A stretch of DNA of 64,000 nt from Rehaibacterium terrae (lineage in GTDB: Bacteria > Pseudomonadota > Gammaproteobacteria > Xanthomonadales > Xanthomonadaceae). The stretch lies in the NCBI RefSeq assembly GCF_014202935.1, contig NZ_JACHHX010000008.1, positions 1 through 64,000 on the forward strand. Reading direction: 5' to 3'. Position 1 is the first letter of the stretch; each line of letters begins with the position of its first letter. Under the pieces are notes generated by a model, which worked only from the letters and a program-made list of their open reading frames with translations, was not told the origin of the DNA and made no database searches. Positions 1-64,000 of this stretch are shown here, piece by piece. The translations under genes were made by a program, and so were the position numbers.

Positions 1-140
1 CCGCGTACCCGGAGGACAGGATGTCCGAAAGGCGCCGCTCCGGGGGCGAGCCGGATAAGGCGAAGCACGGCTTCGCCCCGGCGAGCGCCAGCACACGGAT
101 GTGCTGGCCGGCGGGCGCCACAGGGATGTGTGCTCGCGGG
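1..140 (+). ncRNA. Candidate CsrA/RsmA-binding hairpin RNA (may be a dispersed repeat family)
   Basis: No gene lies in 1-302. This stretch folds into successive short hairpins with GGA in the loop: 14-26 (GGACA-GGA-TGTCC), 88-107 (8-bp stem, loop CGGA) and 119-130 (CACA-GGGA-TGTG inside a second stem, 111-116 with 132-137). The cores ACAGGATGT, ACACGGATGT and ACAGGGATGT closely match the known CsrA/RsmA SELEX consensus RUACARGGAUGU. A further hairpin at 59-77 has an ACG loop. Several such sites in series is the design of CsrB/RsmY-type sponge RNAs. The promoter would lie outside the window, and I see no clear terminator. It could instead be a multicopy intergenic repeat; the function is inferred. 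Confidence 0.4.
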
Positions 141-196
141 GCACCGTCCGAAGCCGCGTTGGGCAAGCAAAGAAAAGTAACCCGGCCGCCGGCAGG

Positions 197-290
197 CGGA
201 CGGAACCCCCGGCGCAACGCGCCGGCCAGATCGCGAGAAGCCGCAAGCGCACGAAACCCCCGGCGCGTAGCGCCGGCTCGATCACGACGA
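197..290. repeat. Two tandem REP-like palindromic units
   Basis: Two copies of a roughly 50-bp unit follow one another, each with the block acccccggcgc-NNN-gcgccggc. The palindromes are 209-225 (7-bp stem, loop AAC) and 260-276 (7-bp stem, loop GTA). They sit directly 3' of the thiolase gene, which ends at 303 on the minus strand, so they could end its transcript or stabilise its 3' end. Neither has a clean T-tract. Confidence 0.5.
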
Positions 291-302
291 ACGCGCCGCC
301 GC

Positions 303-1586
303 TCAGCGCTCCAGAATCGCCGCCACGCCCATGCCGCCGGCGGTGCAGATCGAGATCAGCGCACGGCCCGAGCCCTTCTCCTTGAGCAGCTTGGCGGCGG
401 TGGCGACGATGCGCGCACCGGTGGCGGCGAAGGGGTGGCCCAGCGCCAGCGAGGAGCCGGCCACGTTGAGCCTGTCGCGGTCGATCGCGCCCAGCGGCTT
501 GTCCAGGCCGAGCCTGTCCTTGCAGAACGACTCGCTCTCCCACGCCCGCAGCGTGCACAGCACCTGCGCGGCGAAGGCCTCGTGAATCTCGTAGAAGTCG
601 AAGTCCTGCAGCGTCAGGCCGTTGCGCTGCAGCAACTGCGCCACCGCCCAGGCCGGCGCCATCAGCAGGCCTTCGCCATGGACGAAATCGACCGCCGCCA
701 CCTGGGCGTCACGGAACCACGCCAGCGGCTCGTGGCCATGCGCGTTGGCCCAGTCCTCGCTGGCCAGCAGCGCGGCCGCGGCGCCGTCGGTGAGCGGAGT
801 GGAATTGCCGGCGGTGAGCGTGCCCTGACCCGAGGTCCGGTCGAAGGCCGGCTTGAGCGCAGCGAGCTTTTCCAGCGTAGTGTCGGGGCGCAGGATGTTG
901 TCGCGCTCGACGCCACGGAAGCTCACCACCAGATCCTTGTAGAAGCCGCGCTCGTAGGCCGCGGCGGCCTTCTTGTGCGAGGCCAGCGCCAGCTCGTCCT
1001 GCGACTCGCGGGCAATGCTCCATTCCTTCGCCATCAGCTCGCAATGCTCGCCCATCGACTTGCCGGTGCGTGGTTCGGCCACGCCAGGGAACTCCGGCAT
1101 CAGCTCGCGCGGACGGAAGCCCCTGAAGGCACGCAGCTTCTCGCCGAAGGTCCGGCCCATGTTGGCGTCGAGCAGGCGCCGGCGCAGCGACTTGCTGACC
1201 ACGATCGGCACGTCGGAGGTGGTGTCCGAGCCGCCGCCGATACCGGCCTCGATCTGGCCGAGCGCGATCTTGTTGGCGACGTGGATGACGGTATCGAGCG
1301 AGGTGCCGCAGGCGCGTTGCAGGGTGATGCCCGGGGTCAGCGGCGACAGGCCCGAGGACAGTGCCGCCTCGCGACCGAGGTTCCAGTCCGAGGAGTGCTT
1401 GAGCACCGCGCCCATCGCCACTTCGCCCAGCACCTGGCCGTGCAGCCCGAAGCGCTCGACCAGCGCGCCGAGCGTGCGGATCGACATGCCCAGGTTGCCG
1501 ACGTCGGCGTAGGCGGTGTTGTTGCGGCAGAAGGGGATGCGGACGCCGCCGAGGACGGCGACGCGGCGGACAGGACGGCTGCTCAT
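303..1586 (-). CDS. fadI: Acetyl-CoA C-acyltransferase (thiolase, FadI-like)
   Basis: A 427-residue thiolase of the long FadI type, which cleaves 3-ketoacyl-CoA in fatty-acid beta-oxidation in the cytoplasm. The nucleophilic Cys lies in RACGTSLD at about residue 93. The other active-site motifs are HEAFA (His about 335), GHP (His about 384) and CTAGGMG (Cys about 414), so it looks complete and active. Its ATG overlaps the stop of the upstream acyltransferase by four bases (ATGA), implying translational coupling. No FadB/FadJ partner is next to it, so use as an acetoacetyl-CoA thiolase cannot be excluded. Confidence 0.92.
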   Translation of the reverse strand: MSSRPVRRVAVLGGVRIPFCRNNTAYADVGNLGMSIRTLGALVERFGLHGQVLGEVAMGAVLKHSSDWNLGREAALSSGLSPLTPGITLQRACGTSLDTVIHVANKIALGQIEAGIGGGSDTTSDVPIVVSKSLRRRLLDANMGRTFGEKLRAFRGFRPRELMPEFPGVAEPRTGKSMGEHCELMAKEWSIARESQDELALASHKKAAAAYERGFYKDLVVSFRGVERDNILRPDTTLEKLAALKPAFDRTSGQGTLTAGNSTPLTDGAAAALLASEDWANAHGHEPLAWFRDAQVAAVDFVHGEGLLMAPAWAVAQLLQRNGLTLQDFDFYEIHEAFAAQVLCTLRAWESESFCKDRLGLDKPLGAIDRDRLNVAGSSLALGHPFAATGARIVATAAKLLKEKGSGRALISICTAGGMGVAAILER

Positions 1587-2560
1587 GGGTCGGAGAACTT
1601 CGCTGGCGGCACTGCCGGGGAGGATAGCGCGTCCGGCCCGAGCGCGTGCTCCAGTGCGTGCAGTTCGTGCCAGAAGTACCAGCAGGCCGGCGCCTCGCGC
1701 AGGCGCGCATCGAGGTGGCGCGCGGCGAGCGCGACGACGGCGGCCGCGTCGTCAGCCGGCAGCGCCGGCTCGATGCGCAGCCGGCGGCGGCCGCTGTCGA
1801 GATCGGGCGTGACCGAGAACACCACCACCGGCACGCCGGCCTCGCGCGCCAGGCGGATCAGGCCGCCCGGCAGGCCGACGCGACGGCCGTGAAGCTCCGC
1901 CGCGAGCGCGCCGCGGCCTGGCGGCAGCGGCGTGTCGATAAGCCCGCACACCGCCGTCCCCGCGGCGAGCCGCTCGCGCAGTACCGCGTAGCTGCCGCCG
2001 GTGAACACCACCGGCGCGCCGCAGGCGGCGGCGATGCCGGCCAGCCGCGCCCGCGCGCCCCACCAGCGCAGCGGATGCGCGCCGTAGTCGGCGCGCCGGT
2101 GCGGCCGCGACACGAAGGCCACCGGCGTGCCGTGCCGGCGCAGGTGCGCCAGTCCCACCAGCCCAGTGCCGAAGTGGAACGACAGCGCGACGAACGGCGT
2201 GCCCGGTGCCGGCCAGTCGCCCTCGACATCCAGCGGCGGCCGCGCAAAGCGGGCGCGGCCGAGCGCGTCGCCCATGTCGAGCAGGCGCGCGGTCCGCTGC
2301 CGCCACTCGAAGTCCGCCTGCCCGGCGGCCACGCCAGCGGCCAGCGCGGCAGCAGTCACCGCCTCCACGCCCTCGGCGAACAAGGGCCCGCGCGCGCACC
2401 GGCGCAACAGGCGCTGGCTCGCCACATGCGGCAACAGCAGCGGCAGACCGGGCGCGAGGAACTGTTCGACGAAGTCGCGCCAATGGCGTCGCAAGGCGTT
2501 CACGGCGGGCGGCGCGGGCCGAGTGGAAAGAGGGCCAATGCTACACTCGCCGCCCTTCAT
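1583..2560 (-). CDS. Lipid A/lysophospholipid-type acyltransferase (LpxL-like, divergent)
   Basis: Up to 325 residues resembling the LpxL/HtrB lauroyl-acyltransferase family: a central LSFHFGTG block in place of the usual HX4D motif, a VSRPHRR segment, and a GLIDTPLPPG stretch near residue 200. The family transfers acyl chains to lipid acceptors at the inner membrane. The first 19 or so codons are atypical; a GTG at about position 2503 (VNALRRHW) is an equally likely start and would widen the gap to the divergent gene at 2578. It ends in a four-base overlap with the thiolase gene. The true acceptor is unknown. Confidence 0.75.
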   Translation of the reverse strand: MKGGECSIGPLSTRPAPPAVNALRRHWRDFVEQFLAPGLPLLLPHVASQRLLRRCARGPLFAEGVEAVTAAALAAGVAAGQADFEWRQRTARLLDMGDALGRARFARPPLDVEGDWPAPGTPFVALSFHFGTGLVGLAHLRRHGTPVAFVSRPHRRADYGAHPLRWWGARARLAGIAAACGAPVVFTGGSYAVLRERLAAGTAVCGLIDTPLPPGRGALAAELHGRRVGLPGGLIRLAREAGVPVVVFSVTPDLDSGRRRLRIEPALPADDAAAVVALAARHLDARLREAPACWYFWHELHALEHALGPDALSSPAVPPAKFSDP

Positions 2561-2577
2561 CGCCGCCTCGCACGTGC

Positions 2578-3456
2578 ATGTCCGACACCCGCCTGAGCTG
2601 CTTCGGCGCCCTCGCCCTCGAACTCACGCCCGGCGCCCTGGCCGGCCGACTCGCGCTGCCGCAGGACCAGGCGCGCGAACTCGGCGCGCTGGTGGCGAGT
2701 GACCTGCTCAAGCTCGTGCCCGAAGTCGCCGCGCTCGACCTGGCTTTCGTCGCCGCGCACTTCGACCCGGCCGAACTGCTGCGGCCGGGCTGGCCGCGTC
2801 ACGCCGGGCTGGTGGAACTGGCGCAGGGCGCCCCAGGCCGTCGCGACGAGGCGCGGGTGATCGCATTCGGCAGCCACGACGGCCGGTTGCCCGAGGTGCT
2901 CGCGCCGGACGAGAACCTCGTCGGCGGGCCGCTGCGCCTGCTGCCCTTCGTCGCCGTCGGCGACGAGGCCATCGCCACGACCGTCGGCCATGCCTTCGAG
3001 GAACGCCTGCTCGACACCGGCATGGCCGGCGCCGACACCGCGCTGTACGCGCAGACCGCGTTCGGCGCGCAGGTCGAGCATGCCCGCTACCTCACCGTGC
3101 ACGACCTGTGCGCGCTCACCGCCGTGCAGTACGAGCACGCCGGCCTGAAGCCGCTGTGGCCGCTGATCGAGGCCGCCCTGCTCGCGCCCGAGGGCGAGGA
3201 ATGGCTCGACGCGCCGCCCGAGCCGCTGGCGCGCTACGCGGCGCAACAGGTGCGCTTCGCCATGCTCGACATCGACGCCTGGGCCGAGGGCGGCTTCGCG
3301 CCGGCCGGCATCGACGCCGAGCGGATGCCGCATGCCTTCGACCAGTTCACCATGCGCCAGCGCCAGTTCGCCGCGGTGCTGGCCGCACACGGCATCGCGG
3401 TGGTGTTCGACCACGCCCCCGCCGGCCACGACCCGCGCGCGCTGCTGCGCGGTTGA
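2578..3456 (+). CDS. Conserved hypothetical protein (no recognised domain)
   Basis: A 292-residue acidic soluble protein beginning MSDTRLSCFG, with no signal peptide and no membrane segment. I recognise no catalytic motif. Composition and codon use match the neighbouring genes, so it is very probably real. The gene is transcribed divergently from the acyltransferase/thiolase pair, and the short gap between them (about 2504-2577) must hold both promoters. The ATG at 2578 is preferred because upstream in-frame sequence reads through the antisense of the acyltransferase. Confidence 0.8.
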   Translation: MSDTRLSCFGALALELTPGALAGRLALPQDQARELGALVASDLLKLVPEVAALDLAFVAAHFDPAELLRPGWPRHAGLVELAQGAPGRRDEARVIAFGSHDGRLPEVLAPDENLVGGPLRLLPFVAVGDEAIATTVGHAFEERLLDTGMAGADTALYAQTAFGAQVEHARYLTVHDLCALTAVQYEHAGLKPLWPLIEAALLAPEGEEWLDAPPEPLARYAAQQVRFAMLDIDAWAEGGFAPAGIDAERMPHAFDQFTMRQRQFAAVLAAHGIAVVFDHAPAGHDPRALLRG

Positions 3457-3519
3457 TTCTCGCGTTCTGCTGCAGGAACGACGCGGTCGTCTGCCGAAGG
3501 CTGATGGCGCAAGCCGCGG

Positions 3520-4032
3520 CTACTTCACCACCTTCGCCAGCCAGGGCATCCCGGCCTCGTACATGAGATAGCCGGCGTCGCCCATGCCGAGCGATGCGTA
3601 GGTGCGCTGCGCGGCGAGGTTCTGCTTCTCCACGTACAGGCGCAGGCCGCACACCGCCTCGCCGGCGGCCTCGGCCAGCCCGTGCACGTGCCGGTACAGC
3701 GCGGCGAACACGCCGTGACGGCGGTGCTCGGGGGTGACGTACACGCTCTGGATCCACCACCAGTCGCCGCAGCGCCAGTCGCTCCACTCGTAGGTGAGCA
3801 TGAGCGTGCCGGCCGGCACCCGTGCGAGTTCGCGCCCGGCGAATGCCACTTCGCGCTCGGCGACGAAATAGCGGCCGCGCGCCGGCTGTTCGATCACGCT
3901 GCGGATGCCGCGCCGCACGGTGTCCGGGTCGAGCCGCTTGTGTTCGGTCTCCAGCGCCATCGCGCAGGCCCAGTCGGCGAGCAGCGCGATGTCGTCGGCG
4001 GTGGCGGGGCGGATGTGGATGTCGGTGGTCAT
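3520..4032 (-). CDS. GNAT family N-acetyltransferase
   Basis: A 170-residue GNAT protein. The acetyl-CoA binding region is VYVTPEHRRHGVFAALYRHV (about 100-119), the usual V-x-P-x-x-R-x-x-G motif A with Gly-Val replacing Gly-Ile/Leu. It is followed by the typical LYVEKQNLAAQRTYASLGM motif B, in which the C-terminal Asn/Tyr helix packs on the cofactor. The substrate cannot be read from sequence. It ends convergently with the gene finishing at 3456 and lies about 100 bp downstream of ntrC. Confidence 0.9.
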   Translation of the reverse strand: MTTDIHIRPATADDIALLADWACAMALETEHKRLDPDTVRRGIRSVIEQPARGRYFVAEREVAFAGRELARVPAGTLMLTYEWSDWRCGDWWWIQSVYVTPEHRRHGVFAALYRHVHGLAEAAGEAVCGLRLYVEKQNLAAQRTYASLGMGDAGYLMYEAGMPWLAKVVK

Positions 4033-4133
4033 GGTGTCGCGTGAGGGGGTCGTTGGCTGTCGTCGATACTGCCTGCTGCCGTCGCTTCACCGAACTCCCG
4101 TCCGTTCCCGCGCGAAGACGCGGCACCCTCGAT

Positions 4134-5543
<1,410 letters not shown>

Positions 5544-5550
5544 CACGGAA

Positions 5551-6627
<1,077 letters not shown>

Positions 6628-6716
6628 TGCACCATTGTAGTGCGGAACTGGGCGCAACCGATGCTGACGAAGCCGCTGCCACGACGCCCGTGTTCCGCAG
6701 GCGGCCGGGATGCGAA

Positions 6717-6740
6717 AACGGCCCGGTCGCCCGGGCCGTT
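6717..6740 (-). terminator. Probable glnA terminator hairpin
   Basis: A perfect 10-bp stem, AACGGCCCGG pairing with CCGGGCCGTT, with a 4-base loop, lies 26 bp downstream of the glnA stop on the minus strand and is followed by TTTTCG. It separates glnA from ntrB and probably makes ntrBC partly read-through, as in the enteric glnALG arrangement. Confidence 0.75.
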
Positions 6741-6765
6741 TCGTCGTCATCGTGGCACGCGCAGA

Positions 6766-8175
6766 TCAGAGCGCGTAGTACAGCTGGTACTCGAGCGGGT
6801 GGGTCGCGGCGCGGAACCTGGTGACCTCCTGCATCTTCAGCGCGATGTAGCCGTCGATGAAGTCGTCGCTGAAGACGCCGCCGGCGGTGAGGAACTCGCG
6901 GTCCTTGTCGAGCGCTTCCAGCGCCTGGTCGAGCGAATGGCAGACGGTCGGAATGCCCTTCTCCTCTTCCGGCGGCAGGTCGTACAGGTCCTTGTCCATC
7001 GGCGCGCCGGGGTCGATCTTGTTCCTGATGCCGTCCAGGCCCGCCATCATCAGCGCGGCGAAGGTGAGGTAGCCGGACTGCATCGGGTCGGGGAAGCGGA
7101 TCTCGATGCGGCGCGCCTTGGGGTTGGTGACGAACGGGATGCGGCAGCTCGCCGAGCGGTTGCGCGCCGAGTAGGCCAGCATCACCGGCGCCTCGAAACC
7201 CGGCACCAGGCGCTTGTAGCTGTTGGTGGTGGAATTGGTGAAGGCATTGATGGCGCGGGCGTGCTTGAAGATGCCGCCGATGTACCACAGCGCCAGCTGG
7301 CTCAGGCCGCCGTAGCCCTCGCCCATGAACAGGTTCTGGCCGCCCTTGGCGAGCGACTGGTGCACGTGCATGCCGCTGCCGTTGTCGCCGACGATCGGCT
7401 TGGGCATGAAGGTGACGGTGCGGCCGTTGCGGTGGGCGACGTTCCTGATGACGTACTTCATCGTCAGCAGCTCGTCGGCCTTCTTCACCAGCGAGTTGAA
7501 GCGGGTGCCGATCTCGCACTGGCCGGCGTTGGCGACCTCGTGGTGGTGCACCTCGACCTCGATGCCGAGGCTGGTGAGCACTTTACACATCTCGGCGCGC
7601 AGGTCGTGCAGCGAATCGGTCGGCGCGACCGGGAAGTAGCCGCCCTTCACGCCAGGCCGGTAGCCGCTGTTGCCGCCCTCGTACTTCTTCTTCGAGTTCC
7701 ATGCCGCCTCTTCGGAGTCGATCTCGAAGAAGGTGTGGCCCATGTCGTTGGCCCAGCGCACCGAATCGAAGATGAAGAACTCCGGCTCCGGGCCGAAGAA
7801 GGCCTGGTCGGCGATGCCGCTGGCCTTGAGGTAGGCCTCGGCGCGCTTGGCGACGCCGCGCGGGTCGCGCGAGTAGGCCTGCATGGTGGCCGGGTCGAGG
7901 ATGTCGCAGACCATGACCAGGGTCGGGTCGGCCATGAACGGGTCGACGAAGGCGGTCGACGCATCCGGCAGCAGCACCATGTCGGACTCGTTGATGCCCT
8001 TCCAGCCGGCGATCGAGGAGCCGTCGAACATCTTGCCCTCCTCGAACAGGCCGGGCTCGACGATGCTGGCCGGGAAGGTGACGTGGTGCTGCACGCCGCG
8101 CATGTCGACGAACCGCAGGTCGACGAATTCGATGGCGTGATCCTTGATGAGTTTTTCGACGTGTTCGAGGGACAT
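6766..8175 (-). CDS. glnA: Glutamine synthetase, type I
   Basis: A 469-residue GSI-beta glutamine synthetase, which makes glutamine from glutamate, ammonia and ATP in the cytoplasm. The signature DGSS(I)AGWKGI is near residue 50, the ATP-binding segment [10 protein letters not shown] is near 265, and the conserved [13 protein letters not shown] lies near 345. The adenylylation loop LYDLPPEE is intact with its Tyr at about 398, so regulation by GlnE is expected. It heads the glnA-ntrB-ntrC block, with no glnK or amtB between, and has a sigma-54 promoter with an upstream NtrC site. Confidence 0.97.
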
Positions 8176-8213
8176 GGCGATTCCGGGTGCGGGTGATGGA
8201 CCGCCCTGTCCGG

Positions 8214-8229
8214 AGCAAACGGCGTGCCA
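8214..8229 (-). promoter_or_regulatory. Sigma-54 (-24/-12) promoter of glnA
   Basis: The minus strand reads TGGCACG-CCGT-TTGCT, an exact match to the sigma-54 consensus TGGCAC-N5-TTGCW with GG and GC separated by ten bases. The -12 GC lies 40 bp upstream of the glnA ATG, predicting a short leader of about 28 nt. This is sequence-level evidence; the activator would be NtrC. Confidence 0.9.
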
Positions 8230-8301
8230 GTGCCGAGATCATCGCAAGCGTCTGATTTCATTGCCTGCGCGCGGCGCCCGCAGCGGCGGCGCGTCCATCA
8301 A

Positions 8302-8339
8302 GGTGCATTTCTCCACGAGAATTGCACCGATCAGGTGCA
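8302..8339. promoter_or_regulatory. NtrC-binding enhancer upstream of glnA
   Basis: 8323-8339 reads TGCACC-GATCA-GGTGCA, a perfect dyad matching the NtrC consensus TGCACCA-N5-TGGTGCA at its core. A further half site GGTGCA lies at 8302-8307. The dyad is about 110-125 bp upstream of the predicted glnA start site, the usual enhancer distance. It is also 66 bp upstream of the uppP start, so it could touch that gene too. Confidence 0.88.
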
Positions 8340-8404
8340 CAACGCCCGCAGGCGCCGTTCCGCCGATCCCGTATCCTTGCCCGCTCACCCACAAGACGCC
8401 GCCC

Positions 8405-9193
8405 GTGAACGACCTGCTCACCGCCCTGCTGCTGGGCCTCATCGAAGGCATCACCGAGTTCCTGCCGATCTCCAGCACCGGCCACCTGCTGATCGCCCAG
8501 CACTGGCTGGGCGCGCGCTCGGACCTGTTCAACATCGTCATCCAGGCCGGCGCCATCCTCGCCATCTGCCTGGTCTACCGGCAGCGGCTGCTGGCGCTGG
8601 CGTTCGGACTGGGCGAGCGGGAAAACCGCGAGTTCGTGCTCAAGGTCGCGGCCGCGTTCGCGGTGACCGCGGCGGTCGGCATCCCGGTGCGGCTGCTGGG
8701 CTGGAAGCTGCCCGAGACGGTGACGCCGGTGGCCTGGGCGCTGATCCTCGGCGGGGTCTGGATGCTGCTGGCCGAGCGCCTGGCCGAGCGCCGGCCGGAG
8801 CGCGGGCTGACCTGGACGGTGGTGGTGCTGGTCGGTCTGGCGCAGGTGGTGGCGGGCGTGTTCCCGGGCACCTCGCGTTCGGCCGCCACCATCTTCGTGG
8901 CCATGCTGGCCGGGCTGACCCGGCGCCCGGCGGCGACCGAGTTCTGCTTCCTGGTCGGCATCCCGACCATGTTCGCGGCCAGCGGCTTCGCCTTCGTCGA
9001 GTACCTGGCCGAGGGCGGCGAGGGCGAGGACTGGGCGGCGCTGGCGATCGCTTTCGCGGCGGCCACCCTCACCGGCTTCCTCGCCGTGCGCTGGCTGCTC
9101 GGCTACATCAAGACGCACCGCTTCACCGGCTTTGCGGTGTACCGCATCGCGCTGGGCGCGGCCCTGCTGCTCGGGTTGCCGGCGGGCGCCTGA
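8405..9193 (+). CDS. uppP: Undecaprenyl-diphosphate phosphatase (BacA/UppP)
   Basis: A 262-residue polytopic inner-membrane protein that recycles undecaprenyl pyrophosphate to the monophosphate for peptidoglycan and polysaccharide synthesis. The two family motifs are present: EGITEFLPISSTGHL at about 14-28 and PGTSRSAATI near 160. Length and about eight hydrophobic segments are normal. The start is a GTG at 8405 (VNDLLTALL). The stop codon forms the loop of a 9-bp GC hairpin, 9182-9202. Confidence 0.96.
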   Translation: MNDLLTALLLGLIEGITEFLPISSTGHLLIAQHWLGARSDLFNIVIQAGAILAICLVYRQRLLALAFGLGERENREFVLKVAAAFAVTAAVGIPVRLLGWKLPETVTPVAWALILGGVWMLLAERLAERRPERGLTWTVVVLVGLAQVVAGVFPGTSRSAATIFVAMLAGLTRRPAATEFCFLVGIPTMFAASGFAFVEYLAEGGEGEDWAALAIAFAAATLTGFLAVRWLLGYIKTHRFTGFAVYRIALGAALLLGLPAGA

Positions 9194-9202
9194 GGCGCCC
9201 GC
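9182..9202 (+). terminator. Hairpin with the uppP stop codon in its loop
   Basis: GCGGGCGCC and GGCGCCCGC form a perfect 9-bp stem around TGA (9191-9193), the uppP stop. There is no T-tract. A second hairpin at 9214-9229 (GCCGGC-TTCA-GCCGGC) carries the stop of the convergent gene in its loop. Confidence 0.55.
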
Positions 9203-9220
9203 GGGGACACGGCGCCGGCT

Positions 9221-9850
9221 TCAGCCGGCCAGGCGCGCGTTGGTGGTGTAGGTGCCGTGGATGGCCGCCTCGGCCAGCACGTGGCCCTGCATCGCCCGCT
9301 CGACCTCGGCACGGCCGAAGCGGCCGGACAGGCCGAGGCTGGGCACGTCCAGCGCGTACAGGCGGAAGAAGTAGCGGTGCACCCGCTGGTCGTTGAACGG
9401 CGGGCAGGGGCCGTCATAGCCGAAGTAGTCGCCGCCCATGTCGGCGTCGCCGGCGAACCAGCCGGTGTAGTCGTTCAGGCCCTGGCGACTGCCCACCGGC
9501 CCTTCCGGCTGCCGCTTGCCGCGCGGGGTGACGCCGTCCGAACAGGCGCCGGCGGCCAGTTCACGGCAGTCGGCCGGGATGTCGGCCATCACCCAGTGGA
9601 CGAACTCGCCGCGCGGCTGCTCGGCCGGGATCACCACGTCGTCGCGGTTGACGGTCTCCGGCACGGTCGGCACGTCCGGGTCGATGCACAACAGGACGAA
9701 ACTGCGCGTGCCGGCCGGCACCTCGTCCCAGGCCAGGTGCGGGCTGCGGTTGGCGGACAGCGCGATGCGGCCGGCGCCGTCGGGCTTGCCGAAGGCGAAC
9801 TCGGCCGGGATCGGCTGGCCATCGTGGAAGCTGTCGCTGCGGATCTTCAT
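9221..9850 (-). CDS. YbhB/YbcL-type PEBP (Raf kinase inhibitor-like) protein
   Basis: A 209-residue protein of the phosphatidylethanolamine-binding fold. Family signatures are SPHLAWDEVPAGTRSF (about 35-50), the CIDPDVP ligand-pocket segment, HWVMADIP, and the GYDGPCPP...HRYFFRLYALD block (about 143-170). No signal peptide is seen. Prokaryotic members have no settled role. A strong GGAGGAA ribosome site precedes the ATG. The gene is last in the minus-strand run, 42 bp after the TPR/sulfotransferase-like gene. Confidence 0.93.
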   Translation of the reverse strand: MKIRSDSFHDGQPIPAEFAFGKPDGAGRIALSANRSPHLAWDEVPAGTRSFVLLCIDPDVPTVPETVNRDDVVIPAEQPRGEFVHWVMADIPADCRELAAGACSDGVTPRGKRQPEGPVGSRQGLNDYTGWFAGDADMGGDYFGYDGPCPPFNDQRVHRYFFRLYALDVPSLGLSGRFGRAEVERAMQGHVLAEAAIHGTYTTNARLAG

Positions 9851-9892
9851 GGCGTTCCTCCTGCGGGGCTTCGGGTCGGTCCGGGAGTGCGC

Positions 9893-11941
9893 TCAGTAGC
9901 CCAGGCGCGCGGCGATCGCCTCCAGGCGCGCGAACGGCTCGGCCAGGGCCTGCGCGTAATGGCGCCAGTGGCCGGCCGGGAAGGCCGTGGCATGACCACC
10001 CAGTCCGGTGACGACCGCCGTCATCGCCTGCGGGTCCGGCCGCGCGGCCAAGCCGAGGGCCTCGGCCAGCTCGGCGGCGACCGCCTCCGGCGCGGCATCC
10101 AGGCGCTCGCCGCGGACCACCTGCACCTGCGCCGGCGCGCGCTCGATCCACTGCGCCAGCGGCGCCAGGGCATGCGCCAGCCAGTCGGCGGCATGCAGGG
10201 CGGTCGGGAAGGCGAAGCGGTGCACGCAGCCGTACACGCACCAGTTGAGCAGCATGTCGCGCGGATCGCGGATGCAGGCGATCAGGCGCGCCTCGGGCAT
10301 CGCCGCGACGGTGCGCGCGTCCCAGTGCGGCAGCCAGTCGATGGCGCGGTCGGGGTCGACGCCGCCGGTCTCCAGCAGCCGGCGCCAGCCGGCGGCGGTG
10401 ACCATGGTGTTGTCCTGGCGGAACGGCCACAGCCCGTCCGGACGCTGCGGCGGCCCGAAGCGGTCGCCGAGCAGACGGCAGTCGGGCGAGGAGCCGAGCA
10501 GCGCGGCGACCCGTTCCGGCGCGCTGCCGGGCGCGCCCCAGAGCAGACGCGGCGGCGGCAGCGCCGCCTCCGCCGGGGCGGGCGGGTTCTCGATCGTGTC
10601 GGCCACGCCGGGCGGTGGCTGCACGCCCTGCTGCGGCAGCGGATCCATGCCGGCCCAGCAGGCGGCGGCTTCGTCGTAGCGGCCGAGCCGGTCCAGGGCC
10701 AGGCCGCGCCAGCCCATCAGCATGCGCCGCAGCAGCGGGTCGGCGGCGCGCCCGAGCAGGGTATCGGCACGCGCCAGTGCTGCCGCGGGAGCCTCGTGCA
10801 GCTCGGCGCGCAGCTTGATCTGCTGCGCCACATCGCGCTCCGGTGCCTGGGCCAGAAGCGCGTCGGCCAGCTCGACCGCACGGCTCAGCTCGCCGATGGC
10901 TTCGTGGAAAAGCGCCTGGTGCTCGCGCGCGGACAGACTGTCCGGGCACGCCTGCAGCCAGCGCTCCAGCTGCGCCTGGTAGGCTTCGCGGCTGCCGCCG
11001 GCGAGCTGCAGCCGCGCGGCCCAGACGGCATCCCGGCCCGGGTCGCGGGCGAGCAGTTCCTCGACCGCATCGACCGCCTGCTCCGGCAAGCCGATATCGA
11101 CCAGCCCGCGCAGGACGGGCTCCAGCAGCCCGGCCGGATCCGGCGCCCGGCGCAGCAGCTCGCGCCAGACCGCGACCGCCTCGTCACGCTGACCCAAGGC
11201 CAAGGCGAGGTCGGCGCGGAACATCGCCGCGGCCGGATCGGCCGGATCGGCCTCGTTGAGCACGCGCAGCTCGGCCAGCGCATCCTGCGGGCGACGCTGG
11301 CGGCGCAGGCATTCGATCAGCGCCCAGCGCAGCCGCCGCGCCCCGGGCTGCTTCTCCAGCCCCCTGCGCAGGGCCTGCTCGGCGAAGGCGAAGTGGCCCT
11401 TGGCGAGATAGGCCAGACCGAGCGCCGACAGCACCATCGGGTCGTCCGGCGCGAACTGGGCGGCGCGCGAGATGCAGCGCAGGGCGTCGTCCTGATTGCC
11501 GCGCGCCAGCGCCAGGTTGCCCTGCACCACCAGGGCGTGGGGATGGTCCGGATTCACCCTCAGGGCCAGGCCGAGCTGACGCTCGGCCTCGTCGAGATCG
11601 TGCCGGGCCAGTGCCAGATGGGCCAGCGTCACGTAGGCGGCCAGCTGGTTCGGGTCGAGCCTGATCGCCTCGCCCAGGGCGGCCTGGGCCGCGTCGAGGC
11701 GGGCCTCGCGCAGCGCCCCCAGGGCGCGGCTGACATGAAAGACGGCATTGTCCGGTGCCAGTGCGACGGCGCGGTCCAGGCAGGCCTGGGCGGCCTCGAG
11801 CTCGCCCAGCCCGCGCAGGGCCAGGCCCAGCAGGTGATGCGCCTCGGCGTTGTCGGGCTCGGCCTCGGCCAGACGGCGGGCGGCGTCCGCGGCAGCGGCG
11901 TGGTCGCCGCGCCGGAGCGCCTCGATGACGGTGTCCTGCAT
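9893..11941 (-). CDS. TPR protein with C-terminal sulfotransferase-like domain
   Basis: A 682-residue protein. Residues 1-400 are tandem TPR units (for example EAHHLLGLALRGLGELEAA). Residues 440-682 resemble the PAPS-dependent sulfotransferase fold: LLWGAPGSAPERVAALLGSS stands where the P-loop-like 5'-phosphosulfate motif belongs, and ARLIACIRDPRDMLLNW matches the 3'-phosphate motif. The usual PRSGTT-type loop is altered, so activity is doubtful. No signal peptide. The ATG at 11941 is taken because sequence further upstream is the antisense of other genes. It is 11 bp from the YheT-type gene. Confidence 0.85.
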   Translation of the reverse strand: MQDTVIEALRRGDHAAAADAARRLAEAEPDNAEAHHLLGLALRGLGELEAAQACLDRAVALAPDNAVFHVSRALGALREARLDAAQAALGEAIRLDPNQLAAYVTLAHLALARHDLDEAERQLGLALRVNPDHPHALVVQGNLALARGNQDDALRCISRAAQFAPDDPMVLSALGLAYLAKGHFAFAEQALRRGLEKQPGARRLRWALIECLRRQRRPQDALAELRVLNEADPADPAAAMFRADLALALGQRDEAVAVWRELLRRAPDPAGLLEPVLRGLVDIGLPEQAVDAVEELLARDPGRDAVWAARLQLAGGSREAYQAQLERWLQACPDSLSAREHQALFHEAIGELSRAVELADALLAQAPERDVAQQIKLRAELHEAPAAALARADTLLGRAADPLLRRMLMGWRGLALDRLGRYDEAAACWAGMDPLPQQGVQPPPGVADTIENPPAPAEAALPPPRLLWGAPGSAPERVAALLGSSPDCRLLGDRFGPPQRPDGLWPFRQDNTMVTAAGWRRLLETGGVDPDRAIDWLPHWDARTVAAMPEARLIACIRDPRDMLLNWCVYGCVHRFAFPTALHAADWLAHALAPLAQWIERAPAQVQVVRGERLDAAPEAVAAELAEALGLAARPDPQAMTAVVTGLGGHATAFPAGHWRHYAQALAEPFARLEAIAARLGY

Positions 11942-11952
11942 GGGCTCGCGAC

Positions 11953-13002
11953 TCAGGAAGCTGTGAATGAGCCGTCGATTGTAGCCCGCCCGCCGTGCTC
12001 GGACGCCGCCGCCAGCGCGGCGGACAGCCGCGCGACCACCCAGCGCTCGCCGAAACCGCGCAGGTGCAGACCCTCGATGAAACCGCAGTGCCCGCCCCAC
12101 GGGCTGATCTCCAGCCGCGAATGCGCCGGCAGGCGCAGGCCGTGGAAGCTGTGTACCGGTATCACCGGGTCGTCGGCGGCGGTCAGGATGCTCACCGGCA
12201 CCTGCAGCTCGGCCAGCCGGTCGCCGGCCACCGAGTAGCCGTCGAAATAGGCCTCCAGGCTGGGAAACTCGCCGCCGCGCCGGACCAGGTGCGCGGTCAG
12301 CTCGCGGATGCCGAGCGACAGGATGCGGTCGTCGAGGTCGCGGTGGGCGGCGAACAGCCGCCGCTTCTTTTCCAGCGAACGCCGCCACTTGCGGGCGAAG
12401 TACCAGTGGTACAGCGGCAGACCGCGTTCGAGCGCGTCCATGCCCGCCGCCGGGTCGATCACCGGGCACACCGCCGCCGCGTGACGCAGCCGGATGCCGG
12501 CCGCCGGCGCGGCGCGCGCCACCCGCAAGGCGAAGTTGCCGCCCAGCGAATAGCCGGCCACCACCAGCGGCAGCGGCGTGAACCGCTCGCCGAGCGCCTT
12601 CACGGCATGGACCACTTCCGCCAGCCGGCAGGAGTGGAAGATGTCCTGGTTCAGGTGGTGGGTGTCGCCGTGGTCGCGGAAGTTGAGCCGGAACACGTCG
12701 AAGCCGTCGGCCAGCAGGCGCGCCGCGGTGTGCAGCAGGTAGCCGGACTCGACGCTGCCCTCCCAGCCGTGGAACAGCACCGCCAGCGCGCGCGGCGCGC
12801 GGCCGGGAACGGTGCTGTGGAAGCCCTGCAGGCGCACGTCGGCGCCGCCGGGCAGGATCAGCTCGCGCGTCACCGCGCCGGTGGCGGCGAACAGCGCCCG
12901 CCCGCGGCGGCGGCGCCATGGGCTGGAACTGAGGACGGACTGCACGTGCGCGTCGCGCAGCCAGCGTGGCGGGCGATAGTCTTCGGCGTGCAGGTCGCTC
13001 AT
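11953..13002 (-). CDS. YheT-family alpha/beta hydrolase
   Basis: A 349-residue serine hydrolase. The oxyanion-region motif is LFHGWEGS, the nucleophile elbow is AGYSLGGN (Ser near residue 151), an acidic residue lies in TAADDPVIP, and the catalytic His is in GGHCGF near residue 315. YheT/ABHD1-3 proteins are esterases of poorly known substrate. Its position between a PlsC-type acyltransferase and a TPR protein suggests lipid handling, which is inference. The intergenic stretch 13003-13136 carries short repeated GGGAATCGGGAA motifs. Confidence 0.93.
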   Translation of the reverse strand: MSDLHAEDYRPPRWLRDAHVQSVLSSSPWRRRRGRALFAATGAVTRELILPGGADVRLQGFHSTVPGRAPRALAVLFHGWEGSVESGYLLHTAARLLADGFDVFRLNFRDHGDTHHLNQDIFHSCRLAEVVHAVKALGERFTPLPLVVAGYSLGGNFALRVARAAPAAGIRLRHAAAVCPVIDPAAGMDALERGLPLYHWYFARKWRRSLEKKRRLFAAHRDLDDRILSLGIRELTAHLVRRGGEFPSLEAYFDGYSVAGDRLAELQVPVSILTAADDPVIPVHSFHGLRLPAHSRLEISPWGGHCGFIEGLHLRGFGERWVVARLSAALAAASEHGGRATIDGSFTAS

Positions 13003-13136
13003 GCGGCGGGAATCGGGAAGGGAATCGGGAAGAGCATCGAAGCATCATCCTCCCGGCGCAACCCGGGCACGCGACGCTCCACGCCCCGGGATTCCGGCAG
13101 GGACGCGACGGCCCCGTCCGGCCGCGGCCCGGCCGC

Positions 13137-13934
13137 CTATCGCGCCATCGCCGCGACGATGCGTTCGCGGCAGGCCTCGGCCATGCGCCGGCGACCGTCC
13201 TCGGACGCCGCCACCGGCGGCAGGAAATGCACCTCGGCCACCCGTCCCGGCTCGCCGAGCAGGCGCAGGAAGTTGCCCAGGAAACTCTCGCCGGCGGCGA
13301 AGGCGACCCGCGTCTGCGCCTCGCCGCCCTCGCCGTAGCGCAACGCCACCGGCTGCGCAGGCACGCCGGCCACCACCGCCGGCTGGAAGATGCGGGCGTG
13401 GAAGGTGCCGACCGCATCGCCGCGGGTGGTGCGTCCCTCCGGGAACACCCCCACCGCCTCGCCCGCCTGCAGCCGCGCCACCATCTGGTGCATCACGCCA
13501 TGCAGCGACGCGTTGTCGCCACGGTGGTGATAGATGGTGCCGGCGCGGCCGGCCAGCCAGCCGACCAGCGGCCAGCGGCTGATCTCGGCCTTGGCGACGA
13601 AGCCCATCATGCGCTGGCTGTGCATCAGGGTGATGTCGAGCCAGCTGACATGGTTGGCGACGAACATCACCGCCCCCGGCAGCGGCTCGCCGAAGCGGCG
13701 CACGCGGAGGCCGAACACCCGCAGCAGCATCCGGCTCCACCAACGGATCGCGCGATGGTCCAGCCGCTCGCCGCGCAGGCGGATGCGCGCGGTGAGCGGG
13801 TTGATCATCAGCAGCGTCAGCGGCAGCGACACCAGCAGGTGCAGCAGCAGCAGCGGCACGCGGACCAGGTAGCGCAACGGCCGCAGCCAGTCGCTGCGGC
13901 GGGCGGGATCGGAGGGCTTGGACATCATCGGCAT
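13137..13934 (-). CDS. 1-acyl-sn-glycerol-3-phosphate acyltransferase (PlsC-like)
   Basis: A 262-265-residue inner-membrane acyltransferase. A hydrophobic segment (about 20-42) is followed by the catalytic NHVSWLD motif (HX4D), near residue 95, and the acceptor-binding FPEGRTTRGD motif near 165. These are the hallmarks of PlsC/LPLAT enzymes, which acylate lysophosphatidic acid or ornithine lipids. Three in-frame ATGs (13934, 13928, 13925) are possible and none has a clear ribosome site. A second LPLAT-type gene at 1583-2560 belongs to a different subfamily. Confidence 0.92.
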   Translation of the reverse strand: MPMMSKPSDPARRSDWLRPLRYLVRVPLLLLHLLVSLPLTLLMINPLTARIRLRGERLDHRAIRWWSRMLLRVFGLRVRRFGEPLPGAVMFVANHVSWLDITLMHSQRMMGFVAKAEISRWPLVGWLAGRAGTIYHHRGDNASLHGVMHQMVARLQAGEAVGVFPEGRTTRGDAVGTFHARIFQPAVVAGVPAQPVALRYGEGGEAQTRVAFAAGESFLGNFLRLLGEPGRVAEVHFLPPVAASEDGRRRMAEACRERIVAAMAR

Positions 13935-13986
13935 TGTCGCCCAAGCATCACGGCGCGGTGAATCCCGACGCCGGCGCATGTCGCGG

Positions 13987-14424
13987 TCAGCGCCTGGGCA
14001 CCACGGCGATGGTCAGGCGCGAGACGCAGACCAGCCGGCCGGCCGCGTCCTCGATGCGGATGTCCCAGACCTGGGTGCTGCGGCCCAGGTGCAGCGGCCG
14101 CGCGGTGCCGGTCACCGTGCCGTCGGTGACGGCGCGCACGTGGTTGGCGTTGATCTCCAACCCGACCGCCATCTCCCGCGCGGGGTCGATGCACAGGCCG
14201 GCGGCGATGCTGCCGAGCGTCTCGGCCAACGCCACCGAGGCGCCGCCGTGCAGCAGGCCGAATGGCTGCCGGGTGCGCTGGTCGACCGGCAGGGTGCCGC
14301 GGATGAAGTCGCGGCCGAGCTCGACGATCTCGATGCCGAGCGCTTCGAGCAGGGTGCCGTGCGCCATCGCGCGCACGGCATCGAGGCTCGCGTCCGGCCG
14401 GAACGGCCCGGCGGCCCGGGTCAC
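13987..14424 (-). CDS. PaaI-type hotdog thioesterase
   Basis: A 145-residue hotdog-fold acyl-CoA thioesterase. The catalytic block FGLLHGGASVALAETLGS (about 58-75) matches the PaaI/YbgC-like HGG(A/V) motif with its downstream acidic residue, and GLEINANHVRAVTDG follows. The start is a GTG at 14424 that overlaps the stop of the DUF1232 gene in a GTGA arrangement. This coupling is the best start evidence, since upstream sequence in frame is the antisense of that gene's tail. Confidence 0.9.
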   Translation of the reverse strand: MTRAAGPFRPDASLDAVRAMAHGTLLEALGIEIVELGRDFIRGTLPVDQRTRQPFGLLHGGASVALAETLGSIAAGLCIDPAREMAVGLEINANHVRAVTDGTVTGTARPLHLGRSTQVWDIRIEDAAGRLVCVSRLTIAVVPRR

Positions 14425-15062
14425 TTGGTGAACAGCGGCGGGAAGTTGCGCGGGCGCCAGCTCGAACCGATGTACGGCCGGCGCGAGCCGTAGCCGCCGC
14501 TCGGGCCGTAGCCGCTGCTGCGGCCGTAACCGGTACCGAAGTCGCGCTCGCGACGGCTGTGCATGCGGTCGATCAGCTCCTCGCGGCGATCGGCCAGCCA
14601 CTCGGCGCGGCCCACGCTCGCCGGGTCCTGGCCGCGGCGCCTGGCCTCGCGCTCGCGGTAGTCGCAGAAGTCCTCGTAGGCGTCGATCTCGTGCTGCAGT
14701 TCGCGCACGCACAGCTCGATCATGATCGCGTCGTCGAGGTAGCCCAGCACCGGCACCGAGTCGGGGATGATGTCCTTGGGGTCGGCGAAGTAGACCAGCG
14801 CCGACAGCACCCGCTGACGGTCCTCCTCGGGCAGGGCCCAGGCTTCGTCGCTGACCATGGCGATCAGGTTGTCGAGCTGCGCCAGCCGCTCGGCGATGAA
14901 ATCCGGCACCTGGACCTTGCCGGCCCCGCTCAGCAGCGCCTTGGCCGCGGCGATGATCTCGTCCGCGCCCTTGCTGCCGGCCGCCTGCCGCGCCGCCTGC
15001 TGCGCCGCGTGGAAATGTTCGAGGTCGCGCTCGGAGAGCTCGATGGAGAGGGAGAGGGTCAT
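14421..15062 (-). CDS. YkvA-like DUF1232 protein
   Basis: A 213-residue protein with one DUF1232 domain (about 85-125): ALVYFADPKDIIPDSVPVLG then YLDDAIMIELCVREL. The family signature is the P-x-D-x-IPD motif. Family members are small and often membrane-associated, without a known reaction. The C-terminal third is charged, then becomes a Gly/Tyr/Ser/Arg-rich low-complexity tail (about 177-200). It is coupled to the thioesterase by a four-base overlap. Confidence 0.88.
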   Translation of the reverse strand: MTLSLSIELSERDLEHFHAAQQAARQAAGSKGADEIIAAAKALLSGAGKVQVPDFIAERLAQLDNLIAMVSDEAWALPEEDRQRVLSALVYFADPKDIIPDSVPVLGYLDDAIMIELCVRELQHEIDAYEDFCDYREREARRRGQDPASVGRAEWLADRREELIDRMHSRRERDFGTGYGRSSGYGPSGGYGSRRPYIGSSWRPRNFPPLFTK

Positions 15063-15120
15063 GGGGGGCGTTCCGCGGAGCCGGTGGAAAGACCGCCAGC
15101 CTAGGCCGGGCGGGGCGGCA

Positions 15121-15242
15121 TCGTCAATCTCGATGCCGGAATCGGGAGTGGGGAACCGGAAATCGAGAGAGCCATGCCGCTCGGCCGCTCACCGGCCTTT
15201 CGCTTTTGACGGCTCCCGATACCCCATTCCCGATGCCCGGCC
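15121..15242. repeat. Intergenic ATCGGGA/TCCCGAT-rich spacer
   Basis: Between the DUF1232 gene start and the phospholipase-D stop, the spacer carries repeated short words: GGAATCGGGAGTGGGGAA at the left, and CTCCCGATACCCCATTCCCGAT at the right, which are roughly inverted with respect to each other. A similar GGGAATCGGGAAGGGAATCGGGAA run occurs at 13009-13032. They look like a degenerate dispersed intergenic repeat. I see no gene here. Confidence 0.4.
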
Positions 15243-17132
15243 TCACAGGATCGGCGCCAAGCCGGCCCCGAAGGCGGTCACCAGGCGGGTGTAGAAACCC
15301 TTCAGACGCAGGTCGACCTCGGGGAAGTCGCCGGCCGGGGTCCAGCATTCGGCGAAACGCGGGTGCTCCGGGCGTACCGGCGGGCAGCCCTCGACCAGCT
15401 CGTAGCTGGTGGCATACCGCAGCGGCCACAGATCGAACAGCGGCAGCTTCTCGAACGCCTTGCCGATGGAGTAGTCCAGCCCGGACAGCACCGGCGGCTT
15501 GGGCCGGCGGGCGATCAGCCAGGCATTCTCCGGGCGGGCGTCGTGGCGGATGACCCGCTCCAGCGCGGCGGCAAAGGCGGCGTCGTGGACGATCACCGCA
15601 TTCTCGGTGTTGTAGTGATCCGAGCGCGGGTCGAAGTTGTGGGTGCCGACGATGCCGACCCGGCCGTCGATCACGATCGACTTGGCGTGCAGGCCCACCC
15701 GCACCCCGGCGCGGCGCAGCGGCAACGGCCCGTCGCGCATCGAGCCCGAACCGGAGCCGGTCGCGCCCGAACCGCCACGCGCGCCGGAACCGAAGGCGGT
15801 CGGCGCATCGGTCAGCGGCACGCCGGACGGGGCGACCTCGGCATCGAGCGCGCCGGTGGCGGCCAGATCGATCGGCGCGTCGGCGGGAAACGGCTTGTAC
15901 TCGCGGATGTCGAATCCCAGGTCGCGCAGGTAGCTGCGCTTGTACTTGTGCGAGAGCGCGTACACCGGCCAGGCATCGGTCGCGGCCAGGCTGTTGGTGG
16001 ACACCAGCACCTCCGGCGCATTCTCGCGCCGGCGCAGCGCACGGAAGGTCTGCCGCGCCTCGCGCGAGAGCACCAGATAGGGCGTCTGCAGCACCACCGA
16101 ATGCTCGGCGCCGGCCACCAGCGACTGCAGCCGGTGCGAGATCTCCTCGTACAGCGGATCGCGGCCGCGCTCGTGCTTCTGCGGCGGGTCCACGTAGTAA
16201 TCGACCCGACCGACCGCCAGCGACGGCGCGATCAGACGCGCCTGCACGACCTCCGGATCCGACGCCGCCTGCGAGATCCGCAGGATGCGCCCGGCGCGGG
16301 TGAGCCGCGGCGCCGGCAGCAGCGGCGGCGGGCCGCCGTGGGCAAGCAGGTGCGCGGCGACGTCGTTGAGCCGGGCGACCGGCACGCTGCGCTCGTGCGT
16401 CCAGAACAGCTCGAAGCCGGCGCGCATCTTCGCGCCCACCGGCCCGGCCACCAGGATGTCGCGGTCGCGGTAGTTGTAGCCGCTGTCCCAGTCGAAGTAG
16501 CGGTTTTGGTAGTTGCGCCCGCCGGTGATGCCGATCAGCCCGTCGACCAGCAGCAGCTTGGTGTGCATGCGCTGGTTGAAGCGGCGAAAACAGCACAGGA
16601 TGCCGGCGCCGAACTCCAGCGGGCCGGTGCTGGCCTTGCCGAAGGTGGGGTTGTACATGCGCAGCTCGAAGTTGGCGTGTGCGGTCGCCAGTGCGGCCAG
16701 CAGCCGGGTGTCGTCGACGCTGAAAAGCTGGTCCAGCAGCACCCGCACCCGCACCCCGCGCCGGGCGGCGTCGAGCAGCTCGCCGAGCACGAAGAAGCCG
16801 GCGTCGTCCTCGGCGAAGATGAAGCTCTGCAGCTCGATGCTGCGCCGGGCGCTGCGGATCAGGTGGATGCGCGCCAGCAGCGCGTCCTCGCCGCCCTCCA
16901 GCAGCAGTACCCGGTGCACCGGCGCTTCCGCGGTCGCCTCGGCCAGCGCCTGCTCGCCGAGCGCGTACAGTGCGGAATCGATCGCGCAGGCATCGTCGCG
17001 TGCGCATTCCACCATCTCCGGGCGCGCCTGTCCGGCCAGACGCTCGGCCTCGTCGAGCTGCTTGACCGGCAGCCGACCGCAGCCGACCAGCGCCAGCAGC
17101 ATCAGGGCCAGCACCGTGCACCGCGGACTCAC
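15243..17132 (-). CDS. Phospholipase D/cardiolipin-synthase-like lipoprotein
   Basis: A 629-residue protein with a lipoprotein signal (VLALMLLALVGC, lipobox LVGC near residue 18) and two PLD half-domains, each with an HKD motif: HTKLLLVDG and HAKSIVIDG. Two HKD motifs form one active site for phosphodiester transfer. The start is a GTG at 17132, overlapping the yceI-like stop by GTGA. A Gly/Ser-rich stretch (encoded about 15725-15800) is inserted between the halves, shortly before the second HKD. It probably acts on phospholipids from the periplasmic face. Confidence 0.9.
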   Translation of the reverse strand: MSPRCTVLALMLLALVGCGRLPVKQLDEAERLAGQARPEMVECARDDACAIDSALYALGEQALAEATAEAPVHRVLLLEGGEDALLARIHLIRSARRSIELQSFIFAEDDAGFFVLGELLDAARRGVRVRVLLDQLFSVDDTRLLAALATAHANFELRMYNPTFGKASTGPLEFGAGILCCFRRFNQRMHTKLLLVDGLIGITGGRNYQNRYFDWDSGYNYRDRDILVAGPVGAKMRAGFELFWTHERSVPVARLNDVAAHLLAHGGPPPLLPAPRLTRAGRILRISQAASDPEVVQARLIAPSLAVGRVDYYVDPPQKHERGRDPLYEEISHRLQSLVAGAEHSVVLQTPYLVLSREARQTFRALRRRENAPEVLVSTNSLAATDAWPVYALSHKYKRSYLRDLGFDIREYKPFPADAPIDLAATGALDAEVAPSGVPLTDAPTAFGSGARGGSGATGSGSGSMRDGPLPLRRAGVRVGLHAKSIVIDGRVGIVGTHNFDPRSDHYNTENAVIVHDAAFAAALERVIRHDARPENAWLIARRPKPPVLSGLDYSIGKAFEKLPLFDLWPLRYATSYELVEGCPPVRPEHPRFAECWTPAGDFPEVDLRLKGFYTRLVTAFGAGLAPIL

Positions 17133-17713
17133 TGCACCGCCCCGGCCAGCCGCACCTGCAATTCCAGCTTGACCCGGTCCTGCACCGCGAAGCGGTTGGC
17201 GTCCATGCCGAAGTCGCTGCGCCTGACCACGCCGCGCACGTGCACGGCGCAGGCATGGCCGGGCGACGCGCAGGCCGCGGGCAGCAGCTCGAAGCCGACC
17301 CGGCGGGTCACGCCGCGCAGGCTCAGCTCGCCGCGCAGCGCGCCGCCGTCGCGTGCCAGCGCGGCGTCGAAAGGCTCGGAGACGAAGACGATCACCGGGT
17401 AATTGGCGACATCGAAGAAGTCCTCGGACAGCGCCCACGCGGTCAGATTGGCGCGCCCCTCCACGTCGAGGCTGGCCACGTCCACCTCCACCTCGACCCG
17501 GCGCCGGTCGCCGGGCAGCCGCGAAATGCGGCCGACGAACCGGGCGAAGCGGCCGTCGATCTTCTGCAGCCAGCGCAGCCGCACACTGAAGCCGACCTCC
17601 GAGCGCGCCGCGTCGATCCGCCCGTAGGTCTGTCCGCCATCGGCTTCCGGGTCCGCCGCCGCCGCGGGCAGCGCCGCGAGCGCGAGCAGCAGGGCGGTCA
17701 GTCCCGCGGACAT
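17129..17713 (-). CDS. YceI family periplasmic protein
   Basis: A 194-residue secreted protein. The signal peptide MSAGLTALLLALAALPAAAA is followed by the YceI beta-barrel: RSEVGFSVRLRWL, GRISRLPGD, the F-D-V-x-x-Y-P motif (FFDVANYPV) and a late VRRSDFGMDAN block. YceI proteins bind polyprenoid or amphiphilic ligands in a lipocalin-like barrel. The stop overlaps the start of the PLD lipoprotein gene, and sixA lies 4 bp upstream. Confidence 0.92.
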   Translation of the reverse strand: MSAGLTALLLALAALPAAAADPEADGGQTYGRIDAARSEVGFSVRLRWLQKIDGRFARFVGRISRLPGDRRRVEVEVDVASLDVEGRANLTAWALSEDFFDVANYPVIVFVSEPFDAALARDGGALRGELSLRGVTRRVGFELLPAACASPGHACAVHVRGVVRRSDFGMDANRFAVQDRVKLELQVRLAGAVQ

Positions 17714-17717
17714 GGCC

Positions 17718-18194
17718 TCACGGCGACCAGTAGGCGGCCAGTTGCGCGATGCCCGGCTCCAGCGGCGCCCCGGCCGGCAGCCGCAGCACGGCGATGGCGG
17801 CGGTCGGCATGCCGCGACAGTCGCCGGACTGGCCGGTGCTCAGCAGCGCGCACAGTTGCTCGAAGCCGGGATTGTGGCCGACCAGCAGCACCCGCGCGAT
17901 GTCGCGATGGGCCTCGGCCACCGCCATCAGGGTGCCGGGCGTGGCCTCGTAGATGCGCTCGTCCAGCCGCGTATCGACGAAGCCCAGCGTTTGCAGCACG
18001 CGTTCGACCGTCTCGCGGGTGCGTCGCGCCGGCGAGCACACCACCTGGTCGGGCAGGAAGCCGTGTGCCTGCAGCCAGCGGCCGGCAGCCTCCGCTTCGG
18101 CGTGCCCGCGCAATGACAGCGGACGGTCGATGTCGGCCTGTCCCGGCGCGGCCGGCTCGGCATGGGCGTGACGCAACAGGATCAATTCGCGCAT
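17718..18194 (-). CDS. sixA: Phosphohistidine phosphatase SixA
   Basis: A 158-residue histidine-phosphatase superfamily protein of SixA length. The catalytic RHAHAE motif places the nucleophilic His at residue 9. The CSPARRTRETVE segment supplies the second Arg pocket, and LLVGHNPGFEQL holds the second catalytic His. SixA removes phosphate from His in phosphorelay or PTS-Ntr proteins. It lies 4 bp upstream of the yceI-like gene, likely in one transcript. Confidence 0.93.
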   Translation of the reverse strand: MRELILLRHAHAEPAAPGQADIDRPLSLRGHAEAEAAGRWLQAHGFLPDQVVCSPARRTRETVERVLQTLGFVDTRLDERIYEATPGTLMAVAEAHRDIARVLLVGHNPGFEQLCALLSTGQSGDCRGMPTAAIAVLRLPAGAPLEPGIAQLAAYWSP

Positions 18195-18254
18195 GGGGTG
18201 TCCGGCGTGGCGGGGTCGGCCGGATTATGGCGCAGGACCCGGGAGCCCGGCGCT

Positions 18255-18887
18255 TCAGCCGTGCCGCTTGAGCCAGCGGAACAACGGTGCCCAATCCGCC
18301 TGATGGTTGCGCACCTGTTCGGAGTGATAGTCGAACAGGCTCTTGCCCAGGCCGACCAGCAGCACATAGGCCTGGCTGTCGCGCAGCTCGGCCGCCAGCG
18401 GATACGGCCAGGTCCTGAGTTGCGCCAGCGCCTGCTGCGAGGCATGGGTCCAGGGCTTGAGCCGGTTGCCGACCAGCGCGACCGGCAGCCTGCCCTTGCG
18501 CACCCGCGGGTGTTCGGCGAGCGAATCGAGAAAAGGCACCGTGGCCTCGATGTCCAGCGCCGAGGGCAATACCGGCACCAGCACCGCGTCGGCAACGTCG
18601 AGGAAGTGCTCCAGGTCCTTCGCCATGGCCCCGGCCGGGCCATCGATCACCGCCACCTCGGCATCGCCGGGCAGCGCACGGTCCCAGTGCCGGCGCGTGC
18701 CGTCCACCGGCAGCACGGCGCTGTCCAGGCCGGCACGCCGCTCGCACCAGTGCATCGCCGAGCCCTGACGGTCGGCATCGACCAGCACGGTGCGTTTTCC
18801 CTCCACCGCGAAATGCGCGGCGAGATGCGTGGCGATCGTGGTCTTGCCGCAACCGCCCTTGGAACTGGCAACGAGGATCCTGCGCAT
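18255..18887 (-). CDS. ParA/MinD-family ATPase (orphan)
   Basis: A 210-residue deviant-Walker ATPase. The P-loop SSKGGCGKTT has the signature Lys10 and Lys15, and switch II is VAVIDGPAG (Asp-x-Pro-Ala-Gly). Such proteins position cargo on the nucleoid or membrane as ATP-dependent dimers. No ParB or cargo gene adjoins it, and it is shorter than chromosomal ParA. The start at 18887 puts the P-loop at the usual N-terminal distance. It is transcribed divergently from the AAA+ ATPase at 18994. Confidence 0.9.
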   Translation of the reverse strand: MRRILVASSKGGCGKTTIATHLAAHFAVEGKRTVLVDADRQGSAMHWCERRAGLDSAVLPVDGTRRHWDRALPGDAEVAVIDGPAGAMAKDLEHFLDVADAVLVPVLPSALDIEATVPFLDSLAEHPRVRKGRLPVALVGNRLKPWTHASQQALAQLRTWPYPLAAELRDSQAYVLLVGLGKSLFDYHSEQVRNHQADWAPLFRWLKRHG

Positions 18888-18993
18888 GGCATGCCTTGTC
18901 GTTCCGGAACCTGCGCGGACTCTACACCGGCTGCCCATGACCGGCCAGCGCGCCGCCTCTGCTATCGTTGCGCGGCCTTCGGACGGAGCCGCC

Positions 18994-20475
18994 ATGAGCG
19001 AACTGCAGGACCTCGCCTCCCTCGTACGCGCCAACACCCCGCTGATCGTCATCGAGACGCCCGACGAAGCGCGCGTGGTCGATCTGTTCCGGCACGTGCT
19101 GATGCATGTGTGGCGGGCCTTGTACCGCTGGTCGATCACCGAAGGCATGCGCCGGGTCGACCTCGACCGCGAGGAGGCCGAGCCGGTGCCGCCGGACGCC
19201 TCGACCACGCTGCGCGCGATCAAGTCCGCCGAGCAGCGCGGCATCTACCTGCTGTTCGACTTCCACCCCTACCTCGGCTACGCCACCACCCAGCGGATGC
19301 TGCGCGAGATCGTGCAGCGGCGCGAGTGCGGCGAGCACGTGCTGGTGCTGGTCGGCGCCCGGGTCGAGCTGCCGCCCGAACTCGAAACGCTGGCGGTGCG
19401 CTTCTCGCCGCGCCTGCCGGACGAGAACGCGCTGCTGAAGATGGTGCGCGACGAGGCCATGGTCTACGCCCGCGAGCACGGCGGGCGGCGGGTGGAGATG
19501 GACGGCGAGGCGGTCAAGGCGATGGTGCGCAACCTGCGCGGCCTGAACCTCACCGACGCCCGCCGCATCGCCCGCCACCTGATCTACGACGACGGCGCGA
19601 TCGGCGCCGCCGACCTGCCCAAGCTGGCCAGGCTCAAGTTCGAGCTGCTCAACCGCAGCGGCCACCTGCATTTCGAATACGACACCGCGCGCTTCGCCGA
19701 TGTCGCCGGCCTGACGCGGCTCAAGCGCTGGGTCGAACAGCGCCGGGTGGTGTTCGCCGGCGACGCGCCGCCGGGGCTGGATCCGCCGCGCGGCATCCTG
19801 CTGCTCGGCGTGCAGGGCTGCGGCAAGTCGCTGGCGGCCAAGGCGGTGGCCGGCGGCCTCAAGGTGCCGCTGCTGCGGCTCGACTTCGGCACGCTCTACA
19901 ACAAGTACCACGGCGAAACCGAAAAGAACCTGCGCGAGGCGCTGGCCTCCGCCGAACAGCTCGCCCCCTGCGTGCTGTGGATGGACGAGATCGAGAAGGG
20001 CCTGGCCAGCAGCGGCGACAGCGACGGCGGCGTGTCGCGGCGCGTGCTCGGCTACCTGCTGACCTGGATGGCGGAGAGAAAGTCGAAAGTCTTCCTCGTC
20101 GCCACCGCCAACCAGGTCCACGAGCTGCCGCCCGAGCTGCTGCGCAAGGGCCGCTTCGACGAGATCTTCTTCGTCGACCTGCCCGACGCCGCCACCCGCG
20201 CCGAGATCTTCCGCATCCATCTGGAGAAACGGCAGGTGGACTGGGGCGCGTTCTCGCTGATCAGCCTGGCCGATGCCTCGGCGGGCTTTTCCGGCGCCGA
20301 GATCGAGCAGTGCGTGGTCGGCGCGCTGTATGCCGCCCACGCCGCCGCCTCGCCGGTCAGCGAGGCGCTGCTGCTCGAGGAGATCGGCGGCACCCGCCCG
20401 CTGTCGGTGCTGATGGCGGAGAAGGTGGAGGCACTGCGCGCCTGGGCGCGCGAGCGCACCGTGCCGGCGGACTGA
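18994..20475 (+). CDS. AAA+ ATPase, Ycf46-like
   Basis: A 493-residue protein. The N-terminal 240 residues form the non-ATPase region found in Ycf46-type proteins. One AAA+ module follows, with Walker A GVQGCGKS at about 271-278, Walker B VLWMDEIEKG near 327, sensor-1 ATANQ, and Arg finger region RKGRFDE. The lid contains SGAEIEQ. Ycf46 relatives occur in cyanobacteria, chloroplast genomes and many proteobacteria, without a fixed role. The stop codon sits in a dyad shared with the convergent gene. Confidence 0.92.
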   Translation: MSELQDLASLVRANTPLIVIETPDEARVVDLFRHVLMHVWRALYRWSITEGMRRVDLDREEAEPVPPDASTTLRAIKSAEQRGIYLLFDFHPYLGYATTQRMLREIVQRRECGEHVLVLVGARVELPPELETLAVRFSPRLPDENALLKMVRDEAMVYAREHGGRRVEMDGEAVKAMVRNLRGLNLTDARRIARHLIYDDGAIGAADLPKLARLKFELLNRSGHLHFEYDTARFADVAGLTRLKRWVEQRRVVFAGDAPPGLDPPRGILLLGVQGCGKSLAAKAVAGGLKVPLLRLDFGTLYNKYHGETEKNLREALASAEQLAPCVLWMDEIEKGLASSGDSDGGVSRRVLGYLLTWMAERKSKVFLVATANQVHELPPELLRKGRFDEIFFVDLPDAATRAEIFRIHLEKRQVDWGAFSLISLADASAGFSGAEIEQCVVGALYAAHAAASPVSEALLLEEIGGTRPLSVLMAEKVEALRAWARERTVPAD

Positions 20476-20490
20476 GCGCCGCCTTCAGTC
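20470..20490. terminator. Dyad spanning both convergent stop codons
   Basis: GACTGA (20470-20475) and TCAGTC (20485-20490) form a 6-bp inverted repeat that contains the stop codons of both convergent genes. The loop is GC-rich. This is a possible bidirectional 3'-end signal, similar to 33658-33684 and 38411-38442. Confidence 0.4.
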
Positions 20491-21618
20491 GGGCAGGCGG
20501 CCGTCCGCGAGCAGGGCCCGCATCTGCGGATGGACCGGCAGCCAGTCCGGCGGCGGCGTGGCCGGGACGCCGGCACGCCGCATCAGCTCGCGGGCCGCGG
20601 CCAGCTCGCCACGGCTCGCGAAGGTGGCGAGATAGGCGCGCAGCGCATCCGCCGACCCGAGCAGCGCCGAGTGCTGGGTCGCCCCCTGCTCGTAGACCCA
20701 GGCATGCGCGCGCAGCCGCTCGCGCCAGTGCGCCTGCGCGACCGGATCCCCGGCGCTGAGCCGGACCAGCAGCGGCAATGCCAGATGTGGTCCGATCACG
20801 CTGCTTTCGTCGGCGGCGATCGTCTCGAGCAGGCCGAGACAGGCCTGGCGCAGGCCGTCCTCCCGGTCCGCGACCGCCTCGGGCGCGCAGTGCCGCATCG
20901 CCGGCTGCAGCGCGAGGAAGGCATGGGAGGTGATCTGGATCAGTGCCAGCGTGCCGCGAACGACCTCGTCGTCGGCCGGCAGCCCGTTCGCCAGCGCCCG
21001 GTCCAGCGCCCGCTGCGTCGCCGCATCCCGAGGCGGCAGCGGCAGCTGGCGCCAGGCCTCGTACTGCAGCCGCACCAGCGCCTGGAAGCCGGTCGCATAG
21101 TGCGTCGCCTCCAGCATCCGCGCCAGGTGCTGCTGGCGCTCGCCGTCCTCGCGGCTGCGGCTGGCCGCCAGCAGCCAGACCGCGGCATTGTCGGCCTCCA
21201 GCCGCTGCAACTGCGCCAGCGCCTGCGCGCGGCCGCAGACTGCCTCCTCCCCGTGACAGGCCAGCAGCCGCGCCCAGGCCGGGCGCGGGTCCTCGGGCGC
21301 CAGCGCCTCGGCGGCATCGAGCCAGGCCAGCGCCTGCGGGGCCGACACCAGCCGCGGCGCCGCGTCCGTGCCTTCGCGCTCGGGCGGATACAGCAGGAAG
21401 GCGGCGAGCCGCGCCTGCGGCTGCGGCCGCGCGGCGAGCTGGCGGGCGTGCTCGCGCTGGGCCCGGTCCAGGGCCTCGCTCCAGAGCATGAACCGGGGAT
21501 CCGGGTCCGGTGCCGCGTCCTGCGCCGATACTCGCGTGGCCGCAGCCACGGCGAGCAGGGGCAACAGCAGCCAGCCGTGGCGGCGACCTGCGTGGCGACG
21601 ACCTGAATGCATCGGCAT
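20485..21618 (-). CDS. Periplasmic helical-repeat protein of unknown function
   Basis: A 377-residue protein with an N-terminal signal peptide (RRH...GWLLLPLLAVAAATRVSA, cleavage near VSA-QD) and an all-helical mature part rich in Ala, Leu and Arg that resembles degenerate TPR units (for example PRPAWARLLACHGEEAVCGR). I recognise no enzymatic motif. GGGAG precedes the first ATG at 21618; a second ATG lies at 21612. It is 112 bp downstream of a CPBP protease gene on the same strand and is probably the last gene of that cassette. Confidence 0.8.
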   Translation of the reverse strand: MPMHSGRRHAGRRHGWLLLPLLAVAAATRVSAQDAAPDPDPRFMLWSEALDRAQREHARQLAARPQPQARLAAFLLYPPEREGTDAAPRLVSAPQALAWLDAAEALAPEDPRPAWARLLACHGEEAVCGRAQALAQLQRLEADNAAVWLLAASRSREDGERQQHLARMLEATHYATGFQALVRLQYEAWRQLPLPPRDAATQRALDRALANGLPADDEVVRGTLALIQITSHAFLALQPAMRHCAPEAVADREDGLRQACLGLLETIAADESSVIGPHLALPLLVRLSAGDPVAQAHWRERLRAHAWVYEQGATQHSALLGSADALRAYLATFASRGELAAARELMRRAGVPATPPPDWLPVHPQMRALLADGRLPD

Positions 21619-21730
21619 GGCGACTTTCTCCCTGTCCAGACGAGCCGGCCACAGGATAGCAGCCGGTCGAGACCCGCCCGCCGGCGCGTTCCCCCGCCTT
21701 GCGCCCGGCACCGGCCGCGGCACGCCGTGC

Positions 21731-22735
21731 CTAGGCGGGAAAAAAGTGCCGCAGCGACGTGGCGGACAGATTGTGGAGCGCATGCCCGGCGACGCAGAGC
21801 GTGAGGCTGCGCGTGTAATGCCAGAGGTAGCCGTACGTCACGCCGAAGATCCAGTGCGACAGGTAGTGGTTCCCGTGCGCGTAGGAGAACAGCGCGGCGG
21901 ACAGCACGATCGCCAGATGCGGAGACATGCCTCGCGCGAGGAACGGAATCATCCAGGCCCGATAGACCAGCTCCTCGACGACCGGTGCGGCCACGACAGC
22001 GCTGAGCAACTCCATTCCAAACGAAAAATCGGGCGGCAACCACCTGTCCGGCGACGGCGGCATACCGCCCTGCCGCAACAGGATGTTCGCGAGGAAGGCG
22101 GCGAACACGACGCCCAGCGACACGCTCAGCACCAGCCGCGGCCGACACCAGGCCGGACAGTCGGGATCGTGGCGGATGAGCAGATCCCGCGTCCGCTGCC
22201 AGTCGGCGCGGACGCGGAAGCCGGTGGCACGGGCGCAGAGCGGGGGGACCAGCAGCAAGGTGATGATCCAGGGCAAGTGCCGCCACAGCGATCGCTGGCC
22301 GAACACCACCTCCTCGGTGCGCCAGGCCGCCAGGCCCACCGGCCGGTCGGGCAAGGGCACAGGGGCGGCCGCGCCCAGCGCGGCCGGCAGCAGCGTGAAC
22401 AGGTCCAACCCGGTGGCGAACAGCTGCGCCTGGGACAGCGCGAAACCGAAGCGGCAGGTGTGGATACCGGCCTGCGGCGCGCGCTGCGCCCAGCCCTGAT
22501 AGACCTCCGGCGGCATCTGGCGGCGGAGGCTGACCTGGCAATCGACCGTGCGCAGCCCGGGAACGTCGGCGGGCAGACGCGGCTGCGGCGTCGCCTCGGT
22601 CGCGAGCTCGAAGACGACATCCACCGTGGCCAGCCGATCGGTCAGCCAATACCCGGGCCACTGGTAGTACCTGGACACCAGCGCGGCGACCAGGAGCAGG
22701 AGCAGCCGTGGCCCCAGCGGCGCCACGGGCTGCAT
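21731..22735 (-). CDS. CPBP family intramembrane metalloprotease (paralogue 1)
   Basis: A 334-residue polytopic membrane protein. CPBP (CAAX/Abi) motifs are in order: APVVEELVYRAWMIPF (EE-x3-R, about 240-256), FSYAHGNHYLSHWIFG (His motif 2) and GHALHN (motif 3). CPBP proteases cleave prenylated, bacteriocin-related or anti-sigma substrates within the membrane. An N-terminal periplasmic loop has PADVPGLRTVDC, which is shared with paralogue 2. The gene is transcribed in the same direction as paralogue 2 upstream and the helical-repeat gene downstream. Confidence 0.9.
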   Translation of the reverse strand: MQPVAPLGPRLLLLLVAALVSRYYQWPGYWLTDRLATVDVVFELATEATPQPRLPADVPGLRTVDCQVSLRRQMPPEVYQGWAQRAPQAGIHTCRFGFALSQAQLFATGLDLFTLLPAALGAAAPVPLPDRPVGLAAWRTEEVVFGQRSLWRHLPWIITLLLVPPLCARATGFRVRADWQRTRDLLIRHDPDCPAWCRPRLVLSVSLGVVFAAFLANILLRQGGMPPSPDRWLPPDFSFGMELLSAVVAAPVVEELVYRAWMIPFLARGMSPHLAIVLSAALFSYAHGNHYLSHWIFGVTYGYLWHYTRSLTLCVAGHALHNLSATSLRHFFPA

Positions 22736-22757
22736 TCACTCCCCGGGCAGCCGGCCC

Positions 22758-22964
22758 TCAGGGGCATACGTGCCCCATGCACGGCCCCTGCGGCCTGGCG
22801 GGCGCATGAATCCGGCGGCGGGCCGAGCGCGCCGCACGCGTGATCGACAGGGCGGCACAGGGCGGGTCGGCCGCTGCAGTGCTTCCGTACAGACCGGCTG
22901 CGGGTCCGTCTCGCCAACCGCACCGCCGTCCGGCGGGCATGGGCTGCCAGACTCGATCCGTCAT
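22758..22964 (-). CDS. Possible small ORF (68 aa) coupled to the CPBP gene
   Basis: An ATG at 22964 overlaps the stop of CPBP paralogue 2 in an ATGA arrangement and opens a 68-codon frame ending 22 bp before CPBP paralogue 1. The product is Arg/Ala/Pro-rich with five Cys and ends GHVCP. The third-position GC content is lower than in neighbouring genes, which argues against it. I recognise no family. It may be a chance ORF in the 225-bp spacer, or a coupled peptide gene. Confidence 0.3.
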   Translation of the reverse strand: MTDRVWQPMPAGRRCGWRDGPAAGLYGSTAAADPPCAALSITRAARSARRRIHAPARPQGPCMGHVCP

Positions 22965-24007
22965 GGCGAAAAGACCTCGTGGACACCAGGCAGCCAGGTG
23001 AAGCGGTCGCGCATGAAAAGCACCGGCCCCAGGTTGCCTGCCGCATGGATCGCCATGCAGAGCAGTCCGTTGCGGAATACCAGCCACAGATAGCCGAACG
23101 CGATGCCGCCTGCGAAGTACGCCAGGTATGCCTGCCCGTGCGGCCAGGAAAAGGCCGCCGCTGAAAGGATCACCGCCGCGTGCGGATTCATGATCCGCGC
23201 AAGCAGGGGGATCAGCCAGACCCGATACACCAGCTCCTCGACCACGGGCGCCGCCACGCAGCCACGAAACAGGTCCGACGCCAGCCAGCCCGCCTTCTGC
23301 GTGATCGCCGAGGTACTCCAGAGCAGCGGGGTCAACGACTCGGGCCCCCATCGTCGCAATGACGAGAAGAGCCACTGGACCATCAGGGGCGAACACCACA
23401 GTGCGGCGGTCGGCCAATGCCGTCTGGTTCCCAGCACGCGCAGCTGCGCGAGGTCGGCTGCCGGTCGCCAGCCCAGCAGCAGTGCCAGACCAACCCACAC
23501 GAGCAGGTTCACCGCATCAGGCAGGATTTCCGCCGCCTGCTCGCTGCCCAGAAACACTTCCCGCGTCGTCCACGTGGCCCGTGACGCCGCCGCCGCTCCG
23601 AGCGTCCGCTCGATCAGCTCCAGCAGTGAAACGTCCCGCCGCTGCAGGAGCGTCGACGCATCCATTCCAAAGCGGTAGTGGCAGGTATGCGTGGATTCAT
23701 CGCCTGGCATCGCCAGTCGCCCCCGCCCCCCGGGCACGACGGGAGGGCCGGGGCGGCAGTCGATGGCGCGCAGGCCAGGCACATCGGCGGGCAGGGCGGG
23801 CGCGGGGACGGCCTCAGCCACCACCCCGACGACGAACTCCGATTGCACCAGCCACCCACGCACGATCCAGCCGGGCATCTGGTAGCACGCAAGCACCAGT
23901 ACCGCGAGCGCGAGCAATGACAACCGGACAAGGGCGCGCTGTGGCAGCGCGCCCTTGTCGTTCCTTCGGCCCAAGGCCCCGATCAGTCGCTGCAGTGGAC
24001 GCTGCAT
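22961..24007 (-). CDS. CPBP family intramembrane metalloprotease (paralogue 2)
   Basis: A 348-residue membrane protein with the same plan as its neighbour. An N-terminal membrane segment (about 25-45) is followed by a periplasmic loop with LPADVPGLRAIDC. The protease core has APVVEELVYRVWLIPLL (EE-x3-R), FSWPHGQAYLAYFAGG and IHAAGNL. Both active-site Glu and the His residues are kept. The start MQRPLQ lies 25 bp inside the upstream secreted-protein gene, implying coupling; an ATG 21 bp earlier is an alternative. Confidence 0.88.
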   Translation of the reverse strand: MQRPLQRLIGALGRRNDKGALPQRALVRLSLLALAVLVLACYQMPGWIVRGWLVQSEFVVGVVAEAVPAPALPADVPGLRAIDCRPGPPVVPGGRGRLAMPGDESTHTCHYRFGMDASTLLQRRDVSLLELIERTLGAAAASRATWTTREVFLGSEQAAEILPDAVNLLVWVGLALLLGWRPAADLAQLRVLGTRRHWPTAALWCSPLMVQWLFSSLRRWGPESLTPLLWSTSAITQKAGWLASDLFRGCVAAPVVEELVYRVWLIPLLARIMNPHAAVILSAAAFSWPHGQAYLAYFAGGIAFGYLWLVFRNGLLCMAIHAAGNLGPVLFMRDRFTWLPGVHEVFSP

Positions 24008-24612
24008 GCGACATGACCGCCGAAGCAATCGTCGGGATTCGCCTCCTGCCGGCTATAGGCCAACGAGCATGTCTGACCGCGCGCCATTCCGTTGACGAGT
24101 TGAATCTGACAATGCTCCCACTCGTTGGCTGCGATTCTGGCCTGATGCGCCATTGTCATTCGACAGGAAGTCCAGAATGAGAGCACGGTCAGGCCGATCG
24201 CGATGACCGTGCCCACGATGCCCGCGCATACAGGGTGTGCCAGGCACTGGATCCGCTGGTCGGGCGACGAGGCCAGGCCTGCCGCCGCACGGAATGCCTC
24301 CACCTGTTCCACGGGCAGTTCGCCGGAGCGCACGGTGCCGTCGTCCGCGACATAGGTGGCCCTCGCTCGCGTGAGGTTGACGTCGATGTTCCACAACCGA
24401 CCGGCGAGATCGGTCGCCGTGAAATAGGCCATCTCCTCCTGACCGGAGGAAGGAGGGATGTATCCGGTCGATCGGATGATGGGCCGAAAATCCCCGGGAT
24501 CCGTCTCGAGCTCGGCCACATCGCCGCCCGGGCCATACGCCCGGACCGGAGCCGGCATGGTCGTCAGGAATACGCAGAGAGACAGTGCGAGGCACAGACT
24601 CTTCCTGAGCAT
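23983..24612 (-). CDS. Small secreted/membrane-anchored Cys-rich protein, unknown
   Basis: A 209-residue protein with a clear signal peptide (MLRKSLCLALSLCVFLTTMP..., cleavage near VRA-YG). An acidic soluble region follows, then one membrane segment (about 136-152, AGIVGTVIAIGLTVLSFW), and a tail with several Cys that ends CSVHCSD. I recognise no family. The ribosome site AGGGAGG is strong, and a good -35 lies upstream. It overlaps CPBP paralogue 2, so it is a natural candidate substrate or partner of the proteases, though that is inference. Confidence 0.8.
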   Translation of the reverse strand: MLRKSLCLALSLCVFLTTMPAPVRAYGPGGDVAELETDPGDFRPIIRSTGYIPPSSGQEEMAYFTATDLAGRLWNIDVNLTRARATYVADDGTVRSGELPVEQVEAFRAAAGLASSPDQRIQCLAHPVCAGIVGTVIAIGLTVLSFWTSCRMTMAHQARIAANEWEHCQIQLVNGMARGQTCSLAYSRQEANPDDCFGGHVACSVHCSD

Positions 24613-24662
24613 GGAATCCTCCCTGGACGTGTCGTCTCGCCTGGGCTCGGCCGGGCCGGGTG

Positions 24663-24693
24663 AGTTTACTTGCCCCGTTTTGCCGGCTGTCAA
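24663..24693 (-). promoter_or_regulatory. Sigma-70 promoter of the secreted-protein/CPBP cassette
   Basis: On the minus strand a perfect -35 TTGACA (24693-24688) is followed by TAAACT (24668-24663) after 19 bp, or by AGTAAA after 17 bp. The ATG at 24612 is about 45 bp downstream. The -35 hexamer is flanked on both sides by the palindrome GCCGGC, which may be an operator or fold into a hairpin. Confidence 0.55.
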
Positions 24694-24733
24694 GCCGGCG
24701 CCACGCCCAGCGCGCGGCCGCCGACCCGCGCGG

Positions 24734-25228
24734 CTACATCCAGCGTCGCACCCGGCGGCAGTAGTCGCGGTAGGCTTCGCCGAAACGCCGTTCCAGATAC
24801 GCCTCCTCGCGGGCGATCACGTAGTGGCGGATCGCGAACAGCACCGGCCCGAGAGTGAGCAGCGGCCACAGCGTGTTGAGCCAGGTCGCGATGGCGACGT
24901 AGGCCAGCGCCATGCCGACATACATCGGATTGCGGGTATGGCGGTAGATGCCCTCGACCACCAGCGCGCTGTCCTCGCGCCACGGACGCGGGTCGTTGCC
25001 CTGGCGGCGGAAGCCGCCGAGTGCGGCGACCAGCAGCCAGGCCGCCGCCGCGGCGAAGCCGAGCGCCAGCAGGCGCAGCCAGAACAGCCGTTCGGGCCGC
25101 ACCAGCGTCCAGTCGAAAAGCATGTATTCCAGCCCGATGCCGGCCAGCAGGCCGAGCAGGAAGATCAGCGGCGGCGGGAAGCGCACGCCGGGGGTGGCAT
25201 CGTCGCTGTCGTTGTCGTGCTCGCTCAT
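24734..25228 (-). CDS. Isoprenylcysteine carboxyl methyltransferase-like (ICMT/PEMT fold) membrane protein
   Basis: A 164-residue integral membrane protein. The C-terminal half has the family signature GIYRHTRNPMYVG (about 103-115), the distal RHYVIAREEAYLERRFG block and a terminal YRDYCRRVRRWM. These form the SAM-binding region of ICMT/PEMT methyltransferases. The bacterial substrate is unknown. The start at 25228 overlaps the stop of the AEC transporter by ATGA. Confidence 0.9.
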   Translation of the reverse strand: MSEHDNDSDDATPGVRFPPPLIFLLGLLAGIGLEYMLFDWTLVRPERLFWLRLLALGFAAAAAWLLVAALGGFRRQGNDPRPWREDSALVVEGIYRHTRNPMYVGMALAYVAIATWLNTLWPLLTLGPVLFAIRHYVIAREEAYLERRFGEAYRDYCRRVRRWM

Positions 25229-26142
25229 GCGAATGTCCGGGTGAGAAGCCAGGTCCACGCCGGCAGCGTGAACAGCGAAAGCAGGATGCCGTAGCCGACC
25301 AGCGCCGCGGCCAGCCCCGGCGCGAGGCGGTGCGAGATCGCCAAGGCGGCGGCGGTGATCATCGGCGGCATCGCCGCCTCCAGCACGGCCGCCTGCGCCA
25401 GCGTGCCGCGCAGGCCGAGCGGCAGGGCCAGCGCGAGGGCGAGCAGCGGCATCAGCACGAGCTTGCCGGCGAGGCCGGCGATGAGCGGCTTGAGTTCGTC
25501 GCGCGGCAGCTTGAGGCGGATGCTGATGCCGATCGCCAGCACCACCAGCGGCAGCAGCGCGTCGGCCAGACGCTGCAGGCCGCCGGCAATCCAGGCCGGC
25601 GGCTCGGCCGGCATCAGCGTGAGCCCGAACACCAGGGCGAGAAACGGCGGGAAGCGGACGATGCGCCGGCCGATGTCGGCCACGCCCGGTTCGCGGTCAC
25701 CGCCGTAGCGGGCCAGCACGTACAGGCCGAAGCTGGACAGGATCAGGAAGCTGCCGAACTGGTCGTAGGCCACCGCATACGGCAGGGCCGCCTCGCCGAG
25801 CAGCGCGTGGACCAGCGGAAAGCCGAGGAAGCTGGTGTTGCCGAGCGCGGTGGTGAGCAGCAGCACGGCGCGCTCGTCGCGGCGCAGGCCGAGCCTGCGC
25901 GTGAGCCACGCCACCCACGGCACGGTCAGCGCCAGCAGCAGCCACGGCACCGCGACCAGGCCGAGCAGCGACAGGTCGAAGCCGAGCTGCGGCGCGTAGC
26001 GCAGCACCGCGGCCGGCAGGCAGACGTAGAGCACGACCTGGTTGAGCGTCTCGGCGGCGGCATCGCCGAACACGCCGAGACGGCGCAAGGCCATGCCGAG
26101 CAGCAGCATGGCGAGGATCAGGGCGAAGGCGTCGAAGGCCAT
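25225..26142 (-). CDS. AEC-family (auxin efflux carrier-like) transporter
   Basis: A 305-residue, ten-helix inner-membrane transporter. The first half has LNQVVLYVCLPAAVLRY (about 33-49) and a GNTSFLGFPLV motif (about 100). The second half has LPLVVLAIGISIRL and AAMPPMITAAALA (about 260). AEC carriers export malate, malonate or related organic anions in bacteria. The substrate here is not evident. It is translationally coupled to the ICMT-like gene. Confidence 0.92.
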   Translation of the reverse strand: MAFDAFALILAMLLLGMALRRLGVFGDAAAETLNQVVLYVCLPAAVLRYAPQLGFDLSLLGLVAVPWLLLALTVPWVAWLTRRLGLRRDERAVLLLTTALGNTSFLGFPLVHALLGEAALPYAVAYDQFGSFLILSSFGLYVLARYGGDREPGVADIGRRIVRFPPFLALVFGLTLMPAEPPAWIAGGLQRLADALLPLVVLAIGISIRLKLPRDELKPLIAGLAGKLVLMPLLALALALPLGLRGTLAQAAVLEAAMPPMITAAALAISHRLAPGLAAALVGYGILLSLFTLPAWTWLLTRTFA

Positions 26143-26180
26143 GCGGAAAGCCCGGCTCCTGCGTCACCGCATGGCCGCAG

Positions 26181-27887
26181 TCAGTAACCCGCCGCCTGGC
26201 CGTCCTTGCGGCTCTCGCTGGCGCCGACGTACACGCCGTTGGCGTGGTCGCGCATGATCGCCTGGTAGCCGCCGAAGGGACCGTCGGCGAACTGGATGCG
26301 GTGGCCCTTGCGCATCAGTGCACGGATCGTCTCCCAGCCGAAGCCGGTTTCCAGGTTGAGGATGCCGCCGTCGGCCATCTCCGTGACCTGCCCGGCCGGC
26401 TCGGTGGAGCCGTCGTGGTGGATGCGCGGGGCGTCGCCGGCTTCCTGCAGGTTCATGCCGAAGTCGATCAGGTTCATCACGATCTGCACGTGGCCCTGCG
26501 GCTGCATGGCGCCGCCCATCACGCCGAAGCTGACCCAGGGCTGGCCGTCCTTGGTGATGAAGGCCGGGATGATGGTGTGGAACGGGCGCTTGCCGGGTTC
26601 GAAACTGTTCGGGTGGCCGTTCTTGAGCACGAATTGCTCGCCGCGGTTCTGCAGGATGAAGCCCAGCCCCGGCGGGGTCATGCCGCTGCCCATGCCGCGG
26701 TAGTTGGACTGGATCAGCGACACCATCATCCCGTCCTTGTCGGCGACGGTGAGGTAGATGGTGTCGCCCTGGTTGAGGTTGCGGCCGGCATCGACGGCGC
26801 GCGCGGCGCGCTCGGGGTCGATCAGGGCGCGGCGCTGGGCGGCGTACTCCTTGGAAATCAGCTTCGCCACCGGGGCCGGGTGGAAGGCCGGGTCGGCATA
26901 CCAGCGCGCGCGGTCGGCAAAGGCCAGCTTCTTGGCCTCGACGAACAGGTGGATGTGCTCGGCGCTGCCGAAGGGGATCTGCGAGAAGTCGTAGCCTTCC
27001 AGGATGTTCAGCATCTGCAAGGCGGCGATGCCCTGGCCGTTCGGCGGCAGTTCCCACACGTCGTAACCGCGGTAGTCCACGCTGACCGGCTCGACCCACT
27101 CGCCGGCATGCGCGGCCATGTCCTCGTAGCCGAGGAAGCCGCCGTTGGCCCGCATGTACGCGTCGATGACGCGGGCGATGTCGCCCTTGTAGAAGGCGTC
27201 GCGGCCGCCGCGGGCGATCTTCTCCAGGGTGTCGGCGAGGTACGGGTTCTTCCACATTTCGCCCTTGCGCGGGGCGCGGCCGTCGATGGTGAACTGCTCG
27301 CGGAAGCCGGGCCACTTGGCGAGCAGCGGCACGCTGCGGTTCCAGTAGTACGCGATCGTCTCGTGCACCGGGTGGCCATCGCGGGCGTAGCGGATGGTCG
27401 GCGCCAGGATCTGCCGCATCGGCAGCTTGCCGAAGCGGCCGTGCAGGGCGAACCAGCCGTCCACCGTGCCCGGCACGGTGACCGGCAGCGGGCCGTGCGA
27501 GGGCACTTCGGTATGGCCGTTCTCGCGGAACCAGTCGAGCGTGAGCGACTTCGGCGAACGGCCGGAGCCGTTGTAGCCGTGCAGCTTTTTCGTCTTCGGA
27601 TCCCAGACGATGGCGAACAGGTCGCCGCCGATGCCGTTGCCGGTCGGCTCCATCAGGCCGAGCGCGGCGTTGGCGGCGATGGCGGCGTCGACCGCGGTGC
27701 CGCCCTGCTTCATCACGTCGAGCGCGATCTGGGTGGCGAGCGGGTGCGAGGTGGCGGCCATCGCCTGCGGCGCGATTACTTCCGAGCGGGTGGCGAATTC
27801 GCGCCCGGTGATGCGGTCGGCGGACATGGCGTGGCCTCCGGGGACGAGCAGCGACAGGGCGAGCGGGGCGAGGCGCAGGTAGCGCAT
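26181..27887 (-). CDS. ggt: Gamma-glutamyltransferase family protein
   Basis: A 568-residue periplasmic Ntn-hydrolase precursor with a signal peptide (MRYLRLAPLALSLLVPGGHA). GGT landmarks are ATSHPLATQIALDVMKQGGTAVDAA (N-terminal part), NGIGGD, the autocatalytic site NQGDTIYLTVAD with the nucleophile Thr near residue 381, and LGFILQNRGEQF plus GGAMQPQGHVQ in the small subunit. It hydrolyses gamma-glutamyl bonds such as in glutathione. The processing site has GDT in place of the common HTT, as in the YwrD-like subgroup. Confidence 0.93.
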   Translation of the reverse strand: MRYLRLAPLALSLLVPGGHAMSADRITGREFATRSEVIAPQAMAATSHPLATQIALDVMKQGGTAVDAAIAANAALGLMEPTGNGIGGDLFAIVWDPKTKKLHGYNGSGRSPKSLTLDWFRENGHTEVPSHGPLPVTVPGTVDGWFALHGRFGKLPMRQILAPTIRYARDGHPVHETIAYYWNRSVPLLAKWPGFREQFTIDGRAPRKGEMWKNPYLADTLEKIARGGRDAFYKGDIARVIDAYMRANGGFLGYEDMAAHAGEWVEPVSVDYRGYDVWELPPNGQGIAALQMLNILEGYDFSQIPFGSAEHIHLFVEAKKLAFADRARWYADPAFHPAPVAKLISKEYAAQRRALIDPERAARAVDAGRNLNQGDTIYLTVADKDGMMVSLIQSNYRGMGSGMTPPGLGFILQNRGEQFVLKNGHPNSFEPGKRPFHTIIPAFITKDGQPWVSFGVMGGAMQPQGHVQIVMNLIDFGMNLQEAGDAPRIHHDGSTEPAGQVTEMADGGILNLETGFGWETIRALMRKGHRIQFADGPFGGYQAIMRDHANGVYVGASESRKDGQAAGY

Positions 27888-27980
27888 GGGCGATCGGTCC
27901 GGTGACGTCGAACGCCTGAAGATAGCGCAGTCGCCCGCCTCGCGCCGGTGGCGGCGGTCACGCGCCGATCGCGCAACGGC

Positions 27981-28619
27981 TCAGGGGGCGTGGCCGTCGT
28001 GGCGGGCCGCCAGCGACTCGGCGGCGAAGCGCTCGTTCGGACGCCAGCGCGCGACGGTGGCGGCGGTCGCCTCGGCGCTGCCCCAGCGCTGCGGCTGCTC
28101 GCGCGCCGCGACGGCGAAGAACTGCAGCGCCAGATCACGCTCGCCCATCGCCCACAGGGCGATGGCGTAGGTCGCCGGCACCCAGTACGGGCGGCCGCCG
28201 TGCGCCTGCTCGGCGGCCTGCCACTGGGTCAGCGCACCGCGGAAATCGCCGCCGGCGAACAGTGCCCAGCCCCAGGACCAGCGCACGTAGCGCGCCTCCG
28301 GACTGCCCGCCGGCGCCAGCGCCGCGGCACGCTCGTAATCGCGCTCCCAGCGTCCGCGCGGGCCGCGCCAGGCCTGCAGCAGCGCGAGCTGGGCCATGGC
28401 GGTGACATTGCGGCGGTCGCGGCGCAGGGCATCCTGCAGGGCGCGCTCGACCGCCGGATCGGCAGGGTCGAGACCGGGATAGACCGCCGCGGCCGGATCC
28501 TCGTCGGGATAGCTCGTGGCCGGCACCGGCAGTTCGAAGGCCTGGCCCGGGACGGAAGGCGGCCAGGCCAGGGCCAGACAGAGCAGGCCGAGCGGAATCA
28601 GGGCACGCACGTACGACAT
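27981..28619 (-). CDS. Small periplasmic TPR-like protein
   Basis: A 212-residue protein starting MSYVRALIPLGLLCLALAWPP, a signal peptide likely cut near PGQA-FE. The mature part has TPR-like helical pairs (RNVTAMAQLALLQAWRG, GALTQWQAAEQAHGG, YAIALWAMGERDLALQFF). There is no catalytic motif. It lies upstream of ggt on the same strand, 93 bp away, and diverges from the indolepyruvate oxidoreductase gene. Confidence 0.85.
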   Translation of the reverse strand: MSYVRALIPLGLLCLALAWPPSVPGQAFELPVPATSYPDEDPAAAVYPGLDPADPAVERALQDALRRDRRNVTAMAQLALLQAWRGPRGRWERDYERAAALAPAGSPEARYVRWSWGWALFAGGDFRGALTQWQAAEQAHGGRPYWVPATYAIALWAMGERDLALQFFAVAAREQPQRWGSAEATAATVARWRPNERFAAESLAARHDGHAP

Positions 28620-28699
28620 CTTCTGCTTGCTGGTTGGACGGTGAGCGTCGGTACGCCCGCCGGATCGCCCCCCGAACCGGGGCCGGCGGGCGGAACTGC

Positions 28700-28807
28700 T
28701 ACAATTTCGAGCCTTTGCTCCAGCGGGCGGCGTGTCGCCCCGCCACCCCGGAGTTAAAAACATGACGGCCGCGAAAAGTTGTGGCGCCGATCACACTTTC
28801 GCGGCCG
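28700..28807 (+). promoter_or_regulatory. Leader of the indolepyruvate oxidoreductase gene: -10 box and 11-bp hairpin
   Basis: TACAAT (28700-28705) is a good -10 without a clear -35. CGGAGTTAAAAACATG (28749-28764) looks like a ribosome site and start codon, but the frame it opens runs out of frame through the coding gene. Directly after it is a perfect 11-bp inverted repeat, 28766-28776 with 28797-28807, with a 20-nt loop. The arrangement suggests post-transcriptional control of the gene starting at 28895. The mechanism is inferred. Confidence 0.45.
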
Positions 28808-28894
28808 ACCGCCGCGCCGCATGGACGCGCCTGCGCCCTGTGCGGCGCGCTCCCGCGTCCAGCCCAACCCTCCGCCCAGCCGCCAGGTCGCCCG

Positions 28895-31800
28895 ATGTCC
28901 GCCACCGCCCCCTGCCTCGACGCCCCGTCGATCGACACCCGCTACACGCTCGAAGACAAGTACACGCGCACCGAGGGACGCATCTACCTGTCCGGCGTGC
29001 AGGCGCTGGTGCGGCTGCCGCTGATGCAGCGGATGCGCGACCGCGCGGCCGGGCTCAACACCGCCGGCTTCATTTCCGGCTACCGCGGCAGCCCGCTGGG
29101 CGGCTTCGACCTGGAGCTGTGGAAGGCCAAGAAGCACCTCAAGGCGGCCGGCATCGAGTTCACCCCGGGCCTGAACGAGGACCTGGGCGCGACCATGGTC
29201 TGGGGCAGCCAGCAGACCAACCTGTTCCCGGGCGCCAAGGTCGATGGCGTGTTCGCCATGTGGTACGGCAAGGGCCCGGGCGTGGACCGCTGCGGCGACG
29301 TGTTCAAGCATGGCAACGCCGCCGGCACCTCGCCCCACGGTGGCGTGCTGGCGCTGGCCGCCGACGACCACGCCTGCCGCAGCTCGACCCTGCCGCACGG
29401 CTCCGAGCACGAGTTCGTCTCGGCGCTGATGCCGGTGCTCAACCCGGCCGGGGTGCAGGACATCCTCGACATGGGCCTGCTCGGCTGGGCGATGAGCCGT
29501 TACACCGGCCGCTGGGTCGGCTTCAAGACCATCGCCGAGACGGTGGAGTCCTCGGCCTCGGTCAACGTCAACCCGCACCAGCTCGACATCGTCCTGCCCA
29601 CCGACTTCGAACTGCCGCCGGGCGGCCTCAACATCCGCTGGCCGGACCCGCCGCTCGACCAGGAGCTGCGCCTGCACCAGTACGCGATGCAGGCGGCGCA
29701 GGCCTTCGCCCGCGCCAACCATATCGACAAGGTCGTGATCGACTCGCCGAAGGCGCGGCTGGGCATCGTCACCACCGGCAAGAGCTACCTCGACGTGCTG
29801 CAGGCGCTGGAATACCTCGGCCTCGACCGCCGCGCCTGCGAGGACATCGGCATCCGCGTCTACAAGGTCGGCATGACCTGGCCGCTGGAGCCGGTCGGCA
29901 TCCGCGCGTTCGCGCGCGGGCTGGAGGACATCCTGGTGGTGGAGGAAAAGCGCGCCTTCATCGAGAGCCAGATCAAGGAGTACATGTTCAACTGGGAGCA
30001 CCGCCCCAGCGTGGTCGGCAAGTACGACGAGGCCGGCGAGTGGATCCTGCCGAGCACCTCCGAGCTGACCCCGGCGCGCATCGCCCGCGTGATCGCCAAG
30101 CGGCTGGCGCGCTTCCACACCTCCGAACGGATCACCTCCCAGCTCGACTTCCTGCGCGCCAAGGAGCAGGAGCTGGCGCTGCCGCGCGCCAACTTCCCGC
30201 GCGTGCCGCACTACTGCTCGGGCTGCCCGCACAACACCTCGACCAAGGTGCCCGAGGGCAGCCGCGCACTCGGCGGCATCGGCTGCCACTACATGGTCAC
30301 CTGGATGGACCGTCGCACCGACACCTTCACCCAGATGGGCGGCGAAGGCGTGACCTGGTGCGGGCAGGCGCCGTTCACCGAGGAAAAGCACGTCTTCCAG
30401 AACCTCGGCGACGGCACCTATTTCCACTCCGGCTCGCTGGCGATCCGCCAGGCGATCGCCGCCGGCGTCAACATCACCTACAAGATCCTCTACAACGACG
30501 CGGTGGCGATGACCGGCGGCCAGCCGGTGGACGGCACGCTCGGCGTGCCCGACATCGCCCACCAGGTGCGCAGCGAGGGCGTGCGCACCATCGTGGTGAT
30601 GTCCGATGACATCGCCAAGTGGTCGCGGCCGGAGATCTTTCCCGAGGGCGTGGAGTTCGTGCACCGCGACGAGCTCGACGCCGTGCAGAAGCGCCTGCGC
30701 GAGGTGCCGGGCGTGAGCGTGCTGATCTACGACCAGACCTGCGCCACCGAAAAGCGCCGCCGCCGCAAGCGCGGCAAGATGGAAGATCCCGATAAGCGCG
30801 TGGTCATCAACTCGCTGGTCTGCGAGGGATGCGGCGACTGCGGCGTGCAGAGCTTCTGCGTGTCGGTGCTGCCCAAGGAGACCGAGTACGGGCGCAAGCG
30901 CGAGATCGACCAGTCCAACTGCAACAAGGACTTCTCCTGCGTGAAGGGCTTCTGCCCGAGCTTCGTCACCGTCAAGGGCGGGCAGCTGCGCAAGAAGAAG
31001 GGTGTCGCCGCCGAGGACCGGCTCAAGGACCTGCCGATGCCGACCTTCCGCAGCGACCTGTCGCAACCCTGGAACATCCTGATCACCGGCGTCGGCGGCA
31101 CCGGCGTGGTCACCATCGGCGCCCTGCTCGGCATGGCCGGCCACCTGGAGGGCAAGGGCGCCACCGTGCTCGACCAGACCGGCCTGGCGCAAAAGGGCGG
31201 CGCGGTCACCACCCACGTGCGCATCGCCCGGCACCCCGCCGACATCCACGCCGTGCGCATCGCCGCCGGTGAAGCCGACCTCGTGCTCGGCTGCGACATG
31301 GTCGTGGTCAACGACTACTGGGCGCTGTCGAAGATCCGCGCCGAGCGCAGCCAGGTCGTCCTCAACACCTACCAGGCCATGCCCGGCAGCTTCACCATGA
31401 AGCCGGACCTGCAGTTCCCGAAGGATGAGATCATCAACGCGGTCAAGCTCGCGCTGGCCGGCAGGGACCCGCTGCTGGTCGACGCCACCACGCTCGCCAC
31501 CGCGCTGCTGGGCGATGCCATCGCCACCAACCTGTTCATGCTCGGCTACGCCTGGCAGCAGGGGCTGGTGCCGCTGAGCCTGGAGGCGATCCTGCGCGCG
31601 ATCGAGCTCAACGGCGCCGCGGTGGAGATGAACCGGCAGGCCTTCGCCTGGGGCCGCCTCGCGGCGGTCGACATCGACGCCGTGCGCGCAGCCGCCGGCC
31701 TCAAGCCCGCCGCAGCGGCCGAGCGGTTCGCCGCGCCGCTGGACGACGAGGCACTGTCGAAGCACCTCGACGAGGCCATCGCCCGCCGCGTCGCCTTCCT

Positions 31801-32416
31801 CACCGACTACCAGAACGCCGCCTACGCCGAGCGCTACCGCGCGCTGGTCGAGAAGACGCGCGCGGCCGAGAACGCCAAGGCGCCGGGTTCGACCAAACTC
31901 ACCGAGGCGGTTGCCCGCTACGCCTTCAAGCTGATGGCCTACAAGGACGAGTACGAAGTCGCCCGCCTGCACGCCTCGGACGAGTTCCGCCGTCGCATCG
32001 CGGCCCAGTTCGAGGGCGACTACACGCTGCACTTCAACCTCGCCCCGCCGCTGTTCAGCAAGCGCGACGCCGACGGCCACCTGATCAAGCGCGAGTACGG
32101 CCCGTGGGTGCAGACCGCCTTCGGCCTGCTGGCCAAGCTGCGCTTCCTGCGCGGCACCGCGCTGGACGTGTTCGGCTACACCGCCGAGCGCCGCATGGAG
32201 CGCCGGCTGATCGCCGACTATGCCCGCACCCTCGACGAGCTGCTCGCCGGGCTCGACGCCGGCAACCTCGCCCTGGCCGTCGAGATCGCCTCGATCCCCG
32301 AGCAGATCCGCGGCTACGGCCACGTCAAGGAAGCGCATTTGAAGAAAGCGCTGGCGCGGCAGGACGAACTGCTGGCGAAGTGGCGCCATCCGGCCGCCGA
32401 ACGGGCGGCGGCCTGA
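28895..32416 (+). CDS. Indolepyruvate ferredoxin oxidoreductase (fused IorA-IorB type)
   Basis: A 1173-residue fused 2-oxoacid:acceptor oxidoreductase that decarboxylates aryl-pyruvates to aryl-acetyl-CoA. The N-terminal half is the pyrimidine domain (GYRGSPLGGFD near 50) and the TPP domain (SGCPHNTST, GIGCHYM, GTYFHSGSLAIRQA). Ferredoxin-like Cys clusters follow (CEGCGDCG...CVKGFC, about 645-690). The C-terminal gamma domain begins GVGGTGVVTIG near 732. The start MSATAPCL is chosen to match homologues; a GTG at 28779-28781 would add a low-complexity leader. A 10-bp GC hairpin follows the stop. Confidence 0.94.
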   Translation: MSATAPCLDAPSIDTRYTLEDKYTRTEGRIYLSGVQALVRLPLMQRMRDRAAGLNTAGFISGYRGSPLGGFDLELWKAKKHLKAAGIEFTPGLNEDLGATMVWGSQQTNLFPGAKVDGVFAMWYGKGPGVDRCGDVFKHGNAAGTSPHGGVLALAADDHACRSSTLPHGSEHEFVSALMPVLNPAGVQDILDMGLLGWAMSRYTGRWVGFKTIAETVESSASVNVNPHQLDIVLPTDFELPPGGLNIRWPDPPLDQELRLHQYAMQAAQAFARANHIDKVVIDSPKARLGIVTTGKSYLDVLQALEYLGLDRRACEDIGIRVYKVGMTWPLEPVGIRAFARGLEDILVVEEKRAFIESQIKEYMFNWEHRPSVVGKYDEAGEWILPSTSELTPARIARVIAKRLARFHTSERITSQLDFLRAKEQELALPRANFPRVPHYCSGCPHNTSTKVPEGSRALGGIGCHYMVTWMDRRTDTFTQMGGEGVTWCGQAPFTEEKHVFQNLGDGTYFHSGSLAIRQAIAAGVNITYKILYNDAVAMTGGQPVDGTLGVPDIAHQVRSEGVRTIVVMSDDIAKWSRPEIFPEGVEFVHRDELDAVQKRLREVPGVSVLIYDQTCATEKRRRRKRGKMEDPDKRVVINSLVCEGCGDCGVQSFCVSVLPKETEYGRKREIDQSNCNKDFSCVKGFCPSFVTVKGGQLRKKKGVAAEDRLKDLPMPTFRSDLSQPWNILITGVGGTGVVTIGALLGMAGHLEGKGATVLDQTGLAQKGGAVTTHVRIARHPADIHAVRIAAGEADLVLGCDMVVVNDYWALSKIRAERSQVVLNTYQAMPGSFTMKPDLQFPKDEIINAVKLALAGRDPLLVDATTLATALLGDAIATNLFMLGYAWQQGLVPLSLEAILRAIELNGAAVEMNRQAFAWGRLAAVDIDAVRAAAGLKPAAAAERFAAPLDDEALSKHLDEAIARRVAFLTDYQNAAYAERYRALVEKTRAAENAKAPGSTKLTEAVARYAFKLMAYKDEYEVARLHASDEFRRRIAAQFEGDYTLHFNLAPPLFSKRDADGHLIKREYGPWVQTAFGLLAKLRFLRGTALDVFGYTAERRMERRLIADYARTLDELLAGLDAGNLALAVEIASIPEQIRGYGHVKEAHLKKALARQDELLAKWRHPAAERAAA

Positions 32417-32420
32417 GCCT

Positions 32421-32446
32421 GCCCGCCCGCCGTGTCGCGGGCGGGC
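32421..32446 (+). terminator. GC hairpin after the indolepyruvate oxidoreductase gene
   Basis: GCCCGCCCGC (32421-32430) pairs perfectly with GCGGGCGGGC (32437-32446) around a 6-base loop, 4 bp after the stop codon. It lacks a T-run, so it is a weak intrinsic terminator or a 3'-end stabiliser. Confidence 0.55.
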
Positions 32447-32481
32447 ATCGGACGGCTTGACTTCCCGGATCCGAGGGTCAA

Positions 32482-32509
32482 GGAACCTCTGCACAAGTCC
32501 AGAGGTTCC
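32482..32509. repeat. 9-bp perfect inverted repeat, GGAACCTCT/AGAGGTTCC
   Basis: The arms at 32482-32490 and 32501-32509 flank GCACAAGTCC. It resembles the end sequences of some IS5-family elements from memory, but no transposase is nearby. It could also be a second terminator before the LysR gene. Confidence 0.4.
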
Positions 32510-32567
32510 GCGCACCCAGGCCATGGCCGGCCGACAGTGCTGATCAGCCGGCTGCGCCCGGATGCAA

Positions 32568-32645
32568 TGTCCCGGGCATTGGACAATAGAGGGCGCAAAC
32601 TGCACTTTGTTGCGATTCCGCCACGATCCGTCCCGGGCACGGGAC
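32568..32645 (+). promoter_or_regulatory. Two LysR-type operator candidates upstream of the LysR gene
   Basis: Site 1, TGTCCCGGGCATTGGACA (32568-32585), and site 2, GTCCCGGGCACGGGAC (32630-32645), are related dyads with centres 61 bp apart, about six helical turns. Site 1 fits the T-N(11)-A LysR-box pattern and is followed by ATAGAGG. Site 2 overlaps the leader just before the ribosome site GGGAG and the ATG at 32660. They are probably autoregulatory sites. Confidence 0.6.
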
Positions 32646-32659
32646 AATGGGAGCGGTCC

Positions 32660-33664
32660 ATGACCCGCGATCTGAATACCAGCCTGATCTTCGTGAAAGT
32701 GGTCGAGCACGGCAGCTTCACCCATGCCGCGCGCCAGCTCGGCCTGCCCAAGACCACCGTCAGCCGCAAGGTGCAGGAACTGGAGGAACGCCTGGGCGCG
32801 CGCCTGCTCCACCGCACCACCCGCAAGCTCGGCCTGACCGAGGCCGGGACGGTGTATTTCGAGCACTGCCAGCGCATCGCCCGCGAACTGGAGAACGCTG
32901 AGAACGCGGTCAACCAGCTGCAGGGCGGTCCGCGCGGCTGGTTGCGGGTCACCGCCCCGTATTCGCTCGGCCTGATGGCGATCACGCCGCTGCTGACCGA
33001 GTTCCGCGCCCAGCATCCGGAAGTGCGGGTGGAGATGGTGCTCAGCAACGAGCGCCTGGACCTGATTTCCGGCGAGATCGACATCGCGCTGCGGATCGGT
33101 GCACTGCCCGACTCCAGCCTGGTCGCGCGCCGGCTGGCGACCTTCCGCACCCTGGTCTGCGCCACGCCCGACTATCTCGCCCGCCATGGCGAACCGCTCA
33201 CGCCCGAGGACCTGCAGCATCACCGTGCGCTGGCGCTGCCGGCTTACCGCCGCGGCGGCCGCTACGTGTGGCCGTTGAGCGACGGCGCGCGCAAGGACGA
33301 GTTCGCGATCAGCCCGGTGCTGGTCGCCAACGACCCGTACGCGCTCAAGGCGCCGCTGTTCGCCGGCGAGGGCCTGATGCTGGCCAGCCACGTGATGGTG
33401 CAGCAGGCGATCGAGGACGGCTGCCTGCGCCGCGTGCTGCCCGGCTGGTCGGGACCGGAGTACGACCTCAATGCGGTGTTCCCGCATGGCCGCGTGCTGT
33501 CGCCGAAGGTGCGCGCCTTCATCGACTTCCTGATCGCGCGGCTGCGGCTGGAGGAGATCGACCGCGGCGGCTGCGCCCGCCAGCTGCCCGCCGCCACGCC
33601 GGCGGTGGCGGTGCGGGTGCGCAACGCGCGCGCACCGGCGACGGCCGTGGACGCGGTCGGCTGA
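32660..33664 (+). CDS. LysR-family transcriptional regulator
   Basis: A 334-residue LysR regulator of the CrgA/AaeR-like group. The winged HTH occupies residues 5-63 (SFTHAARQLGLPKTTVSRKV is the recognition region). The effector-binding domain starts near 90 with LRVTAPYSLG. The C-terminal 30 residues are a basic Ala/Pro-rich tail beyond the usual end. A GGGAG ribosome site sits 7 bp before the ATG, overlapping a probable operator. It lies downstream of the indolepyruvate oxidoreductase gene, which it may regulate. Confidence 0.93.
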   Translation: MTRDLNTSLIFVKVVEHGSFTHAARQLGLPKTTVSRKVQELEERLGARLLHRTTRKLGLTEAGTVYFEHCQRIARELENAENAVNQLQGGPRGWLRVTAPYSLGLMAITPLLTEFRAQHPEVRVEMVLSNERLDLISGEIDIALRIGALPDSSLVARRLATFRTLVCATPDYLARHGEPLTPEDLQHHRALALPAYRRGGRYVWPLSDGARKDEFAISPVLVANDPYALKAPLFAGEGLMLASHVMVQQAIEDGCLRRVLPGWSGPEYDLNAVFPHGRVLSPKVRAFIDFLIARLRLEEIDRGGCARQLPAATPAVAVRVRNARAPATAVDAVG

Positions 33665-33684
33665 ATCGCGGCGCGCTTCAGCCG
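33658..33684. terminator. Dyad embracing both convergent stop codons
   Basis: CGGCTGAA (33658-33665) and TTCAGCCG (33677-33684) form an 8-bp perfect inverted repeat with an 11-nt GC loop. TGA of the LysR gene and TCA (the stop of the methyltransferase gene on the other strand) both fall in the stems. It is likely a bidirectional 3'-end signal. Confidence 0.55.
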
Positions 33685-34274
33685 CGCCGCCAGACCAGGC
33701 ACAGGTTGTTGGCCGGCATCGCCACCTCGGCCACGCGGCGCAGGCCGATGCCGGCGGCGAGCGCGTCGACCGCTTCGAGGTCGCGGACGCCCATGTGCGC
33801 CGCCTGCGCCCTGAGCGCGGCGTCGAAGGCGGCGTTGCTGTCGCTGGTGTGCAGGCCGCCACGCTTGAACGGCCCGTAGATCGCCAGCACCGCGTCCGCG
33901 TCGAGCGCCGCATCGAGACCGCGGAACATCGCCTCGACCTCGGCCCAGCCCAGGATGTGCAGCGTGTTGGCGCTGAACGCGGCATCGAAGCCGCGCGCCG
34001 GCCACGGCGCCATCCTCACGTCCAGCGCCAGCGGCGGCAAGGCGTTCGGCAACGCCGCCGCTTCCAGCCAGGCGCGGATGCCGGCGTGGTTCGCCGGCAG
34101 GTCCGAGGTCTGCCATTGCAGGTGCGGCAAGGCCGCGGCGAAGTGCACCGCATGCTGGCCGGTGCCGCTGCCGATCTCCAGCACCCGCCGGCGGGCGGCG
34201 AAATGCTCGCGCAGCACCGCGAGGATCGGTTCGCGGTTGCGCTCGGCGGCGGGCGAAAAGGGTTTGTCGGTCAT
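33678..34274 (-). CDS. DUF938 SAM-dependent methyltransferase-like protein
   Basis: A 198-residue Rossmann methyltransferase. The protein begins MTDKPFSPAAERNREPI, typical of DUF938. Motif I is RVLEIGSGTGQHA (about 30-42), motif II TSDLPAN, and the post-motif FDAAFSANTLHILGW (about 95-110). The IYGPFKRGG segment matches family members. The substrate is not known. It is divergent from the Na/Pi transporter, with 106 bp between. Confidence 0.9.
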   Translation of the reverse strand: MTDKPFSPAAERNREPILAVLREHFAARRRVLEIGSGTGQHAVHFAAALPHLQWQTSDLPANHAGIRAWLEAAALPNALPPLALDVRMAPWPARGFDAAFSANTLHILGWAEVEAMFRGLDAALDADAVLAIYGPFKRGGLHTSDSNAAFDAALRAQAAHMGVRDLEAVDALAAGIGLRRVAEVAMPANNLCLVWRRG

Positions 34275-34380
34275 GCCTGCGTCACGGGCTTGGAATCGAT
34301 TGTAGGCGGGCATCGCACGGCTTGCCGTCGCGACCGTCCTCGTCGACCATCTCCGCGATGTCACCCACCGCGTCCCGCGC

Positions 34381-36009
34381 ATGTCCTGGTCCGGCCTGAT
34401 CGTCTTCGCCGGCGGCATCGGCCTGTTCCTGCTCGGGATGCGGCTGATGAGCGACGGGCTGAAGATCGCCGCCGGCCCGGCATTGCGCAGCCTGCTGGCC
34501 TCGGCCACGCGCAGCCCGGTGCGTGGCGTCGCCTCCGGGGTGCTGATCACCGCGCTGGTGCAGTCCTCCAGCGCGGTGATCTTCGCCACCATCGGCTTCG
34601 TCAACGCCGGCCTGCTCAACCTCGGCCAGGCCATCGGCGTGATCTTCGGCGCCAACGTCGGCACCACCCTGACCTCGTGGATCGTCGCCCTGGTCGGCTT
34701 CAACCTCGACCTGCAGCGGCTGGCGATGCCGGCAGTCGCGCTCGGCATGGGGCTGTGGATCAGCGGTGGCGGCCGCCGCGCCGCGCTCGGCCAGGCGCTG
34801 ACCGGCTTCGGCATCTTCTTTCTCGGCCTGGATGTGCTCAAGGACAGCTTCGCCGGCGTCGGCGACGCGCTCGACCTGCACGCGCTCGGCGCGCGCGACG
34901 GGGTCGGCCTGCTGCTGCTCTACACCGCGCTCGGCATCGTGCTGACCGTGCTGATGCAGTCCTCGAGCGCGGCGCTGGCGGTCACGCTCACCGCCGCCGC
35001 CGGCGGACTGATTCCGCTCGCCGCGGCGGCGGCGATGGTGATCGGTGCCAAGGTCGGCACCACCTCGACGGCAGCGTTCGCGGTGTTCGGCGCCACCCCG
35101 GCGGCCAAGCGCAGCGCGGCGGCGCACGTGATCTTCAGCCTGGTCACGGCGGCGATCTCGCTGCCCTTGCTGCCCTGGCTGCTGGCGCTGTCGCGGCTGG
35201 CCGCCGAGGCCTTCGGCCTGGCCGCGCACCCGGCCACGCTGCTGGCGATCTTCCACACCCTGACCGCCCTGCTCGGCCTGCTGGCGATCTGGCCGTTCAC
35301 CGCGGCGCTGGTGCGCTGGCTCGGCCGGCGTTTCGGTGCGCAGGACGCCGACGAGGGCCTGCCGCACCATCTCGACCGCCACATCGTCGCCACGCCGCGG
35401 CTGGCGATCGACGCGCTGGCGATGGAGCTGCGCCGGATGGGCGCGATCGCGCACCGGATGGCACGAGCCGCGCTCAGCAGCGAAAGCGGACAGGACGCCC
35501 GGCTGCTCGCCGAACAGGCCACCCTGGAGCGCCTCGGCGAGGCGGTGATCGACTATGCCGGCAGCGTGCACGGCGGCGGCGACGCGGTGGTGGACGGCGC
35601 CCTGCCGCAGGCGGTGCGGGTGGCGCAGTACTTCCGCGGCATGGCCGAGCGCGCGCTGGAACTGGCGCGCACGCCGAGCCCGGGCGAGCTGCCGGCGGCG
35701 CAGGCCGCGGCCATCGCCGAGCTGCGCGCCGCCGCCGACCAGGTCCTCGCCGCCGCCGACCCGCAGGACAGACCGGACCTGGCTGCACTCGACGCTGCCC
35801 AGGCACGCTTCGAGGCGCTCTATCGACAGGTCAAAGGCGAACTGCTGCGCGCCGGCAGCCGCGGCGAGATCGGCGCTGCCGCGCTGGTGCGCACGCTGGA
35901 CCGCGCCAGCGCGCTGCGCCGGCTGCTCGACCAGGCCGGCAAGGCGGCGCGCTATCTGGCGCGGCTGGGCGTGGGCACCGACGCGACGGACACGGCGCGC
36001 GCCACGTAG
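34381..36009 (+). CDS. Na/Pi cotransporter family protein (NptA/YjbB type)
   Basis: A 542-residue protein. The N-terminal 310 residues are polytopic, with the duplicated QSSSA signature of the family at about 62 (VQSSSAVIF) and about 198 (MQSSSAALA), and GANVGTT/GAKVGTT repeats. The C-terminal cytoplasmic part is a PhoU-like helical domain (about 330-530). Such proteins move phosphate with sodium, probably outward in YjbB relatives. Both copies of the motif are intact. Confidence 0.93.
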   Translation: MSWSGLIVFAGGIGLFLLGMRLMSDGLKIAAGPALRSLLASATRSPVRGVASGVLITALVQSSSAVIFATIGFVNAGLLNLGQAIGVIFGANVGTTLTSWIVALVGFNLDLQRLAMPAVALGMGLWISGGGRRAALGQALTGFGIFFLGLDVLKDSFAGVGDALDLHALGARDGVGLLLLYTALGIVLTVLMQSSSAALAVTLTAAAGGLIPLAAAAAMVIGAKVGTTSTAAFAVFGATPAAKRSAAAHVIFSLVTAAISLPLLPWLLALSRLAAEAFGLAAHPATLLAIFHTLTALLGLLAIWPFTAALVRWLGRRFGAQDADEGLPHHLDRHIVATPRLAIDALAMELRRMGAIAHRMARAALSSESGQDARLLAEQATLERLGEAVIDYAGSVHGGGDAVVDGALPQAVRVAQYFRGMAERALELARTPSPGELPAAQAAAIAELRAAADQVLAAADPQDRPDLAALDAAQARFEALYRQVKGELLRAGSRGEIGAAALVRTLDRASALRRLLDQAGKAARYLARLGVGTDATDTARAT

Positions 36010-36033
36010 CCAAACCGCAAGCGCGCGCGCCAG

Positions 36034-37125
36034 TCAGTCCGCCGGCCGCACCCGCAGCAGACGCCCGCGCGGGCTGTCGGTGAGCAGGTAGAGCGCGCCG
36101 TCCGGCCCGGCGCGGACATCGCGCAAGCGTTCGCCGAGTTCGGCGAACAGCGTCTCCTCCTCGATCACCGCATCGCCGTGCAGGCGCAGCCGGCGCACCT
36201 GCCGGGCCGCCAGCGCCGCCACGAACAGGTCGCCGCGCCAGTGCGGGAACAGGTCGCCGTCGTAACGCGCCAGCCCGGCCGGCGCGATCGACGGCGTCCA
36301 CTGCCACAGCGGCGCCTGCGTGCCCGGGTACTCGGTGAACGGCGTGATGCGCGCGCCGGTGTAGTCGACGCCATGGGTCGCCAGCGGCCAGCCGTAGTTG
36401 CCGCCGGGCACGATGCGGTTGAGCTCGTCGCCGCCGCGCGGGCCGTGCTCGTGCGAGAACAGCGCGCCGCGCTCGGCGTCGTAGACCAGCCCCTGCACGT
36501 TGCGGTGGCCGAGGCTCCAGATCTCCGGCAGGGCGTCGGCGCGACCGACGAAGGGATTGTCGTCGGGCACGCTGCCGTCGGGGCGGATGCGCACGATCTT
36601 GCCCAGGTGGCTGTCCAGCCGCTGCGCCTGCTCGCGGTAGTCGAAGCCGTCCCCCAGCCCGATGACCAGCGTGCCGTCGGGCAGGAAGGCCATGCGGCCG
36701 CCGTAGTGCACCGGCGTGCGCTTGCCCGGCCGGGCGGTGAAGATCGGTTCGACCGCATGCAGGGTCATGCCGTCGAGCCGCGCGCGCACCACGCGGGTGG
36801 CATTGGCGCGCGGCGTGCCGTGGGCGAAGGACAGGTAGAGCAGGCCGTTGTCGGCGAAGCCGGGATCGGGCAGCACCTCCAGCAGGCCGCCCTGGCTGGC
36901 GGCGTAGACCGCCGGAACGCCGGCCACCGGCGCCGGCAGCAGCTCACCGTCCATGATCACGCGCAGGCGGCCGGGGCGCTCGCTCACCAGCATCCGCCCG
37001 TCCGGCAGGAAGGCCAGCGACCACGGGTGCTCCAGGCCCTCGGCCAGCGTCTGAATGCGATACCCGGCGGCCTGGGCTGCCAGCGTGCCGCACAGCAATA
37101 CCGCGCAAGCGATGGTCCGCAACAC
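36034..37125 (-). CDS. PQQ-dependent sugar dehydrogenase (YliI/Asd type)
   Basis: A 363-residue periplasmic six-bladed beta-propeller of the soluble glucose/aldose dehydrogenase family. A signal peptide follows the GTG start at 37125 (VLRTIACAVLLCGTLAAQAA). Family motifs are LEHPWSLAFLPDG (about 33), GGRMAFLPDGTL, GHRNVQGLVYD and EHGPRGGDELN (about 245). A GGGAGA ribosome site lies 6-7 bp before the GTG, which decides the start. The cofactor is inferred. Confidence 0.92.
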   Translation of the reverse strand: MLRTIACAVLLCGTLAAQAAGYRIQTLAEGLEHPWSLAFLPDGRMLVSERPGRLRVIMDGELLPAPVAGVPAVYAASQGGLLEVLPDPGFADNGLLYLSFAHGTPRANATRVVRARLDGMTLHAVEPIFTARPGKRTPVHYGGRMAFLPDGTLVIGLGDGFDYREQAQRLDSHLGKIVRIRPDGSVPDDNPFVGRADALPEIWSLGHRNVQGLVYDAERGALFSHEHGPRGGDELNRIVPGGNYGWPLATHGVDYTGARITPFTEYPGTQAPLWQWTPSIAPAGLARYDGDLFPHWRGDLFVAALAARQVRRLRLHGDAVIEEETLFAELGERLRDVRAGPDGALYLLTDSPRGRLLRVRPAD

Positions 37126-37225
37126 CCCGCGTCTCCCGATCCTGACCGGACCCACACGATAGCAGGCGGACGACGCACGACTTGCGGCATAGTCGGAGGC
37201 GATGCCGTTTCTCCGGGAGATGTCG

Positions 37226-37684
37226 ATGCGCCTGCATCCCGTATTGCGCCTGTGCGCCGCCTGGCTGGCCGCGGTGCTGCTCGCCGCCACGCTCGGCACG
37301 CTGGTGCAGACCCAGGTGAACCTCGCCGCGCTGCAGGCGCTGGGGGCGGAGATCCCGTTGGCGCTGCGGCTGCGCACCAGTGCGCAGGACCTGCTCGGCT
37401 TCGGGCCGGGCTGGGCGGGGGTGATCGCCGCCGGCTTCCTGGTCGCGCTGCCGACCGCCGCCTGGCTGGCGCGCCGGCGGCCGGCCTGGCGCGGCGCGCT
37501 GTGCGCGCTGGCCGGCGGCGTCGCCGTGCTGGTGGCGCTGCTGGTCATGCGCCAGGTCTTTGCGCTGATGCCGCTGTCGGCGGCGCGTGGTGTCGGCGGG
37601 ATGCTGGCGCTGGCGCTGACCGGCGCGCTCGGCGGCGCGCTGTTCGCGGCGCTCACCGCGCCCGGCCGGCGTCGCGGCGGGTAA
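37226..37684 (+). CDS. Small integral membrane protein, unknown
   Basis: A 152-residue protein with four predicted membrane segments (about 5-27, 60-85, 90-105, 125-147) and short charged loops. No family is recognised. The ATG at 37226 follows GGGAG by six bases; an ATG at 37202 would add eight residues but lacks a ribosome site. It ends 1 bp before the YecA-like gene, so the two probably form an operon. Confidence 0.8.
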
Positions 37685-37685
37685 C

Positions 37686-38410
<725 letters not shown>

Positions 38411-38414
<4 letters not shown>

Positions 38415-38442
38415 GCGCCCGCGCATTTTTCAAGGCGCTCAG
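38411..38442. terminator. 9-bp dyad embracing both convergent stop codons
   Basis: CTGAGCGCC (38411-38419) pairs with GGCGCTCAG (38434-38442) across a 14-nt loop. The stop of the YecA-like gene (TGA, 38412-38414) and of the PDZ gene (TCA, 38439-38441) lie in opposite arms. It is a likely bidirectional terminator. Confidence 0.6.
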
Positions 38443-39326
38443 CGGCAGCTTTCGGCGACCTCCGCCCAGATCACCGGCTCCCAGTAGGCGTTGTCGCGGA
38501 TCTCGGCGCGGCGCTCGCTGATCAGGCGCGCGCCCAGTCGATAGGTGGTGTCTGGCCGCACTTCGATCTCCAGCGTCTTGTAGCGCTCGCGCCGGGCGCG
38601 GTCGCGCTGGTACTGCTGCACCGCGGTGAACTGGCGGGCGTCGATCGCCTCGGCCACGGTCAGCACGTGGCGGCCGGCGTCGAGGCGGAAGCTGTCGGCG
38701 CCGCTCGGACCGGGCTGGCGGCCGTCGATGGCGATCAGCACCGCCGGGTGGATGTGCTGCGCGCGCGGGGCGGCGTCGAAGGTGCTGATCCGCCCGCAGC
38801 CGGCGGCGGGCGGGGCGGCCGGGGCGGCGCTCGCGCCGATGGTGAGCGTGTAGGCGGGCACGACCGCCCGGTCGGCCTGGCCGGTCAGGTGCAATTCGCG
38901 CTCGCCGCGCCGGACACGCAGCGCCAGCGCGCCATCGCGGGCGGCCAGGGCGGCACGGAAGGTCTCGGCGGCCGGCGCCTCGCCGCTGAACGTGTGGTCG
39001 TTGATCGCCAGCAGGCGGTCGCCGACGCGCAGGCCGAGCCGTTCGGCGGCGCTGCCCGGTGTCACCGCCAGCACCGCCAGGCCCGGCCCCTGGCCGCCGC
39101 GCACGTCGACCACCGCGCCCAGCTCGTGGCGCACCCGCTCGGGCCGTTCGATCCGCAGCGGCGCGCCGCCCGGCGCCGGCAGCCGGCCGGCCTCGCCCAG
39201 CCGCAGCAGCAGGGCCTGCATCTCGGCGTCGATCTGGGCCTCACTGGCGTCGGCCGGCCGCGGCAGGGCCAGCAGCAGCGCCAATGCGATCCGGGTCGCG
39301 CATCTGGTGGCGGGGCGGAAGTCCAT
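38439..39326 (-). CDS. Periplasmic PDZ-domain protein
   Basis: A 295-residue protein with a signal peptide (MDFRPATRCATRIALALLLALPRPADA) and one PDZ domain at about 70-135 (VLAVTPGSAAERLGLRVGDRLLAIND). The C-terminal half is of unknown fold, with RLDAGRHVLTVAEA and TTYRLGARL, which resemble a PEGA-like carrier domain. There is no protease domain. It is the last gene of the sigma/anti-sigma operon, 10 bp after the putative anti-sigma gene. Confidence 0.85.
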   Translation of the reverse strand: MDFRPATRCATRIALALLLALPRPADASEAQIDAEMQALLLRLGEAGRLPAPGGAPLRIERPERVRHELGAVVDVRGGQGPGLAVLAVTPGSAAERLGLRVGDRLLAINDHTFSGEAPAAETFRAALAARDGALALRVRRGERELHLTGQADRAVVPAYTLTIGASAAPAAPPAAGCGRISTFDAAPRAQHIHPAVLIAIDGRQPGPSGADSFRLDAGRHVLTVAEAIDARQFTAVQQYQRDRARRERYKTLEIEVRPDTTYRLGARLISERRAEIRDNAYWEPVIWAEVAESCR

Positions 39327-39336
39327 GGCGGAAACC

Positions 39337-39801
39337 TCAGATGCGCAGGGGCTGGGGAAGTGGTGGGGTGGCCGGCTGCAGGCGGGCGGCGGCGCGTTCG
39401 CGCGCCCGCCACAGCGCCGCCACCTCCTGCTCGCTGGCGCCCTGCTCGTAGGCCGACTGCAGGGCGCGGTCGAGCGCACGCAGCTCGGCGATCGCGTCGG
39501 CATCGTCCAGCGAGGGCATGGCGAAGGTGGCGACGGCCTCCGGCGGCAGGGCCGACGGCGCCAGCGGCGGGGGCGCGACACGCCATGGCGCCAGCACGGC
39601 CAGCGCCAGCGCGGCGACGGCGGCCAGGCCGAAGCGGGCGGCGCGCCGGCGCGTGTGGCGGCGCTGGCGGGCGGCGGCCAGCCGCAGCCACAGCGTGGCC
39701 GGCGGCTCGGGCTCGGGCAGGCCGGCGAGGTAGGCGAGAACGCGCGCGTCGTCGCCGGTCTCGGACGGACGCGGGGTGTCGGTTCCGGGCATCGGGTTCA
39801 T
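39337..39801 (-). CDS. Putative anti-sigma factor (single-pass membrane protein)
   Basis: A 154-residue protein. A cytoplasmic N-terminal 50 residues is followed by one membrane segment (about 59-71, FGLAAVAALALAVLAP) and a periplasmic helical tail (about 80-150). The ATG overlaps the stop of the ECF sigma gene by ATGA. Position, size and topology argue for an anti-sigma factor; the ZAS motif HxxxCxxC is absent. The role is inferred. Confidence 0.7.
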   Translation of the reverse strand: MNPMPGTDTPRPSETGDDARVLAYLAGLPEPEPPATLWLRLAAARQRRHTRRRAARFGLAAVAALALAVLAPWRVAPPPLAPSALPPEAVATFAMPSLDDADAIAELRALDRALQSAYEQGASEQEVAALWRARERAAARLQPATPPLPQPLRI

Positions 39802-40328
39802 GGCGACTCCTCCAGCCAGCCGCGCAACCGGGCGAGCGCGCGCGACAGGATCGATTTCGACCAGCTCTCGGTGTGTCCGAACAGGGCGGCGATCTCCGGG
39901 TGCGAATAGCCTTCCATCTGGTGCAGCCAGACCACCGTGCGCGCCTGCGGGCTCAGGCGCGCCAGCAGGCCGAGCGCGTCCAGGCGCCGCTCGGTGGAGG
40001 GCTCGGCGGCGTCGATCTGCACGTCGTCGAGGTTCAGCGTCGGACGCGCGGCGCGCAGCCGGTCGATGGCGAGGTTGCTGGCCATCCGCTTGAGCCAGGC
40101 GCGCAACGGTGCGTCGCCGCGGAAGCCGCCCAGGCTCTGCAGGGCCTTGAGGAAGGTGTCCTGCACGATGTCCTCCGCCGTCGCCGGATCGCCGCTGATG
40201 CGCAGGGCCAGCGCGTAGATCGCCCGGCCATGCAGACGGTACAGCGCGGCGAAGGCGTCGCCATCCCCCTGGCGTGCCCGCGCCACCAGCGCGGCCTCCT
40301 CGATCGCGCTGGCCGGTTCCGCATTCAC
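39798..40328 (-). CDS. ECF-family RNA polymerase sigma factor
   Basis: A 176-residue ECF sigma. Region 2 is ARQGDGDAFAALYRLHGRAIYALALRI then DPATAEDIVQDTFLKAL (the -10 reader). Region 4 is YSHPEIAALFGHTESWSKSILSRALARL, a helix-turn-helix for the -35. A GTG at 40328 (VNAEPASAIEEA) gives the normal ECF length. An ATG at 40403 would add 25 Arg-rich residues. It is the first gene of the sigma/anti-sigma/PDZ operon and is divergent from the diguanylate cyclase. Confidence 0.9.
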   Translation of the reverse strand: MNAEPASAIEEAALVARARQGDGDAFAALYRLHGRAIYALALRISGDPATAEDIVQDTFLKALQSLGGFRGDAPLRAWLKRMASNLAIDRLRAARPTLNLDDVQIDAAEPSTERRLDALGLLARLSPQARTVVWLHQMEGYSHPEIAALFGHTESWSKSILSRALARLRGWLEESP

Positions 40329-40459
40329 TCGCGCAAGGAGACGGGGCAGCAGGACGGACCGTCGCGACCGGCGGCTCGGGCGAGACTGGGAGCGGGTCGG
40401 CAAACACTGGACGGCATCGCCGCTATGATGCCCGCTTCCTGCGGCTTCCTCGCCCCCGC

Positions 40460-43321
<2,862 letters not shown>

Positions 43322-43361
43322 CCAGAACGGGGACGGGGACCGGGAAGCGCACCGCAGCATC

Positions 43362-43420
43362 GTCATCCGGCCCTTCGACGGGCTCAGGACGGGCCGGGCT
43401 TCGCCCGAGCCGGGACACAG
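43362..43420. repeat. CCCTTCGACGGGCTCAGGACG-type intergenic repeat
   Basis: 43369-43390 carries a word widely seen in gammaproteobacterial intergenic regions, in which GTCCTGAGCCCGTCGAAGG appears on the minus strand. The adjoining CGGGCTTCGCCCG makes a short hairpin. I recall it from other genomes; copy number was not tested. Confidence 0.35.
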
Positions 43421-43427
43421 GGCGCTG

Positions 43428-43530
43428 ATGTCCATCGGAGGCGACGGAAGGATTGCCGCGGCTCGCCGACGAGGCGCTGTACCGCGCCAAGCACGGCGGC
43501 CGCAATCGGGTCGCGCTGGCCGACGCCTGA
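43428..43530 (+). pseudogene. Remnant of a GGDEF-domain C-terminus
   Basis: After the intact cyclase, 43462-43530 reads LADEALYRAKHGGRNRVALADA then a stop. This aligns with the cyclase's own end, RADAALYRAKRNGRNRVEVAND. Upstream, ATGTCCATCGGAGGC (43428 on) encodes SIGG, like the VSIGV strand of GGDEF domains, but in a different frame. It is best read as the tail of a decayed second diguanylate cyclase, duplicated or left after a deletion. Confidence 0.7.
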
Positions 43531-43536
43531 CCCGTC

Positions 43537-44202
43537 TCACTCCGGCGTCGCGACGAAGCCGGTCGCCACCGGCAGCGTCCCGCGCGCTGCCAGCGCCACC
43601 GTGTGCGCGCCGCCCGGCGGACTCAGCCGCAGATACGACCACTCGTCAGCCACGCCGGCGTCCGTCGGCGCGCTCAGCAGCCGCGGCGCATGACTGTCCG
43701 GATCGAAGCGCCAGTGCGCCAGCCAGCCGTAGATGCCGGTGCCGGTGGCCTTGCAGGACGCCTCCTTGGCGGTCCACAGGCGCAGGAAGGCCGCGCGCGC
43801 GGCCGCGTCGTCGAGCGCATCGAGCGCCGCCGCCTCCTCGGGCGCGAACCAGCGCCGGGCCAGTGGTCGTGCCGACACCGCGCGCCGGGTGCGCTCGATG
43901 TCCACGCCGACCCGCGCGCCGCGGCACACCGCCACCAGCGTGCCGCCGTCGGTGTCGGTCAGGTTGAAGTCGGGCGCCCCGTCATGGAGCAGATACGGCC
44001 GCCCCTTGGCCTCGCGCCCGAAGCGCAGCGCCTCGGGCGGCAGCCCCACGTAGGCGGCCAGCGTGCGGCGCAACAGCGCATCGATGCGCGCGCGCCGGCT
44101 GGACAGCGCGGGCTGCCGCTCGGGCGCCCACCACCACAGGTGCAGCAGCGGGCCATGCAGCGACACGGGCGGGCGGTGGGGATCGGCGGCTTGCCAGTGC
44201 AT
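43537..44202 (-). CDS. 4'-phosphopantetheinyl transferase superfamily protein
   Basis: A 221-residue PPTase of the Sfp type. The Mg/CoA-binding motifs GVDIERTRRA (about 98-107) and LRLWTAKEASCKATGTG (about 141-157) are complete, as is the N-terminal KGRPYL loop. It transfers phosphopantetheine to carrier proteins of fatty-acid, polyketide or nonribosomal peptide synthases. No synthase is in the window. Its stop lies in the loop of a 7-bp dyad (43521-43527/43544-43550). Confidence 0.9.
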   Translation of the reverse strand: MHWQAADPHRPPVSLHGPLLHLWWWAPERQPALSSRRARIDALLRRTLAAYVGLPPEALRFGREAKGRPYLLHDGAPDFNLTDTDGGTLVAVCRGARVGVDIERTRRAVSARPLARRWFAPEEAAALDALDDAAARAAFLRLWTAKEASCKATGTGIYGWLAHWRFDPDSHAPRLLSAPTDAGVADEWSYLRLSPPGGAHTVALAARGTLPVATGFVATPE

Positions 44203-44263
44203 GCGATCGAGGGCGGTGGTGACGAAGACGGCGGCCGTGCGGCCGCCGTCGTGGAGCGCAGGA

Positions 44264-44781
44264 TCAAGCGCGTTTGATCAGGCCGATCAGGAACAGCAGG
44301 ATTACCGCGCCGATGAAGGCATTGGCCACCGCGGCGATGAAACCGCCGCCGATGCTGATGCCGACCAGGCCGAGCGTGAAACTGCCGACGAATGCGCCGA
44401 TGACGCCGACCACGATGTTGCCGAGGATGCCGAAGCCGCGGCCCTTCATGGTAGGGCGTGCTGGCCTGTCTCCGATAGGCCGCGTTGTGCCTGTGCGGTC
44501 GCCAGACAAGGCGCGCGCCGCTGGCCGTAGCGATCTACGGCCAAGGCGCGCAACGCTGGATGGTGGCCGCACAGGCGCAACCCGAAGGGCCGTGGTTGTC
44601 GGCCTGCATCGCCGCGTCATCGCTCGGTTGCGTATCGACATACGCGCCCTCGCTCTTCCTTGCGCTGCAAGCCGACAACCGCGGCGCGGCCTATCGGAGA
44701 CAGGCCAGCACGCCCTGGTCCGGCGAGCCAGCCGGCGATGCCGCCGACCAGCAGGACGACGAGCAGGGATTGCAGTGTCAT
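44264..44781 (-). pseudogene. glsB: glsB/YeaQ-type transglycosylase-associated protein gene, split by an insertion
   Basis: The gene starts at 44781 behind GAGGAG and encodes MTLQSLLVVLLVGGIAGWLAG. It then enters a 264-bp inverted-repeat element (44453-44716), where the frame soon stops. Beyond it, 44449-44264 encodes MKGRGFGILGNIVVGVIGA and the rest of a GlsB membrane protein. Together the halves make about 84 residues, the family size (three hydrophobic segments). The distal 61 codons lack a ribosome site, so the gene is probably inactive. Confidence 0.85.
44453..44716. mobile_element. 264-bp MITE-like element with 32-bp perfect terminal inverted repeats
   Basis: Terminal inverted repeats at 44453-44484 and 44685-44716 match at 32 of 32 positions. 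Between them are two large hairpins. Arm A is 44485-44498/44567-44580 (13 of 14) with an inner 9-bp stem (44522-44530/44535-44543, loop CGAT). Arm B is 44594-44608/44666-44680 (14 of 15) with an inner 6-bp stem (44630-44635/44640-44645, loop CGAC). No coding capacity. GGT lies on both sides as a possible 3-bp target duplication. It interrupts glsB. Confidence 0.85.
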
Positions 44782-44844
44782 GTGCGAGTCTCCTCTCGGG
44801 ACGGGTGTGGGTCCCGCGGCGAGGCTAGCACGAGATCCCGGTGC

Positions 44845-45090
44845 TCACGGCGCGGACGGCGGTGGCTTGCGCGCCTGCGCCTGCTCGCGCAGGCGGCGCA
44901 GCTCGGCCGGATCGACCATCTGCACCTCGTCGCGCGTCCGGCTGGCGACGCGCGCGTTCACCAGCCCCATCACCCAGGCCAGCGCGAACACCAGCGCCAG
45001 CAGCAGGCACAGCGCGGCCACGCCCAGCGAGGTGGTCTTGAACACCACCGCGAAGCAGGCCAGGGCGAAGAACAGGAAGAGCCAATGCAT
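44845..45090 (-). CDS. Small two-helix membrane protein, unknown
   Basis: An 81-residue protein with two hydrophobic segments (MHWLFLFFALACFAVVFK and about 22-43) and a charged cytoplasmic tail (RTRDEVQMVDPAELRRLREQ). There is no recognised family. It lies between the split glsB gene and cls on the same strand. Codon use is like that of neighbours, which supports it. Confidence 0.65.
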   Translation of the reverse strand: MHWLFLFFALACFAVVFKTTSLGVAALCLLLALVFALAWVMGLVNARVASRTRDEVQMVDPAELRRLREQAQARKPPPSAP

Positions 45091-45176
45091 GGGCGCGGAC
45101 CCCCGGTGAACGACCGCGCCAGTCTAGCCGGGATCGCGCGCGGCGGCAGTGCCGCCGGTCCGCTCCAAGGCGCCGG

Positions 45177-46601
45177 TCACAACAGCGGCGAGAGCAGGCG
45201 CGCCGTGGCCTCGAACAGTCGCTGCGGGAAACGCGGCGGGCGCGGCCGGCGACGGACATGGCGGGTCTGGGCGAAGATCGCCTCGCAGGCGGCGGCCAGT
45301 CGCCCGGCGAAATCGCGGTCGCGCAGCAGCATGCACAGCTCGAAGTTGAGCCGGAAGCTGCGATGGTCGAAGTTGGCGCTGCCGAGCAGGGCGATGTCCT
45401 CGTCCACCAGCAGCGCCTTGGCGTGCATCAGCCGCGGCCGGTATTCGTAGATCCGCACGCCGGCCGCCAGCAGTTCGTCGAAGTAGGAGCGCGCCGCCGC
45501 CGTGACCACCCGCGAGTCGCTGCGCTCGGGCACCAGCAGGCGCACGTCCAGCCCGCGCATCGCAGCGGAGGTCAGGGCGAACAGCGCCGCCTCGCCGGGG
45601 ACGAAATACGGCGTGACCAGCCAGACCCGCGCGTTGGCTTGGTGGATCGCCTCCACGTGCAGCCGGTGCACCGGCTCCCAGCGGTTGTGTGGGCCGGACG
45701 GCAGCACCTGCGCGGCGATGTCCCCGCGCGGCAGCGTCGGCCACAGCCGCTCGTCGCTGAGCGCGATGCCGGTGGCGTAATGCCAGTCCTCCAGAAAGGC
45801 GAGCTGCAGCCAGGCCACCACCTCGCCCGCCAGCTTCAGGTGCAGGTCGAAGTGGGCGCGCGTGCTCAGCCGCTCGTCCTGCTCGTCGGTGATGTTGATG
45901 CCGCCGGTGAAGGCGAGCCGGCCGTCGATCACCACCAGCTTGCGGTGCGTGCGCAGGTTCAGCGTCGGCCGGCGGACGCGGCGCAGCCGCAGCGGATGGA
46001 ACCACACCACCTCGGCACCGGCCTCCCGCAGTGGCGCCAGGAAGCGGCGCGACAGCCGGGCCGCGCCGAGCGCGTCGAGCAGCAGCCGCACCCGCACCCC
46101 GGCACGCGCGCGCGCGACCAGCGCGTCGCGCAGCGCGGTGCCGGTGCGGTCCGGCTCGAAGATGTAGTACTCCAGATGGATGTGATGCTCGGCCGTCGCC
46201 ACCGCCGCCAGCAGCGCGTCGAAGGTGGCCGCGCCGCCCACCAGCAGATCGGCGCTGGTGCAGGTGCTGGGCGGGAAGCCGGTGGCGGCTTCCGCCAGCC
46301 GGCTCAGATGCTCGGCCGGTGTGGCCGGCACGGCGCCGGCGATGCGCGCGCGCTGGCTGCGCAGCGCCGCGCGCGAGCGCAGGCGCTTGAGCCGCTGGCG
46401 GCGGATGCGCTGCGGGCCGAACACGTAATAGACGACGAAGCCGAGCACCGGCAGCAGCGCCAGCCCGAGGATCCAGCTCAGCGTCGCCACCGGCTCGCGC
46501 TTCTGCAGCACGATCCAGCCGGCCATCGCCAGCAGGTAGACGACGTAGCCCGCCGTGAGCAGCCAGTTCAGGTGCGGAATCTGTTCGGCCAGCGCGCCCA
46601 T
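45177..46601 (-). CDS. cls: Cardiolipin synthase (ClsA-type)
   Basis: A 474-residue membrane enzyme that makes cardiolipin from two phosphatidylglycerols. Two N-terminal membrane segments (about 12-30 and 40-62, with a WILGLALLPVLGFVVYYVFG block) precede two PLD half-domains. The HKD motifs are HRKLVVIDG (about 217) and HAKALLVDE (about 399), each followed by the expected Gly/Ser region. The length is normal. A second PLD protein, a lipoprotein, is at 15243-17132. Confidence 0.95.
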   Translation of the reverse strand: MGALAEQIPHLNWLLTAGYVVYLLAMAGWIVLQKREPVATLSWILGLALLPVLGFVVYYVFGPQRIRRQRLKRLRSRAALRSQRARIAGAVPATPAEHLSRLAEAATGFPPSTCTSADLLVGGAATFDALLAAVATAEHHIHLEYYIFEPDRTGTALRDALVARARAGVRVRLLLDALGAARLSRRFLAPLREAGAEVVWFHPLRLRRVRRPTLNLRTHRKLVVIDGRLAFTGGINITDEQDERLSTRAHFDLHLKLAGEVVAWLQLAFLEDWHYATGIALSDERLWPTLPRGDIAAQVLPSGPHNRWEPVHRLHVEAIHQANARVWLVTPYFVPGEAALFALTSAAMRGLDVRLLVPERSDSRVVTAAARSYFDELLAAGVRIYEYRPRLMHAKALLVDEDIALLGSANFDHRSFRLNFELCMLLRDRDFAGRLAAACEAIFAQTRHVRRRPRPPRFPQRLFEATARLLSPLL

Positions 46602-46660
46602 GCGTCCCCCCGGTCGGGATTGTCGCAGACGGCGAGACGGCCCGGGCGTAGGCTGAAACC

Positions 46661-47752
46661 ATGCGCGACGACCCCACCCGCCCGCCGCCGGTCCGCATCA
46701 AGGGCCGCGGCGCCACCGGCAACCCCGACGGCCGCTTCGCCCGGCGCACGGCGACCGCCGAGGACGACGGCTGGTTCACCGACGGCGAACCGCCGCCGCA
46801 CCCGGACACCACCGTCAGCGAGGAGCGCGCGCGCAGCATCCTCAGCCGCAACGACTCGCCGGACATCCCCTTCGCGCAGTCGCTCAACCCCTACCGCGGC
46901 TGCGAGCACGGTTGCATCTACTGCTACGCGCGGCCCTCGCACAGCTACCTCGATCTCTCGCCCGGGCTCGACTTCGAGACCAAGCTGTACGCCAAGACCA
47001 ACGCCGCCGAACGCCTGTGCGCCGAACTCGCCAAGCCCGGCTACCGCTGCTCGCCGATCAACCTCGGCGCCAACACCGACCCCTACCAGCCGGTCGAGAA
47101 GCGCTGGCGCATCACCCGCCAGGTGCTGGAAGTGCTGGCCGACTGCCGTCACCCGTGCACCCTCGTCACCAAGAACGCGCTCATCGAGCGCGACCTCGAC
47201 CTGCTCGCGCCGATGGCGGCGCAGCGGCTGGTCGCCGTGTTCGTCTCGGTGACCACGCTCGACAACCGCCTGGCCGCGCGCATGGAACCGCGCGCCAGCG
47301 CGCCGCACCGGCGGCTGGCGGCGATCCGCACGCTCGCCGAAGCCGGCATCCCGGTCGGCGTGTTCGTCGCGCCGGTCATACCGATGATCAACGACCGCGA
47401 CATGGAAGCCATCCTCGACGCCGCCCGCGACGCCGGCGCCACCCGCGCCAGCTACACCGTGCTGCGCCTGCCGCACGAGCTGAAGGCGCTGTTCCGCGAC
47501 TGGCTGCAGGCGCACTTCCCCGAACGCGCTGGACACGTGATGAGCCTGATCCGGCAGATGCGCGGCGGTCGCGACAACGATCCGCGCTTCGGCCACCGCA
47601 TGCGCGGCGGCGGACCGTTCGCCGACCTGCTGCGCCAGCGCTTCGCCGTCGCCGCGCGCCGGCTCGGCTTCGACCGCGCCCGCGGCCCGGCGCTGGACAC
47701 CTCGCTGTTCACGCCGCCGCGCCCGCACTCGCCGCAGGGCGAGCTGTTCTGA
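46661..47752 (+). CDS. PA0069-family radical SAM protein
   Basis: A 363-residue radical SAM protein related to spore photoproduct lyase-like proteins. The Fe-S cluster motif is CEHGCIYCYARP (CX3CX2C, near residue 81-88). SPINLGANTDPYQPVEK and VAPVIPMIND are family signatures. The N-terminal KGRGATGNPDGRF segment is also typical. The substrate is unknown. It is divergent from cls. Confidence 0.92.
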   Translation: MRDDPTRPPPVRIKGRGATGNPDGRFARRTATAEDDGWFTDGEPPPHPDTTVSEERARSILSRNDSPDIPFAQSLNPYRGCEHGCIYCYARPSHSYLDLSPGLDFETKLYAKTNAAERLCAELAKPGYRCSPINLGANTDPYQPVEKRWRITRQVLEVLADCRHPCTLVTKNALIERDLDLLAPMAAQRLVAVFVSVTTLDNRLAARMEPRASAPHRRLAAIRTLAEAGIPVGVFVAPVIPMINDRDMEAILDAARDAGATRASYTVLRLPHELKALFRDWLQAHFPERAGHVMSLIRQMRGGRDNDPRFGHRMRGGGPFADLLRQRFAVAARRLGFDRARGPALDTSLFTPPRPHSPQGELF

Positions 47753-47809
47753 TCGTCCGCGCCATCGGCGACCGTCGCGCCTCACGCGCCGGTCGGCGCC
47801 TGATGCCTC

Positions 47810-48514
47810 TCAGCCGCGGCCGAACAGCGTCTCGGCGCGCTGGAACAGGACCCAGCTGGTGGCGATGTACTTGTCGCCGCCCACCGGCATGTTGCCGCGG
47901 TGGGTATGGGTGAAGGCGGTCGGCGCGATCAGCAGGCTGCCGGTCTTGGGGGCGATCTTCCGCCGCTGGTAGAGGAATTCGGTCTCGCCGGCCTCAAAGC
48001 CGTCGTTGAGGTAGATCGTCCACAGCAGATGCCGGTGCAGCGGCTCGGCGCTGGCGTCCTTGGGGTACAGCTCGCAGTGCCAGTACGGGTAGCCGCCGCG
48101 GCCGGCGGTGTAGCGCTGCAGGTTGATGCCGCCGGGGCGGAACACATGGCTGACGATCGGCCCCAGGCGGGCATCGTCGAGGCGGTCGAACAGCTCGGCA
48201 TCGAGCCGCACCGGCTCGCCGCTGGCCGGATCGGGCACCTGCAGCATCAGCGGCGCGATCAGCGCGTAGCGGTACTTGCGCAGGTAGGCGAGCAGGCCGC
48301 GGAAGACGGCGGTGTTGAGCTGCTGCTCGGCGTCGGCCCATTCGCGCCGGCCGCTGATGTGGATGTCGCGGCTGTCCTTGAGCTCGGGCAGCACGCCCGA
48401 GCCGACCCGCCCGGGCTCGTGCTGGCCGCTGGCCTCGAAGCGCGCGACCAGGCGTGCGCAGTCCTCGCGCGAGAGCGCCCCGTCGTAGACCTCGATGAAG
48501 TCCGGGGCGCTCAT
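47810..48514 (-). CDS. 2OG-Fe(II) oxygenase family protein
   Basis: A 234-residue protein with a double-stranded beta-helix of the 2-oxoglutarate oxygenase type. Candidate iron ligands are His and Glu in YWHCELYPKD (about 150-159) and His in AFTHTHRGN (about 207-215), and the RHLLWTIYLND strand lies between. The facial triad is H-x-E rather than the more common H-x-D. The gene follows fbp by 2 bp and probably shares its transcript. The substrate is unknown. Confidence 0.85.
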   Translation of the reverse strand: MSAPDFIEVYDGALSREDCARLVARFEASGQHEPGRVGSGVLPELKDSRDIHISGRREWADAEQQLNTAVFRGLLAYLRKYRYALIAPLMLQVPDPASGEPVRLDAELFDRLDDARLGPIVSHVFRPGGINLQRYTAGRGGYPYWHCELYPKDASAEPLHRHLLWTIYLNDGFEAGETEFLYQRRKIAPKTGSLLIAPTAFTHTHRGNMPVGGDKYIATSWVLFQRAETLFGRG

Positions 48515-48516
48515 GG

Positions 48517-49533
48517 TCAGCCCTGCGCGGCGTCGTGATCGCGGTGGTAGCGGGAGGCGGTCTCGACTTCCCGCTTCGAGCCGAGGAACACCGGCACCCG
48601 CTGGTGCAGGCCGGTGGGCTGCACGTCCAGGATGCGCTGGCGCCCGGTGGTCGCCGCGCCGCCGGCCTGCTCGACGATGAAGGCCATCGGGTTGGCCTCG
48701 TACATCAGCCGCAGGCGGCCCGGCTTGGACGGGTCCTTGCGGTCCCAGGGGTAGATGAAGATGCCGCCGCGGGTCAGGATGCGGTGCACGTCGGCCACCA
48801 TGCTGGCCACCCAGCGCATGTTGAAGTCCTTGCCGCGCGGCCCTTCCTTCCCGGCCAGCAGGTCGGCGACGTAGGCCTGCATCGGCGGCTCCCAGTGGCG
48901 TTGGTTGGACATGTTGATCGCGAACTCCTTCGTCTCCTCGGGAATCGCGATGTCGCGCCGGGTCAGCATGAAGCTGCCGACCTCGCGGTCGAGGGTGAAG
49001 GCGTGGGTGCCGTGGCCGAGGGTGAGCACCAGCACGGTGCTCGGGCCATACACGGTGTAGCCGGCGGCGACCTGCGCGCTGCCCGGCTGCAGGAAGTGCT
49101 CGTCGCCCGGGGCGGTCACGCCCTCGGGGCAGCGCAGCACCGAGAAGATGGTGCCGACCGAGACGTTGACGTCGATGTTGGAGCTGCCGTCGAGCGGGTC
49201 GAACAGCAGCAGGTAGTTGCCGCGCGGGTAGACGTCCGGAATCGGCTGCGCGTGCTCCATCTCCTCCGAGGCCAGGCCGGCGAGGTGCCCGCCCCAGGCG
49301 TTGGCCTCCATCAGGATCTCGTTGCTGAGCACGTCGAGCTTCTTCTGCGCCTCGCCCTGCACGTTGCCGGTGCCGGCGTCGCCAAGCACGCCACCTAGCG
49401 CGCCTTTGCCGACCGCGATCGAGATCGACTTGCAGGCGCGGGCGACGACTTCGATCAACAGGCGCAGGTCGGCGTTGATCCGGCCGGCGCGCTGTTCTTC
49501 GAGGAGGAAGCGGGTCAGCGAAACGTGTTTCAT
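48517..49533 (-). CDS. fbp: Fructose-1,6-bisphosphatase, class I
   Basis: A 338-residue gluconeogenic enzyme, cytoplasmic and Mg-dependent, that hydrolyses fructose-1,6-bisphosphate. The metal site is LASEEMEH with [14 protein letters not shown] (about 113-126), and the substrate/AMP region includes [20 protein letters not shown] (about 260-280). Standard class I length. It heads a two-gene unit with the 2OG oxygenase. Confidence 0.96.
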
Positions 49534-49644
49534 GGCGGGACGGAACGGCGGCGGACGCGGGCATTGTCCGGGCCGGGGCCGGCATTGCAAGCGTGGCGGC
49601 GGGCGGCGCATCCTGCCGGCATCTTCCGCGGCACGGGACGCTCC

Positions 49645-50871
49645 ATGGCGGTATCCGTCGATGCCTTCACCGGGCTGGCCACCGCGCTCGGCCTGGGTCT
49701 GCTGATCGGCGCGGTGCGCGAGCGCGCCGGCGCCGCCACCGCCGGCCTGCGCACCCACGCCATCGCCGCCCTGGCCGGGGCGGTGGCGCTGTGGCTCAGT
49801 CCGTGGGTGCTGCTGGTGACCCTGCTGGCGGTGGCGGCGTTCGCTGCGCTCGGCTACCGCCGCTCGGCCGGCGCGGATCCCGGCCTGACCGGCGAGGTCG
49901 CCCTGCTGCTGACCCCGCTGCTCGGCGCGCTGGCCATGCGCGAACCCGCCTGGGCGGCCGGCCTGGGCGTGGTCGCGGCCGTCCTGCTGAAGGCCAAGTC
50001 GGCGCTGCACCGCTTCACCCGCGAACTGCTCAGCGAGCGCGAGCTGCACGACGCGCTGGTGCTGCTGGCTTCGGCGCTGGTGGTGCTGCCGCTGCTGCCG
50101 TCCGAGGCGATCGACCCGTGGGGCGTGCTGCGGCCCTCGGCATTGTGGCGGCTGGTGGTGCTGGTGATGGCGGTGGGCCTGCTCGGCCATGTCGCGCTGC
50201 GCCTGGTCGGCGCGCGCTGGGGCCTGCCGGTCGCCGGCTTCTTCGCCGGCTTCGTCTCCTCGACCGCCGCCGTGGCCGGCTTCGGCCAGCGCGTGCGCGC
50301 GACGCCGTCGCTGCGCACCTACGCCGTCGCCGCGGCAATGTTCGCCAACCTCGCCTCACTGCTGCTGTTCGCCGCCATCGTCGCGACACTGGCGCCGTCG
50401 CTGCTGCGCGCGGCCCTGCCGCCGCTGGCGGCGGCAGGGTTGGTGCTGCTGTCGGGCGGCCTGTTCGGCCTGTCACGCGCACCGGCGCTGGCCGCCGACC
50501 TGCCGCCGGAGCCCGACGCGCGCAGCTTCCGCCTGCGCCACGCGCTGCTGTTCGCGCTGGCGATCGCGCTGGTGCTGCTGCTGTCGGCATGGTTGCGCGA
50601 TTGGGTCGGCGCCCACGGCGCCCTGGCGGCAGCCACGCTGGCGGCGCTGGCCGAGTGGCATGCGGCGGCGGCGACGGTGGCGCAACTGGCCGCCGCCGGC
50701 GCCATCCAGATCGACCAGGGCCGACTCGGTCTGGTCCTGCTGCTGGCCGCCAGCACGCTGGCCAAGTCGGCCCTGGCCTTCGTCAGCGGCGGCCGCGGCT
50801 ACGGACTGCGGGTGACGGTAGGCCTGTCGGCGATGACCGCTGCCGCGGCGGCGGCGCTGGTGCTGCCGTAG
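49645..50871 (+). CDS. MgtC/DUF4010-type membrane protein
   Basis: A 408-residue polytopic membrane protein with about twelve hydrophobic segments. The N-terminus ([19 protein letters not shown]...[14 protein letters not shown]) is the MgtC/SapB-like half-domain. The remainder matches DUF4010 ([14 protein letters not shown] near 203, [14 protein letters not shown] near 229). The transported substrate is unknown. It is divergent from fbp, and the ATG at 49645 is the first plausible start. Confidence 0.9.
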
Positions 50872-50947
50872 GCGTGCGCCACGACCGGACGCCGCCGGCG
50901 TGATCGCAAGCCGGGGTCGCGGATTGCGCCGCGCCTGCGAGTGCGCT

Positions 50948-51835
50948 TCAGACGTCGCCGTCGGCGAGCCAGCCTGCGCCGCTGCCGCGATGGTAGATGC
51001 GGTCGCCGTCGAGCACGTCGCCGGCCGGGATCGAGGGCAGGGCCGCCAGGCGCTGGTAGATCGGCGTGAAGTCCGGCCGGGTCGCCTCGAACAGCTGCTC
51101 GAAGCTGTCGATGACGAAGTAGGTCTTCTGGTAGGTGTCGATGCGGTAACGGGTGCGCATCACCCGCTCCAGATCGAAGCCGATCCGGTTGGGCGCGTCC
51201 GATTCCAGGCAGTGCACCGACTCGCCGCTGGAACTGACGATGCCGCTGCCGTAGATGCGCAGCCCCTCGTCGGTCCGGATCAGGCCGAACTCGACCGTGT
51301 ACCAGTACAGCCGGGTCAGGTTGGTGAGCGCGTCCTGGCCGATCGCGTGCGCCTTCACGCCGCCGCGGCCGTAGGCGGCCATGTAGTCGGCGAACACCGG
51401 GTTCATCAGCAGCGGCACATGGCCGAACAGGTCGTGGAACAGGTCCGGCTCGGCGATGTAATCGAGCTGCTCCGGTTTGCGGATCCACCAGGTCACCGGG
51501 AAGCGGCGGTTGGCCAGGTGCTCGAAGAAGGTCAGCTCGGGCAGCAGGCCCTCGACCCCGATCAGCTCCCAGCCGGTGGCGGCGCGCAGGATGGGGTTGA
51601 GCTCGGAAAACTTCGGGATCGCATCCGCCGACATCCCCATCGCATCCTGCGCCTGCAGGAATTCGCGGCAGGCGCGGCCGGGCAGGATCTCGCGCTGGCG
51701 GCGGTACAGCCTCGCCCAGACCGCGTGGTCGGTGGCGGTGTAGCTGTCCCAGGGCTGCTCCACCACGGCGGTGGTGTAGACCGGGACATAGCCCTTGTCG
51801 GTGAGCTGGTGTTCGACACGCCTGGGCTCGCCCAT
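50948..51835 (-). CDS. phhA: Phenylalanine-4-hydroxylase
   Basis: A 295-residue pterin-dependent monooxygenase that converts phenylalanine to tyrosine. The iron-binding HDLFGHVPLL supplies His133 and His138, and the third ligand Glu is in YWYTVEFGLI near 178. The bacterial single-domain length is normal. A GGAGGG ribosome site precedes the ATG at 51835. It is divergent from an Lrp-type regulator, and the 128-bp intergenic region holds a dyad at 51927-51941. No phhB (PCD) gene adjoins it. Confidence 0.95.
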   Translation of the reverse strand: MGEPRRVEHQLTDKGYVPVYTTAVVEQPWDSYTATDHAVWARLYRRQREILPGRACREFLQAQDAMGMSADAIPKFSELNPILRAATGWELIGVEGLLPELTFFEHLANRRFPVTWWIRKPEQLDYIAEPDLFHDLFGHVPLLMNPVFADYMAAYGRGGVKAHAIGQDALTNLTRLYWYTVEFGLIRTDEGLRIYGSGIVSSSGESVHCLESDAPNRIGFDLERVMRTRYRIDTYQKTYFVIDSFEQLFEATRPDFTPIYQRLAALPSIPAGDVLDGDRIYHRGSGAGWLADGDV

Positions 51836-51926
51836 GACGGCGCCCTCCTGCCGGGATCGCTGCAGACGATTGTACCGTCCTTGCCGCGCAAGAGGCTTGC
51901 ATTCTTGCTGAACAGAACGATCCCCA

Positions 51927-51941
51927 CGCAATATCATTGCG
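51927..51941. promoter_or_regulatory. Lrp/AsnC-type operator candidate between phhA and its regulator
   Basis: CGCAAT-ATC-ATTGCG is a perfect 15-bp dyad, AT-rich in the centre, 22 bp before the regulator ATG and 92 bp before phhA on the other strand. It resembles the loose Lrp consensus YAGHAWATTWTDCTR in layout. This suggests the regulator controls both genes. Confidence 0.5.
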
Positions 51942-51963
51942 CCAAATCCCGGATGAGGCTGAG

Positions 51964-52443
51964 ATGAGCGTCGCCGATCTCGACCGGATCGATCTGTCGA
52001 TCCTCACCGCGCTGCAGCACGAGGGGCGGATCAGCAATGCCGAGCTGGCCGAGCGGGTCGGCCTGTCGCCCTCGGCCTGCCTGCGCCGGGTGCAGCGGCT
52101 GGAAGCGGACGGCGTGATCGCCGGCTACGGCGCGCGGGTGGAGCCCAAGCGCGTCGGCCTGGGGCTGGAGGCCTTCGTGCGCGTGCAGCTGCGCAGCCAC
52201 GAGGCCGACAGCGTGCAGGCCTTCGTCGCCCGCGTGCAGGACTGGGACGAGGTGGTGGCCTGCCACGCCCTCACCGGCGACATGGATTACCTGCTGCACG
52301 TGGCGGTGCAGGACCTCGACCACTTCTCGCGCTTCCTGCTCGACCGCCTGCTCGGCGCCGGCGTGGCCGACGTCAACACCAGCTTCGTGCTGCGCACGGT
52401 CAAGCCCCGGCGCGGCCTGCCGCTGGCGCATCTGGCCGACTGA
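51964..52443 (+). CDS. Lrp/AsnC family transcriptional regulator
   Basis: A 159-residue Lrp-type regulator. The HTH is AELAERVGLSPSACLRRVQRLEADGVIAGYGA (about 24-56), followed by the RAM ligand domain (VQLRSHEADSVQAFV, CHALTGDMDYLLHV, GVADVNTSFVLR). The ATG at 51964 is chosen over an upstream TTG. It faces phhA, so it probably senses an aromatic amino acid and regulates that gene, as phenylalanine-responsive Lrp homologues do elsewhere. Confidence 0.94.
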   Translation: MSVADLDRIDLSILTALQHEGRISNAELAERVGLSPSACLRRVQRLEADGVIAGYGARVEPKRVGLGLEAFVRVQLRSHEADSVQAFVARVQDWDEVVACHALTGDMDYLLHVAVQDLDHFSRFLLDRLLGAGVADVNTSFVLRTVKPRRGLPLAHLAD

Positions 52444-52485
52444 CGGCGGCATGCCCCGGCCGGAGAGGCGTCGGCTAGCCGTCGC

Positions 52486-54117
52486 TCAGCGCGCGAAGCG
52501 CTCGCCGAAGAAGTCCCCTTCGTTCCAGCGCGGCCGCTGCGGGTCGTCGGCGATGCGCCAGCCGGTCGATGCGGCCAGCCGCGCCAGCCGTGCCGCGCTC
52601 GGCCAGTGGATCGGCAGCGACAGGTCGTCGCCGGGCTGGTGGTAGTGCCGGCGCAGGAACTCCGCCACCACCGCCGCACCGTCGATGGCCGGGTCGGTCG
52701 AACGGATGCCGCCATCGAGGTACAGCGCCGGAATGCCCTGGCGCACGAAGGCGTACTGGTCGCTGCGGATGAACACCACCTCTTCCGGCATCGGGTCGGC
52801 CGAGAGCGTCATGCCCAGTTCGGCCGCGGCGGCCTCGACGTGCGCGCGCAGGCTGCTGTGCTCGATGCCGATGGGAATCGCGTCGTCCTGCGGGAACAGG
52901 ATCACCGGCATGTCGATGTTGAGGTTGGCGACCAGCGGGCCGGCCACGGTCGGATACCGGGCGAAGTGCTCGGCGCCGAGCAGCCCCTTCTCCTCGGCGG
53001 TGACGGCGACGAACAGCAGCGAGCGCTTCGGCCGCGCGCGCTCGCGCGCCAGCAGCTCGGCGGCCTCCAGCAGGATCGCCGTGCCCAGGGCGTTGTCGAG
53101 CGCGCCGTTGTAGATGCGGTCGCCGTCGACCGGCGCGCCGAGGCCGACGTGATCCAGATGCGCGCTGAACACGACGTGCTCGTCGGCCAGCGCCGGGTCG
53201 GCGCCGGGCAGGCGCGCGACCACATTGCGGCTCTCGACCGGCTGCACATGGCTGCGGCTGGCCAGCGTGGCGGTGCCGGGCAGGTCGAAGGCGCTCAGCT
53301 CGCCGGCCTGCAGACGACCGAACACCTCCTCGGCCGACTGCGGCGCGCCGGCGAACAGCGTCTCGGCCGCCGCCGCGGCGAGCGCCGCGGTGACCTGCAA
53401 CTGCGGGAAGGTGTCCACCGCGCGCCCGTCGGCATCGCGCAGGCGCATCGCCGGCAGGACCCAGTTGCGCGCGTTGCGCGCCCACGGCGACCTGGCCTCG
53501 CGCTCGGGATCACCGAGCAGGATCGCGCCCACCGCGCCGCGCTCGGCGACCGCGCGGGCCTTCTCGCGCGCCGAGGAATGGAAGGCCCGCGCCGTATCCG
53601 GAAACCGCGCCGGCGCGCCGTGCAGGTAGACCGCGATCTTGCCGGCGAGCTCGACGCCGGCGAAATCGTCGTGCTCGAACTCCGGCGCGTGCACCGCCTG
53701 GCCGACGAACACCAGCGGCGCGGTCACGCCGGCCTCGGCGCGATCGAAGTCGACGCCGGGCAGGAAGTCCTGCTGGAAGGCGAACTCGTGGCGGCGGCCG
53801 TCGCGCTCGATCGCCAGCCGCGCGCCATCGGGCAGGCGGTTGCCGATCAACATCGGCACGGTCTGGTACCAGCCGCCGTCCTCGCCGGCCGGCTCCAGCC
53901 CGAGCGCGCGGAAACGACTGGCGACGTACAGGGCCGCCAGGTCGAAGCCGCGGCTGCCGGCGGCGCGACCCTCCAGCAGATCGTCGGCTAGGAACTGCAC
54001 GTGCGCGGCGATGCGGTCGGCGCTGTCCGGCGCCACCGGCGCCAGCCCGCGCGGGGCGTCGCCGCCGCAGGCGGCCAGCAGGCAGGCCAGGAACAGGGCG
54101 GGGACGGTGCGGCGCAT
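52486..54117 (-). CDS. M28 family zinc aminopeptidase lipoprotein
   Basis: A 543-residue secreted peptidase with a lipoprotein signal (MRRTVPALFLACLLAAC, lipobox LAAC). A PA-like inserted domain lies at about 120-250 (KIAVYLHGAPARFPDTA). The zinc site follows as SAHLDHVG (His/Asp), NGALDNALG, TAEEKGLLG (Glu-Glu) and NLNIDMP. It removes amino-terminal residues from peptides in the periplasm or at the outer membrane. A GGAGAG ribosome site precedes the ATG. Confidence 0.93.
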   Translation of the reverse strand: MRRTVPALFLACLLAACGGDAPRGLAPVAPDSADRIAAHVQFLADDLLEGRAAGSRGFDLAALYVASRFRALGLEPAGEDGGWYQTVPMLIGNRLPDGARLAIERDGRRHEFAFQQDFLPGVDFDRAEAGVTAPLVFVGQAVHAPEFEHDDFAGVELAGKIAVYLHGAPARFPDTARAFHSSAREKARAVAERGAVGAILLGDPEREARSPWARNARNWVLPAMRLRDADGRAVDTFPQLQVTAALAAAAAETLFAGAPQSAEEVFGRLQAGELSAFDLPGTATLASRSHVQPVESRNVVARLPGADPALADEHVVFSAHLDHVGLGAPVDGDRIYNGALDNALGTAILLEAAELLARERARPKRSLLFVAVTAEEKGLLGAEHFARYPTVAGPLVANLNIDMPVILFPQDDAIPIGIEHSSLRAHVEAAAAELGMTLSADPMPEEVVFIRSDQYAFVRQGIPALYLDGGIRSTDPAIDGAAVVAEFLRRHYHQPGDDLSLPIHWPSAARLARLAASTGWRIADDPQRPRWNEGDFFGERFAR

Positions 54118-54181
54118 GCGGGACTCTCCGGCGGGCAAAGTCCGCACGCTAGCCGTTCGCGGCCGCCGGCCGCAACGGCCG

Positions 54182-54811
54182 TCAGATGATCCGCAGGGTG
54201 ATCGCCTTGAGCACCGCGCGGGTGCGGTCGCGGGTGTCGAGCTTGGCGAGGATCTCGCTGACGTAGTTCTTGACCGTGCCTTCGGCGAGGAACAGCGTGC
54301 GCGCGATCTCCTTGTTCGAATAGCCGCCGGCGAGCAGGCGCAGGATCGCGACCTCGCGCTCGGAGAAGGTCTCCTGCGGCGGCGTGGTGTCGTGGTAGGC
54401 GTAGCGCGCGCGCACCGGGTCGGTGCTGACCGGGGCCAGCCAGCCCTCGCCGCGCGCGGCGCGCACGATCGCGTCGCGCAGGTCCTCGGGTGCGGCGTCC
54501 TTGAGCAGGAAACCCTGCGCGCCGGCCTCGACCGCGGCCAGCAGCAGCGCGCTGTCGTCGAAGGTGGTCAGCAGCACCACCGGCAGCGGCGAGCCGGCCG
54601 CGCGTAGCCGCCGCACCAGCGCGATGCCGTCGATACCGGGCATGCGCACGTCGGAGACGACGACGTCGACCGGCGTGTCGGCCAGGGCGGCGAGCAGCGC
54701 CTCGCCATCACCGGCCTCGACCGCGACCTCGATCGCCAGCTCGCGCAGCACCGCCTTGAGTCCCTCGCGCACCAGCACCTGGTCGTCGGCGAGCGCGACG
54801 CGCAGGCTCAT
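54182..54811 (-). CDS. NarL/FixJ-type response regulator
   Basis: A 209-residue regulator. The receiver has DD at 9-10, the phospho-acceptor Asp in VVSDVRMPG (about 54), and Lys in FLLKDAAP (about 103). The LuxR-type HTH (about 147-200) is FSEREVAILRLLAGGYSNKEIARTLFLAEGTVKNYVS. The start overlaps the kinase stop by four bases. The pair is a self-contained two-component system with unknown input and targets. Confidence 0.93.
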   Translation of the reverse strand: MSLRVALADDQVLVREGLKAVLRELAIEVAVEAGDGEALLAALADTPVDVVVSDVRMPGIDGIALVRRLRAAGSPLPVVLLTTFDDSALLLAAVEAGAQGFLLKDAAPEDLRDAIVRAARGEGWLAPVSTDPVRARYAYHDTTPPQETFSEREVAILRLLAGGYSNKEIARTLFLAEGTVKNYVSEILAKLDTRDRTRAVLKAITLRII

Positions 54812-55860
54812 GCGCCGGCTCCGGCCGGCAGCCGCGCCGCCAGTCGCAGGCCGCCGTGCCGCGAGGGCGTGAGCTCGAGCGTGCCGCCGAGCCGCTCGAC
54901 CCGTTCGCGCATGCCGGTCAGGCCGTGGCCGGGGACGAGCGGCCAGCGCACCCGACCGTCGTCATCGAGATGCAGCGTGAGCGCGTCGCCCTCGCGCGCC
55001 AGCCGCAGCCAGGCCCGGCGCGCGCCACCGTGGCGGGCGGCATTGGTGAGTCCCTCCTGGGCGATCCGCAGCAGCGTCTCGGCCTGTTCGGCGTCGGCCG
55101 CGCGCGCGTCGGCGGCGACCTCGATCGCGACCTGCGGCCGCGGCAGCGGCGCCGCCAGCCGGCGCAGCGCCTCGCCGAGTTCGAGGCCGTCGTGCTGGCG
55201 CAGCTGCCGCACCACACCGCGCAGATCCGCGAGCAGTTCATCGGCGAGCCCGGCGGCGACCGCCAGCTCGCGCCGGCCGGCCAGCGCCGGGTCGCGCGCG
55301 AGCGCGCGCAAGTTGAGCTTGAGAGCGGTCAGCTTGTGCCCGGCGACGTCGTGCAACTCGCGTGACAGCCGCAGCCGCTCGGCGTCGCGCGCGCTCTCGT
55401 CGAGCAGTGAGCGGGTCGCCAGCAGACGCGCGTTGACCTCGCGCAACTGCTCGGCCATCGCCTCGGCGTGGTTGGCATAGCGCAGCACCAGCGCGGCGAA
55501 GACCTGGAACGCGCCGTAGGCGACCACGCTGGTCAGTGCGTAGGTCCAGGACACCTGCCAGCGCCAGCGCAGCAGGACCAGCAGCAGCAGGTTCACCGTC
55601 AGCAGGGCCAGCGTCAGGCCGCGGGTGTCGAAACGCTCGGCGAGCACGCAGGCCAGCAGCACCAGCAGGATCGGCGCGGTGCCGGTCGGTCCGAGCGCGA
55701 TCAGCGCGAACGCGCTGCCGGCGAGCGCCAGCAGGACGACATCGTCGTGCCAGCGCAGCTGGCGCGGCGCGCAGGCGAGCACACGGAGCCAGGCGGCGAG
55801 AAACACCAGCAGCGCGATCCGCGCCGCCCAGCCGAGCGCGGCCCCGCGCGCCGCCAGCAT
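54808..55860 (-). CDS. NarL-type sensor histidine kinase (N-terminus cut by an in-frame TAA)
   Basis: The open frame begins at 55860 and gives 350 residues: five membrane segments (about 10-125), a HisKA_3 domain (SRELHDVAGHKLTALKLNLRAL, phospho-acceptor His about 170) and an HATPase domain (GLTNAARHG, GHGLTGMRERV). An in-frame upstream ATG at 55959 encodes MLDRLPRPLQQLLSPLALAS, then TAA (55899-55897), then AAWTAVWLGSVGMLAARG, so the natural protein is probably about 33 residues longer. No ribosome site precedes 55860. Confidence 0.85.
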   Translation of the reverse strand: MLAARGAALGWAARIALLVFLAAWLRVLACAPRQLRWHDDVVLLALAGSAFALIALGPTGTAPILLVLLACVLAERFDTRGLTLALLTVNLLLLVLLRWRWQVSWTYALTSVVAYGAFQVFAALVLRYANHAEAMAEQLREVNARLLATRSLLDESARDAERLRLSRELHDVAGHKLTALKLNLRALARDPALAGRRELAVAAGLADELLADLRGVVRQLRQHDGLELGEALRRLAAPLPRPQVAIEVAADARAADAEQAETLLRIAQEGLTNAARHGGARRAWLRLAREGDALTLHLDDDGRVRWPLVPGHGLTGMRERVERLGGTLELTPSRHGGLRLAARLPAGAGA

Positions 55861-56130
55861 GCCGACGCTGCCGAGCCAGACCGCGGTCCAGGCGGCTTAC
55901 GAGGCCAGCGCGAGCGGCGAGAGCAGCTGCTGAAGCGGGCGCGGAAGGCGATCGAGCATGCGCCAGAACTACCCCCGCCGCGGCGGCGCGGCAAGAGGCG
56001 CGACGCAGAAAGTGACTTCCGGCACCCGGCCGCGGTGACCGCCGGCACCTGCCGCGGCCAGGGCCGTCGTCGAGACTGCCCCTCGCCGGCTGCACCGCGT
56101 GCGCGGCCGGCGTTGCCGCAGGAGCTTCCG

Positions 56131-56850
56131 ATGAGCCTCTATCAGACCAGCCTGTTTCTCCACGTCGTCGCCGGCAGCCTCGCACTGGCCACGTTCTGGT
56201 TCGCCGCGGCGCTGCGCAAGGGCAGCCCGCTGCACCGCCGCAGCGGCCAGCTCCATCTGCTGGCGATGCTGGCGGTGATCGTGAGCGGCGTGCCGCTGAC
56301 CGCTGTCTTGTTCGCGCGCGGCCAGGCCGTGTTCGGCCTGTTCCTCGGCTTCCTGCTCGTACTCGTCGCCACGAGCTGCTGGAACGCCTGGCGGGCGATC
56401 CGCGACCGTCACGCCCCGGCCCGCTACGCCGGGACGGTGTTCCGCCTGCTCGCCGTGCTGCTGTTCACGGGCGGGCTGCTGCTGGGCGCGCTCGCGCTGC
56501 GCTGGCAGCAGCCGCTGCTCGGCGTGTTCGCCGCGATCGGCGTGCTCGCCGGCCTCGACGCGCGCCGCTTCCTGCGCCGTCTGGCGCAGGGCGCGCTGCC
56601 CGCCAACTGGTGGCTGCGCGAGCATTACGGCGCCATGATCGGCAACGGCATCGCCGTCCACATCTCGTTCTTCGGCGTCGGTCTGCGCACGCTGCTGCCG
56701 CAGCTCGACCCGGGCCTGCAGCTGTACCTGATGTGGCTGCTGCCGGTCGCTGGCGGCCTCGCCGCGGGCTGGTGGCTGGACCGGCGCTACGGGCGGACGA
56801 TGGGTGGCAAGGCGGGGGTGGCGACCCGGCAGCCGGGGCTGGGCACCTAG
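56131..56850 (+). CDS. Seven-helix membrane protein, DUF2306-like
   Basis: A 239-residue polytopic membrane protein with about seven hydrophobic segments. It starts MSLYQTSLFLHVVAGSLALATFW, followed by LHRRSGQLHLLAMLAVIVSG, a pattern (paired His in the first two segments) shared with DUF2306-type proteins. The function is unknown. An AGGAG sequence lies 7 bp before the ATG. It ends convergently with the rhomboid gene. Confidence 0.82.
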   Translation: MSLYQTSLFLHVVAGSLALATFWFAAALRKGSPLHRRSGQLHLLAMLAVIVSGVPLTAVLFARGQAVFGLFLGFLLVLVATSCWNAWRAIRDRHAPARYAGTVFRLLAVLLFTGGLLLGALALRWQQPLLGVFAAIGVLAGLDARRFLRRLAQGALPANWWLREHYGAMIGNGIAVHISFFGVGLRTLLPQLDPGLQLYLMWLLPVAGGLAAGWWLDRRYGRTMGGKAGVATRQPGLGT

Positions 56851-56905
56851 GCCGGGCTGGTAAGCGTAGCCGGCCGGCAAGCCCGGCACTCCCGCAGGCC
56901 ACGAT

Positions 56906-56925
56906 GCTGGGCTTATCAGCCCAGC
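56906..56925. terminator. Bidirectional hairpin between the membrane protein and the rhomboid gene
   Basis: GCTGGGCT-TATC-AGCCCAGC is a perfect 8-bp stem with a 4-nt loop, ending directly against the rhomboid stop (56926). The surrounding 75 bp (GGGCTGGTAAGC..., CCGGCCGGCAAGCCCGGC) is also dyad-rich and resembles a common REP-type intergenic repeat. Confidence 0.6.
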
Positions 56926-57738
56926 CTACGTCCCCGGTCCTTGCGACTCGCCGTCCGCGCGACGATCGGGAAAGCGCAGCACCACGCCGCGGCTTTCCGG
57001 CGGCCGCTGCCAGAGCACCGGCACGTCGCGCGGCGGCGGCGGCTCGTACTGGCTGGCCTCGCTGGGCGGGCCGCCGTCGCCGGTGTCCCCGTCCTCGTCT
57101 TCCCAGCTGTAGCGGCGGCGCGGCGGCGCCGGGTCGAGCCGGCGCCACAGCACGGCCGCCAGCACGCCGGCCAAGGCACCGAACAGGTGGTATTCCCAGC
57201 TCACGCCCGGCTCGCGCGGCAGCACGGTCAACAACATGCCGCCGTACAGGAAGAAGGCGATCATGCCCGCCGCGATGGCAGGCCGGTCGCGGCGCAGCAG
57301 GCCGAGCAGGAAGACGAAGAACATCAGTCCGTGGGTGAGTCCGCTGGCGCCCAGGTGCGCCGGCGGCCGGCCGACCCACCACACCAGCGCGCCGGACAGC
57401 AGCCAGATCAGCGGCAGCGCGCGCAGCGCGGCTTTCGGGTAGACGCTCAGCGCCAGCCAGCCCAGCACCAGCAGCGGCAGCGTGTTGGCCGTCAGATGGG
57501 CGACCGAGCCATGCAGCAGCGGTGCGGTGAGGATGCCGACCAGACCCACTGCCTCGCCCGGCCGCAGCGCCAGCGCGGAAAACGCGCCCAGCCAGGCCTC
57601 CAGCAGCTTGATCCACCACAGCAGGGCGACGAAGGCCGCGCTGGCCAGCAGGGCGTGCACGAAGCGGGCGCGGTCGGCGCGCGCCTGGGCGGCGGGATCG
57701 GCGGGATCGGCGGGCGGGGCGGGCTGCGGCAGGTCCAT
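56926..57738 (-). CDS. Rhomboid family intramembrane serine protease
   Basis: A 270-residue membrane protease. The catalytic Ser is in LGASGLTHGLMFF (about 128-140), and the catalytic His in EYHLFGALAGVL (about 186-197). The N-terminal HGSVAHLTANTLPLLVL (about 77-93) is the family's L1/TM2 H-x3-H/N motif. The Arg/Pro-rich C-terminal tail is poorly conserved in sequence. It cleaves substrates inside the membrane; the targets are unknown. Confidence 0.93.
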   Translation of the reverse strand: MDLPQPAPPADPADPAAQARADRARFVHALLASAAFVALLWWIKLLEAWLGAFSALALRPGEAVGLVGILTAPLLHGSVAHLTANTLPLLVLGWLALSVYPKAALRALPLIWLLSGALVWWVGRPPAHLGASGLTHGLMFFVFLLGLLRRDRPAIAAGMIAFFLYGGMLLTVLPREPGVSWEYHLFGALAGVLAAVLWRRLDPAPPRRRYSWEDEDGDTGDGGPPSEASQYEPPPPRDVPVLWQRPPESRGVVLRFPDRRADGESQGPGT

Positions 57739-57855
57739 GTTCAACAGGGTGTGGGCGATCGCGGGCGACACAAGCCGCCGCGGCCCGGGAGGCAAGGTCC
57801 CGACGGACGGAACGTCCTGACGCCGACAGCGCCGGAATCGGGTAGGCTCCGCGCA

Positions 57856-59079
57856 ATGGCCGGGGAGGACGGCCGCTCGGGTAGCGCCATGGACCTGGAT
57901 CTGCGTAGCGTCGTCGCCGTCTGTGCCTTCCTCACCCTGCTGCTGGCGGTGTTCATGCACTTCGCCAGCGCCCGCTACCCGGCCAAGTGGCGTCCGACGT
58001 TGCTGCTGTGGAGCCGCGCCCTGTTCGTGCTGCCGCTCGGCTGGGCCCTGCTGAGCCTGTACGAGCAGTTGCCGCTCTCCCTCGGTGTGGCGCTGCCCAG
58101 CCTGCTGCTGTACTACGGCTTCGGCCTGCTGGCGGTCGCGCTGGCCCGCTTCATGGGGGTGCGCGGCCCGCAGTGGCAGGTCTGGACGGTGGTGGCGCTC
58201 ACCGCGCTCAGCACGCTGTTCTTCACTTTCGTCCACGAAAGCCATCTGGGCCGGGTGCTCAGCGGCTCGCCGCTGCTGGCGCTGCTGTTCTTCCTGACCG
58301 CACGGCCACTGCTCGACGCGTTCCGGGCCGGCGGCGCGGTCAGCCAGCGCATCACCGCCACGGTGTTCCTGACCGGCGTGGCGCTGATGCTGGCGCGGAC
58401 CGTGGTCGAGTCGATTCCCGACTGGCGCGCGCAGGGCCTGTACGACCTGCACTCGATGCAGCCGCTGGTGCTGTTCTACCTGCCGGTCGCGCCGCTGATC
58501 GCCACCTTCGGCTTCCTGCTGATGTCGGCCGACCGGCTGCACGCCGAGCTGGAGCAGCTCGCCACCCTCGACCCGCTGACCGGAGCCTGGAACCGGCGCG
58601 CCATGCTCGAACAGTGCGCGCGCGCGCTCGGCCTGGACCGCCGCCACCGCCGCCCGTCCGCGCTGCTGCTGCTCGACGCTGACCACTTCAAGCGGGTCAA
58701 CGACACCTACGGCCACGAGGCCGGCGACGCCGTGCTGCGCGAGCTGGTGCGGCGGATGCGCGAGGTGCTGCGCCACGAGGATCTGGTCGGCCGGCTCGGC
58801 GGCGAGGAATTCGTCGCCCTGCTGCCGGGCACGCCGGAGCAGGGCGCGGCCGAGGTCGCCGAGCGTCTGCGCGAGGCGGTGGCGCGGGAGAATTTCTTCT
58901 ACCGCGGCGAGGAGATCCCGCTGACGGTCTCGATCGGCGTTGCCGAGCGCGAGGTCGGCGAGGCCGACATCGCCGCCCTGGTGCAGCGCGCCGACCGCGC
59001 CATGTACGCCGCCAAGCGCGCCGGCCGCGACCGCGTAGTGACCGCCTCCTCGTTGCGGGCCGCGGCGACCCTGGCCTGA
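57856..59079 (+). CDS. Membrane diguanylate cyclase (7TM-GGDEF)
   Basis: A 407-residue protein with seven hydrophobic N-terminal segments (about 20-220) and a GGDEF domain (about 240-400). Active-site motif GRLGGEEF, metal motif LLDADHFKRVND, and the inhibition site RHED five residues before GGEEF are present, so it should make cyclic di-GMP under product control. Starts at 57856 or 57889 are both possible; GGTAGG favours the first. Confidence 0.93.
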   Translation: MAGEDGRSGSAMDLDLRSVVAVCAFLTLLLAVFMHFASARYPAKWRPTLLLWSRALFVLPLGWALLSLYEQLPLSLGVALPSLLLYYGFGLLAVALARFMGVRGPQWQVWTVVALTALSTLFFTFVHESHLGRVLSGSPLLALLFFLTARPLLDAFRAGGAVSQRITATVFLTGVALMLARTVVESIPDWRAQGLYDLHSMQPLVLFYLPVAPLIATFGFLLMSADRLHAELEQLATLDPLTGAWNRRAMLEQCARALGLDRRHRRPSALLLLDADHFKRVNDTYGHEAGDAVLRELVRRMREVLRHEDLVGRLGGEEFVALLPGTPEQGAAEVAERLREAVARENFFYRGEEIPLTVSIGVAEREVGEADIAALVQRADRAMYAAKRAGRDRVVTASSLRAAATLA

Positions 59080-59119
59080 GCTTGGGCGGCCGTCCGGCCG
59101 CAGCCGGTACAATCCGGCG

Positions 59120-60295
59120 ATGAACGACATCCACGCCCTCCCCGCCGTCCGCCTCAAGATCGAACGCCGCTCCAACCACCCCTGGATCTTCCAGAAGATG
59201 GTCGAGAAGCCGGCGCAAAAGCCCAAGCCGGGCAGCGTCGTCGACATCCACGACAACACCGGCGCCTGGGTCGGGCGCGGTTTCTACAACGGCCATTCGC
59301 GCATCGCGCTGCGCGTGCTCACCGAGAATCCCGACGAGGCCATCGACGAGGCCTTCTTCCACGCGAAGATCGCCGAGGCGGTGCGGCTGCGCCGCGAGAT
59401 CCTCAGGCTCGACGCGGTGTCAGACGCCTGGCGCGTGTTCCACTCCGAGGGCGATGGCATTTCCGGCCTCGTGGTCGACCGCTACGGCGACCTGCTGGTG
59501 GTGGAGTTCTTCTCCGCCGGCGCCTTCCGCCACCGCGATTGGATCTACGCCGCGCTGCGCGCGCAGTTTCCCGGCTGCCGCTTCTACGCCTTCGCCGAGG
59601 AGCACGTGCAGAAGCAGGAGAGCTTCGACTTTCGCGCCCCCGAGGCGCCGGCGCCGAGCATCATCACCGAATACGGCGTGAAGTTCCGCGCCAGCCCGGG
59701 CAGCGGCCACAAGACCGGCTTCTTCGCCGACCAGCGCGACAACCGCGAGTACCTGAGCCGCTTCACCGAAGGCAAGCGCGTGCTCGACCTGTGCTGCAAC
59801 TCCGGCGGCTTCGCGCTCTACGCCAAGGCGCGCGGCGGCGCCGACGAGGCGATCGGCGTCGACCTCGACGAGGAGATTCTGGAAATCGCCAGGAAGAACG
59901 CGCAACTCAACCAGGTGCGCGTGCGCTTCGTCCAGGCCGACCTGTTCCCCTGGTTGCGCGACGCCCACGCCAACGGCGAGCGCTTCGACGTGGTCGTCCT
60001 CGACCCGGCCAAGCTCACCCGCGACCGCGAGCAGGTGATCCCGGCGCTGAAGAAATACCTGGACATGAACAAGCTCGCGCTCGGCGTGGTCAAGCCGGGC
60101 GGCATCTTCCTGACCTGCTCGTGCACCGGCCTGGTCAGCGAGGAGCAGTTCCTCGACATGCTGCGCCGCGCCGCCTTCTACGCCGGCCGCACGGTGCAGG
60201 TGCTCAAGGTGGCCGGCGCCGGCGCCGACCACCCCTTCCTCGCCCACGTGCCGGAGAGCCGCTACCTCAAGGCGGTGTTCTGCCGGGTGTGGTGA
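59120..60295 (+). CDS. Class I rRNA methyltransferase, RlmI-like
   Basis: A 391-residue protein. An N-terminal PUA domain (about 10-85, RLKIERRSNHPWIFQKMV) is followed by a SAM-binding fold with KRVLDLCCNSGGFALYAKA (motif I, about 215-233) and FDVVVLDPAKLTRDRE (catalytic region, about 290-305). RlmI methylates 23S rRNA C1962 at C5, but the catalytic Cys pattern here (TCSCTG near 333) is not enough to fix the position. A nested hairpin follows the stop. Confidence 0.9.
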   Translation: MNDIHALPAVRLKIERRSNHPWIFQKMVEKPAQKPKPGSVVDIHDNTGAWVGRGFYNGHSRIALRVLTENPDEAIDEAFFHAKIAEAVRLRREILRLDAVSDAWRVFHSEGDGISGLVVDRYGDLLVVEFFSAGAFRHRDWIYAALRAQFPGCRFYAFAEEHVQKQESFDFRAPEAPAPSIITEYGVKFRASPGSGHKTGFFADQRDNREYLSRFTEGKRVLDLCCNSGGFALYAKARGGADEAIGVDLDEEILEIARKNAQLNQVRVRFVQADLFPWLRDAHANGERFDVVVLDPAKLTRDREQVIPALKKYLDMNKLALGVVKPGGIFLTCSCTGLVSEEQFLDMLRRAAFYAGRTVQVLKVAGAGADHPFLAHVPESRYLKAVFCRVW

Positions 60296-60301
60296 GTCGG
60301 G

Positions 60302-60341
60302 CCGGCGGCCCGTAGGCCGACATCGGCCATCGGCCCGCCGG
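60302..60341 (+). terminator. Nested hairpin after the RlmI-like gene
   Basis: CCGGCGGCCCG (60302-60312) pairs with CGGCCCGCCGG (60331-60341) at 10 of 11 positions. Inside, GGCCGA-CA-TCGGCC (60315-60328) forms a second stem. There is no T-run. It is probably the 3' end of the RlmI-like transcript. Confidence 0.5.
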
Positions 60342-60388
60342 TGCAACACAGTGTCTTCACGCCGCCGACGGGTCCTTGCGTTAGGATA

Positions 60389-60406
60389 TTTCAGAAATTT
60401 CTGAAA
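60389..60406. promoter_or_regulatory. 18-bp perfect palindrome operator ahead of the GbsR/MarR-cydAB operon
   Basis: TTTCAGAAATTTCTGAAA is self-complementary and AT-rich in a GC-rich background, with TTAGGATAT just upstream and the regulator ATG 14 bp downstream. The location, between a probable -10 and the start codon, fits a repressor site for the regulator itself. Confidence 0.75.
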
Positions 60407-60419
60407 ATTCGGTAGCTGC

Positions 60420-60986
60420 ATGAACCTGCCGCCACTCATCCAGGCCTTCGTGCTCCATTTCGGCGAGATGGGCAGCCGCTGGGGCATCAACCGCACCGTC
60501 GGGCAGATCTACGCCCTGCTCTTCGTCGCCGATCGTGCGCTCAACGCCGATGAAATCACGGAAAAACTCGGGGTTTCCCGCTCCAACGTCAGCATGGGCC
60601 TGAAGGAGCTGCAGGCCTGGCGGCTGGTGCGGCTGGAGCACCGCCCGGGCGACCGCCGCGAGTACTTCTCCGCGCCCGAGGACGTCTGGACGATCTTCAA
60701 GACCCTGGCCGAGGAGCGCCAGCGGCGCGAGGTCGAGCCGACCCTGTCGATGCTGCGCGACGCCCTGCTGGTCTCGCCCGACTCGGCCGAGGAGCGCCAC
60801 GCCCAGGCGCGGATGCGCGAGATGTACGCGCTGATGGAGCAGATGACCGAGTGGTTCGCCGAGATCCGCAAGCTGTCGCCGGAGACGCTGGCGCGGCTGA
60901 TGGCGCTCGGCGCCAAGGTGCAGAAGCTGCTGGAGATGAAGGACAAGCTGCGGCTGGTGCCGCCACCGCCCGAGGAGGTCGCCTGA
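60420..60986 (+). CDS. GbsR/MarR-type transcriptional regulator
   Basis: A 188-residue winged-HTH protein. The DNA-binding region is GQIYALLFVADRALNADEITEKLGVSRSNVSMGLKELQ (about 28-65) with the wing LEHRPGDRREYFSAPEDVW. This matches the GbsR subgroup of the MarR superfamily. A long C-terminal helix (about 140-180) should dimerise. The stop is 1 bp before cydA, so it is the first gene of that operon, and it probably controls it through the 60389-60406 palindrome. Confidence 0.92.
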   Translation: MNLPPLIQAFVLHFGEMGSRWGINRTVGQIYALLFVADRALNADEITEKLGVSRSNVSMGLKELQAWRLVRLEHRPGDRREYFSAPEDVWTIFKTLAEERQRREVEPTLSMLRDALLVSPDSAEERHAQARMREMYALMEQMTEWFAEIRKLSPETLARLMALGAKVQKLLEMKDKLRLVPPPPEEVA

Positions 60987-60987
60987 G

Positions 60988-62331
60988 ATGGACACCGCCG
61001 TCGATCCGGTGATGCTGGCGCGCATCCAGTTCGCCGCCAACATCACCTTCCACATCCTGTTTCCCGCCATCACCATCGCGCTGGCCTGGATCCTGCTGTT
61101 CTTCAAGCTGCGCTTCGCCGCCACCGGCGAGCAGCGCTGGATGGACGCCTACGGCTTCTGGGTGAAGGTGTTCGCGCTGAGCTTCGCGCTCGGCGTGGTC
61201 AGCGGCATCACCATGAGCTTCCAGTTCGGCACCAACTGGCCGGGCTTCATGGAGCGGGTGGGCAACATCGCCGGGCCGCTGCTCGGCTACGAGGTGCTGA
61301 CCGCGTTCTTCCTGGAAGCGACCTTCCTCGGCGTGATGCTGTTCGGCCGCAAGCGGGTGGGCGAGCGCATGCACACGATCGCCACCTTGCTGGTCGCCGT
61401 CGGCACCTCGCTGTCGGCGTTCTGGATCCTGGCGCTCAATTCGTGGATGCAGACCCCGGTCGCGTTCGAGATGATCGACGGCCAGGCGCATCCATTGAGC
61501 TGGTGGGGGGTGATCTTCAACCCGTCCTTCCCGTACCGGCTGGCGCACATGCTGCTGGCCTCGGGCCTGACCGCGGCCTTCCTGGTCGCCGGGCTGTCGG
61601 CCTACCGCCGCCTGCGCGGCGACCGCAGCGCCGGCGTGCAGGCGGCGTTGCGCACCGGCGTGGTCGCCGCCGCGCTGCTGATCCCGCTGCAGATCTTCGT
61701 CGGCGACCTGCACGGCCTGAACACCCTCGAACACCAGCCGGCCAAGGTGGCGGCGATGGAGGGCATCTGGGAGGACGAGCAGGGCGCCGCGCTGCGGCTG
61801 TTCGCCTGGCCCGACGAGGCCACCCGCAGCAACCGCTTCGAGCTGAGCATCCCCAAGGCCGCCAGCCTGATCCTCACCCACTCACTCGACGGCGAGGTCA
61901 AGGGCCTGAATTCCTTCCCCGACCACCCGCCGGTGGCGCCGGTGTTCTGGAGCTTCCGGGTGATGGTCGGCGTCGGCCTGCTGATGCTGGCGGTGTCGTG
62001 GCTGGCGGCGTGGCAGCTGCGCCGCCGCGGCGAACCGGCGCCATGGCTGCTCAAGGTGCTGGTGGCGATGAGCTTCTCCGGCTGGGTCGCCACCGTCGCC
62101 GGCTGGTACGTCACCGAGATCGGCCGCCAGCCGTGGCTGGTCTACGGCGTGCTCACCACCGCCGAGGCAGCCTCGGACGTGCCGGCGCCGCTGATCGGCC
62201 TGAGCCTGTCGGCCTATCTCACCGTCTACGTGGTGCTGCTGCTGGCCTACGTCTCGGTGCTGTTCCACATGGCGCGCAAGGCGTCGCAACCGCATGTCGA
62301 CGCCGCCCCCGCCGCGGCGCAGGAGGCCTGA
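60988..62331 (+). CDS. cydA: Cytochrome bd ubiquinol oxidase subunit I (cyanide-insensitive type)
   Basis: A 447-residue polytopic inner-membrane subunit holding the haems. It starts MDTAVDPVMLARIQFAANITFH (haem-ligand His region) and contains GFWVKVFALSFALGVVSGITMSFQFG. The Q-loop (KGLNSFPDHPPVAP region) is short, as in CioA, not the E. coli CydA long form. GWYVTEIGRQPW (about 372) is the conserved quinol-site segment. It oxidises quinol and reduces oxygen at low oxygen or with cyanide present. Confidence 0.95.
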   Translation: MDTAVDPVMLARIQFAANITFHILFPAITIALAWILLFFKLRFAATGEQRWMDAYGFWVKVFALSFALGVVSGITMSFQFGTNWPGFMERVGNIAGPLLGYEVLTAFFLEATFLGVMLFGRKRVGERMHTIATLLVAVGTSLSAFWILALNSWMQTPVAFEMIDGQAHPLSWWGVIFNPSFPYRLAHMLLASGLTAAFLVAGLSAYRRLRGDRSAGVQAALRTGVVAAALLIPLQIFVGDLHGLNTLEHQPAKVAAMEGIWEDEQGAALRLFAWPDEATRSNRFELSIPKAASLILTHSLDGEVKGLNSFPDHPPVAPVFWSFRVMVGVGLLMLAVSWLAAWQLRRRGEPAPWLLKVLVAMSFSGWVATVAGWYVTEIGRQPWLVYGVLTTAEAASDVPAPLIGLSLSAYLTVYVVLLLAYVSVLFHMARKASQPHVDAAPAAAQEA

Positions 62332-62332
62332 G

Positions 62333-63325
62333 ATGGACGCCTGGCTGCCGTTGATCTTTCTGGGCCTGATGGCCCTGGCGATGCTGGTCTACGTGGTGCT
62401 GGACGGCTACGACCTCGGCGTCGGCATCCTGCTGCAGGGCGCAAGCGACACGCAAAAGGACGCGATGATCGCCTCGATCGGCCCGTTCTGGGACGCCAAC
62501 GAGACCTGGCTGGTGCTGGGCGTCGGCCTGCTGCTGGTGGCCTTCCCGATGGCGCACGGGGTGATCCTGACCGCGCTCTACCTGCCGGTGGCGGCGATGC
62601 TGATCGGGCTGATCCTGCGCGGCGTGGCCTTCGACTTCCGGGTCAAGGCGCACGACGAGCACAAGCCGTTGTGGAACGCCGCCTTCTGGGCCGGCTCGCT
62701 GCTGGCCGCACTGGCGCAGGGCTTCATGCTCGGCCAGTACATCCTCGGCTTCCGCAGCGACGGCGTGGCGCTGCTGTTCGCCGCCTTCATCGCCGTGTGC
62801 CTGTGCGCCGGCTACGCCCTGCTCGGCGCCTGCTGGCTGATCATGAAGGCCGAGGGCGAGCTGGTGGACCGCGCGGTGCGCTGGGCGCAGCGCGCGCTGT
62901 GGCTGACCGCGATCGGTATCGCGGCGGTCTCGATCGCCACGCCCTATGTCAGCCCGCGCATCTTCGAGAAGTGGTTCAGCGTGCCGACCCTGTTCCTGCT
63001 GCTGCCGATCCCGGTGCTGACCGCGCTGCTGTTCGCCTGGTGCGAGAGCCGCCTGCGCCGGATGGCGCGCGGCGAGCACGGCAAGCCGTGGGCGCCGTTC
63101 GCGGCGGCGGTGGGCATCTTCGTGCTGGCCTTCGCCGGCCTCGCCTACAGCCTGTTCCCCTACCTGGTGATCGACCGCCTCACCATCTGGGACGCCGCCG
63201 CCGCGCCGGGCTCGCTCAAGTTCATCCTGGTCGGCGCGCTGATCACCCTGCCGGCGATCATCGGCTACACGATCTATTCCTACTGGGTGTTCCGCGGCCG
63301 CAGCGAGGCGCTGCACTACGAGTAG
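62333..63325 (+). CDS. cydB: Cytochrome bd ubiquinol oxidase subunit II
   Basis: A 330-residue subunit II with nine hydrophobic segments. The N-terminal LVYVVLDGYDLGVGIL and WDANETWLVLGVG motifs are typical of CydB/CioB. The ATG at 62333 follows AGGAGG and lies 1 bp after the cydA stop. No small cydX-type gene follows; the next 270 bp hold only a fragmentary ORF and a repeat. Confidence 0.95.
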   Translation: MDAWLPLIFLGLMALAMLVYVVLDGYDLGVGILLQGASDTQKDAMIASIGPFWDANETWLVLGVGLLLVAFPMAHGVILTALYLPVAAMLIGLILRGVAFDFRVKAHDEHKPLWNAAFWAGSLLAALAQGFMLGQYILGFRSDGVALLFAAFIAVCLCAGYALLGACWLIMKAEGELVDRAVRWAQRALWLTAIGIAAVSIATPYVSPRIFEKWFSVPTLFLLLPIPVLTALLFAWCESRLRRMARGEHGKPWAPFAAAVGIFVLAFAGLAYSLFPYLVIDRLTIWDAAAAPGSLKFILVGALITLPAIIGYTIYSYWVFRGRSEALHYE

Positions 63326-63390
63326 CGCCGGATCGGACATGATCGGCCGTCGCATCATCGACACAGCGACAGGGGACGTCATGGCCGAAC

Positions 63391-63462
63391 GCCAGACTCG
63401 ACGACAACGCCCGCCGCCGCTTTGCGCTGCGGCCGGTGTGGTTCCTGACCGGCGAAGACTGA
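63391..63462 (+). pseudogene. Possible C-terminal gene remnant
   Basis: 63391-63462 reads ARLDDNARRRFALRPVWFLTGED then a stop, a normal-looking protein end without an N-terminus or clear start. It may be the tail of a lost gene between cydB and the GNAT. I recognise no family for it. The rest of 63326-63540 shows no gene. Confidence 0.3.
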
Positions 63463-63540
63463 CCCCCGCCGAGTACCGCAATCACCACGAGGCCAGCGAC
63501 TCTACTTCCAAAATGTCCGCTTGACGGGGGAGGTTACGAA

Positions 63541-63573
63541 GTCACTGGATCCCCACTTTCGCGGGGATGACGG
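63541..63573. repeat. GTCACTGGATCCCC...GGGGATGACGG intergenic repeat
   Basis: The palindromic core ATCCCC-actttcgc-GGGGAT, with flanking GTCACTGG and GACGG, matches the common repeat GTCATCCCCGCGAAAGCGGGGATCCAG that I know from xanthomonads and other proteobacteria. It separates the cyd operon from the GNAT gene. Confidence 0.6.
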
Positions 63574-63591
63574 CACTTGTTCAGCGCTTCC

Positions 63592-64000
63592 TCAACCCAC
63601 GCGGCCCAGCGGCAGGTACCACTGTCGCTCGCCGTCGTCGCAGGGTGAGAACCCGTAGCGTTCGTAGAAGCGCGCGGCGCTGTCGTCGAGTGCATCGACG
63701 GCGAGGGCGTAGCAGGCGATCTCGTCGCCCGCGGCGAGGCAGCGCTTGACGGCGTTCTGCAGCAACAGCTCGCCGTAACCGCGTCCGCGATGGGCTTCAT
63801 CGACGGCCAGCCGGCCCATGCGGGCGGCCGGCACCGGGTGGCGCGGCAGTTTCCTGCGCTCGGCCGGCGGCAGGTCGTCGAGCCGCAATGCGCCGAAGCT
63901 CAGGGTGTAGTAGCCGAGGATCCGGCGCGGTGCGGCGCTGTCGATCAGCACGTAGGTGGTGGAGACGCGCCTGCGCTGATGCTGTGCGGCGAGTTCATGC
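63592..64000 (-). CDS. GNAT family N-acetyltransferase (partial, TacT-like)
   Basis: At least 136 residues continue past the right edge of the window; the N-terminus is missing. The acetyl-CoA motif is MGRLAVDEAHRGRGYGELLLQNA (V-D-x-x-x-R-G-x-G), followed by YALAVDALDDSAARFYERYGF and a WYLPL end. The pattern VSTTYVLID...YYTLSFGAL and the size fit GNAT toxins of type II toxin-antitoxin systems (TacT/AtaT), whose antitoxin would be just outside the window. No antitoxin is seen here, so a housekeeping GNAT is possible. Confidence 0.85.
   Translation of the reverse strand, partial: HELAAQHQRRRVSTTYVLIDSAAPRRILGYYTLSFGALRLDDLPPAERRKLPRHPVPAARMGRLAVDEAHRGRGYGELLLQNAVKRCLAAGDEIACYALAVDALDDSAARFYERYGFSPCDDGERQWYLPLGRVG

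Follow-up and report, generated by a model that had tools for sequence, protein, structure and literature searches.

The glsB gene (YeaQ/YmgE family) of the window, the whole 64,000-nucleotide stretch of Rehaibacterium terrae DNA analysed here, is interrupted after codon 21 by an element of 264 bp, and this locus raises the question of what the element is, how it came to split the gene and what keeps its arms complementary. The initial annotation had placed the element at 44453-44716 and had given it perfect 32-bp ends; both statements were confirmed on the sequence, where the terminal inverted repeats on the plus strand match at 32 of 32 positions, while the 59-bp arms of the element are complementary at 78%. 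The features of the locus are the following.

44453..44716, plus strand: element (family model positions 1-267), matched by covariance model R1 with 232.1 bits, E 9.8e-57
44453..44483, plus strand: terminal helix (31 bp), left arm
44484..44581, plus strand: arm 1, long hairpin with loop CGAT
44582..44588, plus strand: junction mini-hairpin CC-GAA-GG, both pairs invariant in 55 copies
44589..44685, plus strand: arm 2, long hairpin with loop CGAC
44614..44663, plus strand: highest sequence conservation and basis of the search pattern (alignment columns 181-230, mean identity between copies 87%)
44686..44716, plus strand: terminal helix, right arm
44452..44453, plus strand: left border TA (remaining target TA)
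44716..44717, plus strand: right border, TG in place of the TA that would complete a duplication
44719..44781, minus strand: glsB 5' part, codons 1-21
44267..44452, minus strand: glsB 3' part (PF04226, E 2.3e-11)

That an insertion splits glsB was borne out by comparison with other genomes. A glsB match was found in 128 of 149 family genomes, and in the nine relatives that we inspected the gene runs uninterrupted through the split point, without an insert; three of these (L128, L129 and L131) also have more than 1 kb of sequence beside glsB in common with the window, where genes for a phosphopantetheinyl transferase and for a PLD-domain protein are among the neighbours of the split gene. Thus, the element entered glsB in the lineage of the window genome. 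The opposite reading, that the element is a native intervening part of glsB, present at the same site with an unchanged frame in all relatives, could appeal to the single copy found in the window genome (two strands of one place among the best 150 of 5705 candidates), but it is refuted by the nine insert-free relatives and by the relatives of the element that occupy many other sites. The initial annotation had also noted that removing 263 bp restores the glsB frame, and this net length fits a pre-insertion TA minus one base, with T44452-A44453 on the left and only T44716 on the right. The copy had further been called recent or constrained; recency found no support, the closest relative at hand being 78% identical. 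As for the claim that the element holds no open reading frame, it stood in the sense that the element is gene-less and gives no sign of a gene, but not literally, since a minus-strand open frame of 125 codons (44264-44641) starts inside the element and extends into the remaining glsB.

A search for relatives of the element showed that it belongs to a dispersed family of about 267 bp (length 264-268 bp): DNA matches were found in 107 of 395 family genomes and in 32 of 54 genera, the window genome with its one copy included, a count based on the best two candidates per genome and in which the weakest matches are short. Over the genome collection, a degenerate 48-nt pattern was found in 63 stretches, all of them from Lysobacterales genera (Lysobacter, Luteimonas, Dyella, Rhodanobacter, Xanthomonas, Pseudoxanthomonas and Chiayiivirga) apart from a few MAG records titled Lysobacterales or merely Proteobacteria, and of 13 genomes of the genus Xanthomonas, 12 yielded 7-30 matches each to model R1, counted over both strands. 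The family is apparently new to description: against Rfam 15 the window stretch reached at best 19.9 bits for a gathering score of 59 and 10 family loci gave no match, and our literature search returned no paper that we recognised as describing it. The element had no match among phage sequences, the 48-nt pattern had none in viral contigs and the window element had none in the plasmid collection, in which two Xanthomonas copies match one record, a 508-kb Xanthomonas sacchari replicon. Some members depart from the common form. Copies shorter than 250 bp make up 54 of 159, many of them near 180 bp, and possibly represent a deletion subfamily; at L068:5314-5608 a second inverted repeat, perfect over 14 bp, frames the copy and lengthens its arms to 46 bp, which is not general in the family; and genes lying between two elements occur at L049, L052 and L085, their products looking by eye like an acyl-CoA-binding protein, DNA polymerase I and peptide deformylase.

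The borders of the copies were used to define the target. They were readable in 158 of 159 copies (L050 was excluded for its short flank), and TA was found at both borders in 55 copies, at one border in 48 and at neither in 55, TA making up 1.2% of flank dinucleotides. The sequence reads C-TA..TA-G in 34 of the 55 copies with TA at both borders and otherwise in 21, so that only 2 bp can be duplicated in these 21, which rules out a 4-bp CTAG duplication as a general rule. With locus numbers sorted by hand into groups, here as in the group counts of G-U and A-C cells and of tip matches below, TA stands on both sides in 46 of 90 Xanthomonas copies, 9 of 36 Lysobacter/Luteimonas/other copies and 0 of 32 Dyella/Rhodanobacter copies; the last have TA on one side in 7 of 32, yet possess almost perfect arms. 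In the window copy, TA is complete at the left border and the right border has only T. Two other candidates were rejected: the GGT on both sides of the window copy, considered in the initial annotation as a target duplication, has little parallel in the family, where exact adjacent 3-bp repeats occur in just 1.3% of 158 copies, and insertion into pre-existing hairpins as a rule is not seen either, flank stems of at least 7 occurring in 6.3% versus 4.5% in the control.

Empty sites were then read directly, the sites of five sister copies being empty in other species. All of the other species compared at L158 (4 of 4) lack the element and read CTAG across the join; at L164 it is empty in six species, the join being CTAG in three, TTAG in two and another sequence in one (TA in 5 of 6); at L165 it is empty in five species, with TA at the join in 4 of 5 and joins that differ by 3-5 bases; and at L103 and L113 it is empty in five species each, with TA at the join in 0 of 5 in both cases. 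Of the five empty sites that could be read in other Xanthomonas species, three therefore show insertion at TA, mostly within CTAG; L160 gave no clean empty-site read among the relatives compared. Some related sites have a more complex appearance. Two loci orthologous to the L102 site (L297 and L298) hold 36 nt resembling joined element ends, perhaps internal deletion products. At the L110 site, relatives (L217-L221) carry what by eye is old decayed sequence or short stretches, G084 shows by eye an apparent deletion scar and the G237 copy is fresh, which suggests a turnover of elements at one spot.

Since the element has no transposase of its own, a partner with the same ends was looked for, and a candidate full-length insertion sequence was found in one multi-copy Xanthomonas genome. 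PF13340 was detected in 4 of 12 genomes searched (G270, G201, G299 and G077), the window genome and several copy-bearing genomes being among those that lack it. G201, a Xanthomonas, carries six distinct 831-bp insertion sequences (L307, L309, L311, L313, L314 and L316; L303 is a repeat view of the L311 copy and is not counted), which are identical to the first copy at 828-831 of 831 bases and which all sit between C-TA and TA-G. Their ends read GGGCGTGTCATCAATT and, from the other side, GGGATTGTCATCAATT, and their transposase lies in two frames (PF13340 and DDE_Tnp_1) that both score above the cut-off for NF033580, 'IS5 family transposase'. Over 16 bases, Xanthomonas arms match the first end at 75% on average, with at least 13 of 16 in 95 of 180 arms and 16 of 16 in one arm, of L110; the identity of this 16-base tip is 54% in the Lysobacter/Luteimonas/other group and 50% in Dyella/Rhodanobacter, while shuffled arms reach 25-26% and never at least 13 of 16. 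The likeness is confined to the tips: bases 17-23 of the arms are at chance level (26% in Xanthomonas) and by BLAST the six insertion sequences have no match to an element. The window copy has the 7 leading bases in common with the insertion sequence end and 9 of 16 in all. G201 also carries element copies with such ends. Elements of G237 are 96-97% identical to the L113 copy of G299, and G237 has no PF13340 match, so partners may come and go. At a further PF13340 locus (L315:928, in G270), CTA-GGGCGTGTTATGAACTT lies nearby and possibly marks another insertion sequence with similar tips.

Considering the dispersed relatives, the insert-free glsB genes, the empty sites of sister copies and the insertion sequence with the same tips and a transposase in one genome, the early classification of the element as MITE-like and non-autonomous holds, and a MITE that inserts at TA/CTAG and that is moved, at least in Xanthomonas, by an IS5-family enzyme of the IS427 type is well supported by these sequence comparisons. 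In the IS427 group of Paracoccus, as described in PMC3281130, members are about 830-865 bp long, nearly all have 2-bp repeats and some have two overlapping frames. Another DDE enzyme with a TA/CTAG target, such as an IS630 (Tc1/mariner) element, is improbable as the mover: by the title of a paper cited in PMC2170065, IS630 prefers the TA in CTAG, and among 39 products of its relative ISY100, 3 had a complete TA at one border and just A at the opposite one, but the tips of our elements are common to an IS5-family element. Those common tips, which belong to a DDE element, likewise speak against a single-strand mechanism (HUH/Y1, REP-transposase-like) in which the folded strand would insert between CT and AG and no target would be duplicated. 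For this reading, to which we give very little credence, one can cite the CTAG-filled sites, also readable as CT[AG..CT]AG, the Dyella copies without duplication and the Y1 genes in 284 of 390 family genomes; PF01797, however, has no match in the window genome or in copy-bearing G037. Separately, G213 matches the IS200-type transposase family PF01797 at 11 places; the scores are nearly equal and every match contains a single in-frame TAG.

The fold of the element sets it apart from a simple pair of ends. With RNA energy parameters, the window element folds at -208.2 kcal/mol; 200 shuffled sequences average -125.4 (sd 4.9), and none of the 200 folds as well (z -16.9). Both of the large hairpins that had been drawn from the sequence are present in the computed fold, their apical loops reading CGAU and CGAC, while the three-way junction proposed with them gives way in the family consensus to a four-way junction: a 31-bp terminal helix, long arm 1, an extra short CC-nnn-GG mini-hairpin with an invariant stem, and long arm 2. 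In an alignment of 55 full-length copies, chosen among 76 found by a length of 255-300 and an arm score of at least 20, compensatory double changes occur in 90 of 105 base pairs, and 96.3% of the 5725 cells formed by these copies and pairs are paired, versus 73.2% after shuffling and 32-42% after sliding. In this arm-score-chosen set, arm identity is 96% within a copy and 51% between copies; among 104 copies of 250-275 bp that were not chosen by arm score, the values are 88% and 55%, and in 73 of 104 the left arm finds its best match in the right arm of the same copy. Left arms are 55% identical between copies, compared with 87% for columns 181-230.

MITE ends are usually conserved in sequence, since it is there that the transposase recognises the element. 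In the 31-bp terminal helix of this family, three or four pair types occur at most positions while pairing is retained; the ends of these elements are held by pairing rather than by sequence, except for the outer bases. The unusual feature of the family is a helix inside common tips that is free in sequence but held in pairing. Selection on RNA pairing is expected to leave more G-U than A-C cells, A-C arising equally easily. The terminal helix has 29 G-U and 29 A-C cells, hence no G-U preference, and arm 2 has 49 A-C and 21 G-U cells, whereas arm 1 has 277 G-U and 24 A-C cells, partly at fixed U-G positions. The counts in the terminal helix and arm 2 speak for an upkeep of the ends at the DNA level, and arm 1 may have an RNA role.

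Copies at the same site in different genomes (43 of 159, in 19 clusters) then allowed us to follow the arms after insertion, with folds by RNAfold; beyond the pairs given here, those with deletions are mixed. In L101/L122, L114/L156/L163, L039/L096 and L119/L172, we counted 4-23 one-sided changes and no double change, and L168/L175 and L180/L183 have one double change each. L023/L025, L047/L061/L080 and L100/L117 have 4-13 double changes in place, so compensation is not confined to transposition. In L065/L095 and L104/L157, with 35 and 23 double changes, the elements are far less alike than their flanks, which indicates a replacement of the element or two separate entries. In 30 pair comparisons taken together, replaced elements included, the double changes comprise 77 transversions and 73 transitions. 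Arm symmetry is somewhat lower in shared than in unshared copies (0.873 versus 0.924, P 0.005), and across 104 copies it showed no correlation with how close the nearest other copy is (rho -0.005).

Many copies lie directly behind genes. On 151 of 312 flank sides a gene, called by codon composition, points at the element; 64 of these 151 genes stop exactly at the border, their TAG overlapping the first bases of the element, and a border TAG is in frame with the gene in 68 of 92 cases (P 2e-15 against one third). Abutment on a stop codon concerns 60 of 154 copies, in all groups; an annotated example is a cytochrome c gene of X. sacchari, which runs up to the element and terminates there. The CTAG tetramer is scarce, with 121 unique sites across the 445 kb of Xanthomonas loci, and it often falls on an in-frame stop codon (at 42 of these 121 sites and at 45 of 237 in other loci), which is why many copies abut gene ends; target choice thus explains much of this placement. 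At ribH-nusB in Dyella/Rhodanobacter (L061:4099-4795, L047, L080 and L060), nusB begins inside the element in 4 of 4 loci, its start codon and first few codons being part of the right terminal arm; the L061 genes match PF01029 and PF00885, and these elements show compensatory changes between species.

Two readings of the paired drift remain live rivals. That the element is primarily a functional structured RNA (a 3'-end, terminator, processing or leader element), spread by mobility and kept for its RNA, is favoured by the double changes in 90 of 105 pairs, the conserved 50-column stretch, the G-U excess in arm 1, the position at gene ends and the nusB start codon inside elements with compensatory changes between species. 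We nevertheless find this unlikely: the terminal helix (29 versus 29) and arm 2 (21 versus 49) lack a G-U preference, close orthologous pairs gained 4-23 one-sided changes without a double one, stop abutment (60 of 154) is little more frequent than stops are among the CTAG sites of Xanthomonas (42 of 121; 45 of 237 elsewhere), and Rfam gave no match. The same balance of G-U and A-C in the terminal helix would follow if arm symmetry came from DNA template switching between arms (quasi-palindrome correction), without selection on the fold, a mechanism published for hairpins in PMC8794818, and transversions as frequent as 77 to 73 make a G-U bridge unnecessary. However, several close pairs with one-sided changes only, and two with one double change each, mean that such correction would be slow, and it leaves the conserved loops and junction unexplained, so that in this pure form it too seems rather doubtful.

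Altogether, the element is probably a non-autonomous, MITE-like member of a Lysobacterales family that is moved in trans by IS5-family (IS427-type) transposases, as judged from ends, borders and folds. The transposase would read the outer bases and insert at TA; the glsB target would have read approximately GTAG before insertion, and one base of the right TA would be missing. Inside the tips, the fold, first of all that of the folded DNA strand, may have to be intact for spread or, alternatively, may be restored as the element spreads or replicates, and the arm sequence would be free to change provided that both arms change. Copies would mostly decay after insertion, and with the CTAG preference they would tend to sit directly behind genes, where a few may be kept by the host. 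Sequence inside the tips that drifts freely and yet stays paired needs either selection that acts on the strand in its folded state or arms that are repaired against each other. Our preference is that the folded strand takes part in spreading or is maintained while the element replicates. Against this partner and fold reading count the presence of PF13340 in just 4 of 12 genomes and its absence from the window genome and G237, the Dyella/Rhodanobacter copies, of which none of 32 has TA at both borders, and the empty sites without TA at L103 and L113, the 9 of 16 tip matches of the window copy and the mean tip identities of 54% and 50% in non-Xanthomonas arms, the RNA-like sign of the arm 1 G-U excess (277 versus 24), and the independence of symmetry from nearest-copy closeness together with double changes in place in orthologous pairs. 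A bolder proposal, which we put forward only tentatively, is that of a pairing-defined element: its outermost bases would be read as sequence, the remainder of the roughly 31-bp helix and the two arms would have to form a four-way junction that is recognised or rebuilt during movement and is free to drift if complementary, and it would drop into CTAG stop codons and occasionally be captured as a gene leader.

With a 31-bp helix that varies freely and yet stays paired, and with a candidate partner that shares only the tips, a role of the folded strand and a correction between arms become testable against each other. The family also shows how a preference for CTAG, which is a rare tetramer, brings elements to stop codons and, at one site, how an element is captured as the leader and start codon of nusB.

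Among known systems, the IS427 group of the IS5 family resembles the candidate partner: the G201 insertion sequence has the group traits given in PMC3281130 (about 830 bp, two overlapping frames, a 2-bp TA and a CTAG target) and its tip GGGCGTGTCATCAATT is common to many Xanthomonas element copies, whereas the element lacks a transposase and its arms are at chance beyond the outer 16 bases (26% in Xanthomonas). The 2-bp TA, CTAG and tips are found in many Xanthomonas copies, in part in the window copy and not in Dyella/Rhodanobacter. MITEPsy1 of Pseudomonas syringae, as reported in PMC3189936, is also gene-less, IS5-like and inserted at CTAG or YTAA, but it is 100 nt long with 18-nt ends and a 4-nt duplication, a length of duplication that 21 of the 55 elements with TA at both borders exclude here. 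Correia/NEMIS, ERIC and RUP elements, in the account of PMC2229807, are likewise short, gene-less and dispersed, fold along their length and have a terminal TA; ours differs by its 264-268 bp and four arms, which pair within a copy and differ between copies. REP/BIME sequences with RAYT are intergenic palindromes too, in Xanthomonas as well, but PMC2817692 and PMC3733652 describe units of about 20-40 bp with GTAG-type heads, which the size and ends of the window element do not fit. Finally, the CIR repeats of Caulobacter resemble the element in having two inverted-repeat arms joined by a linker, and in the description of PMC2229807 they consist of arms and linker only, whereas the fold of the present element is closed by its terminal 31-bp helix.
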